In this document: positions 1-64,000 of the stretch, one piece after another
Layout: each line of letters starts with the position of its first letter
Numbering within the stretch: position 1 is the first letter of the stretch
Assembly: GCA_900073065.1 (NCBI GenBank)
Contig: FJOG01000001.1
Coordinates: forward strand, 2,980,366-3,044,365
Source: Phialocephala subalpina
Lineage: Eukaryota > Ascomycota > Leotiomycetes > Helotiales > Mollisiaceae
Reading direction: 5' to 3'
Length of the DNA: 64,000 nt
Made by a program: the position numbers and the translations under genes
Notes under the pieces: generated by a model
Database searches by the model: none
What the model was told of the DNA's origin: nothing
The model's input: the letters and a program-made list of their open reading frames with translations, nothing else

Positions 1-1250
1 ATAATTAATTACTTGAAAAAAAAATTCTTATTCTAATATATTTTATTAAAATATTAATTTATAATATAAATAAAAAATAAGGATTATATTAATTAATTAA
101 ATTAAAAAAATTTAATATTTCAAATTAATAAAATATTATTTATTCAATTTTATATATATTCTAATATATATATTATATAATCGCATTAAATTTTCGATTT
201 TACGAGTTTATATTATAATTATTCTCTTATAGAATTTTATAATAAATTTATATTTAAATTCTTTTTAATAAATTAATTATTTTCTTTATTAAATTTAAAT
301 AATTTTCTTATTTAATTTCTTTAATATTAATAATTAAAATTAAAATTAATATAATTAATTAATTTTTTACGAGGTAAATTTTATCGAGCGATAATTAAAA
401 AGAATTATTATTTAATAAAATTTAATTTAAAATTTAATTATATTAAAAATTTAATTTTTATAAATTATATTATATTTATTATTTTATAATAAATTTATAT
501 ATAAAAAGCTTTTAATTAAAAATTTTTTATATAATTAAATTCGAATTAATTTATTTTTTAATTTCTTTGATATTTATAATTAAAATTAAGTATTAAATTT
601 TTCATTTTTATATTATAAATAAAATTAATTATAAAAGATTAATTTTAAATAAATTAAATTAAAAGAATATTTTTTAAATATTTTAAAACTTAATTTTTAA
701 TTTTTAAATTTAAAATTCGATTTGAATTCTTTTTATATTTATTTAAATTCTTATATTCTAATTATATAATTTTTTAATAAATAAAAATTTAAACCCTTTT
801 TTACTTTATATTATATTAAGCAATTAAACAAATAATATACTTTCGAAATATATAATAAAATTAATTAAATATTATTTATATATCTATTTTTAAATAATTA
901 TATAAATAATAATTTTAATATTCTTATAAATAAATTGTTACGGTCATGTGCACGTGACTTCACATTCTCTATATAGCATCTCTATAGCCGAGGTTTCCTA
1001 ATAACAACCATTAATATTATCAATACTTCAACCAATCGTAATTTCCGTTACATAAATATATTAAATCAAATCGAGATTTATTTAATTATATTTTCTCCGA
1101 TTAAAATTTCTTGGGATTATATAAGGGATACCCTTATTATAAATTAAAAATCTTTAATCGAAAAATAAAATTTGATAATATTAAATATTTTTAATAATAA
1201 AATTAATATAAATAATAAATTTGAATATTATTTTTCATTATAATTATTCT
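1..1250. repeat. AT-rich tract, probably RIP-degraded repeat
   Basis: Almost entirely A and T up to about 930, then less extreme to about 1250, with no open frame of note. Such tracts in filamentous ascomycetes are usually old transposons worn down by repeat-induced point mutation. No terminal repeat or recognisable protein remains, so the original element cannot be named. Confidence 0.75.
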
Positions 1251-1748
1251 TTGCTTTTCGGACTTTCAAATAATATTAACTCGCGCCAATATCTATTATG
1301 CCTATTGATATTAGGAACAATCGAGAGTCCTATCGCCTGAAGGAATATTGATAACGCATTGGCGTCGCGAGGTCACATGACCTTGAGTATCTTATCGTCG
1401 AAACAGCTCTATCAATTGTAGGGGGCGCAGGCGCCCTTCCTAGCCCGAAACAAACTCTAGGTCCTTCTTAACTCGAGGTCTTTCTAAGTCTCAAGTAAGT
1501 TAAGCACTTTATTCTAAGGCTAGCGCTCGCAGCGCGGCTAGCTAAATCACAACGCCTCTATCTCTCGCAATGCCTTTGTCTCTCATAATGCCTCTGTCTC
1601 CTAGCTAAAAGCTACTTTAAAAGCTCACGTGATTTTAAGATCCTACCACGGCGGAAAGTGGGTACAACTTCTCGTCGTGTCCCCTTCTCAAGGTTTCGGG
1701 AATTTCAGAGCTTCAGATCACAATCAACACGAAATTTGGCTCCTCACA
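1251..1748. other. Spacer without a recognised gene
   Basis: Composition returns to normal here. I see no supported gene. The stretch contains pieces such as a repeated 'tctctcgcaatgcc / tctcataatgcc' motif near 1561-1595, which is too short to classify. Confidence 0.4.
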
Positions 1749-2240
1749 ATGGCAAAACAACCCCATATCCCGGATTCAAAGCCCAAGCCTAAACCTACCT
1801 CCATTTTCTCCTCGGCAAGAGCCTCTGAATAACAACTACCAACACAAGAATGTTTCTGGGACAATTCAATTAATATTGCACTGATTCTGTTCGTCCCCTC
1901 CCCTCTCCCCTCTTCCTCCCTCGCCCCTCTTCCTCCCTCTCCCCTCCCCTCCCACCTCTGAGACCCCTGCTCTCTTCCTCAATCCCCTCTTCCCGAATCC
2001 TCTGTCAGAAAGCTAGCTAGGTTGAAATAAGGACCAAAATATAATCCTCTCCCAAACCCTCTCGCCCCCCTCCACCCGAAACAATAACTCAAGACCTCAC
2101 ATCCCGGTATCTAGGCCTGATCGTCGTTCCTGGGGAATACATCACCAAAATTGAAGTCGAGGAATTCGAATCTCAACTCACCCCTACACAACGAGAGCAA
2201 TACCTTGGTTCACAGGGAAAGGAAGGAGAGGGAACTGGTT
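1749..2240 (+). pseudogene. Degenerate NatC auxiliary subunit (Naa38/LSMD1-like, Lsm fold) relic
   Basis: Pieces of an Lsm-like protein lie in order but in different frames. A 27-codon start (ATG at 1749) ends at a stop. It is followed by a segment reading TRMFLGQF, a stop, then CTDS. After a probable CT-rich intron comes DQNIILSQT. A last segment reads TSRYLGLIVVPGEYITKIEV to a stop near 2240. The order RMF-x-GxF, CTDxDxNIIL, RYLGLxxVPGxxIxKIEV is that of Naa38/LSMD1, the small Sm-like partner of the NatC N-terminal acetyltransferase. The in-frame stop between QFN and YC and a frame change near the C-run at about 2068 show it is broken. The functional copy is presumably elsewhere. The match is from memory of the family. 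Confidence 0.65.
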
Positions 2241-2986
2241 GAGGAGAGCTGAGACTTGATCACCTGCTTCAGAATTTGACAAAGTATTGGGAGACGAGAT
2301 CAGTGCGGAGGCGAAGAACAGATACGATGGTGGACACCCTCGGGCTGCTGTACGTTCCTGGACAGGGCAATAGTCTTAGATCTCGAGGCATGATCTCCTC
2401 ATCTGAGAAATAAACAGCGGGTATCTGTTGTCTTCGCGGGAAATATTGGAAAGGGAGGGATATGGCGAACGGCGGGTTTCGTCAAATTACATGGCTTTTT
2501 ATGGGGTTGGACTTGCGGTGGTGCGCGAGAGGATTGGGTGGAGAATATTCTCATCATGTAGCTTTCAGACGGTATTCATGCTCTCATACGTCTCAACACC
2601 GTAGAATGCATTAGTCTCTAGCCCACCGTCCATGCGAAGAAACTTGACTCAAGCTTTTCATCCTCTCGCAACGGAGAAATCACCGCTATCCTTCCTCTGA
2701 CCAACCCTCAACCTCCCCTCCAAGGTTACCAAACATGCAACTCATCTGCAGCTCAAAGAGAAACTTGAAACGAGTTGATCCACCACCGCGCCATGATGAC
2801 CCTGCAAAAGAAAGACGATCTGCAGATCGCATGCCGTTCGTCAACGGTCAAAGCCTATCCTTTCCTGCACCCGTTCATTTCCGACTCTCGTCCCACAAAA
2901 GAATTGAAAAAGCCTCAAGCCATGTATTCCAACTCGGAACAACGGTAAAGTGGGCAACTGATAGGAAGCTCGGAACGGATAGCTTG
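2241..2986. other. Spacer without a recognised gene
   Basis: A 125-codon open frame starts at 2735 on the plus strand, but it runs into the 250-bp tandem duplication and resembles nothing I know. Nothing else stands out. Confidence 0.4.
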
Positions 2987-3486
2987 ATGTTGAGTTGTAC
3001 AAACATAGTAGCCGTTCACAACAAAGAACGTGCATACGAAGCCCTGACAAAATACAGTAGAGTCGCTGCTGATCTTCAATGCTTTTGGCTTATCATATCT
3101 GAATGCTTATAGGATTCTCTTGATGTGCACCGCTAGGAAAATGTGGCTTTGAACTTGGCTTCATAGTAGTTGATTGAAGAAGGAAAAGAACAGTAAGAAT
3201 ATAGATATGACGACGCGTTGGCATTGGGATTAATGAATGTTGAGTTGTACAAACATAGTAGCCGTTCACAACAAAGAACGTGCATACGAAGCCCTGACAA
3301 AATACAGTAGAGTCGCTGCTGATCTTCAATGCTTTTGGCTTATCATATCTGAATGCTTATAGGATTCTCTTGATGTGCACCGCTAGGAAAATGTGGCTTT
3401 GAACTTGGCTTCATAGTAGTTGATTGAAGAAGGAAAAGAACAGTAAGAATATAGATATGACGACGCGTTGGCATTGGGATTAATGA
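2987..3486. repeat. Exact 250-bp tandem duplication (2 copies)
   Basis: The 250 bases at 2987-3236 are repeated at 3237-3486 with no mismatch that I can find; both copies begin atgttgagttgtac and end gggattaatga. There is no gene inside. A second exact tandem duplication with the same period lies at 6031-6530, so this may be an assembly artefact tied to read length rather than biology. Confidence 0.95.
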
Positions 3487-3592
3487 AAATCAATGCTACA
3501 AGCTCATTGTCCTAGCAAAGATCAGAAACATTATTGGTGCTTTCAATCTCCAAACGCGGCTTGAACGTTCTCCGTAACTGGCCTATTATATT

Positions 3593-3822
3593 TGTCAATT
3601 AAAGACTCGTAATCTGTGACGATAGTCTCAATGCGATAAGGAAATTATAGCATATTAGCATAAAGCCGCATCATCAGTTACGCATCGTTTCACTAGGCGG
3701 TTTGGCCTAAGTCCGATATTCCAACAAGAGCACTATATCAAGCAGACATTTCCACTTAACTAAACAGACAAATTTGATATTAATACTATACATTTTGCCT
3801 CTAGCCGCTTCCGCAACTGATA
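3593..3822 (+). repeat. 5' LTR of copia element
   Basis: 230 bp, beginning TGTCAATTA and ending CAACTGATA. It aligns without gaps to the 3' LTR with transitions only. The bases just inside (gttatcagcac) would hold the primer-binding site, but I cannot assign a tRNA because RIP has altered the area. Confidence 0.93.
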
Positions 3823-4032
3823 GTTATCAGCACTATCACTCATTCTGGGTTTCCACTCATTAATCACTTGATCTGAGACCCATTGCGCTACCCCTCCTAC
3901 GGTATTTCCACTCAAATCTCCCTCGAAAACGTATAGACAGTTTTACTTATTATTGAGACGCCTCGACCGCTATCACCAACCTTACTAGCGTAACCCTACT
4001 ATACTTCGTTATAAGAAAACACCCTCCTTACC

Positions 4033-7000
4033 ATGGCCAATATCCAAAGAAACGTGATTATCCTAGTCGATGAAACAAACTGGGACGATTTCCTGGAATC
4101 CACTAAAGCCACTACTATAAAGGAAAACATCTAAAAATACATGGACCCTAGAGTATCTACAGAGGAAGTTCCGGTCTTAGACCATAACGAACCAACTAAG
4201 TCAAAACTCTCGGAATTCCATGTCTCAATCCTAGTCCCAGCAATTGGTAATATAATAGCAATTACACGACCTACCAAATACTCAGATCTTAACGAAAACG
4301 AGAGAGAAACTTTGCGTTAAGAGATAAGTAATTATAACTACCGAAAGAAACTCTAAAATAACTAACGGCTAACTCTTAGCGGCATGCGAAAGCATATTTA
4401 TAGTACTATAAATAGAAACAACTAAATATACTGCGAAAACTGTAAAGACCCACATGAGATAATGCTCAACTTATAATAGGAATTTGCCCCTATAAAACAA
4501 GCACGGGAATAGCAAATCACTACCTCATAGAATAGACTAACTACAACTACTAAGAACTCAATAGACATAGATACGACCCTCAAGTAGTGGCGTACTATCC
4601 ACGACAAAAAGAAGAAAATCAAGTACCCTAATATAACCGGTAATCGACTTCACTATAAATTCTTGACTTTAGTTCGAGATATTACACCCGACTTTACTAG
4701 TCTCGAGCTTTCCAAACTACTAGACGAAGATAGACTACCTTCTACTGATTTTAAAACACTCCTTCGCAAATATCATAACTAGAGACGCTATAACGTAAAA
4801 CTAGTACGCGGAAGACACAATGCGTTTACCGCAACTTAAGATTAAGACGACTCTCCCCAATTAGTAACGCTTAACAGTCGAGACGCCTCAAAGAGACCTA
4901 TAAGTCTTTGTATTTGCAGAGACATCCACCGGTACGAAAATTGCCCATATATTATCGACGCAAAGTAACCTCGGGAGTAAAAGCCAAATTCGGAGAAGCA
5001 AAAACTAATCGAGGAAACGTGCGAGAACAATCGAAAGATTACTAGAAAAGTTAAATTTCTTCGCAAACGGAATAACAAAACGGCAAATAGTAACAACAAC
5101 GCTAATAATAGCTCTAAAACAAGTAAAAGCAAACTACCACTCTTAATCGACGTAAATCCGAGGAGAAATTATACTGTTTATAATGTTAGCACCTCGAATA
5201 TAAATATTAACGATTTTCTCGGGACGGAGAAACTTACTACCAAGCCAATAAATACACGGTTTTCTGCCAAATTCGACGCTAATAAGCTAAACGAGCCAAT
5301 TACCACGTCGCTTTCTACCACTCCTAACAAACTCGAAAACATCATAATTCCAACCGATGCGGCACTCTAATACTCTCTCCATGCGGCATTCCCAATCACA
5401 TAACGCGACTATAAGCTTAAGAACAGTTTTATTTTAAACTCTAAATCAACGATTTATATTTGCAACAACTATAAACGATTTAGCGTCTTTTGGCCCGCCG
5501 GGATTAATAAAGTAATTTATACCGGCAATAAAGAAGTGGCCATCTTAAAATATAACACTATTATTATTGTCATAAAGTGCCCTAGTTTCCCTCGTGGCAA
5601 GCCTATTACGTTTAAGAACGTGGCGTATTATCCTAGTTTCTAGATTAATATTATCTCCCTATAATACTTAGTGCGCTAAAGAACCCATTGAGACATTAAG
5701 CACCTAGTTCTTAAAGAGAATAAATGCATAATCTACTATATTCCTTTTCGCTATAGGCAATATACACTCGAGTATAACCCTCTAAATCACGAACAAGTTG
5801 TTAACGCTACTTAAAACTCTCATAAACCCTTTAATCAAGCCATAAGCACTACTAAGGACTAGTATAAGCGTCTTGGATATCTCTACTACGAAGCAATTAA
5901 CCACCTCGAAATAAACACCCGCGGAGCCAAAATTATTACGAATTACGATTAAAGCTATATTTGCGAGACTTATAGACTCGGAAACGCCAAAGAGATTATT
6001 TCTAAACGCCCTTATACTCGCAGTAACCGACTATTTCATACTTTTTGCGTAGACTAAGTTTATATAACAAAAGGACTTAATAATAAAAGCAAAATGATAT
6101 ACACGCATTATAATTTCTATTATATGCACTTTATTTTTGCGCTACCTAACCTCAAATAATCTACTATTATAACTACTCTCAAATAGTTAATCAAATATAT
6201 CAAAAGAAGATAGGGATTTACGGTCGTAATCATCAAAATAAACGGACAAACCGATTTTAAAGAATAATAGACTACATTGACTATTTCATACTTTTTGCGT
6301 AGACTAAGTTTATATAACAAAAGGACTTAATAATAAAAGCAAAATGATATACACGCATTATAATTTCTATTATATGCACTTTATTTTTGCGCTACCTAAC
6401 CTCAAATAATCTACTATTATAACTACTCTCAAATAGTTAATCAAATATATCAAAAGAAGATAGGGATTTACGGTCGTAATCATCAAAATAAACGGACAAA
6501 CCGATTTTAAAGAATAATAGACTACATTGACCCAAAGCCAATCATTACTTATTTACGAGCCTATGATTGTAAAGCGTTTCCACTAAAGAAAAACCTCCCA
6601 AAACTCGACAAATTAAAAGCATGTACTTAAATTAATTAGCTAATTAACTATAAAAGAACAAACATTTTCCTCATATGAGTTCCACTCCTACGACGAGTAA
6701 TTGCTACGCGCGACGTTACGTTCGACGAGTCTTCTTTCTATGACCCAAAGGACGAGACCACTCTCACGGAAATCGAGACTCTACAGCTAGTCGAAATTAT
6801 AGAGCTAACAGATATTCCCGAGGTTAACTACGACGACTTCATCCCAAAGCCTCTTAAAGTAAAAGCAGAATACGAACGCTCAATCGACGCTCCCAGTAAT
6901 ACTATCGTTATCAAAGACACCTCTAAAATACAGCAACCTTAACAGCTCAAAACCCCAGAGCCTACGCCAGAGTCTACACTAAAGCCTACGCAATTTCCGG

Positions 7001-9000
7001 TTGCAACTAATGTTCCCGATGTCTCGACATTACAACCATTACTTATCTCTAGACTAAATCAACCCTCACAAAATAGTCTTACTAAACGCATACACACGCC
7101 AAATAATCTTACTATCGACCTTAGTAACGGTCCATCGAACGATTCACTCACTACGGAAACATCGGCATCCCGTGACACAACTCAGTCTACCGCATTATTT
7201 GCCGCACTCACCTACCCAAAGAAACCGACTCAACCAGTCTCAACAGAGCTTCTACAAGAGCATATACAAACAGGGAAACGCGTACGCAAGCAAATAGAAC
7301 GTCTCCACTTTATACAACGACTCCAATACGCGTCAGCTTTCCATACTACTATTATCCAAGCAGTTAATTAAACACATCGGCGTCTACATAAAACCGAACT
7401 CCCTCCCGCGCCAAAGAATATCTACGATCTCAAACGACACCCTCACCTTACTGGCTTTCAAGCTGCCATACTGCAAGAATACGCTAAACTCATCGAGAAA
7501 AGCACGTTCGAGATAGTCGATAAAGTAACACTAAGGCCAACTAGTCTACCACTTATATAAGTGCTCACCTACAAGTTTAATACAAACGGCTACTTTCTCA
7601 AATACAAAGCATAACTAATTGCTAAGGGAAATCTACAACAATACAAACCTGAGGAAACTTACGCTATAACGCTAACAGCTCGAGTATTTCGAGTCTTAAT
7701 GGCAATCGCTACCTACTTCGACTTAAAAATAGAATAATTCGACGCTATTAACGCCTTCGGCCAAATACAAATTAACGAGCTAATTTACACTAATTTCCCC
7801 GATGGATATAAAGTCTCTAGCAAGAAACTCAAGCTTAATATAGCCCTTTACGGCCTAATGCGGTTACTAATTCTGTGGTTCAACGACATCTCCGCTAAAT
7901 GCAAAACCTTTAGCTTAAAGCCTATGCCCGAATGCGCTTATCTCTTCGTCAGCGACAAGCTTATAGTCTTCTTTTACGTCGACAATATCTGTGTCTTATA
8001 TCACTAGCGAGATCGACCAACCTACGAAGAATTTCGATCGAAACTAATAGCGGCATATAAAATAAAAGAGCTAAAGAAGTTAAAGTGGTTCTTAAGCATA
8101 CGAATCGTAAGAGATAAAATAGCGCGCAAGATTTAACTCTACCAAGACGCGTATATCGATAAAATAGTCAAACGGTTTAAGAAACCATTTACGAAGAAAA
8201 CACCCAAAGTTCCCATTGACCCTACGAGAATCTTCGTTCGAAATCAAAAGTAGGCTACTCCTACGGAAATCGAGGCCTACCAACAAATCTGCGGCTCCGA
8301 GACTTACTTAACTACGATCTCCCGACTAGATATAATATACGCAACCTCACTATTAGCAACGTTTCATACGAACTTAGCACCCGAGCACTAATAAGCTGCT
8401 AACGACTTATTAAACTACCTCGAAAATACGAAATACTTAGCTTTTAAGCTCGGGGGTATACGCGCGTTTACTTTAACTCTAACGATAAGCTCGGTCGTAG
8501 ATCTTTAAAGGGCTATAAGTAACGCCTCTCTAACTAACGACCCCGATACTCGCAAAAGCACCGGAGGATATATCTTCTAGCTATTCGGTAGTATAATCGA
8601 TTAGAAAAGCAATCGGCAAAATATAGTCTTTACGTCTACAACGGAAACAGAACTTAAAGCTCTCGCTCTCGCCTGCACGTAGCTACTATAATGGCATAGA
8701 TTCTTCAACGCCATCAGCTTAAATATCCCTAACGACGACGTGATTTACTGCGATAACCTATAAACTATTCGTCTTATAATAAAAGACTCTCCGAAGCTCG
8801 TCACTAAACTACGATACGTCGATATCTACTAGCACTAATTGCGCGAGCAAACAAGAAACGGAGCCATTAACGTCAAATAAATCGGCACTAATAAGATAAT
8901 CGCAAACGGCCTCACTAAAGCCCTACCACGCCAAAAGCACGAATCTTTCTTTAAACACCTTAATCTTATCGATATCAAGCACTTGATTAACCCTTAAGAG
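4033..9000 (+). pseudogene. Copia gag-pol, stop-riddled
   Basis: Reading starts at ATG 4033 with a gag-like segment (NWDDFLESTKATTIKENI, then a stop where Trp is expected). A zinc-knuckle-like CxCx3Hx4C is near 4915-4950. The integrase zinc region and core follow at about 5850-6540 (H..YEAINHL, then CETYRLGNAKEI). Reverse transcriptase carries YVDN at 7975-7986 where active copia enzymes have YVDD, a G-to-A change. RNase H is near 8620-8680 (TSTTETELKALALA). Many TAA/TAG codons replace Gln or Trp codons, as RIP produces. No product can be made. Frame changes after the 250-bp duplication because 250 is not a multiple of three. Confidence 0.9.
6031..6530. repeat. Exact 250-bp tandem duplication inside the integrase region
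   Basis: 6031-6280 is repeated exactly at 6281-6530 (both begin ctatttcatactttttgcgt and end actacattga). The copies are identical although the host element is heavily mutated, so the duplication is younger than RIP or is an assembly artefact. It has the same 250-bp period as 2987-3486. Confidence 0.95.
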
Positions 9001-9366
9001 CTTATCGTTAACCCAATTCAAGCAGTCATTACAATTGCCATTACCTTACTATAGTAAAGTATATTTCCAAGTAATCTAATATTACCTGTTTCGATTATAA
9101 TGTCTAGTGTATTCTCGACGCGCTCGACGCGTACTTCTATTATATTCCGATTTTCATTTACTTTCGCGTTTTAATATTAAATTACTACTATTTTCGAGGC
9201 TATGCGATTTCCTTGACATTCTCTTTAGATATAGACTATATTCGTAATATTATAATCTTTACTCTTTTGATTACTTAGTTTGTTTCTTTCCTAGGCGTTA
9301 TTTCTATAGCTCTTAAACACTCTCTTAAGTTTAGAAAGACTAGCAAGCTAGCCTTCTTAGGGGGTG

Positions 9367-9596
9367 TATCAGTTGAAGACTCGTAATTTGTAACGATAGT
9401 CTCAATGCGATAGGGAAATTGTAGCATGTTAGCATAAAGCCGCATCATTAGTTACGCATCGTTTCACTAGGCGGTTTGGCTTAAGTCCGATGTTCCAATA
9501 AGAGCACTATATCAAGCAGACATTTCCACTTAGCTAGACAGACAGATTTGACATTAATACCATACATTTTGCCTCTAGCCGCTTCCGCAACTGATA
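9367..9596 (+). repeat. 3' LTR of copia element
   Basis: 230 bp beginning TATCAGTTG and ending CAACTGATA, so its own ends form a short perfect inverted repeat. It retains more G and C at the variable positions than the 5' LTR at most, but not all, sites, so both copies were hit by transitions. Confidence 0.93.
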
Positions 9597-9601
9597 ATAT
9601 T

Positions 9602-10255
9602 TAAGGCATACATGCAGGTCAAGATGCATAAATACTTGTCGGTACATTGAATCCGCGAAAGTAGTCGATGGAGGCGTATCATTGCCCGCACCCCCTGCAA
9701 GAATGAAAACAATGTAAAATACCAAGAAGAGCCACTCAAGATTGTTCTCAAGTCATAGGGATGTTGGTCCTTGGCCACTGGCCAGGAACATCCATGGGAA
9801 AGAACCACCAACAGCCTGCTAAGTTGAGAAGTTGCTGGTCTCGTTCTCTGGTAAGAGTCTGAGCGGGTGATGGTAGATATTTGTACCCTTAGGGAGAGTC
9901 TTTCAATGGAAAGAGCGACTTGAGACCCTAATAAGCAGGACGTCTGCTACCCGTTAATTTGAGAGTGAGAGAGTGGAAGTCTGGGAAGGGGGATCAAATG
10001 CCCCCGAGCATGTGGATGAATGAAATTAAAGCTTTGAATCTGATTGTGAAAATCGACAGGAACAGACAACATAGGCAAAGGCACAAAGTGGAGAAGTTTG
10101 GAAAGACCTGGAAATTATCCCTGAAGCGACAGGATATTGAGAATTATATACAAGTTGGCCGCGTTAGATATGGGTGCCGACAGAACTCCAGAACAACGCT
10201 TGCTAAAAGACTAAGACCGAAAAGGTAATCTAGAAAAAGACGTGGTCTGAGTGGA
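9602..10255. other. Spacer between copia insertion and hemerythrin-like gene
   Basis: It continues the host sequence interrupted at 3587. An open frame of 89 codons at 9959-10228 (+) is not recognised and overlaps nothing conserved. It holds the 3' flank of the minus-strand hemerythrin-like gene. Confidence 0.4.
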
Positions 10256-11200
10256 TTATGGCTTCGCCTCGCCGGTAAATAGTAACGGCCTCGGTTCTCC
10301 CCAAGTCGTGCATGGGCTGAACCTCCAGGCTCCTTGGTACTTTCGCTCGAACCCTAAATTGCGGAATCTCGGAGTCAGCATAGCTCGCTAAAATGTCCAT
10401 AATGTCCCAAGAGTGAATCAGACAATCACGCGGACGCAATGCTCGAGTTTCTGGAGACTCCCAAGACGGAAAAGAAGAGACGAGGCAAGACTCACAGTAA
10501 TGAACAACATATTTCGCAATGGCAGGCACTATAGGCCACTCCCCATCTCCGCTCCCCAGTACAATCGGGTATAGCACCGACTGCCATACCATGAGTACCT
10601 CTCTTATCACCATAACAAGGAGAAGAGAGGACATACCTTATCCCCACCCCTCAATTTATCATCAAACTCCAAATAAGCTTTCTTCAACGCCGGCCCATCA
10701 TGAATAACTAACTTCTTCAACACCTCCACCTCTTCCGTCAAATGCTTCGTCAGTATGGCTCCGAAATCATCAACAATCCTCCTCAACTCCCTCCCATCAT
10801 ACTCCTCAACCTTCGTCCCATTAACAAACTTCGTCAACTCCTCAAGTCCAGGCATAAAATCCCGGTGTTGAGTAACCATTCCAGCCATCAGATCCTCAAC
10901 TCCAGCAATACGTTCGATATCTGGAAAGAACCACTTCTCTTCCGCTTCGTGGTGTTCTTCTAGCCAACCGCACCAGAATTTTGCGTAGGTGAGGAGGTCG
11001 GATATGTCGGTGGGTGAGGAGACGTGGATGCATTGGTGGTAGATGGAGTTTAGGGAGCGGAGCATGCCGTTGTGTGCGCATGCCATTTCGCGGGCGAGGA
11101 ATATTGCTGAATGCTTGTTCTTCCAATCTTGTCCTTCGCCTGGGAGGGAGATTAGTTTGAATGGGGTATCGGCCCAGGGTCTGGTTGTTGTTGAAGCCAT
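10256..11200 (-). CDS. Hemerythrin-like (HHE) domain protein
   Basis: Three exons on the minus strand: 11200-10637, 10580-10496 and 10353-10256, giving 248 residues. Both introns have GTATGT/GTGAGT donors and AG acceptors, and the joined frame recovers the family's C-terminal block (YVVHYWFERKYQGAWRF, then PCTTWGEPRPL). The N-terminal four-helix domain carries the expected iron-ligand pattern: H43, EEHHEAEE at 81-88, QH at 111-112, KHLTEE at 152-157. Hemerythrin-like domains bind a di-iron centre through His and carboxylate residues. In fungi these small cytosolic proteins are widespread but of unclear role, with oxygen or iron handling usually proposed. The start is the first ATG of the open frame. 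The gene appears intact, with no sign of transfer. Confidence 0.9.
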
Positions 11201-11983
11201 CGTGTTTTTTCGGTTGTGAGGACGGCGAGGATTTAAGTTGGCGGGGCTTGAGAGACTGTGGATTTTACAGAGACTGAGGGACTGAAAAATGGCGAAATCA
11301 AAATCAATATTGTGGGGAACAGCAGTGGTGATATATGAGGGCGATCAAGATAGGCTTTTAAAAAATTCGCCAAGTGGTGAGACGAGCTGAAAAATCCTCC
11401 GGGGTATTCTTTGGAAGCAAGTGAGGCTGAGACCGTTTCCTCCATTTGGAGTCGGGTTCGCAGACAGAACATCCAATGAAATTCAATCAATCTCGAATCG
11501 AGACTCTTAAATGGCTCTGGTTCTGAGGAAGTAAACTTTGATGCGGTGCTTGATTGCGTGGTGCGACCTTTACTCAGCGGCGCTCACGCAGCCTAGAACT
11601 TGGCGACTTCGCTACCCCAACAGGATACTACACGAGGAAGATGAGTAAGATTCATGCAGAAGATGGTGACATCGCGATTCGTGACAAAGAAGTATCTGCC
11701 CTTGGCAGTAGAATTGAAAGCGCGACAAACCTCGAAGTGGCCAATATCAAATTGCTCTGTATCTGAGGTGGGATCGTGTCGGCCGCTGCTTTTTCAGGTC
11801 TCCACGTAAGATTCCAGTTCTTGACTTGGTATATCTTGTAAAGATTTCAAATTAATTACCAAGCATACCTCAAAGATTGAGAGGTCGCCCCGTAGTCAGG
11901 TACGAAGGTACTTGAACATAAGATGATGAGGCTGCTCGTCAACAAATTGCGCCTCAGGGTCCCCGAATAGGATGCTGAGAAAG
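11201..11983. other. Divergent spacer: promoters of hemerythrin-like gene (-) and EthD relic (+)
   Basis: No convincing gene. A 70-codon open frame at 11554-11766 (+) is unsupported. The stretch separates the minus-strand hemerythrin-like start at 11200 from the plus-strand EthD relic at 11984. Confidence 0.4.
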
Positions 11984-12477
11984 ATGGCGACCAAAGAACG
12001 AATTCTGAAAATCACAATTCTCCAACATCGCAATCCCAGCATGACCGAGGATGAATTTCATACTTACTGGACCGAGAGATATGCTCTATTGGCATCAGCC
12101 TAGTTTGCGCGCAACAACATCTTAGGATATCGACAGGTGAGCATCGCTGCCCCGCTTCGGGCATTGAAAGTCCTCTCTTGACAATGTCTCTGCCAGTATC
12201 ACACCCCGAAATCAACTCGCGATCTCGCCACAGGCGTGGCGGAAAGCTTCGGCTGGAAATTGTCGCCATACGACGGCCATGTTGAGATTCTGGTGCGGAA
12301 TATGGATAATTTAATGAAAGCGACTCAGGATCCGGAAACCCCTGAGAAGGTCGGACCGGATGAGCAGAGTTCCTGGATCAAGCGAGGTCGATGGTGACTG
12401 TTGGATGGGAGGAAGTTTATGTTCTTGACGGAAAGGTCGTGAATTTCAATGAGAAAGGGCGTTCCATTTATGCTTGA
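11984..12477 (+). pseudogene. EthD-domain protein, disrupted by a stop and a frameshift
   Basis: Exon 1 (11984-12136) starts MATKERILKITILQHRNP and continues MTEDEFHTYWTER, the signature start of fungal EthD-domain proteins (dimeric ferredoxin-like fold). A 60-nt intron (12137-12196) follows in phase 0, and exon 2 begins YHTPKSTRDLATG. The domain runs to SPYDGHVEILVRNM and PDEQSSW. Two lesions are visible. TAG at 12101-12103 sits where the family usually has a Trp before F-A-x-x-N (one G-to-A change). A one-base frame change near 12385-12390 is needed to reach the expected C-terminus VGWEEVYVLDGKVV, ending with TGA at 12475-12477. EthD proteins occur in degradation and polyketide pathways, but function varies. 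Two lesions make this a young pseudogene; sequencing error for both is unlikely. Confidence 0.8.
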
Positions 12478-12894
12478 GTTGTTGAGTTGTTGAGTGGGTG
12501 AGAGAGTGAGTTTGAGATCGCGAGATGAGATGAGAGATGAGAAATTGGAGATAAAATAAGATGACCTGAGCTAACCGCATCAGGAGCATCTGTTTGACTA
12601 ATCGGAGATAAGCGAAGGTGGTTCGGACACCATTTGTGGTTTAGCTCCCATTTTGTCAGCATCCCGAGTCTCGACGAAGTTGATGCTCCAATTCTTTTCA
12701 CATCAAAAACATCAAAATTGTGAACACGATTGGACATGTCCCGCATCGAAGTGCATGTTATCTATCCGAGAGACCCTGAAGACCCAGGATGACGTCATGT
12801 TGGGAGCCCAGTATGTACACCCAGAAGTCTGGCGTCGATTTTCGTCTTTCTTGTCATTCTGTGCCTCTGTGCCTCGAGCTTCTGGATTTTGATC
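12478..12894. other. Upstream region of transketolase
   Basis: No gene. A purine-rich stretch with repeated gagatgagatgaga-type sequence (about 12500-12545) and a CT-rich stretch just before the start codon (about 12845-12885), typical of fungal promoters. Confidence 0.4.
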
Positions 12895-15308
12895 ATGTCC
12901 TACACTGAGACTGACAAGAGAGCGATCAATACGATTCGTCTTCTGGCGGTAAGACCCCCAGTTCTCATGTTTTCCACATCTCCATCTCACATCACTCAGA
13001 TTGATGCCATCACAAGGTCAAATTCTGGCCATGCGGGCGCGCCGATGGGATTGGCGCCATTGGCGCATATCCTGTTTACGAGGATCACGAATTTCAATCC
13101 AAGAGAACCAAAATGGATCAATCGAGATCGTTTCGTGCTCTCGTAGGTCGACCTTTCGAGTCAGCAAGAGCGTACTGAATCTTGGACAGCAACGGACACG
13201 CGTGCATGCTGCAATACGCGCTGCTACATTTGTCTGGATATGATGTGTCGATGGAAGATCTGAAGCGTTTCAGAGTGAGTGATTCAACCTTGTGTCTTAT
13301 TCTCGTGCCGACTCAAACATCCAGAGCCTCGACAGCAAAACCCCTGGTCATCCAGAACCGCATGCAACACCCGGCGTCGAGGTGACGACTGGACCTCTTG
13401 GTCAAGGCTTTGCGAACGCCATAGGACTCGCTGTCGCCGAGAAGCATCTCGCAGCTGAATTCAATCAACCCGGCTTCGACATCATCGATAATCACGTGTA
13501 TTGCATCTTCGGAGATGGTTGTGCAATGGAAGGGGTTGCCAGTGAGGCTGCTTCTGCTGCGGGACATTTGCGACTCAATAACCTCATCGCCTTCTACGAC
13601 AACAACAAGATCACTATCGATGGCAGCACATCGTGCGCGTTCACGGAAGATGTTGCGAAGCGCTTTCAAGCATACGGGTGGCACACCGAAGTCATTGAGG
13701 ATGCTGATCATGACCTTCAGGAAATTGAGGCCGCGATTCGAAGAGCACACAAGGTCACCGACAAGCCATGCCTCATTTCGTTGAAGACGACGATTGGTTT
13801 TGGATTCAAGCGTCAAGGCACGGGTGGGGTTCATAGCGGACCACTGGCAGTGGACGACATCAAAGCTCTGAAGATCACAGCAGGCTTCGATCCTGAACAA
13901 ACCTTCGTTGTCCCCGAGGATGTGGAAGAATTATACCAGAAACGAGCACAGGAAGGTATCCAGAAGCACAAACAATGGGACGACCTACTCGCCCAATACT
14001 CACAGAAGCATACTTCTGCAGGCTCTGATCTCTATCGCCGAATAGCAGGCCTACTTCCCGAAGGATTGCAAAAAGTCCTCCCAACATATAGCTCTATCGA
14101 CAAGGCGATCGCAACTCGCCAAACCTCTGGCAACGTTCTCAATGCACTCCAAGCCGTACTCCCCGAACTCCTCGGCGGATCAGCAGACCTAACCCCCTCA
14201 AACAACACCCGCTGGCCTTCAGCCATCGATTTCCAACCTCCCAGCATCCATCTAGGAGACGGCAACTTCGGAGGTCGCTACATCCACTACGGCGTCCGCG
14301 AACACGCCATGGCAGCAATGATGAACGGGGTCGCCGCTTATGGAACCCTGATACCCACCGGTGGTACATTCTTTAACTTCACCTCCTATGCCTCTGGAGC
14401 AATTCGCCTCTCCGCTTTGAGTCGTGTGAGGGTGATTTATATTGCAACGCATGATTCGATTGGGCTGGGAGAAGATGGACCTACGCATCAGCCGGTTGAA
14501 ACGTTGGCACATTTTCGGGCGGTGCCGAATTTGATGGTTTGGTAAGCACACCTTCTCGGAGCAATATGACCCTTTCCTATTTGTTTTTGAGATTGTTGAA
14601 TGCCCTGGGACTCCTGGGACATCCTGCTCTCTCCTCTTTGAAGTACTTGAAATAAGTATACTAACTCTGAAATCTTGGGTAATAGGAGACCGGCGGATGG
14701 GAATGAGACAAGTGCTGCTTATTATCTTGCGATCACGAGTATGGAGACACCGAGTATGATGGTTCTTTCAAGGCAGAATCTTCCGCAGCTCGGAAACTCA
14801 ACAGTAGAGAAAGCCATGCGAGGAGGATATGTGGCTGCTGATGTCGAGGACGGGAAAGCCCGTATTACGCTTGTATCAACTGGCTCAGAATTCTGTCTCT
14901 GCATCGATGCTGCTCTCATTCTCAGGAATGAACATGGCATACAAGCAAGGGTCGTCTCTCTACCATGTTGGGATGTCTTTGATCGCCAAGACAAGGAATA
15001 TAGAATGGGCGTTTTGCCGGATGGAATTCCGTGTCTGTCGGTTGAGGTTCTTTCTACGTATGGGTGGGAGAGATATAGCCATGAACAGTTTGGGCTGAAC
15101 AGGTTTGGAGCTAGTGGTGCCTATAAAGATGTCTACAAGGTAAGCTCTTGTCTGAAAATTACAGAGATTGGCGCTGATAAGGTCGCAGAAATTCGAGTTC
15201 ATTCCAGAGGGTGTGGTGAAGAGAGCGCTGGCGACTGTTGAGTACTACAAGGACTGGCCTCCGCGGTCTCCCGTCAGTCGCGCTTTCCAGCAATGGAATG
15301 AGACGTGA
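12895..15308 (+). CDS. Transketolase family protein (possibly dihydroxyacetone-synthase-like)
   Basis: Six exons: 12895-12948, 13000-13142, 13190-13274, 13325-14541, 14686-15139 and 15189-15308, giving 690 residues, the usual transketolase length. The phases agree at every junction. Thiamine diphosphate motif [14 protein letters not shown] lies at 157-170 with [10 protein letters not shown] at 185-194. Substrate-site histidines are H29 (SGHAGAP), H103 (PGHP) and H470 ([11 protein letters not shown]). The catalytic Glu is E420 in GVREHAM. The enzyme moves two-carbon ketol units between sugar phosphates in the non-oxidative pentose phosphate pathway. SGHAGAP instead of the common SGHPGAP suggests a paralog, perhaps of the dihydroxyacetone-synthase type. 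No peroxisomal SKL-like end is seen (it ends QQWNET). A GTGAGT at the stop leaves open a further small 3' exon. Intron 4 resembles an intron of the next gene. Confidence 0.93.
14542..14685 (+). mobile_element. Introner-like element: transketolase intron 4
   Basis: 144-nt intron, GTAAGC donor and TAG acceptor, with a CTAAC branch-like site near 14661. Along nearly its whole length it aligns with the 143-nt intron at 16486-16628 of an unrelated gene, including CGGAGCAATAT near the 5' end, GACTCCTGG in the middle and a shared 3' end. By hand about three quarters of positions match, and most differences are transitions. Introner-like elements, introns that multiply as near copies, are known in several ascomycetes; assignment here is inference from two copies. 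Confidence 0.7.
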
Positions 15309-16166
15309 GTGGGATTCCCTCTTCCTCCTCGGCGGAGCGTGAATGTCCACTGTCGATTGATGGAAAAAATACGATTGAGGGAAGGGAAAGGTTTTGTTGT
15401 CAGAACGGATATTCTTGATCTGAGAATGTAAAAGGCTCAATTTGATGATGATGGAACGTGTTCACCATGACATGCTGTAAGCCTCGAATGATGCGACATA
15501 AGCAGTTCAAGGTTCCTTGATGGTGTGCACCACGTGACGGCTCATCTTAGAGAATAGATATTATCCCTGCCAGAAGTGAGTTTGCAATGTGATTCTTCGT
15601 GAAGATGGTGAAGTCATTTCATAACCTGGTACTTTCAAATCTGGGTTATCTGTCTTTCACCTTTCTCAGATGAGGTATCTTTGAGAAGGAGAATGCCTGT
15701 TACTATGATGAATATTCAAGATCTCGCGGCCCCACCACGACGACCCTTCCCTCCAAGGATTCTCACACAAGTTATGAGCCACATTTGACATTTCTCAATA
15801 CTCTAAGTGTACAACTTATGTTCTGATATAAGGTGTCGAGGAGCTGCCACGTGGGTGTTCGGTTGCATAACTCTTGCATAAATACCGTGCATAAAGACGA
15901 TCATCTCATCTTACGCCTTCATTTCACACAGCAATCTCATCCTCCATTTACTGCCATCGAAGCTATACATTATTGAGATGAAAGAATCGCGATTTCTCTC
16001 ATCTCAAGGCTCAGAATGACCCAGGCGGTCAGAGTCATCATCCTTCATCCTGAGCGACGCGTCGGAGGCCACCCGTGTCAATTTTCATTTCATCTTACCA
16101 TTTTCACATCTCCATGACCATTCATAAGTCCTATCGACTGAAAATCTCATCCACGTCCGATAAGAA
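15309..16166. other. Intergenic region
   Basis: It holds the 3' end of the transketolase and the promoter of the next gene. The motif 'ttgcataa' / 'tgcataaa' occurs three times at about 15864-15895. I see no RNA gene or open frame worth calling. Confidence 0.4.
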
Positions 16167-18061
16167 ATGTCCAACAATGGCACTGACACCACCATCGCCG
16201 CCGCAGCTCTCGCAATCGCCCTCGTCGCGCTCGTCACCGCGGTCGGCCAATTGCTACAACAATATTTCGCGACAGCAGATGGCTACCGAAGATGTCATAA
16301 ATCCGTAATGGGAGAGTACGGTCGAAGAACACGTCTTCATTGGAGATGGCGAGAATTCCGATTCGAGACTCTCTATACCACACCTGAGATCTTCTTGGTC
16401 GGCGACGGTTCACCGAGCAGGATCGGACAGGTGCTGCTTACGAATAGTAAGGACTCGAGGGAGAGGTCTTTAGTTCCTGATGGTGGTAAGCCTACCCTTT
16501 CGGAGCAATATCCCCCCCTTTCCTCTTGTTTCGAGAGACCTGAATGACCTGAGACTCCTGGAGCTTTCTCTCCTCTACCCTTTGCAGTGACCAAAAGAGG
16601 AATGCTGACTCCGAGATCCTGGGTATAGGGATGGAGGTTGATGAGTTGTTCTTGGAGGATCAGAATGATTACCAGACTGTGTATCAACTTGGGGTCGGTC
16701 AAGGCGAGAGTGGTGCGAAGAAGAACAAGAAGAAGACGAAGAAGCAGAGTGGAACATATCGAGGCGAGATGGCCTGCTGGATTCCTCTCCTCCACTGGAT
16801 TCATGAGAAGAGCGGGGGATCTCTGACTCCAGAAGAGAAGTTCCGCGATCCTGAGGGCACTCCACCGCCAAAGCGCCGTCTCCCCGCTCTCATCTTCCGC
16901 GAGCGGTCCTGGGATTTTCAACCGCCCGATGTTGTCCGACCTCTTGCCAAAACGACGCTGTCAGATATCGCTGTCATCGCGAGAAGGATGGGAATGAAAT
17001 GGAAAGAGTTTCAACCTTCAGACGGAATCTTGAGAGCAGAGGGGCATTCTCAGACCATCAACTCGACGGTCGTGAGGTCATTGGGCATTGTCTTGCAGTA
17101 TGCGTATACTGGTCAAAACAAACGATTGCATATGGCGGAGTTCAACCTTCGGAAACAACTCGTCACTGGATCCATCATCCCCGAGCAGGAAGAAATCTAC
17201 ATCCCTTCCGCCATGGCAGACAGGTTCGGGTGCGGGGTTCTCAGAACGGAGCCTTTGCTAGGACTACCAGATCTCACAGTCTCTACGCAATCAGAGATTG
17301 TCAAAGCTCTCAGTACCCTCGATAGAACCGGCTTCTCATCTGCAACATTGTCCGGGATCCTCAAGGACAATCCAGAATTCACATTTCGAGTCGGAGATCT
17401 CGTCGCTCTGACCACAGGCCCAGCCAGGTGTCGAGGATCGTGTCTCGTTCAAGTCCCAGCTCCAAGTGACAATGCCCATGGAGTAACAACAAGCTCGATT
17501 GGTCGGAGAGCGTTCCGCCAATGCCTGGAGGAATACATCGTCGTTCATCATGGGGACGTGGGACATCCGACTCAGAGAGTGCTGCAAATATGCCATGAGA
17601 TCGGAACTCAGTATGCGGCATGGGACCACACAGACGAATACAGCAAACAAGACGAACAATGGGTCGTCATGCGCGACCCTAAATATCTCGATCTCGTACA
17701 AGGACATCTTCACGATTTGACGCTCATGCTCAACGAATGGGAACAGCAACACACATTCCGCTACATCAACCTCCTTGAAATTCATATCAGGATGGCCATG
17801 TTCTCCGAAGGAGGCGAAACTTCACCGCAGAGAATTTGGAGTAATAATTACAAGGCAGATGTTGATGGGTATTTCAGATTGTTGCCCAAGATTGTGGAGG
17901 AGATGAGGAAGACGGGGTTCTATGATCGACAGATGATTATTGATGCTTGGGTTACGGTGATGATGAGGGCTTTTTGTTGGGGTGCGATTCATTTTTTCGT
18001 TCCTGGGGAGAGGGTGCCGATTCAGTATTTTGGGAGCCAACTTCCAGTGTACATTGGGTAG
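16167..18061 (+). CDS. Fungal-specific protein with N-terminal membrane segment (modin-like family, uncharacterised)
   Basis: Two exons, 16167-16485 and 16629-18061, joined in phase 1 (583 residues). The N-terminus has one hydrophobic helix (about residues 9-27, TIAAAALAIALVALVTAVG) followed by QQYFATADGYRRC. A Lys/Arg-rich loop, KKNKKKTKK, lies at about 132-140. Further conserved-looking blocks are CWIPLLHWIHE, RSWDFQPPDVVRPLAKTT and SDIAVIARRMGMKWK. This combination occurs in a large ascomycete family, some members of which carry the label 'modin' from Podospora. No catalytic motif is visible and I do not assign a function. It is probably anchored in a membrane with the bulk in the cytosol. 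The intron is the second introner-like copy. Confidence 0.85.
16486..16628 (+). mobile_element. Introner-like element: intron of the modin-like gene
   Basis: 143 nt, GTAAGC donor and TAG acceptor. It is homologous over most of its length to transketolase intron 4 (14542-14685): the same CGGAGCAATAT and GACTCCTGG blocks and the same end (CTGACTCCGAGATCCTGGG against CTAACTCTGAAATCTTGGG). The host exons are unrelated, so the similarity is confined to the introns. Confidence 0.7.
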
Positions 18062-18700
18062 TCCGGCGAATATTCTCAGCTCCAAGAGACATTCGGCTTT
18101 TAGGATGCCATCAAAGATTGATGTCGGTACCCGGTCTCGCCACCTAATTTCAACTTTCTGAAGCAAGCACACGAAGACGAGGGGCAAAGATGAGAAAGAA
18201 CCCGCGCGAGAAAATGAGCAGAGAATCGCCATTAAAGCACTCTACGCGCATCGGTCCCGAATGCGATTTTGATAGTGGGGTCGAGAGAAAATTCAGACGA
18301 ACTGTTGTGGGCTTCTCCTCCTTGGCATGGCTCACCGGGCATCGACGTCCAATCACCAAAAGTGGGACGAACTGGATTCCTTATCAGATCCGTCTCCTCT
18401 GATCATATCTTTCCATCAGATAAGATTTTGACAGGGGCTAAATAACTTAGCATCAGTCAACGTCGGTATGGCATCACCAAAACCGCATGGTGTGTCGAGG
18501 AATTGCGGGAAGACTCGTGTTCACGACGTCTTGGCGGTATCCTCACTCATCCAAAGCCCCTTCTTCCGATGTCGCTTTCACCCGACAGCTTGGGCTCGAG
18601 AAATTCTTAAAATGCTCTTCATCCCACCAATTCTCACGATGCGTCGCGCATCCAGCTTCGTTTTCTCGCAATCCGTTGTTGTAAATCCACCGCTCTGAAC
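18062..18700. other. Intergenic region
   Basis: No gene recognised. It contains the 5' region of the MFS transporter gene. Small open frames here (for example 18190-18402) have no recognisable content. Confidence 0.4.
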
Positions 18701-20694
18701 ATGAGCGAACACACCGCCAAAAATGCATCGGCCATGGCGGTTGTCGAAATGCCTGCTTCCAAGAGCGAGGAGTTCTCTGTCCAGGCAGATCCAGTCTCGA
18801 ACGACTCAGCTAGTAATGTCTCATCCTTGGTCGATGTGCCATTGACGTTCAAGATCTTGTCAATTATTATGGTCTCGGCGATTGGTTTCGGATCATCATG
18901 GAGCAGCGGCATCACGGGTGCGATGAAGACGGCCCTCAAGAAGGTGTGCATCTGGCTCTCGGGAGATTTCTGAGCGTCTTGCTCATCGGAATAGGGACTC
19001 AAAATCAACAACACGCAATACGCACTCCTCGATGCAAGTGAGGATTTCATGAAGACAGTCCTTGTCATGGTCTCCGGCGTTGTGACAGACCGGATTGGAG
19101 GCGCGAGTAAGTCTTCTGTTTCTCATCTTCGAGGCATTGTTCTGACACTCTCACAGAAGCGATCCTCTATGGAAATGTCATCTACTCGATTGGATCAATC
19201 TTGGTAGCAACTGCAACTACGGTTCGGAACTACCAGTTTATGATCTTTGGCCAGATTGTCCTCTCCCTCGGAGATATTGCAACCCAAATCGCGCAGTACA
19301 AGATTTTTTCTTCATGGTTCCCGCCCAGTCATGGATTTGCATCTACCCTTGCTCTGGAACTGGCCATTGGCAAAGCGAGTCTCCAATGTCCTACTTCCCC
19401 TTGACCATTCACTGACAAAACCTCAGATTGGCGGCTTCGTTGGCAAATCCACAGCAAACATCATCGCCAAGAAAACAGGCGACTTCTCCTGGGTCTTCTG
19501 GACTGCCGTCTTCATGAATCTCTTCACAAACGTCATGACCATCGCCTTCTTCTTCTTCACCAAATACTGCGAACGCAGATTCAAAGGCATGTCCGACCCC
19601 GCCACTGGCGAGGTCTTAACCGAGAAGAACAAGAAGTTTGAATTGAGGAAAATATTGGAGTTGCCATGGACTTTCTGGGGTGTTATGCTGTTCACATTAT
19701 TTGAGACGAGTAATGCGATCGTATTCCAGGCGAATGCTACAGAGTTGGCGCAGTTGAGGTTTGGTACTGATGCGATTACTGCGGGGTGGTATTCGAGTTT
19801 GTTGCAATATGCCGGTATGTGCTTTTGCTTACTCATGTCTGGTGACGTTTGGGACATTGCTGACTTGAGCAGGATTTTTCGTCGTGCCTTGTGTTGGTAT
19901 TTTCGTTGACCTGTATGGAAATAGACTCATTCTCTTCGTCGTATGTGGTGCTGGCGTGCTGTTGTCCATGTGCCTTGTCAACTGGGCGACCACGACTCAA
20001 GGAACTGCAGCTGCGTTCGGAATTTATGTAAGCCGAGCCTGCTTCTATTTTATCACAGTCGCTGACTTTATGACCAGGCTGTCGCATACTCCCTTGGACC
20101 AACACTGATCATCGACTCAATCCGCACCTCAATCTGGCATCAATCCGTCTTCGGGTCTGCTTACGCTATCAAAATTACCTTGAACAATGCGTGCGTCCTT
20201 TACGTCCTTGTCCCTTTTTCTTCCTGACTCTCGATTTTCCTGCTCCTCAGACTAACACCCAGCACAGCCAAAACATCATCATCCGCATCCTAACCGGCGT
20301 CCTGCAAGACGACTCTCCCGACTCAAACCCCTACACAAAAGTAACGCCCGTCTACGTTGTTCTCTCCGCTGGCTCTTTCCTCGTCTCCATCATCTTTCTG
20401 GGCATATTCCTGTTCGCAAAATTGAACAAGAGTAGTATCTACGTCGATATTGCGAGACTTCAATGGACGAGGAAACACAGGATTGCGCATGGTGAGGAGA
20501 TAAAGGAGAGATGTGTCGCTGTGGGATTAGGCGAGGAGAAGGGTGGTGGTGAGAATGGGGAAATGGTGGAAGAGATGGGGGAGAAGAGGAGGATGAGGAA
20601 GATTAGTATGGGTGCCTTTGGGATGTTGTGTTTCTGGATACTGGGAAGCTGGGTGGCTTACTTTTGGGGTGTGGCGACGGGGAATAATGACTGA
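18701..20694 (+). CDS. MFS transporter, MFSD1-like
   Basis: Seven exons: 18701-18943, 18995-19106, 19157-19374, 19427-19814, 19873-20027, 20078-20190 and 20268-20694, giving 551 residues. Phases match throughout. Exon 3 ends at a GC donor (gcgagt at 19375), the only non-GT donor in the model and needed to keep frame (AIGK joined to IGGFVGK). About twelve hydrophobic segments are expected. NNTQYALLDAS followed by SGVVTDRIGG is the loop pattern of the MFSD1-type branch of the major facilitator superfamily, whose animal member carries dipeptides across the lysosomal membrane. The substrate and membrane here are unknown, with a vacuolar location plausible. The N-terminal 45 residues and the C-terminal Glu/Arg-rich tail are cytosolic-looking. 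No defect seen. Confidence 0.9.
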
Positions 20695-20967
20695 GTGGAG
20701 CTAGCCTATCTAGCTAGTGGTTGAGTTCTAGGCTTTGATGAGGCCTCTGACGTGATCAGTCTTTAAAAAGAGAACCGAAGGGGAGGGCGACGACGACACC
20801 GAGACAGTGTCTTAGAGCACGTGACTCCACATTCCCGCTCAGTCGGACTTCCCGCATTCCTCATTTACACACGAATAACATCTTGAACTTTGTTGCAAGT
20901 CACCTTTCTCATCAGCGAGAAATATCTATTTCTCCGTTTTTATCATTTACTTTCGTTTTTATTCAAG
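20695..20967. other. Promoter region of the metallopeptidase gene
   Basis: Short spacer with a pyrimidine-rich stretch ending just before ATG 20968 (tttatcatttactttcg...). 'gagcacgtgactcc' near 20815 contains a CACGTG E-box; whether it is used is unknown. Confidence 0.35.
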
Positions 20968-23573
20968 ATGGCTGCCCAACCTCAAGGCGTAGATCTCAGG
21001 ACCCCCTTTGCGAAGAAGTACGGCGTGAGCCAGGTCGCTCAACTCAGTCAATTACGAAAGTCTGGTGAGTATGTTGACTTGATTGCTTCGAACTTGAATA
21101 CTAAAGCTTCTTAGGCTTTACGCCCACTCTACCGGTGAACGAATACAATTCAAGGCTCGAAAGGCACCAGCGAACCTATCTCCTTCATGGGTTTACCGCT
21201 CGAGAACTTGTTGATCTTGGTGCATATCCAGATCCAAACGCCAAGTTAACGGATCTCCAAAGTGACCCCCAGTTAGTTATCCCATGGGATTCGAATTCTT
21301 TCATTGCTAATCTTCAATTCAAGCGAGCTCTTTGATAGGAAGAACTGGGTCAAACCTGGCAACCGGGACAGAATCCCCATACTCCCGATCATCGCAAGTG
21401 GAGATGAGTACTCTCTAGGTCCTACTCCGGGTTACTGGCATGCGGAAAATCCGGCAGTCTGGTCAATCCTCACGCCAATCTTGAAATTAGCATCACGGTA
21501 TATTTCTAATATCCATACAAACCAGCTAGTACGTCCCTAACTTGTGCGGAACGCGGATCCGCTATTACCGTTTTTTAATATGCTGACAATAGCTACTATG
21601 CAGATCGATGACTACTTTTTCGGAGACTTCCGCCAACTTTCTCCTGAGAAATATAAGCGCAACCCGACCGATCAGCCTCGCTTTTCGTTCCACGCTCGGA
21701 AAGCGCAGGAGAGGAACGCCGAACAAACTCAGGTGGCCCTGCAGAAAACTGCCAACTTGCTCCGCAGCTACAATTTCTCACATGGCTTTGGTCATCACAC
21801 CAAGGAGTTATACACGGGACAGCCATCGAATTCTATGGCTTGGAGTGGGGTGACATTTCCTCATCGTAATGGCTCAATCAAGATTAGCCTCAGCACCGAT
21901 CGATACCAGCCTCTTCTTAGGAATGATTTGAGTGCATCGGAGAGGTACGCTCACGAAGTTTATAACGCGAAAGTACTTGTGCACGAATTTATGGTGAGTT
22001 CTTTACACCATCTCGGCAATCATTCATCGTCACTAACTTGGCTCGCCAGCACGCTTTACATTACACAATGTCCTTCAGCAATCTCCCTGCACATAGTCGC
22101 TACCGTATGCCGGAGCCCTGGTGGGAAAGTCAGGTAATATCAGAACTAGGGTTCGCATTGGACACCTCCATCCACGAAGGTAGCCTCTTGACTTTTGTCA
22201 ATGATGGCCGATTCAAACCAGGGGATAACCGAGGGGACTATCCGAGGCTCGGCATCTGGCTAATCTCTTTCCCTCCGAGTGACTTTTATCAAATTTCCTG
22301 GAATGCTCTTCTACTCGACAATGCCAAGAGGCCAGACTTCGACACCTTACGGCCAATCCCATCAAAGTTCTACGAAAACATGAAGTCGGACGAGTTCTGG
22401 GATGTTATAGTGCGAAAGTATGGAAATGAGGCGGCTAAACCAAATGCCATCGTTCATGTGGTCGAGAATGGTAACGTGAAGGCTCCTCCATCGTTCACAA
22501 AGCCTGTCAGTAGCGGCAGGCTACCTATCTGGGAAACTGCCGACATTACGAGGGAGATAGAATCCTTTGACGGGCCTCGCACCGATGCCATTCGGACATT
22601 GCTTTCGTCAACGCCACATGAACTCCGGGAAAAGAAGCTCAAATTACAACTTCGACTCAATGATGCTCGGCTTCAGGAACGTGCGGCGTTCCGAAACGGA
22701 CAATCGAGCTTTATGAACGACAGTCGGATCCTTTGGATGGGGGTCTCTTCGTCTGTGAGCATTGACGATAGGAAGACTGCCCTCGGGAAAATGAATGACT
22801 TGATAAAATGTCTGAGAGAAGAGGCTGAAAGGCTTTCCAAGGAGATTGCGAGATTCGTGCTCGGAAACGATCAGGATAAATTTCATCGGCTCTATCTTCA
22901 GGAACGCAATTGGAATATGCGAAATATGGCCCGAAACTTCAATCGAGACTTTGCAGAAAAGACCCAAGACAGCGAACTAACTGGGGTTATTAATGACCTG
23001 ATTGAACGGCACGACGTCTGCCTCATGATGTTATACGAGAAGAACATTACACCGAACTTACCACAAGCCAAGTTTTACGAACAGACGAAAGAAAAGATGA
23101 CGCCCGCTAGAGTCAAGTCTCTGATAGACCTGCAGCCTTTCGCCGGCCGCGCTGATACCCCGGAGCGAAAGCAATTACTGGCAGATGCAGCTCAAGCCAT
23201 CGTCAATCAAAACGCCACCAAATGTGGTTCGTACGCAGATTTATTCCTAGAATATCTCGCAGACAAGCCATTCTTCTGTGCCGTTGCCCAGATCCTAATG
23301 TCATACGACGGAAAGCCTGAGCACAGAAATCTTATCGAGTATATTGATGCCCCGGAACGGAATAGCTTTCTCCAAAGAGATTTCAGTATCTGTTCTGACG
23401 AAACAAGAAATGATTGGTATACTGTCTATCAGGCAAGGATTGCGGAACTGAAGGATCAGAGGAACAGTAGGACGTGGTCGCAGGTGGTGAGCTGTGCTGC
23501 GAGGAGCGATAATGATGATCGGACCATCGCTGCGTTAAAAAATAAGATTCACTGGGCGCAATATCGTCGATAA
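20968..23573 (+). CDS. Putative zinc metallopeptidase (HExxH...E), uncharacterised fungal family
   Basis: Five exons: 20968-21064, 21115-21271, 21324-21528, 21604-21993 and 22050-23573, giving 790 residues. Intron 4 (phase 0) falls inside the zinc motif: HEFM ends exon 4 and H begins exon 5, making HEFMH at 280-284. A Glu follows in SELGFALD at E315, fitting the gluzincin layout HExxH(...)E. The last 400 residues are charged and helical with no motif I know. No signal peptide or membrane helix is evident, so the protein is probably intracellular. Fungal proteins with HExxH followed by ELG-F occur as hypothetical proteins. Peptidase activity is inferred from the motif only. An in-frame upstream codon near 20890 is not ATG, so 20968 was chosen as the start. 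Confidence 0.8.
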
Positions 23574-24562
23574 TCTCAAGTTGAGTGTGGCTCCCCGAGG
23601 TACTCAGGCGATGGGGATATTAGGAGACAAGGACTTTTTTAAACCATTTAAGATTGAAAATATGTTATGCACCAGGTCTCCCCAAAGTCGGACTTCATTT
23701 CAAGATTGCATTCCTCTTCGGGTCAAGCAGATCTGGCTTCAGGTATCCCTGGACAACTCAAAATTCAACCACATGCATTCGAAAATACGGCTCCGTACCT
23801 TGGTGGCCTTCTTCGTTCAGGTCACACACTTCCATCTGGCAGCGAAATATCCCTGATATTCACATAAAGACTGTGGGAAAATAAATAACCCTCTATTTGC
23901 ACCACTAGAAAGAATTTGGGGTGCTGTGATTGAAGTTGAGCTTCGCAGTCTCAGAACGTCCCTTAGGATCTGGTGCTTTCGGGTTCTAGTGTTGACTTGG
24001 CGTTTAATGGCATTCGTCGCCGCCACCTCGGGCGGGCGCTCCCAACCTTCGTGGCGTAAGAAGCAAAACACCCAATATGTCAACAGAGGGACACCAGACG
24101 AGCAAGAGGTGACGCAGTACTTACGTCAACAGAAGGCATCACTTTCAAAATCCCAGCCTTGTGGGGACTTTGTCACATGCAGGCTAGACTCTGAGGTTGT
24201 ATTAGGCAGGCACGATTTTCGCCAATTTCTATCGCTTGCTGAGAGAGGGTGGATGAACCGAGAATGTCCAGGAGAGGCTGCGAGATTGAGACGCTTGAAG
24301 GAGACTCGACGGGCGGAACTTCGGGAACTGAGCAAAACATGCGCACTCTTTCATTCAGAATCCCACGAAATGAGCATTGTCCTATCTGAGTCTAATCTCC
24401 TACAAATATCTGCTGCAGCCTAAAGTCTGCAAGAAGTTAGAAGAATCAGAGCAGATGCTTTGTACGATTATGTAGCTTCCGTCGCAGCCCTCAAGCTTTT
24501 TCCGACCCTCCTCTTCCCATGTGAACCACCTTCTTCTATCTTAAGGTGACAGACTACAGCAG
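23574..24562. other. Spacer; no supported gene
   Basis: An open frame from about 24007 to 24423 (+; ATG at 24007, about 138 codons) has no recognisable domain and no splice partner I can see. It could be a small orphan gene or chance. Nothing else stands out. Confidence 0.3.
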
Positions 24563-24976
24563 GCTTGGCTTTAATACCTGAGGCATCGATACAGAATCGA
24601 TTCTCGCTAGTATTAATTAGGTATCGCGAGAATCGATTTTATCGCTATTATATCGATTCTCTTTATATTTAAACCCTTTTTTAACTATTTACTTTAATTA
24701 TTACTTTTTATAATTTTTTTTATATAAAATTGCTAATTTATAATAAGAATAATAATTTTTTTATTTCAAAGTAAAAGAAATTAATAAATTAATAAAATAT
24801 TTAATTATTTAAATTTTAACTCGTATTTATCTCGTATTCGTATAAAGCCCGAAGTACCGCTCTCGTCAAAGGCCCCAATTTTAAGCCGAGAATCGATGCT
24901 AGATCGAAAGAATCAACTCCTAACGATTTTGGCATCGATTCTTATCGATACCGCTTATCGGGTATTAAAGCCAAGC
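24563..24976. mobile_element. Non-autonomous inverted-repeat element (MITE-like), AT-rich core
   Basis: 414 bp bounded by inverted repeats: left gcttggctttaatacc(t)ga, right (tc)gggtattaaagccaagc. More inverted similarity lies inside (gcatcgatacagaatcgatt against aatcgatgcc with gaatcgat blocks). The core is very AT-rich and codes for nothing. This fits a short DNA-transposon derivative hit by RIP. I cannot identify a clean target-site duplication. Its right end directly abuts the start of similarity to the 38-39.7 kb H3-like locus. Confidence 0.6.
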
Positions 24977-25024
24977 TTAGATCGCGTTTCTTGTTTATCT
25001 TCTCTTTTTCTTCTCTACCGCATC

Positions 25025-25822
25025 ATGTACGTGAATAACGCCGCTCTCGAGTTGCTTAGCATAAGCTAACTTATTTATAGCAATATTTTGATAGATTATC
25101 GTCGGTTTCTGTAAGTATATTCCCTCCACTTGTCCCTCTGCCATTTGTCATGGTCCCATGCACCAAATGGGCTCCCAGAGACAGAGCCTCAGTTAGCTGT
25201 CATCTGCAGCAGCTATCGATGGTTGTTACTCTTTGCTAACGTATATATAGGCTACTACAACTTCATAGCTGTTCTATAAGCACCCCCAAACACCCATCCC
25301 TTTCGATTCTCGAGTCTACCACGGTCGCATCTATCAACACGCGTCGAATCCATCGGCCATCGGCCATCCACAATGTTCCATCAGCCTCCCTCCATCATTC
25401 TTCGGCACTCCGTTGGTATAGCCATATACTAACGTATTTGACTGACTTTTTGGCTGTTAGAATTGTACGATATCATGCCTGTAAGATCCCTAGGGCTACA
25501 ATACCACATTATTCCATGATTGCACGTACAATGTACTGTGTAATAGTAGCTGGCGTAGTATATGTAGAACAGACGTAGAACCTCCAACGGTGTCTTTTGT
25601 AAGTCTTTACTCCTGTTTTGACTTTCCCAAGTCATTTCCGAGACGTACATGGCTAATGTCTTTCCAGCGGAGGCCGGTACCAGCTCCCAGGACTCACCGA
25701 ATGCCAATTTGACCGATGGATTGCCATTTCTCTCGTCCCTTTTGGATGTCCCGCCAAAGCTGGGAGATTGGAGATACTGTCTTGTTACTCCAAGGATGAG
25801 AGGTACCATGATGCCTCGTTGA
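25025..25822 (+). pseudogene. H3-like gene copy 1: histone-fold exon deleted
   Basis: Second copy, in opposite orientation, of the gene at 38068-39495. Corresponding exons on the plus strand: 25373-25415 ([10 protein letters not shown]), 25461-25480, 25568-25598 and 25668-25822; the last three read NRRRTSNGVFSEAGT across their junction, close to [15 protein letters not shown] in the other copy. The 165-nt exon that encodes the histone fold is missing. The break joins the intron before it to the intron after it (around 25440), leaving one 45-nt intron. The missing exon is a whole number of codons with equal phases, so the frame stays open: 82 codons to TGA at 25820-25822. Exons for the membrane tail are also missing, and the end is read from a different repeat. 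An upstream small exon pair (25025-25030, 25081-25110) may be 5' sequence. Confidence 0.65.
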
Positions 25823-26480
25823 GCTTTGCCGAATGCTGGGTAGCAGCTCAGCTCAATTCAGCTCCATGTATAACAGCCTTTCCAATTGTCCTTCGGAGTT
25901 GAGGTCATCAAAGAGAAGCTTTGCCTCAACTTCCACTTATGTTACTGGGCTCTCGGAATTTGATTGGGCTTTATAGATAGTGTACAAACAATCTCAACCT
26001 TCGTTCTCCATGACCCTTTCAAGCTTACCGTATCACTTTGGTCTATGAATTTCTGCTGTCTTGTTGTTCCGAGAAAGCTAGGACATTCCGAAATCCCTCG
26101 AATGCAGAAAGCTTGCACATCTAGCGGTGTGGTAGACGCATGTCCGTCGTCGGGCAGGGCACAAGCTTCATTTGAAAGGACTTCAATCATACGCTTCTGA
26201 TTCTTCTGATGTTCTAGGAATCCTGGGATATTCAAAACTCATCTGCTGGCCATATTTCTACTTGGACGACTCCATCAGGTGAGATAATTACATGCCCAGA
26301 TTCAGAGGCTCTAGGTTGAAATTTCGAAGTCCCAGGAGCTCTTGAGTATCCTTGAAGCTATGTCACTTGGTAAATGAAGAAGCGTACGAGACTTCAAGAA
26401 TAATTTGGGAATGTGCCTGGGGGTGCCCTCGAATTCTTGCTCTGGATGTTCCGGGATCCATGGGTGATTTAAAGGGCGAA
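25735..26480. repeat. Inverted copy of segments at 34.9-37.1 kb
   Basis: Reverse-complement similarity to three ordered blocks. 25735-25880 matches 36890-37050 (shared cccgccaaagctgggagatt). 25940-26235 matches about 35170-35500 (shared tagaccaaagtg). 26370-26480 matches about 34930-35050 at protein level (ETSR..., then L.D-PGS-G-LK). With the two H3-like copies this makes a collinear inverted duplication. The blocks are diverged and have indels. Confidence 0.7.
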
Positions 26481-27799
26481 TTTTGGGGTCACTATATGGA
26501 ACTGCTTCCATATACTGTTGCTTTGCAGATCATCGATTCTACGGGCACTCACACTTGGAACAGACCACAATGTATTAATCTCAAACTCTGACCCCACAAT
26601 GTTCCAGCGTTCTTCGGATCATCGAAAGACATGCTCACGTACCAAGCCTTGAGATTGATACATTGTGGTCTGTTCCAAGTGGAAGTTTACCCGGAACCTT
26701 GTTTGCGATATGGATGGATGGAGTATGGAGTGTTTATTCACGATCAGGACAATTCACGATTGATGTGGCGCAGATATCTTGAAATATTAGATGTTTTTAG
26801 ACCTTCTCACGAGTTGAAGAAGAAAGCCTTTTGATAATGCATGTTGAGGTACTTGCATTCCCTTTCGCCTCGCCGTCGATTTCTCCTGGAACGAGATAGC
26901 TTCTCCCAACCTGCTTTGCTGAAGAAGAAGATCTTCTGCGTCTTCTGGGATGAGATAGCTTTTCCAAGCTCTTTTACAATGGTATTTCCTCTGAGAGTTT
27001 CTATGAACCAAGTCAAGGTTGCGTCAATAAGCCAGTCGTCGCAATTATAAGTCTATGTTATGGCAGGCATATCAAGCTTCCCCCCAAGCTTCTCTCCAGA
27101 TTTTCGAGCACAGATGCACAGCGACGAAGCTCGCTGTGTTTCCAGGACGTCTTCACCTCAACATCGCCACGTAGAGAATCATGACTTCATTTCTTTACTT
27201 CACTTCTTTATTCGAGCAAAATGATTCTTATTTATTGCAATTGGATGATATCCTTTTCGACGCCCTAGCTTTCGCTGGACTTTTACAGAATAATATGCCC
27301 CACTGAGAATAGTCGCCGGAACCATAGTCTCACCAGGGCCTTGACATAGTCCAATCAAGGTGGGGAGTTCCAGGTATGTACGTGAAGGTGGTTGAAAGTA
27401 CTGAAGCTGTCGTTCCTGGATTTGGTTTTAGGGTGCCCAGAGGCCTGGTATCATGACAGATGAGACGCATGTAGTTCGCCATTATGAGAATAAATGCTTG
27501 ACGACTGTTGTGTCCACTCGGAAAATGCGTGAGGATGATTGATCCGAGAAAGGGTTCGCTTGAGACCCACACGGCAAGGCGGAGAAGGGAGCGGAGGTGG
27601 GGGCGGAAAATGCGGGGTAGAGCGGGGTTAACACGATGGATGCAGAAACAATTCGAAAAGGTTTTTGTAGCATTATAGACTATGAATTAAAGGCTCGGCC
27701 GTCTCTATCAAGAAATATTATCTTCAAAAGGTGATACTCATTAAGAATATAAGAAAGAAGCGAATGTTTTGTATAATCCATCTGCAAATAACTCGTCCC
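26481..27799. other. Gene-poor spacer with relics
   Basis: No intact gene. Sequence near 26530-26680 repeats itself in inverted form (cacacttggaacagaccacaat, then attgtggtctgttccaagtgg at about 26655), giving a roughly 20-bp inverted pair around 100 bp apart. The rest is unrecognised. Confidence 0.4.
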
Positions 27800-29782
27800 T
27801 TAAGTAGCAGCCATATTCCCCTGCTCATCAAGTCGCACTCGCACATGTTTTGCAACATCAACCCTTTCATGCAGATTCTGCTTTCCTCGGAACAACTTCC
27901 TCGCATCATGGTCTAGACCGACTCCGCAAAACATAACCGCCAGGGTATTGCTCTTCCACAGGGGGACCTTGTGTCGACAAGCATTGAGGGTTACCAAGGC
28001 AAGGAATATGATTGTGGAGAAGACCACCAAGACGGGAACAACAATCCAACTCCAGCGAACGTGGAGATGGACTTCCATTCCAAAAGCAATGCCGGGAATT
28101 TGGTTCACACCATTGAATGATCGGAAAGCGACAGTCATGGCGGTTGCAAGGTCAGTCATGGCTTTGCCAATGCCGTCAGTGTACTCATAGTAGTCCCAGT
28201 AGAAGGTTTGAACGATGTCGTTGTCAAAGTACGTCGTACCGGAGGAGATTCCGACTGTGAGGTTGACAACGACGCTTTGATCTGTCGCAATAGTGCCAAC
28301 GGTAGAGTTGCGAGATGCGCTGCCGTTTGCGAAGAGAGTGGAGAACCAGGATTGGATACCGAGCGCAGCAGCTTCGCTGATGAAAAGTGAGGAGGAGGTG
28401 TTTGGTGCAGTGATACTGACAGGCAGCGTTCCTTCGGTCGTACCAACATCGACGGTACTGGTGTTTTTGGTCACTGTGGTGACATTCTGTGAGAGTTTGC
28501 CATCAACAACAGCTGTCTCAATGGTCTGGACGCAGTATTCGAGAGTGCATTGCTTCGCCCAAGGATTATAGTTGAGTGGAACACCACTTTGAGCTTCGGT
28601 CCCCAGGAAGAAGAGCTGGAGGATAGTGGTGTATGGTAGAAGACCGAATGGACTTGGAAGCATACTTGTCATGCTGAAGACGTCCGCGCTGGAGTTCAGT
28701 TTGGAGCCATTGGGAAGCTGCCAGCCGCATTCGGAGTAGTTTCCATTCCCTGGGACACCGTTCTCGCAATATCGACTCATCATCGAGGTCACGTCGATGC
28801 AAGTGCTGCACACCGCAAGACTGTTGACGGCAGGCCAGGTGCAGTTTCCGGTTTCACAGGTCACTGTCAATGGCGCCAGAGGGTTTGCTTCCGCGAACAG
28901 CCCATTGTAAACGGCAGCTTTCATTGGGAGTATCGGGACAAAGCCATCTGTTGTCGTCAGCGGCATGTCCCGAAAATAAAGGTTGAGGACTTACTTGAGG
29001 ATGAATCACCAGGCAAGACGCCAGTGTAATTGACCGCGACGGGAAGCTTGGCCGCTCTATCTGTTCCGATCATACGATTCTGATATGTAGCCACTTGTTG
29101 GGAGAATGGTCCAAGAGCGAATGCCAAAATGGTTATTGAAGCACCAAATGATCCCATTGTCCTTGAATATTGTCAGTCTGATCGTTCTTGCATGAAAGTC
29201 GAGTGGGGGGAAGACTTACCGACCACGAGCTCTCGCGATGAGTTTGAAAGCTCCCAACGGACCTCGACTTGCTTGATCAAACAAGTCCATGTCAGTAAGC
29301 GGGGTACTCTTCTTCTTGAACTGATCCCATTTCAACTGGCTGATGCCATTGGAGAGTGGGACAGCCAATGTTCCGTTGGCAAGGGCTGTCAAGAGCGCAA
29401 TGATCGTATTGAGAGTGATGCTGTAAGGCCATGAAGGAAGTGTACGATCATTGAAGTGGGCGAGAATCCCAATGACAGACCCGATTGCAGCCAGTCCAAT
29501 CGAGAGGCATATGATTTCAGGGATCCATGTGATCTGGGAGATGACACGAGATCGTCCGAAGTTTGGTTGAGTACCGTTCTTCTCCTTGACAGATCCTTGT
29601 GAGCTGGCCGGCGAACTGGTCGTCCATGTTGAGGTCACAGAAACGGTCGGGGAATGGCCGCGCTTGCTGGTGTCTACGACTGGCTCTGGAGACGGCCTGC
29701 CCGCAGGCTCAACTAATTCCGAAGTAGGTGCAAGTCCTACCTCAGAGAAAGAACTCTGCTGGTGAACATATGGTGCTGCCAT
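27800..29782 (-). CDS. DUF3176-family fungal membrane protein
   Basis: Three exons on the minus strand: 29782-29220, 29161-28995 and 28947-27800, joined in phases 2 and 1 (625 residues). After a disordered Ser/Pro-rich N-terminus (1-80) come hydrophobic helices at about 87-109 and 121-143. The DUF3176 signature follows: QLKWDQF at 149-155, then LFDQASRGPLGAFKL, and after the first splice a third helix ending ALGPFSQQVATY. A large extracytosolic region with paired Cys (CETGNCTWP; CSTC) and many N-x-S/T sites precedes a last helix (about 542-564) and a basic cytosolic tail. DUF3176 proteins are common in ascomycetes and have no established function. The gene appears intact although it is surrounded by relics. 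Confidence 0.9.
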
Positions 29783-32700
29783 TATGAATTATCGATTAAC
29801 TTGGTATCCGGATCGGCTCTTGCCCCTCCCCATGGTGGACATTCCCACGGTATAAGACATCCAGAGGAGGGGAGAAAACATCGCTATCCTGACTTTGGGG
29901 TCTATACCGATAAGGCTCGATACTTAGCACGACGGAGAGCTGAAAGCGCAGTAAGGCTGCAGCTTATCCGTAGAACGCGATGCTGCCAATAGCAAGACTG
30001 AAAAGACGCCGAACACGAACGCGCATGCATATGCATTGGCCAATACCAACAGACTCACTGGAGCCTTGTCTGGAATGTTGACCTGTAGCAAGTCGAAATG
30101 CAGAGATAGAGAGTGGAATGGCTGTCATACTGTTCTTGGCTTTTCAGACTTCCATCAAGACGCCTCAATCCCACTGCCCAGCTCAGCCACTCAGCCTCGA
30201 TTGAGGGGCACCATGTCAGACTGCAGCGCTAAACCGGATTGAAGATCTTTGTGAATATCGAATGCACAATTCCTTGTATATCTGGATGATCCTTGTCGGA
30301 ATATGTGCGGTTTTCCAATTTTACTCCAGCCAGAAGTCTGGCATGTCGGAGATCATTGAGGCGTGAGATGGATGGGAGATATCGTACAGCCTCCCGAGTG
30401 GTTGCACGACTTCTGACTTCCTGTTAGCGGCTCTTGTCCTTCACATTTCCAGCATGCAGGCGTACATTGTGGTCGCATGAGTGGTTGCACCTTGACAGAT
30501 CTAGTGGAGTGGGTGTGGTGTATGTTTGTTGCTTCCAGAATTCGAAGTGATCTGCACGATACCGACTACGTGGCAATCCTTCGCGCAAATTCCAAGACTC
30601 TTCCCATCAACCTAGCTCCGCACAAAATATAAGTTTCAGAATGCGATCCTTAATTTAGAACTCGTCGCAATATGATTGGATCTTCCGTACACATCCTCAA
30701 CTTTCTTCCAACACGTGACAGATGAGATTTTCAAAAACCTGTTGTTGAGAGGAGGCTCATTGGAAACTTCCACTCTAGATTCTCCTTCCAGCCCCCTAGG
30801 ACATCATGTTCATAGTGGTGTGAAACTGTCAAGCCTGCACATATCGGAGCTAGTCTATAGTCACGTGCCCTACCTCACCCTCCTTCCAAAATTGAGATTC
30901 CGCTTGTTCCCAGATCTCACTAGAACCGTAGGTTGAACTCATTCCGAATCATACAGAAATACCTCGAATCATTGCTTAGCAGCCACTAGAGACGCCCTTC
31001 CTAAGTCAATGCAGCCGTATTACAGAACTTTTGTCGCCCAAGGACCTAACACATGCTCTGCCACCACTGTCATTGGCAGATGAGATGGGAGACCTCTCAC
31101 ATTCGTTCGGCAACGTACAACCTCTACTGCAGAGACGGACTTCTGATGCAGTCCAAACCCTCTCGCCTTGAGGCTTAGCTGCCAACACACATCCATGATG
31201 CTCCACTTCGGCCTTAGGAGGATGATCATAAGATTGAAGATGAACCTAGTCATGGAATCGAGAAGTTCCTTCTCCGTGGAGATGATAAAACTAAAGAATC
31301 TAATTAATGTCCGGCTTCTCTATCATCTATTTCAATCAGTCTTGAGACTAGGAAGTGCTCTAGAGATTGGTGGATTTTGAACTTTATTTTCAAGATCTCT
31401 CAATTGATCTTTGCCTCCAAACCGTTGTAGTGATTCAAACTGGAAGCTCAGTGATGTGCGAAGCGTTCTCGAACGTTTTCGACAATACTGTCTTGTGAAC
31501 AGTGAACCTGGGAGCAAGGGAATTTCCAGAAGACCCAGCAATTGCATTCTTGGTGATCCGAGTCATGGACACAGCGAACGGCCAAAGAAAAAATTAGGAA
31601 AGATGGAGCAAAGCAATGTTTGTTCAGCTTCCAAAGACTTTAGACTAGTCAAAGATGCGTGAACTGCGGCGAGAAACTTGCACCACTCGCAATGGCTGAC
31701 AAAACCTCTTTGTCCCTCATCCTTGAGCATAATCACGCAGCTTCCTTCATATCGTAGCGACAGCATCCATTTCGAGACAGCATGGGCCCATCATTTTCTC
31801 ATTTAATGTTTTATTATTGTCCTCGATATTCTGGTACTTTGCAATGCCACTTTCCACATGCAGATAGCTCGACAAGCAACGAAGAAGAGACAATGGTTGG
31901 GCGTAGCATCGCCCATCAAAATTGGGTTCTCTCTAAAAAAAATTGGCTCAAAATGGGAAGTAAGTAATCTTACATCGCTCCTGACCACAGCTGACCGGAG
32001 ATGAGACATTGCACAAAGTGAGGAAATAGTCTAGAGAGTCGAGACCACCTCCTATTCTGGCGCAGGCAATGTCTCTTACCCAATCCTACGATTGTCCTCA
32101 CAAAAACTAAGTTCAAGATATAATTTGGCGTAAGGCTGTTTAGGAAAACTATGGGAGATATTTGAAGGAGCTTTCATACTTCCAAAAATTGACTCTTGAA
32201 TGACGTTAAACCTCTAGATGCTCCGCACTTCAAAAAGTCTGTACTTTGGAGATTTGTATTAGACCAAGGGCTTTCCGGTGGATTTTGTATTGAAGCATTT
32301 GAATCACCAAAGGTGAGTGGGACAATGAGATCGCTCTTTGAGGACTTTTGAGCTCCAGGAATACTTTCAGATGTATCGCCGACATCCGGCACCAGCTTGC
32401 CAACAGCTGGTCCACGAGGTTCCTAAAAGCTTGGGCTTCGGTTCTGCTCGCCACTCCTAGGCCTTCAGTAACATGCTCCTAGAGTATATAAAGACATGCT
32501 TTGTCGCTCTCATGGATAATGCAAGTAATAACACTTACTTGAACCTTATTTTGCCTCTTACGATACTTTATTTCCCCTTTTGCTATAATTAGATTTACTC
32601 CAGAGAACCACGATCTTGATGATTCATGTATGCCCAACCAGAAAGACTTTCTCTGTAAGTCTAGAACGCCATTCTAGATTGCTCGGTTTATCTTTCAAGT

Positions 32701-33989
32701 ACTTTTCCTCCTCATTTCCTCCACATCACGAGCGTTGTCTGTTGTCATTATGCCTTGTCACCATTTTGTTGAATGTGGCAATACAGAAGGAGATAGTTCC
32801 AGCCGTGTCATTGATTGAGGTTCGTGAACTTCATGATCTGATGTCGACAGTCCTGTGAAGCCGCATATCGGGTTTGCCAAGACTTACTCGGGGGAAGCGA
32901 GCATAAGCGAAACACACGATTTTACCCCTATCGGCATATTTCAGAGGTTTGGTTGGGGGATATGCATAGCGGAACTACTCTTTGACTCTCAAAACCGGTG
33001 TCCATTTCTCGGGTACCTGTCAGTGATACCTTAATGTAACCGTCCTAATGGTTCATTGATACGAAGTGTAGGAAAGGATAATCTTACATGTAGTGAAGTG
33101 CGGGTTAGGTGCTGACTTTCCTATTACATAAACCTAACCTGGAAAGGATAATCAAAGGATTGAGCTGAGACGAGTTGCTATAATACATTCATCAAACCGT
33201 TAATGAGGCATTATAATACGTTTCAAAGCTGGAGGCGTAAAACAGCCTCTATAATCTCCCAGCTCTGACAGGACAATTAAAGTGGACAAGTTGGGCTGGA
33301 TTTAGCTATGGTAAGTACTAATAAATAGTCTTTATGTAATAACATCGTCGTCAAGCTGATCCTTGCTGGGGGAACTCCGGAACATAACGCTACAAGATTC
33401 CCGTAAGGTCGGGACATCTAACAGGCAGTCCCAAACTTGCAAATAGGGATTTACTTGAAAAATTAGAGTAGAAGTCATTGAATGAGCTTAGCTTGCGCAA
33501 ATCTCGTGAACATAATAAAAACTTGGATCGTTGTGAGCCCCTTCCCAGACTACTAGCCAACAGCATCTTACGATGTACCGACATCGCTGGAACATATGGA
33601 AATCTTTCAGGTCAATTCATGCTCTAGTGCACAACTACCAGAATTTCATCCAGAAAATTGCTGACGCTGAAGATTCCATGTCAAGACACCATTACCGATC
33701 TCAAATTGCTGTCTAAACGCCTCTGGAATCTCCCGAATTCCTTGGGACAACCAAATCAACAAAGGGGTGTAATGCGAAAAGTAAGGGCAGCGGTATGATC
33801 GGGCATTGAACACCGATCTATTGATTATCGTTCGTCTGTTACCTTCAGAGCAAGACTCTGGGCCAGGTTGTATCAAAAGAACTGGTGCTTTCGAACCTCT
33901 CTCAAAGCTAAAGGTTGAGGCTATGGGAACCTTTGCCACGCGTCCAGGCGCAATGATTCGCTTTAAATGTCGAATGTGAATGTTGTAAA
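29783..33989. other. Gene-poor region with degenerate duplicated segments
   Basis: No gene that I can support. A block at about 33020-33330 (cctaatggttcattgatacgaag...; ataatctcccagctctgacaggacaatt) is a degenerate direct copy of about 36770-37030, so this repeat family has at least three members here (also 25735-25880 inverted). Remaining open frames are short and without motifs. Confidence 0.45.
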
Positions 33990-34160
33990 ACTTGCCAGAA
34001 TGCCCCATTCATTTGAACATCTCAAATTGGGCTCCATTCAAGGCAGCGAGGACTTCGCAATCGATAAGATTTGGAATGGCCTCTCGTACTTGGGACAATG
34101 GAAGGGCACACAGTTTCTAGACGCTGGTACTCGATGCTTTAGCGCCTGGCAGGAGAAATC
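33990..34160. repeat. Degenerate direct repeat of about 44510-44720
   Basis: Both places share attcaaggcagcgaggt/gac and, about 50 bp on, acttgggacaatggaagggacac-like sequence followed by acacartttc. Spacing is similar, divergence is considerable, and no gene is visible. Confidence 0.6.
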
Positions 34161-37100
34161 GAGGCGAAGAAGAGGAGATTATGGAAGAAAGAAATGATTT
34201 AGAGATTTGGCGTAAACGGATGTCTTAGTAATTTTGTTGCCGTGCAGGACGGGAGTCTCGGAAAGGTGTGAACTCGTAAAATCGAAGGAGTGTAGACTCG
34301 CAGGAAGCAGGATTGTGAAAGAGTAGGAAGCTTCAAGGAACTATCTTGAATTCGCATTGAAGCGTGCCGGCTTCAATCTCGAAGCTCCGACTTTGAATGA
34401 CACTGAAGACTTTGTTGTAGTACCAGTGAGCCTAAAACAGGGAACTACAACTGAGAAGCGATCTCTAGCCTCTTACGGAAGTCAGACGTGTGTGTGGTAG
34501 TAAAATATTGCTTGATTCAGGGTTCAGGTTGGAGATGGTTTGGTCGTCAGGTACAGTAGCTATCTTTCTGCAACACGTCAAAGACAGGCCAAGCACTTGA
34601 AAACACACTAATGGGATGAATGTTGCAATAACACATGAATGGGTGAAATAACAGAAGTCGGCTCAAGAACAACAAACGAACACTTCGAGTGAAAAGATTT
34701 CACCTCAGAGACATGTTCCAGAATTTGCATCAGTGTGGAGGTGCCAGGTTTCCTAGGCCTCTCGGATTTTGGAGGATGACTGTAGCCACTATTCGTTGCT
34801 CTCCAGGACATGGAGCCTGCTCTTAGGGTTGAGAAATTAGACAGACAGAGATGCATTGAGAATGTTGGGAAGTTATATTCTGAGAAAAGCAACACTATGT
34901 GGAAGCAGTTCCATGTCGTGACCCAAAGTGCCTTCAAATTACCCAGGGAACCCGGATCATCCAGGAGCCAGGATTCGAAAGCATCCCAAACCCCCTTCAC
35001 GCACATACCCAAATCCATTCTTGAAGTCTCGCCTGTTTCTTCACGCGTTTGCAAAGTGACATTGCTTCAAAAGTTTGACTGCGGGATACTCCAGACTTTC
35101 TGGAACCTCAAAAGGTCAGCGTAGAGTCTTTGAATCTAGGCATGTAGTTATTTCACCTGGTGGAGTCATCCAAGTAAAAAGGTGCCAGCAGTTGGGTTTT
35201 GATGTCCCTAAATTCCTAGAACGTCAGAAAAACCAGAAGTGCATCATTCAAGCCCATTGAAACCAGGGTTGTGCCCTATGAGAGACATGCGGCTGCCAAA
35301 CCCCTCGTTGTCTAAGCTTTCTGCATTCGCGAGATTTCAGAATGTCCTACCTTCCTCGGAACAAGAATACGGTAGGAGAAAATAGACCAAAGTGGTATTC
35401 GCCGAGTTTGCGAAGGCCATGCAGAATAAGGGTTGATATTGTTTCCACGTCGTCCTTAGAGCTCGATCAAATTCTGGGAATCTGGTATCACAAGACTCAG
35501 GATGGGCAAGCTTTCGCTTTCATGACCCAACTCGAAAGGACATTGAAACCGCTATTATTCTGAACAACCAAGTTTATCAGTCTGCAGAATACATTTATTG
35601 CGATGCGGGCCGGGAAAGCCCAACCACATGTGCAGATCTCGCTTAGACCCAGAACGCGCCCCTTTTTACTTTTGATGTTGTATTAATGCACAAAGGTCTT
35701 AAAGCTTACTACTATATTGTAGGTCGGAATCTACGAAAAGCTAGGAGACATTGGAAGGGAAAGCTTAAATTGATCGGGAGGGCGTTCCTCTTGCCTTCGA
35801 TTGAAAATCCACGAGGATTAATCTAAAATAATTACTCTATCATGTGAATGATTCCCTCGTTTCCAGCACCGATGTCCTGTAGATAGTCCGCCATTCTATT
35901 TTGAGTCTGGGGCTGATCAGTAGGAGATTAAGTCCGTACTTTTACTTCTGCTTAGTTCTGAACCTCTTCCGAGGAAGCTGGAGAGGATGGCCTTTGTCGC
36001 AGAGATTGCGGAGTGTCCCAACCTTCGCGAGACAACGAAACCTCCAAAACGGGTAGATGATTAGACGCTTGTACTCAGTTGTGTGTCAAAATACGATCAA
36101 ATTCGGTCTCCTTGACCTTGCTTCCTTTTATTGAAACGTTTCTCAATTGAAGCCAAATCGCAAATGAAGTACTTGGTTGAGGTATTCTGATCCCTGAACT
36201 CACACGAAATATGTGTCCGATCACCTAGAGATTCTGGAAGATTCAAGACTCGAAGTTTGGGGCACCTCCACTTGTGGTAACCCCATTTATGTCTCAAAAA
36301 TAGGAACCAGCTTAAGGTATACAAAGACAACATTCAAGAAGTATTGACCATCAAAAAAGGAGACCTATAAGTAGTAGAAATGCACCGTTCTAAATGCGTT
36401 TTCTAACACTTGTATCACCTTTAGACCGAGGAAATTGAAAGGCCATCCTAACACTCCCCCAAAAACCGTGGTAATGACCGAGGTGGACGATGAGGACGAG
36501 GATGCAGAATTAAATTAATGAGAATGCCTCGTTAAGCGAACTCGAGGGTTACAAATTTCTAACTTTCCGGGCCTGCGTCGCCGCCAATCTTCATCCGAAT
36601 GGCATACAAACAGGAGGCGTAAAGGTATAAGTCTTGAAAGAAGTATACTACAGTTAAACGTTCCATTCTCAAATGCATCCATCACGAGGAACGAGCAACG
36701 TTGTGAGATTGTACCAAATCTAAGGGGACATTGGAAGAGACCTACCATAAAATGGGAACAAAATATTTGATACGTCGGAGTGATAGTCCTAACGTTGATT
36801 TAATACGAAGTGGGGAAAAAGGAAATTTTGAAATGAGTCCTCAACCTTTCCTTTCAATGTTCCAGAGTCCAAAGGACAATCAAGAAGGGTATGCTGAGCC
36901 TAGTTGAGTCACTACCCTGCATTCAGCAAAACCGCAACGAGGCATCATATTACCTCTCATACCTGGAGTTACAAGGTACCCTATCCAATCTCCCAGCTTT
37001 GGCGGGACAATCAAAGAGGACGGGTGTGCTGAGCTGAGCTGTGGCACCGCATTCAACAAAGCATCGTCATGCCAGCCAACGCCAAGCTTGTTCTTCTATA

Positions 37101-37380
37101 GAGAGATAGAGTACGATTTGGCCAGAAATAGCAATCTCTTGGCCAAATCGACATTTGGTGAGTGCTAGGAGCTTCTAACTATACTGACATTAGCTGGAAA
37201 CATTTTAGGCATATACGTCTCGAGCGTAAGTAGTCTTGGAAAGATATAGTGGCAAAGGAATATAAGGAGCCGCACACCCGGCCTACCATACGATTTTCAC
37301 CTCAATCCCCGCTCCTCGCCTTCTGCCTAGGGTGGTGCAGTCGCTGGTCTCGAAGGAAATTGATGCTTTGACCGTTGAGA
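34161..37380. other. Gene-poor region; partner of the inverted duplication
   Basis: It contains the blocks matching 25735-26480 in reverse orientation (about 34930-35050, 35170-35500 and 36890-37050). Short translated pieces on the minus strand such as CPKLRVLNLPESLGD (about 36230-36280) and DDPGSLGNLK (about 34930-34960) look like leucine-rich-repeat or F-box-type relics. No intact gene. Confidence 0.45.
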
Positions 37381-38000
37381 TCGCTTAGCAAGGTATTTCG
37401 AAAAAAATACCCTTGGATTATTTATTTCCAAATTCTATAACCTTTTAACCACGCTATATATAATGTGGTTATAAAGTAAATTAAATGTCTTTAAAGTTTT
37501 AGATACTAAGGATTAATTATATAAAAAAAATTAAAATACGAAACTTATTAAAATAAATATATTTTAATTTTAAATTAATATTTAAATTAAAAAAATAAAT
37601 TAATAAAATTAATAAAATTAATAAAATTAATAAAATTAATAAAATTAATAAAATTAATAAAATTAATAAAATTAATAAAATTAATAAAATTAATAAAATT
37701 AATAAAATTAATAAAATTAATAAAATTAATAAAATTAATAAAATTAATAAAATGGAATATTATTTTAATTTCAAATATATTTTAATATGTAAATAATACA
37801 AAGGAATAATAAATATAAAATATAAATATAATATTAAATTAAAATATAAAATATTGAAATTATTATATATTTTATTAGTTTTCGAATATTCTTTAGAATT
37901 ATAATTAGAAATCACAAGGAATTTAAAGTTTGATTGGATAAAAACTTTGATTTAAGTTAATACTAGGCTATTCCTAGTTTCGTATTCTATTTATATTGTT
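37381..38000. repeat. AT-rich tract with 9-bp minisatellite
   Basis: Very AT-rich. From about 37600 to 37753 the unit taataaaat is repeated without visible variation roughly 17 times. The tract borders the 3' end of the H3-like gene. Confidence 0.9.
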
Positions 38001-38067
38001 TGTAAGCCTATTATCGGATGAAAACCCTATAAAAAACCCCCAAAAAACCGAAAAAAAAACCAAATCC

Positions 38068-39495
38068 TCAATTACCAAAGAAAGAATCAATGGCTTTACA
38101 AGCCGCATGCTTGAATACCAAACCAGCAATTCCAAAAACAAACAAAATGCCTATGGCAATTGGGAACTTGAGGCACAGAATCGTATCCAATCGATCCAAA
38201 AACTTCATAGAAATTGTTTCGCCCTATAAATCATTAGTTTATTGAATTTCCAAAAGAGGAAATTGCAAAATAAACTTACCCGATTACAAGTAGTATCTAC
38301 CATGGTTGCAATCTAAAGAAAATCAGTATATAATTGATTATTCTAATAAGAAAACCATACTTTTTCATGTGATCTTTCGATCAAATCAAGTTCTGCCTTT
38401 CTAACTGTTTTTTCGATAGTAGCTTGATACGCTGCAAGCTTCTCGTCATCAACTCGTCGCTTATAAGATCGTGTAAAGTGCTAAAAATCCATATAATTAG
38501 TTTAAAACCCTCGAAAAACATTAAAAAAACCGAAAACCTAATTGAAATCCTTAAAAACCATTCCAAACCCCGAAAATATAAATAAGCCCCTTCAAAAGGA
38601 AAAGGAAAAATAAAAATAAAAGAATATTACTTACAGGAACAATTGAGGACTCCGAGGGAGCCGGCGAGGAACGCATATCGAGTTGGGTTTCGTTCGCGAA
38701 ATTAGAGTCCTATATATATATATATTAGCCTATCGATCAATAATTCGTCGAAAAATGCGAAAAGAAAGCCTTGAAAGAAGTCAAAAAAGGCCAAAGGAGG
38801 TATCCGAAGTCCATTCCAATTGAAAATTATAGGAAAGCCGAGAATAAGGTCGATTTGAGTCGATATCGGACGAAAATCCTCGAAAAAGTCGTGCGCGACG
38901 CTGATCGGACGGAAGAAATGGAAGAAAAATACTGAAAGGGGTTCTGGGAATCGAATCGAATAGGAAAAGGGAGCTTACGATAGTGCCGGCCTCAGCTGGA
39001 AAGAAATTAGCTATGTACGTCTCAAAAAATGACTTGGGAAAGTCAAAAAGGAGTAAATGTACTTACAGAACACGCCATTTGATCGTCTTCGAGTATTCTA
39101 CATATACTATGTTAGTTATTATTACACAGTATATTGTACCTGCAATCATGGAACAATATGGTGTTGTAGCCCTAAGCATCTTACAGGCATGATGCGCACA
39201 ATTCTAACAGCCAAAAGTCAGTAAAATACTCGAAAAGTGGATAGGAATGTACTTACTGGTGTCCTCGCACAAGTTGACGAGGTAAGCCTCAACGGATTCT
39301 TGAAGAGCACCGATGGTGGAAGATTGGAATCGAAGGTCGGACTTGAAGTCTTGAGCGATCTCACGGACGACACGTTGGAAGGGGAGCTTTCGGATGAGGA
39401 GCACGGTTGACTTTTGGTATTCTATCCAAAATACGTTAGTATATGGCTATACCAACGGAGTGCCGAAGAATGATGGAGGGAGGTTGATAGAGCAT
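38068..39495 (-). CDS. H3-like histone-fold protein with C-terminal membrane helix (copy 2; possibly pseudogene)
   Basis: Nine proposed exons on the minus strand: 39495-39453, 39421-39253, 39203-39185, 39097-39067, 38995-38979, 38709-38635, 38480-38361, 38312-38280 and 38223-38068; 220 codons. Exon 2 encodes the histone H3 core almost unchanged ([18 protein letters not shown], then [16 protein letters not shown] and [13 protein letters not shown]). It lacks the longer loop 1 of centromeric H3. Later exons give a Ser/Pro-rich linker, a 40-residue charged helix and, in the last exon, a membrane helix ([18 protein letters not shown]) before TGA at 38068. The classical H3 tail is not found. Exon 2 has two overlapping donors, GTAAGT and, four bases on, GTACAT. 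Only the weaker one keeps frame, because exon 3 is one base shorter than in copy 1. So it is either alternatively spliced or frameshifted. The proposed first intron (31 nt) is suspiciously short. Function unknown. Confidence 0.55.
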
Positions 39496-39894
39496 TGTGG
39501 ATGGCAGAGGGACAATATAGAGGGACAAGGCGAGGGAATATACTTACAAAAACCGACGATAATCTATCAAATCTTGCTATAAATAAGTTAGCATATGCTG
39601 AGCAACTTAGGAGCGGCGTTAATTACGTACATGATGCGGTAGAGAAGAAAAAGAGAAGAGAAACAAGAAACGCGACCTATATTCACAGGCAGAGCCGCAC
39701 TAAGCCCGTTGTACTGGCAACCTAGGACTACGGTGGCTAGGAACTCTACTACTAACTCATTACTATGGAGAGAAAATCATCACGAAAATGTAGGAGCATG
39801 AGGTAGTACCCATGGAATTATCTAGGGACAGAATCAATTGAATTGCGATATGTACAGTTCAGAAAGATGGTCAACATTGACTTAGTATCCATTG
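39496..39894. other. 5' region of the H3-like gene
   Basis: Up to about 39690 it still matches 24977-25130 in reverse orientation, including a possible small exon at 39570-39542 followed by GTAAGTATATTCCC, also present in copy 1. Beyond 39700 I see nothing recognisable. Confidence 0.45.
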
Positions 39895-40290
39895 CAAACC
39901 ATGGATAGTAGACCCGGCGGCGACAGGCTCAGCGACAGCAAATCCCTCAGCGATATGCCGACAGTAAACCCAACCGAACGACTGTAGACCATGCAGTAGC
40001 ATCCCCATCCTCCATCTCATGCGATAGGAGGCGTTGTGATGATAACCCATCATGGCGACAGCGAACTCCTCGCAGCGACAGCAGACCCATCCTAGCCACG
40101 GACGAAGATGCGGTAGCAGATCCCTTCCAGTGATGGTAAACCTTGTGACAGTAGACCCAAGCAGGGCGACTACATATGGGAACACATCGAGCCCATTTCA
40201 GCGACGGCAGACCATGCGACAGCAGACGTTGTGAAAGCAGACCCATACCAACGATGTAGAGTATAAGATAGCAGACCCCTTTCTTGTTCT
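39895..40290. repeat. Degenerate tandem repeats of a gacagcagaccca-type unit
   Basis: Variants of 'gcgacagcagacccat' recur at irregular spacing (about 20-40 bp) through this stretch. They have diverged too far for an exact unit length. Confidence 0.6.
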
Positions 40291-40559
40291 CCGAACATTC
40301 AACTTTCATCCCAACCCTCAAACTTCATCCAAACTTTCGCCTTTCACCCAAATCACCTCTCGCTTTCATCCGAGGATCAAAGTTGGGACAAGCGACAACA
40401 CGGTCCGGCAGACCAATTCATCTCGGCGGATGTTGGTAAGCCCTCACCGGAAGTGTATGTGAACGTCGTTATCAATTGCAGACCCATACCGAAGGGAAAT
40501 GTAGAGTATGCGAGGAAGAGAGGAGGACGAAAATCGCGTGAAAGGATGTGGAGATCAGC

Positions 40560-40990
40560 GGGACGTTGAGGTTTGCGGAATGTGTCGAGCCATAGGACGT
40601 GAAAGCTCGCAGGGTAGATAAAATTGTAGAACCGGGATTCGTAGATGTGGAGAGTTCGTAGGATCTGGAGACTCGTAGGACGTGAAAGCTCGCAAGGTTA
40701 TTAGATTTGCACAATCGAGATTCGTAGAGCATCGAAACTCGTAGGACGTGGACTCGCAAACCCGTAAAAGCTCGCATGATGTGCGGAAACGCAGAATTGA
40801 CACTCGCAGGACGTGAAGGCTCGCAGGATCTTGTTCTGATTCGCAGAATTGAAGCTCGTGGCAGGAAACGACTCGTAGGTGGTGACGCCACAGAGCGTGC
40901 AGAATCGCGGAGTTGTGGCTCGCAGAATGCGTTGTGGTCCAGAATTGTAGAAGGAGATACACTCGCAGGATGGTGGTATCGTAAAATGGG
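40560..40990. repeat. Degenerate tandem repeats of a ctcgcaggacgtgaa-type unit
   Basis: Variants of 'ctcgtaggacgtgaaagctcgcaggat' occur about ten times in roughly 430 bp. Long minus-strand open frames here are by-products of the repeat. No gene. Confidence 0.65.
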
Positions 40991-43900
40991 CTTCGCTTTG
41001 TGAAGACCAGTAGATCAATCATCGAGCAGGAGCTTCGACCAGGGAGGGTATCGAAGGAACAGTTCCTGCCAGCAAGCCGTAGAACAACGAAAGACGAGAC
41101 TTGACATTAGTGCGAAGACCCGCGGACAGGTAGATTGCAATGGAAAGGAATGAGGAAGAAAAGAGTGATTGTATGGGCTGAAATTTGCCTGGCCGAGAAA
41201 CAGCCATCTGCAACGCGTTCAAAAAGGGGTTCAAAATTGGGTGACGATATAGCCGTTGCAAGGACGCACAAAGGGAAGCAAGCAAATTATCTTCAAGGCA
41301 ACATCGAAGCGAAAGCTATAATCAGAAATCACTTGTTTTCTGGAAAGCAGTTGCAAAACATGTATTAAGGGAATGCTTTATCCATCTGAGAAGAAATTGC
41401 ACGCCTGATTTCATCCTGTACCATGCGCCAAGTGGCTCGAGGGCGCGAAATTGCCGTCGCTTCTGTTTTCTAGGCCCACCCCTTTTGTCTTGTTCTTGAG
41501 ACCGCAGCAGTCATCTACGCCACCTCAAACATTCAAAGGTACCAAGCATTGTCTGAAGATCGTTTGAAGTGATCTTTGTCTACCTCAATGTACTCAATCC
41601 CATAGGAACGTATGGCGTACGACTTCTGTATGCCGCAATGATCGAGTCTTCGTCTCCGATAGCGGAAGTGAGTCGCGCGCGAGAAGTTTGGGAAAGAGAG
41701 CACTCAGAGGACACTGTCTTTGCGCTAAGAATCGTCTCTAATATTCTTGGAATTATTGCAAATCTCGAGCAAGGCGAACCTGTGATGACTCGTTGCGTCT
41801 TTGCCACCTCCGCCATTGGGCAATGACGTGGTCTTTTCACTCGTCTCCATTATGCTTCCTTCCACCGCACTGTATAAAACAGTTGAAGTTCTGCATGTCT
41901 TCTTCTTGAAGTGTGCATCAGAATCAGTTCCACTCGAACAATATGCAAGACGTTGGACGTGCAAGAGGGGAAGTTCTCGATTTACTGAGAACACACCTGG
42001 CACTCTAGCCTAAAATCGCTTTGATGTTGAGATGTTCCAGTCTGATAAATGCAGAACTTGGGACCGGACGTTATCCAGTATTGAATATAGCATCATCATA
42101 TCAACACTCCAATCCAGACCGATGTCGGTGGCCTTTCTATCTGATGAGAAGTTGTGAGAGCCATCTTGGCCCTCATGAATTTGCAACGGAAGCATGAATT
42201 CATACAACGATAGAAAGGACATCTGAGACTGTATTTCAATCTGTAAATAAGTCCTTCGAATACTTCAGTACTCCTTTTTATAACCGCTACTGGTTGTAAC
42301 ATTTTGCGATGAATTATAATCTGAGAACATAGCAGTGGAGGAACATCTAATTGAATCACTTGATTCATGGCTCCTATCGATAGTTTTCGAGAACCTGGGA
42401 AAGCGTTACTGCCTTCTTTGCAGTGTTTGCAGTTGCAGCTTCTCCAGGACCTCACAGCGAACCTAAATTATTCAAGGCGCTCAACGTTACAGGATTTCTC
42501 TAGACATTGTTTAGCATACTCCAATAGTCGTCGTGGAAGAGTTGGGCATTCACCTGATGTGGATAGCGCTGTCATTGTATATGCTGTCTGGGACATTGTG
42601 GGACGTCAAGGAAATAGAGATTCGAGATCGCTGAAAGATCTCAGTAATGTTATGGATGGAGTTGGAGAGGCAATATACAATGTCATAGGATGACCTCAAG
42701 TCCGGAAAGAGAATTTCGACGTTGGGAAAGTGGGGCCAGATTCTTGAAGCCTTGTTCATTAGCTTAGCGGCAGTAGCAATATCCAACAGACCTACGACTA
42801 GCAATTGTGGATCATTATTGCGATTGCAGCCTTTGCGGAAACAGTCCTTTCCTTCGATTACCAACCCAAAAGTATGATACCCAGGTTTATTTTGGCTTCG
42901 ATGCACTGATGGTATTACGAATGCCTGTGAATTAATTTGCAGGCCGAGTTGGAAAACTGGCGAAGCACACCTGATGCCAACCACTTCAATTCAAGCCAAA
43001 CTAGATCCTTAACCCAGCCAGATGGTTCGGGGACAATCGACGGCAGTGATGAACGGCTGGCTGGCTGCTCTAATTTCAGCTGAAAAACTTTCGCGGTCTG
43101 CAATCTTTTCATGAAATGTATGGTTCCGACCACACAGCAGTCCTACCTACAAGTCTATGGCCAACCACGAAAAGTCGATTCCACGAAGTAGCCTGGGTTG
43201 TCCGAGAAATTCTGGGTCGCTGCAAAGTTTAATAATACCTTCAAACGTGGCTTGGGACAGCTCAGGATCGTCGCCACTGACGTCCAGAAGATTCTGGGAC
43301 AGCCAGGAAAAAACTTTGGTAGCGCCGCGAAACAAGTCCTCGAATTATATGGGCTGAAGAATGTCCTGTCGGCGGTGGACCATTCAGAAAAGCTTCTAGA
43401 GTGCGGCCTTAAGAATACAAGATTGAGATTTAAAACTGAAAGGTGCTAATCAGATGATGGATAACTGGAAGCCGTTTTAGGGCATGAAGTGTGGAACGAT
43501 TTTACGAATGAATTTGAATGGTCCTCGACCCGAATCTGAAGCAGGCTCTTGTCACGCCATTGGATATCTTGCAGGTGATGGGACTTGAACTTTTCAAGTC
43601 CGAAACTAGTCTTTCGGGGATGGACGTTGACGGCTGGGATGAAGTTTGAAATGCTTTCAAAAGCACCAGTGATCTCGGTACATTATAAAGTGATATTCGC
43701 GAACTTTCAGAGCGATCTGGGAAAGAATGTTCACTGTTCACACCTTCGACTAAATATTTTCTAGACTGATTACCCAAGTCCTCTATGGTATCAATATCAA
43801 ACTGATCTCTACTTCCAGGTTCTGGCGTTCCTAGAAGTCCCAGCTTTTGTGGTACATTCTGAGCCGAGACCTGGAGGAAGGTCAATTACCCTCCTTTGAT

Positions 43901-44509
43901 TTAGCAAATCACACGTCGTAAGAGCGGACACAAGGAGTCTGCCGAACCCCAAAGATCCCCGAATGAGAGGGAGAACATATAATCAAGTCTTCGCTAAGTA
44001 CGCTTGAACCGAGCAGCCATAGAATCAAGTGATTGACTACGAGTCCTTAGCCCATCATTCGCCTATCACCCTCGAAAAATGGCCATGCAGCCCAGATTGT
44101 ACCGAAAGGGCTGGTAAATTTTAAACTCTGCCGAAACCGAGAGGTGGAGAGTCTACAGACACCTTGGCACTCCGTCAGATGCAAATATTCCTTTGAATCT
44201 AAGAAGCGAGTATCCCCCGAATCCTCCAGAATGACCCATTATCATGGTCAAGGAGACGTTGTAGTTGAGATCCAGACCTTAGAGAACGCCAAAATTCGCT
44301 TTGAAAATTTCTTTAAGGCTTGAGGACATCCAAAAAGTAGAAATATCTGCCCAGACTCCGCGCTATACTTGGCCGCTTCGCCAAGGTGAGGCCTTGATAT
44401 TGCCAGGATATTACGGCCCGCGTAAGCAATATCCCGACTCCGTATCGAATGTCCCCAAGTTTTGGGGATATTCTCAATGCGTTTTGAGCCATTATTACTT
44501 CGCAAACAT
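40991..44509. other. Gene-poor region
   Basis: No intact gene. Plus-strand pieces such as LPSLQCLQLQLLQDL (about 42405-42450) look like leucine-rich-repeat relics. The open frame near 41588-41826 (+) is unrecognised. Confidence 0.4.
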
Positions 44510-44720
44510 GACAATGAATTGAAGGACATCATAAATTGGCCTCAATTCAAGGCAGCGAGGTCAAACGCTGTCAAACAAGACTTTTGCACCGACAAGTAGA
44601 CGATAGAATGCTTTGTAATCGAGAAGTTGTCGAATGTCCCCGGACTTGGGACAATGGAAGGGACACACAATTTCCAGAAACCATCAATCGAAGTTTCAAT
44701 GCCCAGGAATAGAATCGAAG
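44510..44720. repeat. Degenerate direct repeat of about 33990-34160
   Basis: Partner copy of the earlier segment, in the same orientation, with shared acttgggacaatggaagggac and attcaaggcagcgaggt. Confidence 0.6.
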
Positions 44721-45337
44721 AATGGTATAAGAAGGGTTGCCTGGATTCTGGAATGGGGGGTGTTGAAATTCGGGGTCTGGAAGGAAGTAGCCTGCAAAAT
44801 ACATTTTCTATGGGTCAAAATTCCTGCGTCGAATAAGATTCCTTTGCGTACATCGGTACCTTTCCTCATCATAATAGAAATCAAGACATGCATGGCCAAC
44901 TAGTCCCAAGTGACCATTCACAACCATGATCGCATTGACTTTCTCAGAATAGATATATATGTCCGAATTGATACGTCTCGAGGAAAGACGAAAAGGGGTC
45001 TTGCTCGGAAATATAAAGTATAACTATAAGCGTGAGTACTTGACTCTGCATCTGCTCATGATCAGTATCGAAAGCCATACCTCGGCTCTTTCTGCTTCGT
45101 AGTTACTTTTCTTGTCTCTTCGCCTCCTTTGCCGCGGCGGCGTCCATACGTTCACTGAAGCTTTTCGGCCTATCCGGTTCTGACCTCTGATATGATGCGG
45201 TTCCTCGGGTCCTAATTGAAGCCCGTGACATCGATATTGCAAAAATGGTCCAGCAAGTCTGTCACCAAACTCTTCTCTCTTCTTCAGTCTCGACGCTTGC
45301 TTCAGAGCCAAGTTAGACTTTTCACTTAGTCAAGGTT

Positions 45338-45631
45338 NNNNNNNNNNNNNNNNNNNNNNNNNNNNNNNNNNNNNNNNNNNNNNNNNNNNNNNNNNNNNNN
45401 NNNNNNNNNNNNNNNNNNNNNNNNNNNNNNNNNNNNNNNNNNNNNNNNNNNNNNNNNNNNNNNNNNNNNNNNNNNNNNNNNNNNNNNNNNNNNNNNNNNN
45501 NNNNNNNNNNNNNNNNNNNNNNNNNNNNNNNNNNNNNNNNNNNNNNNNNNNNNNNNNNNNNNNNNNNNNNNNNNNNNNNNNNNNNNNNNNNNNNNNNNNN
45601 NNNNNNNNNNNNNNNNNNNNNNNNNNNNNNN
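45338..45631. other. Assembly gap (294 N)
   Basis: Run of unknown bases. Any gene here or across it cannot be read. Frames on either side reaching into it are not interpretable. Confidence 1.
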
Positions 45632-47265
45632 GATCCATGTGTAGCCCACTCCATCTCAATGAGGCATGCCTGTGACAAAGTCCCTACAGTGCTGGAAGAT
45701 TGAAAGCACTGGCTATGACACTGCATTTAAGCCCTGACGAGCTCTAACAGTACCCTTCCCGGCGATCGTTGAATTGGTCGCGGTTGTGCTCTTTGAATAG
45801 GAGATACAGGTACATATACATCAATCTTCGAGTCTGCGACCTCAACCTTTCTGCCCGTGCTTCTCGTATCTCAACAATTTTTCATCGATCTGGGCTCGTA
45901 GCGGCGGAGTTGGATCCGGTTAGATAATTTGAGCTTGACCATGAAAGAACTGGGTGGGGTCGCGGGCCGTGCGGCACGGAATGCTCTGGACTTATGTCAG
46001 TCGTCGTTCATTGACAAAATGAAAGCATTGTGCGGAAGTTGTGTCTGAGGAATGAGAGATCGAAGACCCAAGCTCAACCCCACCGAGATATACATTCCCA
46101 TGGCACTAGGGTCTCTCGACCGGATTTTTGCATGACTTGTGTCCTTTGAGACCGAAGAAAGGAAGGTTACTGACCTACTGATTTGAAGGACTTTCTCGAG
46201 CTTGAAGAATATCCGATACAACATCAAGTCTCTAGCCATAATTCAAGGAGATATAACTCGAGAAGCGGCCGTTTCGCCAGGGGTAAAAGCATGCAAACTA
46301 TGCGACATTTCCCGGCTTCCATCTTTTGCTCCACCTCAACCTCCTGCAGGTTGTATTTGTACATACATACATTCTCGGGTATCCCAGCCCTTCCCTTCCA
46401 TGTCTGCTTTCAGCCCATCGCCATATTCCAAAAATGGAGCCGTTGTCGATCGTGTTATTGAAGAAGGTGAAGGAGAACTGCGCTCTGCAAGTCGTCGAAG
46501 TCAAGCTCGGCCGCCAGGAGTACTAAACAGGGCGTCATGAGAAGCTCCCATCTGGCATTCGAGGTGAGTGTCATTGGCTCAATCATTGTTAGTGATGGCA
46601 CTGTACATATAGCTATCAGATCTCTTACTCTGTGACATTGAGCCTTCTTCCTCGGGTGATCGAAGAAACAAGATACGCTGCTCTTCAGGCGCGCAGGCGG
46701 CGGGCAGTACGAATGTTATGAATAATCCATGCTACCTCTAGCAAGGGTCTGATGCTATCGAAGAAGATGATGCTCGAATGCCAGAATTACCGTATTATTG
46801 TTCGTGTTGATGCGAGCAGTTGATCGTCGGCTGTGGCGTAGTCTGAAATGTTTAGGTCGGTGTTTGGCCGTCAATGAAGTCGCTGTTGAACGTATCATTG
46901 CAGACACGGAAACGAACCAGTTGTCATCGAGGTTGATGCGACATGTCGGGTGTACAGCCATCTGACGAACAATCGAACAGTGCTCTCTTTCATATTCTGG
47001 AGATGGCCCTAAGTGCACGCGCCGTGCCTGGTGCTTGTTTCAATCAGCCATTTTACTTCCTTCCTGGCCCTCTCCCTCCAGTTTGTGTATACTATCACTC
47101 TGTGATACCCGTCGGCAGTGGCGGCGGTGGTAAAACTCTCTTGCTTGCAGTCGTGCGATGCGGCGACTGTCCTGCGAAAGAACTTTGTAGTTTTCTAGCA
47201 TCCGGTATTTCTGGAACGAGAAATCTGCAATCGAAAAAAGGGTCATCAGTACTGTGGGGTGGTTT
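45632..47265. other. No supported gene
   Basis: Ordinary composition, scattered short frames, no recognisable domain or RNA gene. Confidence 0.35.
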
Positions 47266-47299
47266 GTAGATGTAGATTTTTCGAAAAATCTACATCTAC
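47266..47299. repeat. Perfect 34-bp palindrome without spacer
   Basis: Arms of 17 bp, GTAGATGTAGATTTTTC and its exact reverse complement, meet directly at 47282/47283. It lies in a stretch with no gene. It could be the stem of a rho-like or processing hairpin, a footprint of an inverted-repeat element, or a protein-binding palindrome. Confidence 0.95.
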
Positions 47300-48436
47300 C
47301 TAGTAGCAGCCGCCGGTCAAAAAAAGGGGCCGAAACCATAAATAGAACATGCAACCGAGACCGAATGAGGCTAGCTCCATGCGGGGCGTCTTCTCCTCAT
47401 GCGGAATTTCTGGACGACATCTCTTCTGTCTAAATGTTCAAATAATTCAAATGCGCTGTTGCATTTCATCGTGGATTGATTCTGTGACATCGCGAGTGCG
47501 AGAATTCTCGAGAAGCGAGCTTGTAGCTGGATTAGTGTCAGGCTACCTGCCCCTTCCTTTTCAAAATAGAGTTTTCAATTGACGTCACGTGCTATTTTGC
47601 GAGCAGAATCCCCTCTATGCCCTATGTCACCATTGTTCGCAGTGCTGGAGTCTTTGTACCCATTCTCTGATTTGATTCTTGCTTTTCTTATTCCATGGGA
47701 TTGTCTCAGTTGTTTAGAGGAAATGCGGCGACAGCAGCACGACGCTAGGAGCTGAAGAAAAGCTGGCTGCAGGAACCTGCTCGGACGGCCATGCCTCCAC
47801 GTACCTCGATTCATCGTGCCAATACGCAAGAGAGTTCTCCAACCATGGCACACACAAGATTTATCGCTTGGCATATGCTGTCGTCAGTCCCAACGCGTCC
47901 TTCCAGTCATTGGTGTTATACCGTCGCGGCGTCACAGCTGCAGCCCTCGATCGCAGATGTCCCCCAGCTACACGTAGCAGAAGCCACTGGGTTCTAGGAG
48001 GTCTACAAGGTCTACAAGGTTTGCAAATTTCCACAGTATTTGAATATCTACAAGGAATATTGAGGGTTGCGTTGTACAGGTGTAGGTCTCACGGCGTGGT
48101 CTCATACGATGGGCCAACGCTGCAGCCTGCAGTTGCTTGCAGCCCACTTTACAAGTATCGGCACGCTGTCTGGCATAATTTCTCTCACAGGGGATTTGTA
48201 AAGTGCTTTCTCTTCCATTTGTATGTCTTCTACCTGTGTTGTGCGTGGTTGTGGGCGCTCAGCGTGTGAAGCCCGAATGTTGTGTAGGAGTGAAAGTGTC
48301 TTCGTAGCAGACCCCGCCGCGAATTAGCGTGGAACTGCATCCAGATCACTCCCTCTCCACTGGCGAAGGTTGCACAACGCTTGCAACAGAGCGCTCTAGA
48401 CGCCGCAAAATTCGCTTGCAACATCGCCCATTAGCC
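47300..48436. other. No supported gene
   Basis: Short frames only. 'ctacaaggt ctacaaggt ttgcaa' near 48001-48025 is a small direct repeat. Confidence 0.35.
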
Positions 48437-48479
48437 CAACTTGTTGATTGCGCTTGTCACAAGCGCAATCAACAAGTTG
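48437..48479. repeat. Perfect 20-bp stem hairpin with 3-nt loop
   Basis: Arm CAACTTGTTGATTGCGCTTG (48437-48456), loop TCA, then its exact reverse complement (48460-48479). A stem of this length and purity in otherwise unstructured DNA is unlikely by chance. It is not followed by a T-run on either strand, so an RNA polymerase III terminator is not evident. Confidence 0.95.
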
Positions 48480-48644
48480 TGATTGCGAGCACGCCCCACC
48501 ATGCGGACTTCTATAAGTATCTGCCTCTCCCCCCAACTTTTTCTCACTTTTTCTTCAGAGAAACGCATCACGTGCCAACACCACCACATCTTCTTCTTCT
48601 CTTTCTTATCCATATGGACCCACATCTTCATCGACCCACATCAT

Positions 48645-48757
48645 CGCATACCTCGACCTACCTCACATACATCGACAACCTACCTCACATACCTCGACCT
48701 CCCTCACATACCTCGACCTTCCTCACATACCTCGACCTTCCTCACAGACATCTCGAC
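48645..48757. repeat. 19-bp minisatellite (ctcacatacctcgacctnc)
   Basis: About five imperfect copies of ctcacatacctcgacctyc, followed by a CA-rich stretch (acacacatacac) at about 48800-48865. The long open frames across it are repeat artefacts. Confidence 0.8.
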
Positions 48758-48865
48758 GTCTTACCTCATCGACGCCCTCCCTCACATCACGACATCGATC
48801 AGATACACACATACACAGAGAGTTGGGAAGGGAGGATGAGGGGTATACACACACATACACACACA

Positions 48866-50500
48866 GTGGGAGAGGGAGGGAGAGGGAGGTTCTGGCATGG
48901 AGTTGGAGACACACAGCGCAGGTAAGACACGTTCTTACACAATTCTGTTCTGTCACTGTTTCTGCTTCAGCCGGGTCCCCTTCCCCTATCCTTTCCATAC
49001 CCTTGTCATTTTGGGAAGTCCTGTAATGAGGCTGGTGGTAGCAGCCTCCCCTACAGTGACGACTCGTCCTCAGACATAAGCTCAGCTCCCGGCTTTCAAT
49101 GCCAACCCTCCTACTTTGGTTGGGGGGAGCGACTCTGAGTTGGAGCTCAGTCCGGGTTTGACTTCACCAATGAATTGTGTTTCTTCTGTTCGCTGCTCCT
49201 TCGGGGGGTTTCGCCTGACATAGAGTCTACACACAACACTCTATGGCGCCTTTACAGTAGTTCTGCGGCTTGCGGGGTACGGGATGCGGTGGCCCCGGGA
49301 ACAGTTGCAAACACAATTCATGATGCTGGCAGACAACACGCAGTGAAGTGTCTTACTCAGCTGGTGGTTTGATTCCAGCTGACAGAACCCCAGAATATAG
49401 GTCTGATCGAGCCGACTTTCGACGCAACAACAGGACGGAAGAGGGGATGGACTCTGAGCTGAGGGCTTCAACTCTTGTACAATAGAATCAATCAATGCTT
49501 CCACTTCTAATCTTGAATCCTTGCTTGCACTGTGATGACCACTGCCTGAGCATCAAACTTCGCATCTCGTACTGCATCGTGTGCGCGAATGCGTTTGATC
49601 GGGCTCAATCCAACCAACCCAAGAAGGTCTCAAGCATTCAAATGACCCGACATCAATGGGACTTTACAGGACTTCTATGACATTCAAAAGGAAACCCTCC
49701 TCCGATGCGATCTTGACCCCGACATTTGACTCCTGCAACCTTCCCATATGTTGATGCATTTCTAGCTTTGGCAATGGATGCTTTAACTATAGCAACCCGG
49801 AACTTAGCGACCTCATCGCTAAATTTTCAGGCCTCTACGCCTGAAGGTCCCTGAAGCTTGCAAAATCCACCCCGAACGACCCGAACCTAATCTACAGTCC
49901 TTAAAACGTACTAAACTAAACCGAGGGACGTCAGCCGTCATTGGTACCATTTTCAATTCTCTTGTCCGTTGGTGAGCCTTTTAAAGGGTCCAGATCACTT
50001 GGTACATCCTGCAATGTTCTTAATTCCCAACGACCAGCATTTGATTCCTACGGATAGAGAGAAAAATGCTAACAAGAAAGAGCCACGGTTTTGCATTCAT
50101 TATTCAACCTGGAGGTTTAGCGACGAGGCTCTAATTTTCGGGCTGTCCATCGCTGTCGAATTTAGGATTCCCCCCAAAAGTCCCACAATCTCAGAGACTT
50201 TCAGGCCGCCTTTGCTTTCATCCTTCGTCTTCTTGGGTCTACAAAGGGCCAGGATGCAACCCAATATGGCTTGAATGATCAGCTACATATCAGCGTCTTG
50301 ATATCAGCATAGAATAAATTGTATATGTACTTCAGTCTCCTCGCTTCCTTCCTCGTCGCCCCCAATTCCGGCGTCTATAACCTCCTCACGGGCACAAAAT
50401 CCCTCTCTATTCTCTGTCTACACTTATGCACCGAGATGGAGCTCTGCACCTACTGACCAGTCTTGAAAAGCAACCAGGAGCTTCTCATCGGACCCTGAGA
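48866..50500. other. No supported gene
   Basis: Short frames without motifs. The stretch 49080-49160 has G- and C-rich blocks that can fold locally but does not make a tRNA cloverleaf. Confidence 0.35.
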
Positions 50501-51480
50501 TAGCATGGATCATTCATAACAATCCTGCCATGAATTGAAGAGCAGAATACTGCATTACTTGACGGTCGGAGGGAGAAGTTGCAATATCACAGCGTACGCT
50601 GTCTTGTAAAGGTACGCGCGCCTTCGCAGACTAGAATCAAGCCAATCACTCAAACCCAGAATGGCCACCAAAGTTTCCTCACGATACCACACCCTGCTCA
50701 GTATTCCCGGAGGTCGTACTCGACTTCGGCGGTTCCCCTTCTCCGTCTCCCATAAAGCGATCGACATCGACGCCGCCTTTCGGAAAGGGGGTGTGGTATT
50801 CGGGGACATTCAAGGCATGGAAATGTCGCGAGCGATTGCTAGTTTTCGCCCCGTTCGGCGCTGTTTAGAGCTTGACCCTCGCGAAGTCCCAGAATCTATG
50901 GAAGTCTCTCTGCATCTTCCCATGAAGCTCACTGGCGACCTCAATTACCCCATACAACCCACAATTATTGCGGGTCCAGTATTGCCTCAGACCCCCGCTA
51001 GAGGTAGCATGGATCCTTCATAACAATCCTGCCTCACACCGGAGTAGCCCTGGGAAGATGTCGTGTTGTCACTCGGTACCTAAGTTGCATGGTAAATGTG
51101 GGCTGCTTAACTGACCAGAATGCAGCCGTCACACACCCCCGGAATGACCTCCTACGTCACCTCAAGAGACGGTTCTCAGCGCTCCTGGTGGCCGAGTTCG
51201 ACGACGACGACTTGCAGAACGAGGTTCTCCTTTCCCTCCCCCTTCTCCCATAAAGCGATCGACATCGACACCATCCATTGGAAGGAGGCCACAAGATCTG
51301 TTGAAGGATGGCGAAGATGAGGACCACGAGGAGGAGGAAACTCTGCAATTGCAAGTGCAAGAGATTCAGGCGCGACTGAAATTGAAGAGGCCACAGGAAA
51401 TTGAAAGCTTCAGATTCGGAAAGCGAAAGTACCAGGACGGCACAAATACCTAGGTCCAATTCAATCGCCGCAAGTCGGGC
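50501..51480. repeat. Degenerate ~500-bp tandem duplication
   Basis: Two anchors recur about 500 bp apart: tagcatggatc.ttcataac at 50501 and 51005, and ctcccataaagcgatcgaca at 50748 and 51245. The second unit contains two open plus-strand pieces, one rich in Asp (AEFDDDDLQNEVLL) ending at a stop and one acidic then coiled (EEEETLQLQVQEIQARLKL) ending with TAG at 51451-51453. These suggest a decayed coding sequence that I cannot name. Confidence 0.55.
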
Positions 51481-54400
51481 ACAATCAAGAATTACTGAGG
51501 TGCGAAAAATAAAAGCAGAGAGGTTTATAAAAGCGTGGGGCCGTGGGCTGATGAAGATGTGGGTCGACGATGAATAACAAAGCAGAAAGCATCTCTCTCT
51601 TCTTCTTCAGAGCGTCTGGTCGTAAGTCATAAATACCCTTTAGAGTTTAGAAGATTTGGCATTGACATGGCTCGCTTTAGGAAGTTGAGAATGGTTCTGG
51701 AGCCTGGTGAGATGGATGGTTTGGCTGACGAGTTTGTAAGTCATCATTGTCCCTCTTTCTTCTGAGGGTAATTTTGACTTTGTACCTCAGTGGTCATGAT
51801 ACTGGTTCATATTTGCGATGAATATTTGGGCTTGCGGTGTGCTTTTGCTTCCTTTTTGGTTTGGGAGCTTGGTTTCTTGTAAATGTACCAGGGGAAGAGA
51901 GACAATGTGGAGAGAGTTTTTACAGTATGACCAATAAATTGCTTGTTTTTCCTCAAGCTATTCCCTCTATTCCAAGACTTATTTCATTCTTACTATCTCA
52001 CAAGGAATGAAAGTCTTCTCCCCAGGAAATTGTTCGTCTAACTTATTTTAAACTCATTTGACCCTTATTTCTATCACGGCAGCTTGTTACACTGCCAAAA
52101 CCTCGATCGGCCGGGCTCAACTGCTACAGCTTGGAGAGAGCTTTGGTTTATCTCCCTCCAAGCAGATAGACTCAAGCCGAGAGCAGCGCTGTCCCAGGCT
52201 ATACTGCTTCAAATTTTGGGTAAGTCCCTGAGATGGCGGAGAATCTTGTCAAAGTCGGAAGATGTCATACGGGCTTCTCATCCAAGTCACTCACTGACCG
52301 ACCGTTCGATCCCATACCCACACTTTATCACCTAGCTTCGTAGTAGTACAACTTCCAAGGACAGGGCATCACTTCTATGACTAGAGATGCGATATGACTT
52401 CTGCCACATAGAATTCTGACATGAAGCTGCGAAATCCTTAGTGCTCAGCGTCGACAGGATTACTTTTGATGGCCTACACAAACCGGCTTAATATCATCCT
52501 CAGTTCCTCACTTGATTCTATGCAAATCAAAACATTGATGGCAAATACAAGGCCATGGTCAGGATGGCAAAAGGGAGACTGAAAGAGGGCCTGGAATACC
52601 TTCAAGTTAACAAGCCAGAACATAAACATCCCCGATGTCTGGCTTGTTGAACAGTTGCATTGCCGAGTTGATCGTCCAATTGATTCTCCTCTCTTTCATG
52701 AGAATTGTCCCACATGCCTAGGACATTGATAGTAACATTGTCGGCCAAACGCGTTCTGGACTCGCGACACCAATGCATTCTAGTTGAAACAATTGTTCGG
52801 TTAGAATCTCAGAAACCACAACTGCTACTTCCATCCTCCTCTCAGACATCTGGTGTTTGTCTCCTATATCTCAATCTCACGTACTCAAACTTCGAATGTT
52901 TAAAGTGTCAGTGCCAGTAAAAAGGAGAGCTTCTAGAGAAGGGGCATATATTAGCCGACAGCTTCAGAATTTCACTTTCCAAGTACGCAAATGTGAATGT
53001 GCGTCAGGGCAGCATGCAAGCAAGGCGGTTCATTCTTCTTCCTCTTCTCCCAAAATGCTCCAACACCAACAACCCCCACCTTTTTTTGTGTGTGTGTGTT
53101 TTAAATTACAATCTACCAAAAACACCACGCAAAACAACCCCAACCAATATCCCAACCAAAATCGCTAGCAAAAACAACAAAATGGTGGTCCAGTGCACGT
53201 ACTATAAGTGGTTAGAACGCACTTCATAGGGACAGGGTAGAGGTGAGTCAGAAGAAAACTAACATGGATGTAGCTGACCACCACCACCTGCTGAGGAGGA
53301 GGAGGTGGCGGCGGCAGATGGAGGAGCAGGGGTCGGGCAGTCTGGCTCTTGCTTCTGCTTCTGTATCTGATGCCAGTATACTGGGGCGAAGTTTCGAGTT
53401 CCGAAAGACGAAAAATTGGGCGTTGAATGCGAAGGAGGGGACATACGGTTGGAGGCATGGTGGTGCCGACGAACTAGACACCTGTTGGTATGATGGATGA
53501 ACGGTGATTGCCGGTCGAAGCTCGAACGTTGAAGGTCGATACAGAATGCGAAAGGTGCCCCGATAGGAACGAAAGAAGAGAAGTAGATGACTTACGATTT
53601 CTTTTTTGAGGAGAGGGAAGGCAGGGAGAGAGGGATTGGAGCATTTGAGTTCTATACAAATGTTAGTGCATGGCGATTGGATGCATCTTCAGATGCGAGG
53701 AGATGTGGCTGCATACTGAGTGTGATCGGGTGCTCTGAAGGTAGGTAAGAAACAGAAAGGAAGAGAAATTCCTATAAGAAAGTACGGAAATTAGAGTTCG
53801 GCGCTTCTCTGTTGGTAATGTTCTTCTAGGAAATGCAAGCTGACGAGAATGGAAGCTGCGCTCTTACTAAAACGCAGTCACCGAGATACACCCAAAGGCT
53901 CAGGACCACAGAAACCATTTCTGATCTCCATGTCATCCACTTTAATTCTTCGCCTATGTCTACTGTATCTTGCTGATGAGATGAGATAGCGAGAAAGGCT
54001 ACCCAAGGCGCGGAGAACTTCTCAGCTTTTCCAATCTGAGTCGCAGCGATGTCCACCGTCTCCATCATCCCTAGATTCTATATCCACCTCAAGAATTGTA
54101 CAGCCTGCTTTGCCTTTTCTCCTCCAACGATGACAATTCGCACTTAGAGCTGGTGGTCGTTGAGAAGACCGAGCGGGAAATTTTGAAAATCAGGTGGATG
54201 AAGGCCATGGCCGAAATCACTCCTCAAGCTAGAGAGCTCCAAAATGCCTTCTTCCGAGTTGAGATACTTAATACGCTAGAAAGAAAGAAAAGAGATGGCC
54301 AAAGGAAAAGAAACAGCAGGAAAGAACAAGAATCCATTTCTACCCTTGGCAATGCAAGACAACAGGTTGGGTACCACTGAAAAATTCTGATCATCATATA

Positions 54401-55389
54401 CGAGGAGGATGAGCGAAGAACGGAGAAGTAGGTGTCAAGGTGTTCTCAAGAAATTTGGAAGACAAATTTAAACTACCGCGTTTTCGGCCTCGAAATGTCC
54501 ACACCCTCGACGTGGGTGTTCCTGAGGTTCAAAGATTTCATTGCAAAGACAGGCACAGTTTGCCAGCAACTTTGGGAGCCAAAAATAGGCCATGTTCAAG
54601 AAAAAAAAAGATTCTGCGAATTCGACGTTCCAAAAACCATGGCTTCCGGCCCAAATCTAGACGACGCATGCGCAGGACCTTGCCGCGGCAATAGAATTCC
54701 GTCATTTTGCTGGTTTTCTCTGCTTTCCTTGTGGTTTGCTCCCGGCTTTGTTCCATCAAGCCTCCAACGTTGCTGGATTGAGCTCGCAGACATCGGTAAG
54801 GTTCTACGATGAACCTCCTCTTGTCAAACTCACGCGTGAATATCCTCGTTTCCTTTCCTCCCCGTCAAACATCGTCTCTGCTAACTCGAGATCGAAGGTT
54901 GCCCACGCTCAATCGTATGCCGTTACTTGCTCTGACCTTCACCCAACCCCTTTTCTCTTGCATTGCCCAACATGCCGGCCGCAACTCGGCATCGCCAGCA
55001 GGCGATCACAGAGTGTTAGCCCCATCATCAACATGTGCATATAATGTCGCATCCCAATAACCTGTTACCAAGATCAGCAACCGCCAAGACATTGGTTTGC
55101 CTCAAGCAGCACCATCAGCCAGTCCGCCATCGTATACGGTCTGCGAATACAATGATATGACGCTATGGGTAGTTTATCAAGTTCAACACTACCACAGATC
55201 ACAAGTACGACGCAGGATCTTCGTTCGATAAATGCCGCATTGGGACCCGATTCCCACGGGCAACCAGAACATGCGACTCCTTTCAGACCTTCGAGAAGCG
55301 AGGATGCAATGATGGTTGGAGACTGCAAGGCTCCGGCTCTGCTGTCCAATCATGCTTCACTGCCTGCGATGCAATCGCTTCCTTGGTAT
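51481..55389. other. No supported gene
   Basis: A short start-like exon (ATG at 51667, 23 codons to GTAAGT at 51736) and an open frame at 54432-54812 (+) are unrecognised. A GT-microsatellite is at about 53087-53100. No RNA gene seen. Confidence 0.35.
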
Positions 55390-55894
55390 CTACTCCTGAG
55401 ACTCCCGAACTGGCACACAGCAAGTTACTGACTTGCGTGTAGTTTTAGGATCTGGCCAACGATAGCACCAGCTTTTCCACAAGTCCCACGGGTACCACGA
55501 ACGAAGACGAGCATCTCCTTCTCCCTTCCTACCATGACCGATCCCAACCACACCGGAGACTGCAGAACGAGTCGGAAAGTTATTGATATATGGAAGTGAC
55601 GCTACGGCTCGGGAAACGATGATTAGCGACACCTTCATAGCGTCAGAGTACGTCGTAACAACTTGCTGGGCTAGTAAAGGTCTGGAAGCTAGGCTAGACT
55701 GGAATTGAGGGTCTACAGCTACGAGGACTTCTGTAGATGGCATTAAGAGGGCAAATACAACATCCTGAGACCACTTGTTATACTCGAAATGTTCTTTGTG
55801 TTCCCAAGAAGCTAAATTGCCTGGCGGGTGAGATAGAGCACAAAGCTGTTCGAGGACCTTTCTCGAGTTGCAAGGGTCTTGCCATTGAAGTAAG
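55390..55894 (-). CDS. Unrecognised open frame, possibly one exon of a gene or relic
   Basis: About 168 codons without a stop on the minus strand, from a possible acceptor (gacacag at about 55895-55901) to TAG at 55390. It contains QWQDPCNSRKVLEQL, HFEYNKWSQDVVFALL and SDAMKVSLIIVSRAVASLPY. The last 45 residues are Trp-rich and less convincing. I do not recognise a family. It may be an exon, a transposon remnant or a chance frame. Confidence 0.25.
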
Positions 55895-58309
55895 CTGTGT
55901 CAAAGTTGCACGTCTCCACCCCGAGGTCTCATCTGAGTTCTATATTCCCCTTTCGTTAGACTTTCTCGTTACCGTCGTTGCCTCCGTGCACGGCAGCAGT
56001 GTCGATGTTGCTTGGGGCATTGCACGTTATAGTCAACGAACATTTCGACTCCAAAACAGTCTACCAATGCTTCGTGATATGTCTTTCTGTAGGATAAATT
56101 GAAGAGCAAAATTCTTCTTCACGAAGGTAGGAGATAAGGTTTGCAGTTCCATACTACTACGTTGCCAGCGCAACAGAGCAGCAGGTCGAGACCGACTCTA
56201 TTCTGGTATATTTTCATAGAAAGCTCTGTTGATTCTTCTTCTTCTTTTCTTTGTCGCCTCATCCTCAAACAATTCGTATGCCACCATCTCGAATCACATC
56301 CGCGGCAGTGACTGACAGATTTATAGACAATAAAAACTCTACAAAATCCTCTGCTCTCTCGTATGTCCCTCTCGGTCACGATCCATGTTTGGCCCTGGCC
56401 ATCAAACCTGTACCTCAATAATCAAAAGATATTCATTCCCATATTATTCTCTGTTTCGTTCTCTCAGTTCTATATGCTAATTTGGATAAGTAGACCTCAC
56501 CAACAACAAGATGTTTCCTCCCGTAATTTTTTTTCTGACCCGCATCATGGTGATGCACTATTGAGTTTACTTTAGACAACACCACCAAGCAAGACAGTAC
56601 GTTACTTCTCTCTACCATTTTACCACTCAGTCTCTCCCCTCCAGACAGGACCTTAATCTGCAAGCCTTTGGGGGCCCTTGCTATCCACTGGACCGTGCTT
56701 GGGCCCCGTCTCAGTACCATGATCAATATGTAGGCTGATTGGCGCTCTAGATCAAGGCTGGTGAACCAGAGACTCCCCGGGCGGGTAAGATTTACTCCTA
56801 GCCTAGGCCTCCAAGAACGGCTGCTAATTCCCTTTGCCTTGCAGAAAGGTTCGAGCAATTCGTATGTCGTACCCGACGAATCGATTGCCGAGAGAACCAC
56901 AGACATTGACTATACATAGCACGATGAGGCTGTCCCGGCACCAGCTGCTCTTCTGCAGCTTCATGAAGTAAGAATACTCCAGCAGCAGACCGCTAAGTTT
57001 GACTGTTCATGCAAAGAACTGACATTCGATTAGCGAGAGAACTGCTGGTGCGGTGGTGGTGTCTCCCCGGCTCCCTCTCCTCCCCCTCAACCACAAGCCC
57101 GCTCCGTACGTATCTATTTTTCTTCGACATTCGGAACATTGAGATTATTGACTTTGCTTCAGCGTTATGCTCGCCGAGAGCAAAGAGCCAGAGGAGAGAC
57201 CTTTGTAAGTCGTTCTGAACGTCCCTCTTGTTCTGGGATATTGGAACTGACTTTTTCTGCTCAGCGTGAGAGAAACAACCAAGTAAGTCATGAAAGGTTG
57301 TCTTAGTATATCAGTAAATGCTGATAAAAGTAGACCATCGAAGAAATGATCTTGATCATCGAGGTTGCTGCTGCTGCCTTCGTGGTGGCTTTTTTGTTGA
57401 GATTTGTTAAGTTTTTGGTTAAGTTTTTTGGTTTGTAATTTCTTTTGGGAGGGGAAGGGGAGGACGGTGTGTTTGAGTAATATATTCTTTTCCTTCTTCT
57501 TTCTTTTATTTGATATGCATTCCCTAGCGAGAAAGCCTCGAGCTCTTTTATTCTTCTATTTTTCCATGTCCTTGGATGGGATTGGTGAATCTGATGCGAT
57601 AAGCACGTGTCCTGGAACGCGAAGAAGAATCGCGCACATCTTGTCATCGCACCGCTACTAAACTGAGACTGGGCAACAAACTGATATTTCAAAGCCACAG
57701 AAGGTTTAGGACAAGAGCATACCTCATATGGCTTCTTTTGCACATACGGCGGCCTTCAAAATAATCTCTCAGGGGAAGAGTTCGCTAACGCTCGGCTGTC
57801 AACTAACTTTTGATTTCAGGTGCTGCCAAGCCGGCCGGCCGGTCACATCAACGTTTACATACACATCCACATTGTCTGGACGTAGCCCCTCCTTGACATC
57901 TTAACCACCTCAATCGGGTATGCTTCATGTTGCAAGCCAAGTTCTGTTTCGTTCGGTTCGGAAAAACTGTCACCAAGGAACGATCCGAAAATACTGGCGT
58001 CTAGTTTGCAATTGCCTGCCTGCATCCCCGCATTGTAGCTTCCACAAGAAGCATTGTGGAGGTCAGGGACTGGAACTGTAGTGCAAATACCCTACGCTCC
58101 ACCTTTTGGACAATCATTGCAGGGGTGGAGTGTCTCATTCCGTCTAGGCATTCGAGCCTCGACGTTCCTATTCTGTGCAAAAGTCTAGCTGACTCCCTCA
58201 CAACACCCTCACGGATACCACCTGAGCTTCTCCTAAACAACCTCTTCGTTCTGAAAGTATAACTTCACGTTTGGAATCCATCCGTCAAGACAGTGCGGTC
58301 GGTAATAAA
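55895..58309. other. No supported gene
   Basis: Several short frames with no recognisable domain. 57303-57743 (-) is open but of low complexity (Lys/Asn/Thr-rich). Confidence 0.35.
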
Positions 58310-59140
58310 ATGTTGGATCTCAAAATAACTTCCGGCGGAACAGGTATTCCACCCCTGCTCCCGAGCCCTTCAACACCCCATTCCAACTAGCTCACAACAA
58401 CATAGAATACATCCCCCAAATCTCCCATCTCCTCGCCCACGCCTTCGAAACAGACCCCACACTAACCTACATGCTCTCCTCCCTCACCCCCTCAGACCGC
58501 AAAGCCTATCTCCCATCCTACTTCGTGACCCTCCTCAAGATGTCCATCAGCCATAAAGGTACGATTGAGAAAATCGACGATTGGAAAAGTTGTGGGGTTA
58601 TGTTGCCGCCTGGGGCGGATTTGGCGGATGCTTGGATTGCGGTGGGGGTGGGGTGTTGGGTAAAATTTTTTTTTTTTGGAAGGTTGGGTGGTTGGCATAT
58701 CAGATTTGTTTTTGATTCCTTGTACCCTGAGATCTGCGAGGGAGGAGGAGGGTGGGAGGTGGCTGATGGCTGATGTTGATAGAAAATGGCCAACGAACTA
58801 GGGGCCGTGACAACAGCTTGCAAGAAGAAAGTGTTTTCCAAAGGAGATAGATACTTCTATATCTTCTTCCTAGGAACACACACTTCTGCCCGAGGAAGAG
58901 GTCTTTGCACCCACGTTGTGAATCGGTATAAAGAGGTAGCTACTGAGCAACAGCTGCCGATTTATTTGGAGGCTGGGACGGAGTATGCGTTTAGGTTGTA
59001 TCAGGTTGGGGTATGTGTTGATTGATACTATCAAGTTGGGGGTGGGGAAGTGTGCTGAGGGTGGATCTGGGGTGACGATCTTGGGGATGATTTGGAGACC
59101 GGAATCGAAGACTCAAGTTGGGAGACTGGAGTATGAGTAA
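58310..59140 (+). pseudogene. GNAT-family N-acetyltransferase with one-base frameshift
   Basis: Exons 58310-58343, 58406-58659 and 58783-59140, joined in phases 1 and 0. It starts MLDLKITSGGTEYIPQISHLL and carries the acetyl-CoA loop of the GNAT fold, FLGTHTSARGRGLCTHVV (R-G-R-G pattern), followed by LPIYLEAGTEYAFRLY. The expected next strand is present only one frame over: YVLIDTIKLGVGKC..., then GVTILGMIWRP, ending with TAA at 59138-59140. The shift lies in a run of four G at 59008-59011, and removing one G would restore the usual pattern. So this is a recent pseudogene or a homopolymer error. Without repair the product stops at 59022-59024. GNAT enzymes move an acetyl group from acetyl-CoA to an amine; the substrate is unknown. 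Confidence 0.75.
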
Positions 59141-59300
59141 CAAAAGCTACACATTCATAGTACATAGAGCTTGGGTATAAAACAACGAAGCAATGACCCT
59201 CCCTATGTATCAACAAGTACATCGAGCTCTAATTGGATTTCAAAATCGCCTCTCTGCAAGCGATATCCTTAATGTCTCACCGTCTCCGGTACATTCAACA

Positions 59301-62300
59301 TCACTCCTCCAACATGCTCTGAAGACCAACTGTTTGCGATGCGACACCCTCAGCAATCTCGCCATCGTCGACGATCCTCATCCCGCCTTGGTCATCCCAC
59401 ACAATCCGCCCCTCAATAGCGGCTCTGATCAAGTTCGGGTTCGCGACTTCCTTGTCGCCCGTGAACGGATCCCACTCGAAGCCCTCTTTCAACCACATCC
59501 ATCTCAAGTACGCTCTTAACTCTTTATCTTCCGGCACAACACGCATCCATTCGGGCTGAAACCCTTCAGATGCACCTTCGCCATTCCAGCTATCAGCAAT
59601 GCCTCGCAACTTATCTCTACAGAAGATTCGCCATGAATCGATGGCATATGGGCCCGAAGTCATATGTCCGATCTCCCACGCATGCCGCTCATCCTCATCA
59701 TCCAAGATCTCATCTTTCTTAACATTTCGCGCCGACTCCGGGTCCGGGTATCCACGGACAGGATATCTTCTCCCCTTCGTAGGCGGATTCTCAAGCCAAG
59801 TTTCAGCATACGTCTTATATGTCTGCGCGCGCTGATTCTGGAGTCCCAGATGTCGGATAATGGGGACAATATCATCAACGTTCGCCTTGATGAGAGTTTC
59901 CGGTGTTGGATATCTCTCCATCAGTTCGAAAAAGACGGGAATAGCATGCTTGCCGTGGGTGCGGATGAGAAATGTGACGGCAATGAGAAGGCGGAACGGG
60001 TCGTGAGCGAGCTTTTCCTGAATGAGACCGAAGTGGGGAGCGGAGAGAGGTGGGAATGGGATACAGGAGACGGTCTTGGCTGGTGTTCTATTTTTCGCGG
60101 AGCCTTGTGTTTGGAATGATGGGAGATCATCGAAGCTTCGGCTCGGGGTTTGAGGCTGATTGGAGTTGGTGCCTTTCTTCGGTGTTGTTGGTTGGGCGAA
60201 GAAAGGTGATTTGGTAGGTTGTCTTTTGGTCTTCTTTGCTTTTGGAAGGCCTTCATCGACAGGTTCTTGCTTGACTGTGGATTCTTCCTGCTGAAGTCTC
60301 TCAAGCTCGGCTCTCGTCTCATCATTAAGGGGAGAGGTGGAGGATCTGGTGAGTAGTCTCTCTAGCTCGGCTGCCATCTCCTCATTCGGCGGTGAGGTGG
60401 ATCGTCTCTGGAGATCAGGTGCCGTCCCGTGCTGAGGTGGCAGTGTAGCTGAATCTCTTCTTGCACCAAATTTGCCTTTCGTGTCTCTTTGCTGTGATAG
60501 ATGAGACTTTGCAGACTCAGATTGCCTGTTCGACGAAGGTGTAGTATGTTGCGTTGTTGTTCCAAGAAGATATTTCAGGTCTCCTGCTAACACTGATTTC
60601 CGATACTCTTTCCTGGGCCTGGGCATGACCACCTCTGCTGGTTGAGATGAAGGGGTCCCTTTCGGAGCGAATCTCCCATTACCATCTCGGTCTTGGGACA
60701 TGGCTTTTATCGATTTCGAGTTCATCGACGGTGTTGACAAAGACTCGCTTCGACCTCGATTATTTTTAGATGCAGAACTCGCTGCTTCTCCAGATGGGTC
60801 CCTGGCAAATCTTCCATGTGCATCCCGTTCTTGAGACATAGCCTTCTTTGCATGTGCTGAGACCGACACTGAAGATCTTCTGGCTCTCTTGGGCTTGGGC
60901 GTACTGGACTCTCGAGAAGACGGATCTTTGGGGGCAAATCTTCCATGGCTGTCACGTGCAAGATCTGACAGAGTTCTTTTTTTCGTAGACGAAGTGGGGC
61001 TTGCGGAGTGCTCTGCAGGTCTGTAAATGGGTAGTTCGACAGCAATTGTTGTTCTTCCTCTTGCCATGTTCGTGGTGGCTTCTAGGTTTGCGAGCTCGTT
61101 CTCACTATTTTCATCTGGTGAGTCATGGCCGGCAAAGCTAGACATGGAATCATTATCGTCAATTGGTGCTGGTGGCGGCATATCATCGTTGGTTGGAGCC
61201 GGGGGAAGGTTGGCTTCATTGGCAGAGGGAGAAGTTCTCGAAGGGGTGTAAACAGTTGCTTGGGCTTCAGGAGTCGGTGTACGTGGCGCAGCAATTTCGG
61301 TATGGTCGATTACGTCATCATCATTGTAAGGGTTGAGAATTTCGGCATTGTTCTCGTCGTCCGAGTCGTCAACTGTATCGTTGGGAATAGCCTCACCCAT
61401 CACCTCGCTTAACGCATCCTGTACAATATCCTGCTCAGGCTCACTGCCAAAACCCTCGAACTCGTCATCATACTCAACACTGTCCTTCGCACTTGGAATA
61501 TTGTCCAGGAGCGCTTCACCACCCGTAGAGTCCTGGTCTCCTACGAGTGGATGGCTTTTAACCCCTCCTGCGACGCCTGGGATCCAACGACTTTTCGCGA
61601 TCGAAGTCGCCTAACCCCTTTTGGTGACTTCGAATTGGTGTCTGCGAGCTCGTTGAGAGGTTCTCCGTCGACCTGGCTCTGGCTTGGGTCACTTGTTTCT
61701 TGACTCTGGCTTTGACTGTGCTTGTCTTCTGATTTCCTCTTCTTCTTCTTGAATCTCTTCGACTCGCCCCCAGCCTCAGTGACCTGACTTGCTGGTGCTG
61801 TAGCTTGTGAGTCTTCAACAATGGCTTGACTATCGGCAGGAAGATCGTCCTTGGGCTCATTGGTTTCCGCGTCGTTAGAAATATCCTGTGTGACTTGACT
61901 GGCTGTGGCCTGAGAATCTTCAACGATGATTTGACTGTCGTTCAGCAACCCCTTGGACTTCTTCTCGGGATTAGATGCCTTCTTTTCCGAATCGACAGAA
62001 GCGACAACATCTTGCTTCACATCCGCCATCTCAACATCGGTAGACTCAATGGCTGGTGCATCAACGTCTTTCTCATAATCCTCTTCAACAGCCTTTCGCT
62101 GCCCACGAGGTGGCCGAGGTCTCTTCTCGCGAGGCTTTTCTGCATCTGCCTCATTTGACTCTAGCTGCGACTCTACAATCAGAGCCGCAACCTGGCTTTC
62201 CTGTACCTCATTACCATTGGACTCTGAAGGTTGGACGTCGGTGGTGGTTTCAGCCGTAGCTGGCTGGTCTGCCATTTCGACATCTTCCTGCTGCTTCTCT

Positions 62301-63791
62301 TGGGGCTTTCTGCCACGATCGCGACGTCTCTTTTTCTTTGCTGGCTCATCTGCTTCGAGAATATCCGGAACATTATCAGCCGTCGTATTCTCAGTGACTG
62401 CGGCTGCTGGTTCCGCAACCTCCGCAAGTGGCTCAGTTGTCTTGTCGCCCTTGGGCTTTCTGCCACGATCACCACGGGGTTTCTTACGTCCCGACTCCTT
62501 GTTCTCTCCATTGTCCTTGGAACCCTGTGACTTTATAGGCGTAGCATTTGCTACTGATTGAAGAGCAGGTATCTGTGGGCTTTTTGACTTAGCCTCGCCC
62601 TCTGACAGACGATTATGATTCCGCTCTCTCTTGCGCTTCTTCTTGTTCATCTCGCCATCTGCCGTGGCAGGCTCGCTGTTCCCTTCCTCCTGCTTAAACT
62701 TCTCCGGCTTCTTGCCCTTTGGCTTGCTAACCTTCGCATTATCCTCAACGGTCTTCTCAACTACAACAGCAGCATCCTTCACAGCTTTTCCAGCCTGTTG
62801 CAGCAACTTCTTCATTGCCTTCGGCATATCTTGTGTTTCCCGCTGGACTTGCTTCGATACCGCCATTGGTTTGGGAAGGAAGTGAGGCGAGGTCGTGGCT
62901 TGCTTCGCGGCTTTCTTCTCTCTTCTGGAGGGTTTGGTGCTGACTGGCCCCTCGCCGCCGGAGGGATTTGCGGGCTCAGCTTCCACTTCAGCGCCACCCG
63001 CGTTCTCATTGTCGTACACTGTCGTGGAGTCCTGTAGAATTGGCTTCGATACTGATTGTGCCATGATAGCTTCATTGGGTTCTGCAGATTCGTTCGACTC
63101 AGCAGCTTGCTCAGGCTTGGCAACTTGTTCTAGCCTCGAAACCTTCTTGGCCTTTGTGTGCTTTGGCTTCGCAGATGCTTTTCCCTCCGCTAGTCTCCTT
63201 CCCTCTGCAGACTCCTTCGCAAGTTGCTTCGGCTGAGGAGCTCTCTTCGGCTTTGCTAATATCGACTTCACAAATCCCCCCACCTCTCCCACATCCCCAC
63301 CCTCCATCCCCTTCCGCGACATAAACTTCTCCTTCCTCATCGCCTGCTTCCTCGCCTTCTTAGCCGCCTTACGTGCCTTCTTATACTCCCCTTCCGTCAT
63401 CCCAGCTGGTCTACGGACTTTGTCTTCGTCTTCTCGTGGCTGGCTTGATGGCGGCGCGTCGTCTGTTCCCTTACCCTAAACGACGGTTCATTAGTACCTC
63501 TCCCTTCTAAATAATCTGCGAATATTGGGTACGAACTAGGTCTTGAGTGTTGTTCCCAGTGGCCTTCGGTACTGGCAGACTCTGCCCCTGCTCCTCTCCC
63601 TCGTCACCAGAGCTTGAACTCCGAGCATCGTTACTACTATCCCTATCCTTCCACAGCCTCTCCGCAGACGCCATATCTGCCATCAACACGCTTGGTTCGC
63701 GGGAATTTTCCTCTGCGAGATTGCTTGGGTGGAGGAGTTCCCAGGCCGCGAACTCGGAAATATCTGAGGCCTGCGATGGGCTGTGGGACAT
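59301..63791 (-). CDS. MBD4-like DNA glycosylase (HhH-GPD superfamily) with very long low-complexity N-terminus
   Basis: Proposed exons on the minus strand: 63791-63537, 63475-61616 and 61532-59301 (1448 residues). The C-terminal 250 residues match the glycosylase domain of MBD4: HFGLIQEKLAHDPFRLLIAV, then FLIRTHGKHAIPVFFELMER and the helix-hairpin-helix-like IIRHLGLQNQRAQTY. AIDSWRIFC carries the catalytic Asp (about D1337). MBD4-type enzymes remove T or U mispaired with G, as left by deaminated 5-methylcytosine. The first 1100 residues are Lys/Glu/Ser-rich with repeated DRGRKP and DSQ..VEDSQATA blocks, probably disordered nuclear sequence. The second intron is the weak point: frame ends at TAG 61541-61543, but the downstream frame is open upstream of its first ATG (61400) with the same composition, so I join them. 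Two separate genes remain possible. Confidence 0.8.
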
Positions 63792-64000
63792 CAATGGGCT
63801 TTGGGGGGAGAAGGTGAGAAAAAAGAGGGTGGTAGGGAAGCTTGAGTAAATTTTGTGAAGAGCTTGGAGCTGAAGTCTTAGCGAGGGTGCCGATAAGAGA
63901 TTAGAGAATCGTGAGCAGGTCGAGATGAAACCAAAAGTCCTAGGTGTCGAGGGACATTGTGATCCGATTTGAACGATGTGCCGGGCGAATGATGGGAGAG
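63792..64000. other. Upstream region of the glycosylase gene
   Basis: It contains the presumed promoter on the minus strand. No further gene start can be supported before the window ends. Confidence 0.4.

Follow-up and report, generated by a model that had tools for sequence, protein, structure and literature searches.

In the root fungus Phialocephala subalpina, we identified a locus where a piece of a histone H3 gene forms one exon of a short multi-exon reading frame that runs on into a predicted C-terminal membrane helix. Judged from its sequence, the striking DNA-level chimera is real and unusual; it is putative as a gene and is not an H3 variant. The chimeric gene or relic appears in the databases searched only from P. 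subalpina. We consider it somewhat more likely than not that the locus is a species-restricted H3-capture chimera, in which capture of an H3 fragment was followed by inverted duplication of the segment, after which copy B lost the H3 core and the reading frame of copy A decayed. All positions are in the numbering of the window, the whole stretch of 64,000 nucleotides that was analysed (2980366-3044365 of contig C51, in a genome of 68 Mb).

Copy A reads on the minus strand from 39495 to 38068 as a chain of nine exons with GT..AG introns. Its features are as follows:

39453..39495, minus strand: first exon in the initial annotation; 40 of 43 positions match copy B; unused by the public gene model PAC_00936
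39257..39421, minus strand: exon captured from H3 (part of its exon 3), 165 nt long, beginning and ending in phase 1
39185..39203, minus strand: mini-exon of 19 nt, probably the degenerate beginning of H3 exon 4; 1 nt shorter than its copy B counterpart
39067..39097, minus strand: 31-nt exon; differences between A and B mostly at third positions of the frame N.RR.SNGVF
38979..38995, minus strand: exon of 17 nt, alignable to copy B over its initial 13 nt
38635..38709, minus strand: Ser/Pro-rich exon of the orphan part
38361..38480, minus strand: charged exon of the orphan part
38280..38312, minus strand: short exon of the orphan part
38068..38223, minus strand: last exon, with the C-terminal membrane helix and stop codon
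38125..38181, minus strand: predicted membrane helix, 19 residues, mean hydropathy 2.44

Homology of the 165-nt exon to H3 is evident in both protein and DNA. A tblastn search with a typed fungal H3 placed YQKST...EDT at 39419-39255, the encoded protein is 89% identical to H3 over 55 aligned residues, and the DNA agrees with exon 3 of an intact H3 gene (near C47:2634898, next to H4) at 153 of 169 aligned positions (91%). The match begins about 30 nt into exon 3 and stops just beyond the splice donor, and this gene is the likely donor of the captured exon. No relatives of the exon were found in viral contigs at the threshold used. The genome also contains a gene that we labelled CENP-A-like in this analysis (C112) and a divergent H3-like gene with one intron (G000:C111:483511-483768, minus strand; IRALHEIQRYQSSTELLISKAAIKRVV / VDELCQDLYPPNVRCRLDPTALNALQEAAEDLLVELLEDTKLMAQHRDKSTITSRDMQLAWRF...), pieces of which are 44-48% identical to H3.

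The initial annotation described the H3 core as nearly unchanged, a wording that conceals its substitutions: the 53 codons compared with the intact gene carry five replacement changes beside 8 silent ones (dN 0.042, dS 0.25, pairwise dN/dS 0.17), and the five replaced positions are almost invariant in H3. If both branches contributed equally, 5 replacements among 13 changes would depart from neutral decay with p 0.08, and if all changes occurred on the captured copy, with p 0.004; neutral decay of the fragment is thus neither shown nor excluded by this test. In H3 numbering the exon presumably spans about Y54-T107, which we take to be alpha1, loop 1 and most of alpha2, with alphaN, the rest of alpha2 and alpha3 absent. 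Downstream of it, H3-like sequence is limited to about six decayed residues, and a complete histone fold (alphaN plus alpha1-alpha3) was not found. The H3 fold that had been claimed is therefore present only in part; the Pfam Histone match in PAC_00936 (E 9.4e-19) covers only profile positions 44-102 of 122. With about half a fold, the exon does not make an H3 variant, and lacking alphaN, alpha3 and the remainder of alpha2 it could not pair with H4 in the known manner.

The 3' end of the exon may hold a trace of the captured molecule. H3 exon 3 ends in GACA before its intron, the captured exon ends in GACACCA, and CCA comes next in the H3 transcript. A spliced H3 transcript could have been captured, the intron could have shifted, or the agreement could be chance. 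Transcript-derived capture is described for H3 carried by hAT elements in the available excerpts of a study of Pseudocercospora (PMC6710886).

The modelled frame of the whole chain is open for 217 codons when a 12-nt mini-exon (38990-38979, a trimmed form of the 17-nt exon) is included and for 213 codons when it is left out, and neither the H3 exon nor the membrane exons contain a stop in that frame. The clean C-terminal membrane segment that had been described is confirmed as a predicted helix at residues 177-195 of the 213-residue model, ending 18 residues before the C-terminus. Tail-anchored membrane proteins have a single hydrophobic helix near the C-terminus, within about 30 residues of it; the position of this helix, predicted by hydropathy alone, agrees with that definition, and a product of the chimera would probably be anchored by its tail.

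Several signals give the membrane exons a coding appearance. G+C content is 38-53% in the last four exons and 21-26% in the three introns between them. It had been noted that these exons lack stops, and this observation stands: the best spliced frame in 38000-38730 is 384 nt long, and dinucleotide shuffles of the region gave a frame as long in 0 of 300 trials, in 0 of 1000 under strict rules and in 4 of 1000 under looser rules, with donor and branch-point rules that were set after the exons were known. Among 91 control windows with G+C below 42%, one (45251, plus strand) scored 422 against 384 for the locus, and was set aside because it contains 294 N. The summed codon score of the membrane exons, referenced to 3928 codons from nine presumed genes, all of them long open frames in the window, exceeded that of all 2000 shuffles. 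By exon, two of the four score above zero, and the last (-10.4) lies above its other forward frames but below an opposite-strand frame (-3.9). The exon at 39453-39495 has no codon signal of its own (-8.0).

The membrane part has no relatives among the sequences searched. Residues 87-213 matched only PAC_00936 among 23 candidates (E up to 10, candidate length about 117-373 aa), and a second place for this part in the genome was not found. In the predicted-protein search, the best 120 of 7858 matches comprised PAC_00936 and 119 others with a Pfam histone domain, which cover at most 64% of the query. The initial annotation held that relatives carrying the two halves as separate genes would speak against it; our searches uncovered no relative for the membrane part, and none with two such genes. 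Bearing on the same point is copy B, in the same window, which has neither the H3 core nor the membrane exons.

PAC_00936 (P. subalpina, 260 aa) is the public annotation of this locus, under the name 'Core Histone H2A/H2B/H3 domain' protein. It is 100% identical to the 213-residue model over 94% of the latter and follows the same chain from the H3 exon to the membrane exons, without the 12-nt mini-exon. Its N-terminus differs (MGYHH..., ARFDRLSSVFV), starting at an ATG at 40050 and omitting the exon at 39453-39495. The nine exons originally proposed form a GT..AG chain, and from H3 to membrane, the mini-exon aside, the public model has them too; it does not have the first exon, whose intron would be 31 nt, very short for a fungus. 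An AlphaFold2 model of PAC_00936 run without an alignment had a mean pLDDT of 40 and was discarded. A DUF7320 match in the protein was dropped (16.1 bits against a cut-off of 27). The name PAC_00936 is absent from the open-licence papers searched, and neither this gene nor a membrane-anchored H3 fragment is described in the titles and abstract openings listed from the open-licence literature. Excerpts of the genome paper name an RNA-seq data set, PRJEB12610, and state that EST evidence was used and that all gene models were hand-curated (PMC5148876).

Whether the two halves form one frame depends on two small exons. The single spliced frame that had been read through to the membrane segment and stop is indeed open over 217 or 213 codons, but when the full 17-nt exon is included the H3 frame meets a stop upstream of the membrane helix. 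Since the small exon of copy A is one base shorter than that of copy B, joining H3 to the membrane exons in frame is possible only if the 17-nt exon is left out, which PAC_00936 does, or shortened to 12 nt. With a small exon of 20 nt, as in B, and the full 17-nt exon, the H3 exon, the exon at 39097-39067 and the membrane exons all fall into one frame; with the 19 nt of A, a common frame requires that the 17-nt exon be absent or reduced to 12 nt. The chimera therefore looks as though it was once one frame in which A has since lost a base.

Divergence between the copies may also record which frame was under selection. In an ungapped comparison, the exon at 39097-39067 differs from its counterpart in B (25568-25598) at 12 of 31 positions, 9 of which are third positions of the frame N.RR.SNGVF, the open frame of copy B. 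Adding the 13 aligned nucleotides of the 17-nt exon brings this to 11 of 14 differences (p 0.0007, for B's frame picked after inspecting all three). Both PAC_00936 and the nine-exon model use a different frame to connect H3 with the membrane exons, and the pattern suggests of the marked frame that it was formerly selected and is now abandoned in A. The exon also diverges far more than the adjacent introns (p 0.001; introns 86-94% identical), an excess for which the history proposed here does not account. The initial idea of a histone-derived nuclear envelope protein is not supported by these results, the fold being incomplete and the formerly selected frame a different one, and nothing that we found points to the nuclear envelope.

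These frames bear on whether one gene exists at all. The join could be an artefact of gene modelling, a decayed H3 fragment beside a separate small membrane-protein gene that begins, for example, at an ATG within 38709-38635; annotators and the initial reader alike would then have joined two units, because short exons can often be chained. PAC_00936 and the nine-exon model disagree on the N-terminus, the halves, parted by an intron of 269 nt (357 nt with the mini-exon skipped), join in frame only when the 17-nt exon is left out or shortened, and the membrane half is absent from copy B. Against this, a small exon as long as that of B, followed by the 17-nt exon, brings the H3 exon, the exon at 39097-39067 and the membrane exons into a single frame, and the genome paper, in the excerpts available, cites EST evidence and hand curation in general, though not for this gene (PMC5148876). 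We regard such an artefact as possible but rather unlikely.

A working gene, in which the H3 helices of a tail-anchored protein have taken a new role (e.g. as an interaction hairpin) and the 17-nt exon is skipped or trimmed, seems improbable to us. It would explain why the H3 and membrane exons are free of stops in the modelled frame, the low pairwise dN/dS of the H3 fragment (0.17), the codon and spliced-frame signals in the membrane exons and the identical junctions of PAC_00936. It sits poorly with the base missing from the small exon of A relative to B, with the abandonment of the frame marked by divergence at 39097-39067, with replacements at conserved H3 positions and with the lack of any relative found for the membrane part among the best 120 of 7858 matches and the 23 candidates. 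Decidedly improbable is the specific claim that, by leaving out or shortening that exon, P. subalpina produces a tail-anchored membrane protein with a captured pair of H3 helices in its exposed portion. On present sequence evidence, the locus is more likely decaying than making a product.

The history of capture is read mainly from comparison with copy B. The gene part of copy A was matched elsewhere only at 24978-25843 in a genome DNA search, which gives a lower bound on copy number. The features of B and the repeats that flank the segments it lacks are as follows:

24978..25843, plus strand: copy B, inverted paralogous segment without the H3 core and without the membrane exons
25461..25480, plus strand: 20-nt mini-exon of copy B, resembling the start of H3 exon 4
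39428..39434, minus strand: left copy of GTATTTT beside the H3-bearing segment
39223..39229, minus strand: right copy of GTATTTT; copy B has a single GTATTTG here
38974..39024, minus strand: left direct repeat of about 50 bp bracketing the membrane exons
37167..37222, minus strand: right direct repeat of about 50 bp; A is alignable to copy B again from here

BLAST with default scores aligned A and B at 39679-39519 (91%), 39511-39429 (94%), 39229-38983 (84%) and 37022-36912 (82%), and farther out at 35558-34886 against 25870-26524 (73%). Copy B lacks about 0.2 kb containing the H3 core, with an ordinary-looking 45-nt intron at that site, and 1.8 kb containing the membrane exons, which in A are bracketed by the diverged direct repeats. 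Over 48 aligned positions the left and right brackets are identical at 36, left and B at 40, and right and B at 36; the right bracket may be either old or fast-evolving, its age being uncertain from so small a sample. The 82-residue frame of copy B has no homologue that we found and no Pfam family. A weaker third copy (63%) of 36768-37044, a segment downstream of A and partly in B, lies at 33024-33311, and downstream of B is a 38-bp inverted repeat at 26547-26686 (92% complementary, 64 nt apart). A likely donor exon, symmetric phase and a recipient copy without the exon are all present, as in exon capture, whether B represents the original state or a later one.

We hypothesize that a fragment of H3, comprising the 3' part of exon 3 and the beginning of exon 4, was inserted into a small gene of several exons, where the phase of 1 at both ends of the H3 exon kept the frame. 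Downstream, the recipient would have had exons encoding a charged stretch and, at the C-terminus, a membrane helix. The segment was presumably then duplicated in inverted orientation about 14 kb away, after which copy B probably lost its H3 core by deletion between the GTATTT repeats and its membrane exons by deletion between the repeats of about 50 bp. Copy A would have kept both, its small exon now one base short. A protein made from it would be anchored in a membrane by its tail and would contain a broken pair of H3 helices, unfit for the place of H3 in the nucleosome.

Two observations suggest that capture preceded duplication. The 19-nt exon of A reads KLCAS where H3 has NLCAI, and of the window's 8284 AG sites it is the one most like the start of H3 exon 4; 24 of the 8284, A and B included, score at least as well as the 20-nt exon of B. 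Shuffles did as well in 2 of 20000 trials for A and 15 of 20000 for B. Since both copies have such an exon, the H3 core was probably in place before duplication and lost from B. Secondly, silent divergence of the captured exon from H3 (8 of about 38 sites) exceeds the non-coding divergence between A and B (32 of 382, six B positions counted twice and gaps excluded; Fisher p 0.019), as expected if capture came first.

A different order of events, which overlaps the other alternatives and which we consider unlikely, is a late insertion into A, in which the H3 core entered the 45-nt intron of a B-like gene with a 7-bp target duplication and the likeness to exon 4 is chance. The ordinary-looking intron of B at the site and the flanking GTATTTT repeat are what such an insertion would leave, and a single event would be enough for the core. 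The intron that follows the H3 exon in A also resembles the H3 intron no better than expected (15% of 2000 shuffles equal it), a poor fit to a contiguous genomic fragment. A late insertion leaves unexplained, however, why the small exons of both copies resemble exon 4 where exon 4 should be, and why H3 silent divergence is the greater. The appearance of early capture could also arise by chance, from a different H3 donor or from gene conversion between the two copies, and the polarity, loss in B against gain in A, is read from indirect tests. On balance we favour an H3-bearing ancestor with loss in B.

Capture by a selfish element had also been suggested, and there are ascomycete precedents for transposon transduplication of H3, in Pyrenophora and Pseudocercospora, in the excerpts of two published accounts (PMC3538342, PMC6710886). 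AT-rich repeat DNA lies beside the gene, a short inverted-repeat element (24563-24976) abuts copy B, and three short inverted pairs (16-22 nt, 80-88%) bracket copy A. However, a scan of ten open frames nearby detected no transposase domain, two equally long control stretches from the window contain 11 and 16 short inverted pairs of like quality, and A and B are the only copies found, as a lower bound. Neither the transposase with terminal inverted repeats nor the amplified copies expected of hAT transduplication were thus detected in the frames and sequences covered, and we consider this origin very improbable.

The element at 24563-24976 has 19-bp terminal inverted repeats (95%) and ends at most 2 bp from the start of A/B homology in copy B; its end sequence recurs on other contigs. 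The AT-rich DNA just downstream of the membrane exons contains a perfect 9-bp satellite (AAATTAATA, 17 copies) at 37597-37753, and similar AT-rich DNA was found on many contigs. Elsewhere in the window, two tandem duplications (2987-3487 and 6029-6531) of 250 bp each are 100% identical and may be assembly artefacts.

If expressed, the chimera would clearly exemplify exon capture in nature: a piece of one of the most conserved proteins of eukaryotes entered a membrane protein, and the likely donor gene, the recipient copy and the breakpoints are all visible within one genome. Were the chimeric protein made, the copy without the H3 core 14 kb away would be a natural record of the capture. Even if decaying, the locus casts doubt on a database entry named for a histone domain, and offers a dissected fungal H3 capture with no transposon found around it.

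The putative product resembles tail-anchored proteins in its predicted C-terminal helix and differs from them in that no homologue was found and its anchor is read from hydropathy. PAC_00936, the model of this very locus, is named for the histone domain though much of the fold is missing. H3L, an H3 captured in hAT elements of Pyrenophora tritici-repentis, is likewise a fungal H3 outside the histone cluster; in the excerpts of that account, the element has ESTs and a chimeric protein, and H3L is an open frame of its own inside a hAT transposon present in tens of copies (PMC3538342). The P. subalpina fragment is instead a single exon within a local gene, for which two copies and no transposase were found. 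The hAT-carried H3 copies of Pseudocercospora fijiensis and relatives are also captured H3 in an AT-rich setting, mostly truncated, and are described in excerpts of that study as hundreds of transcript-derived copies inactivated by RIP (PMC6710886), whereas P. subalpina has one stop-free H3 exon within a short multi-exon frame.
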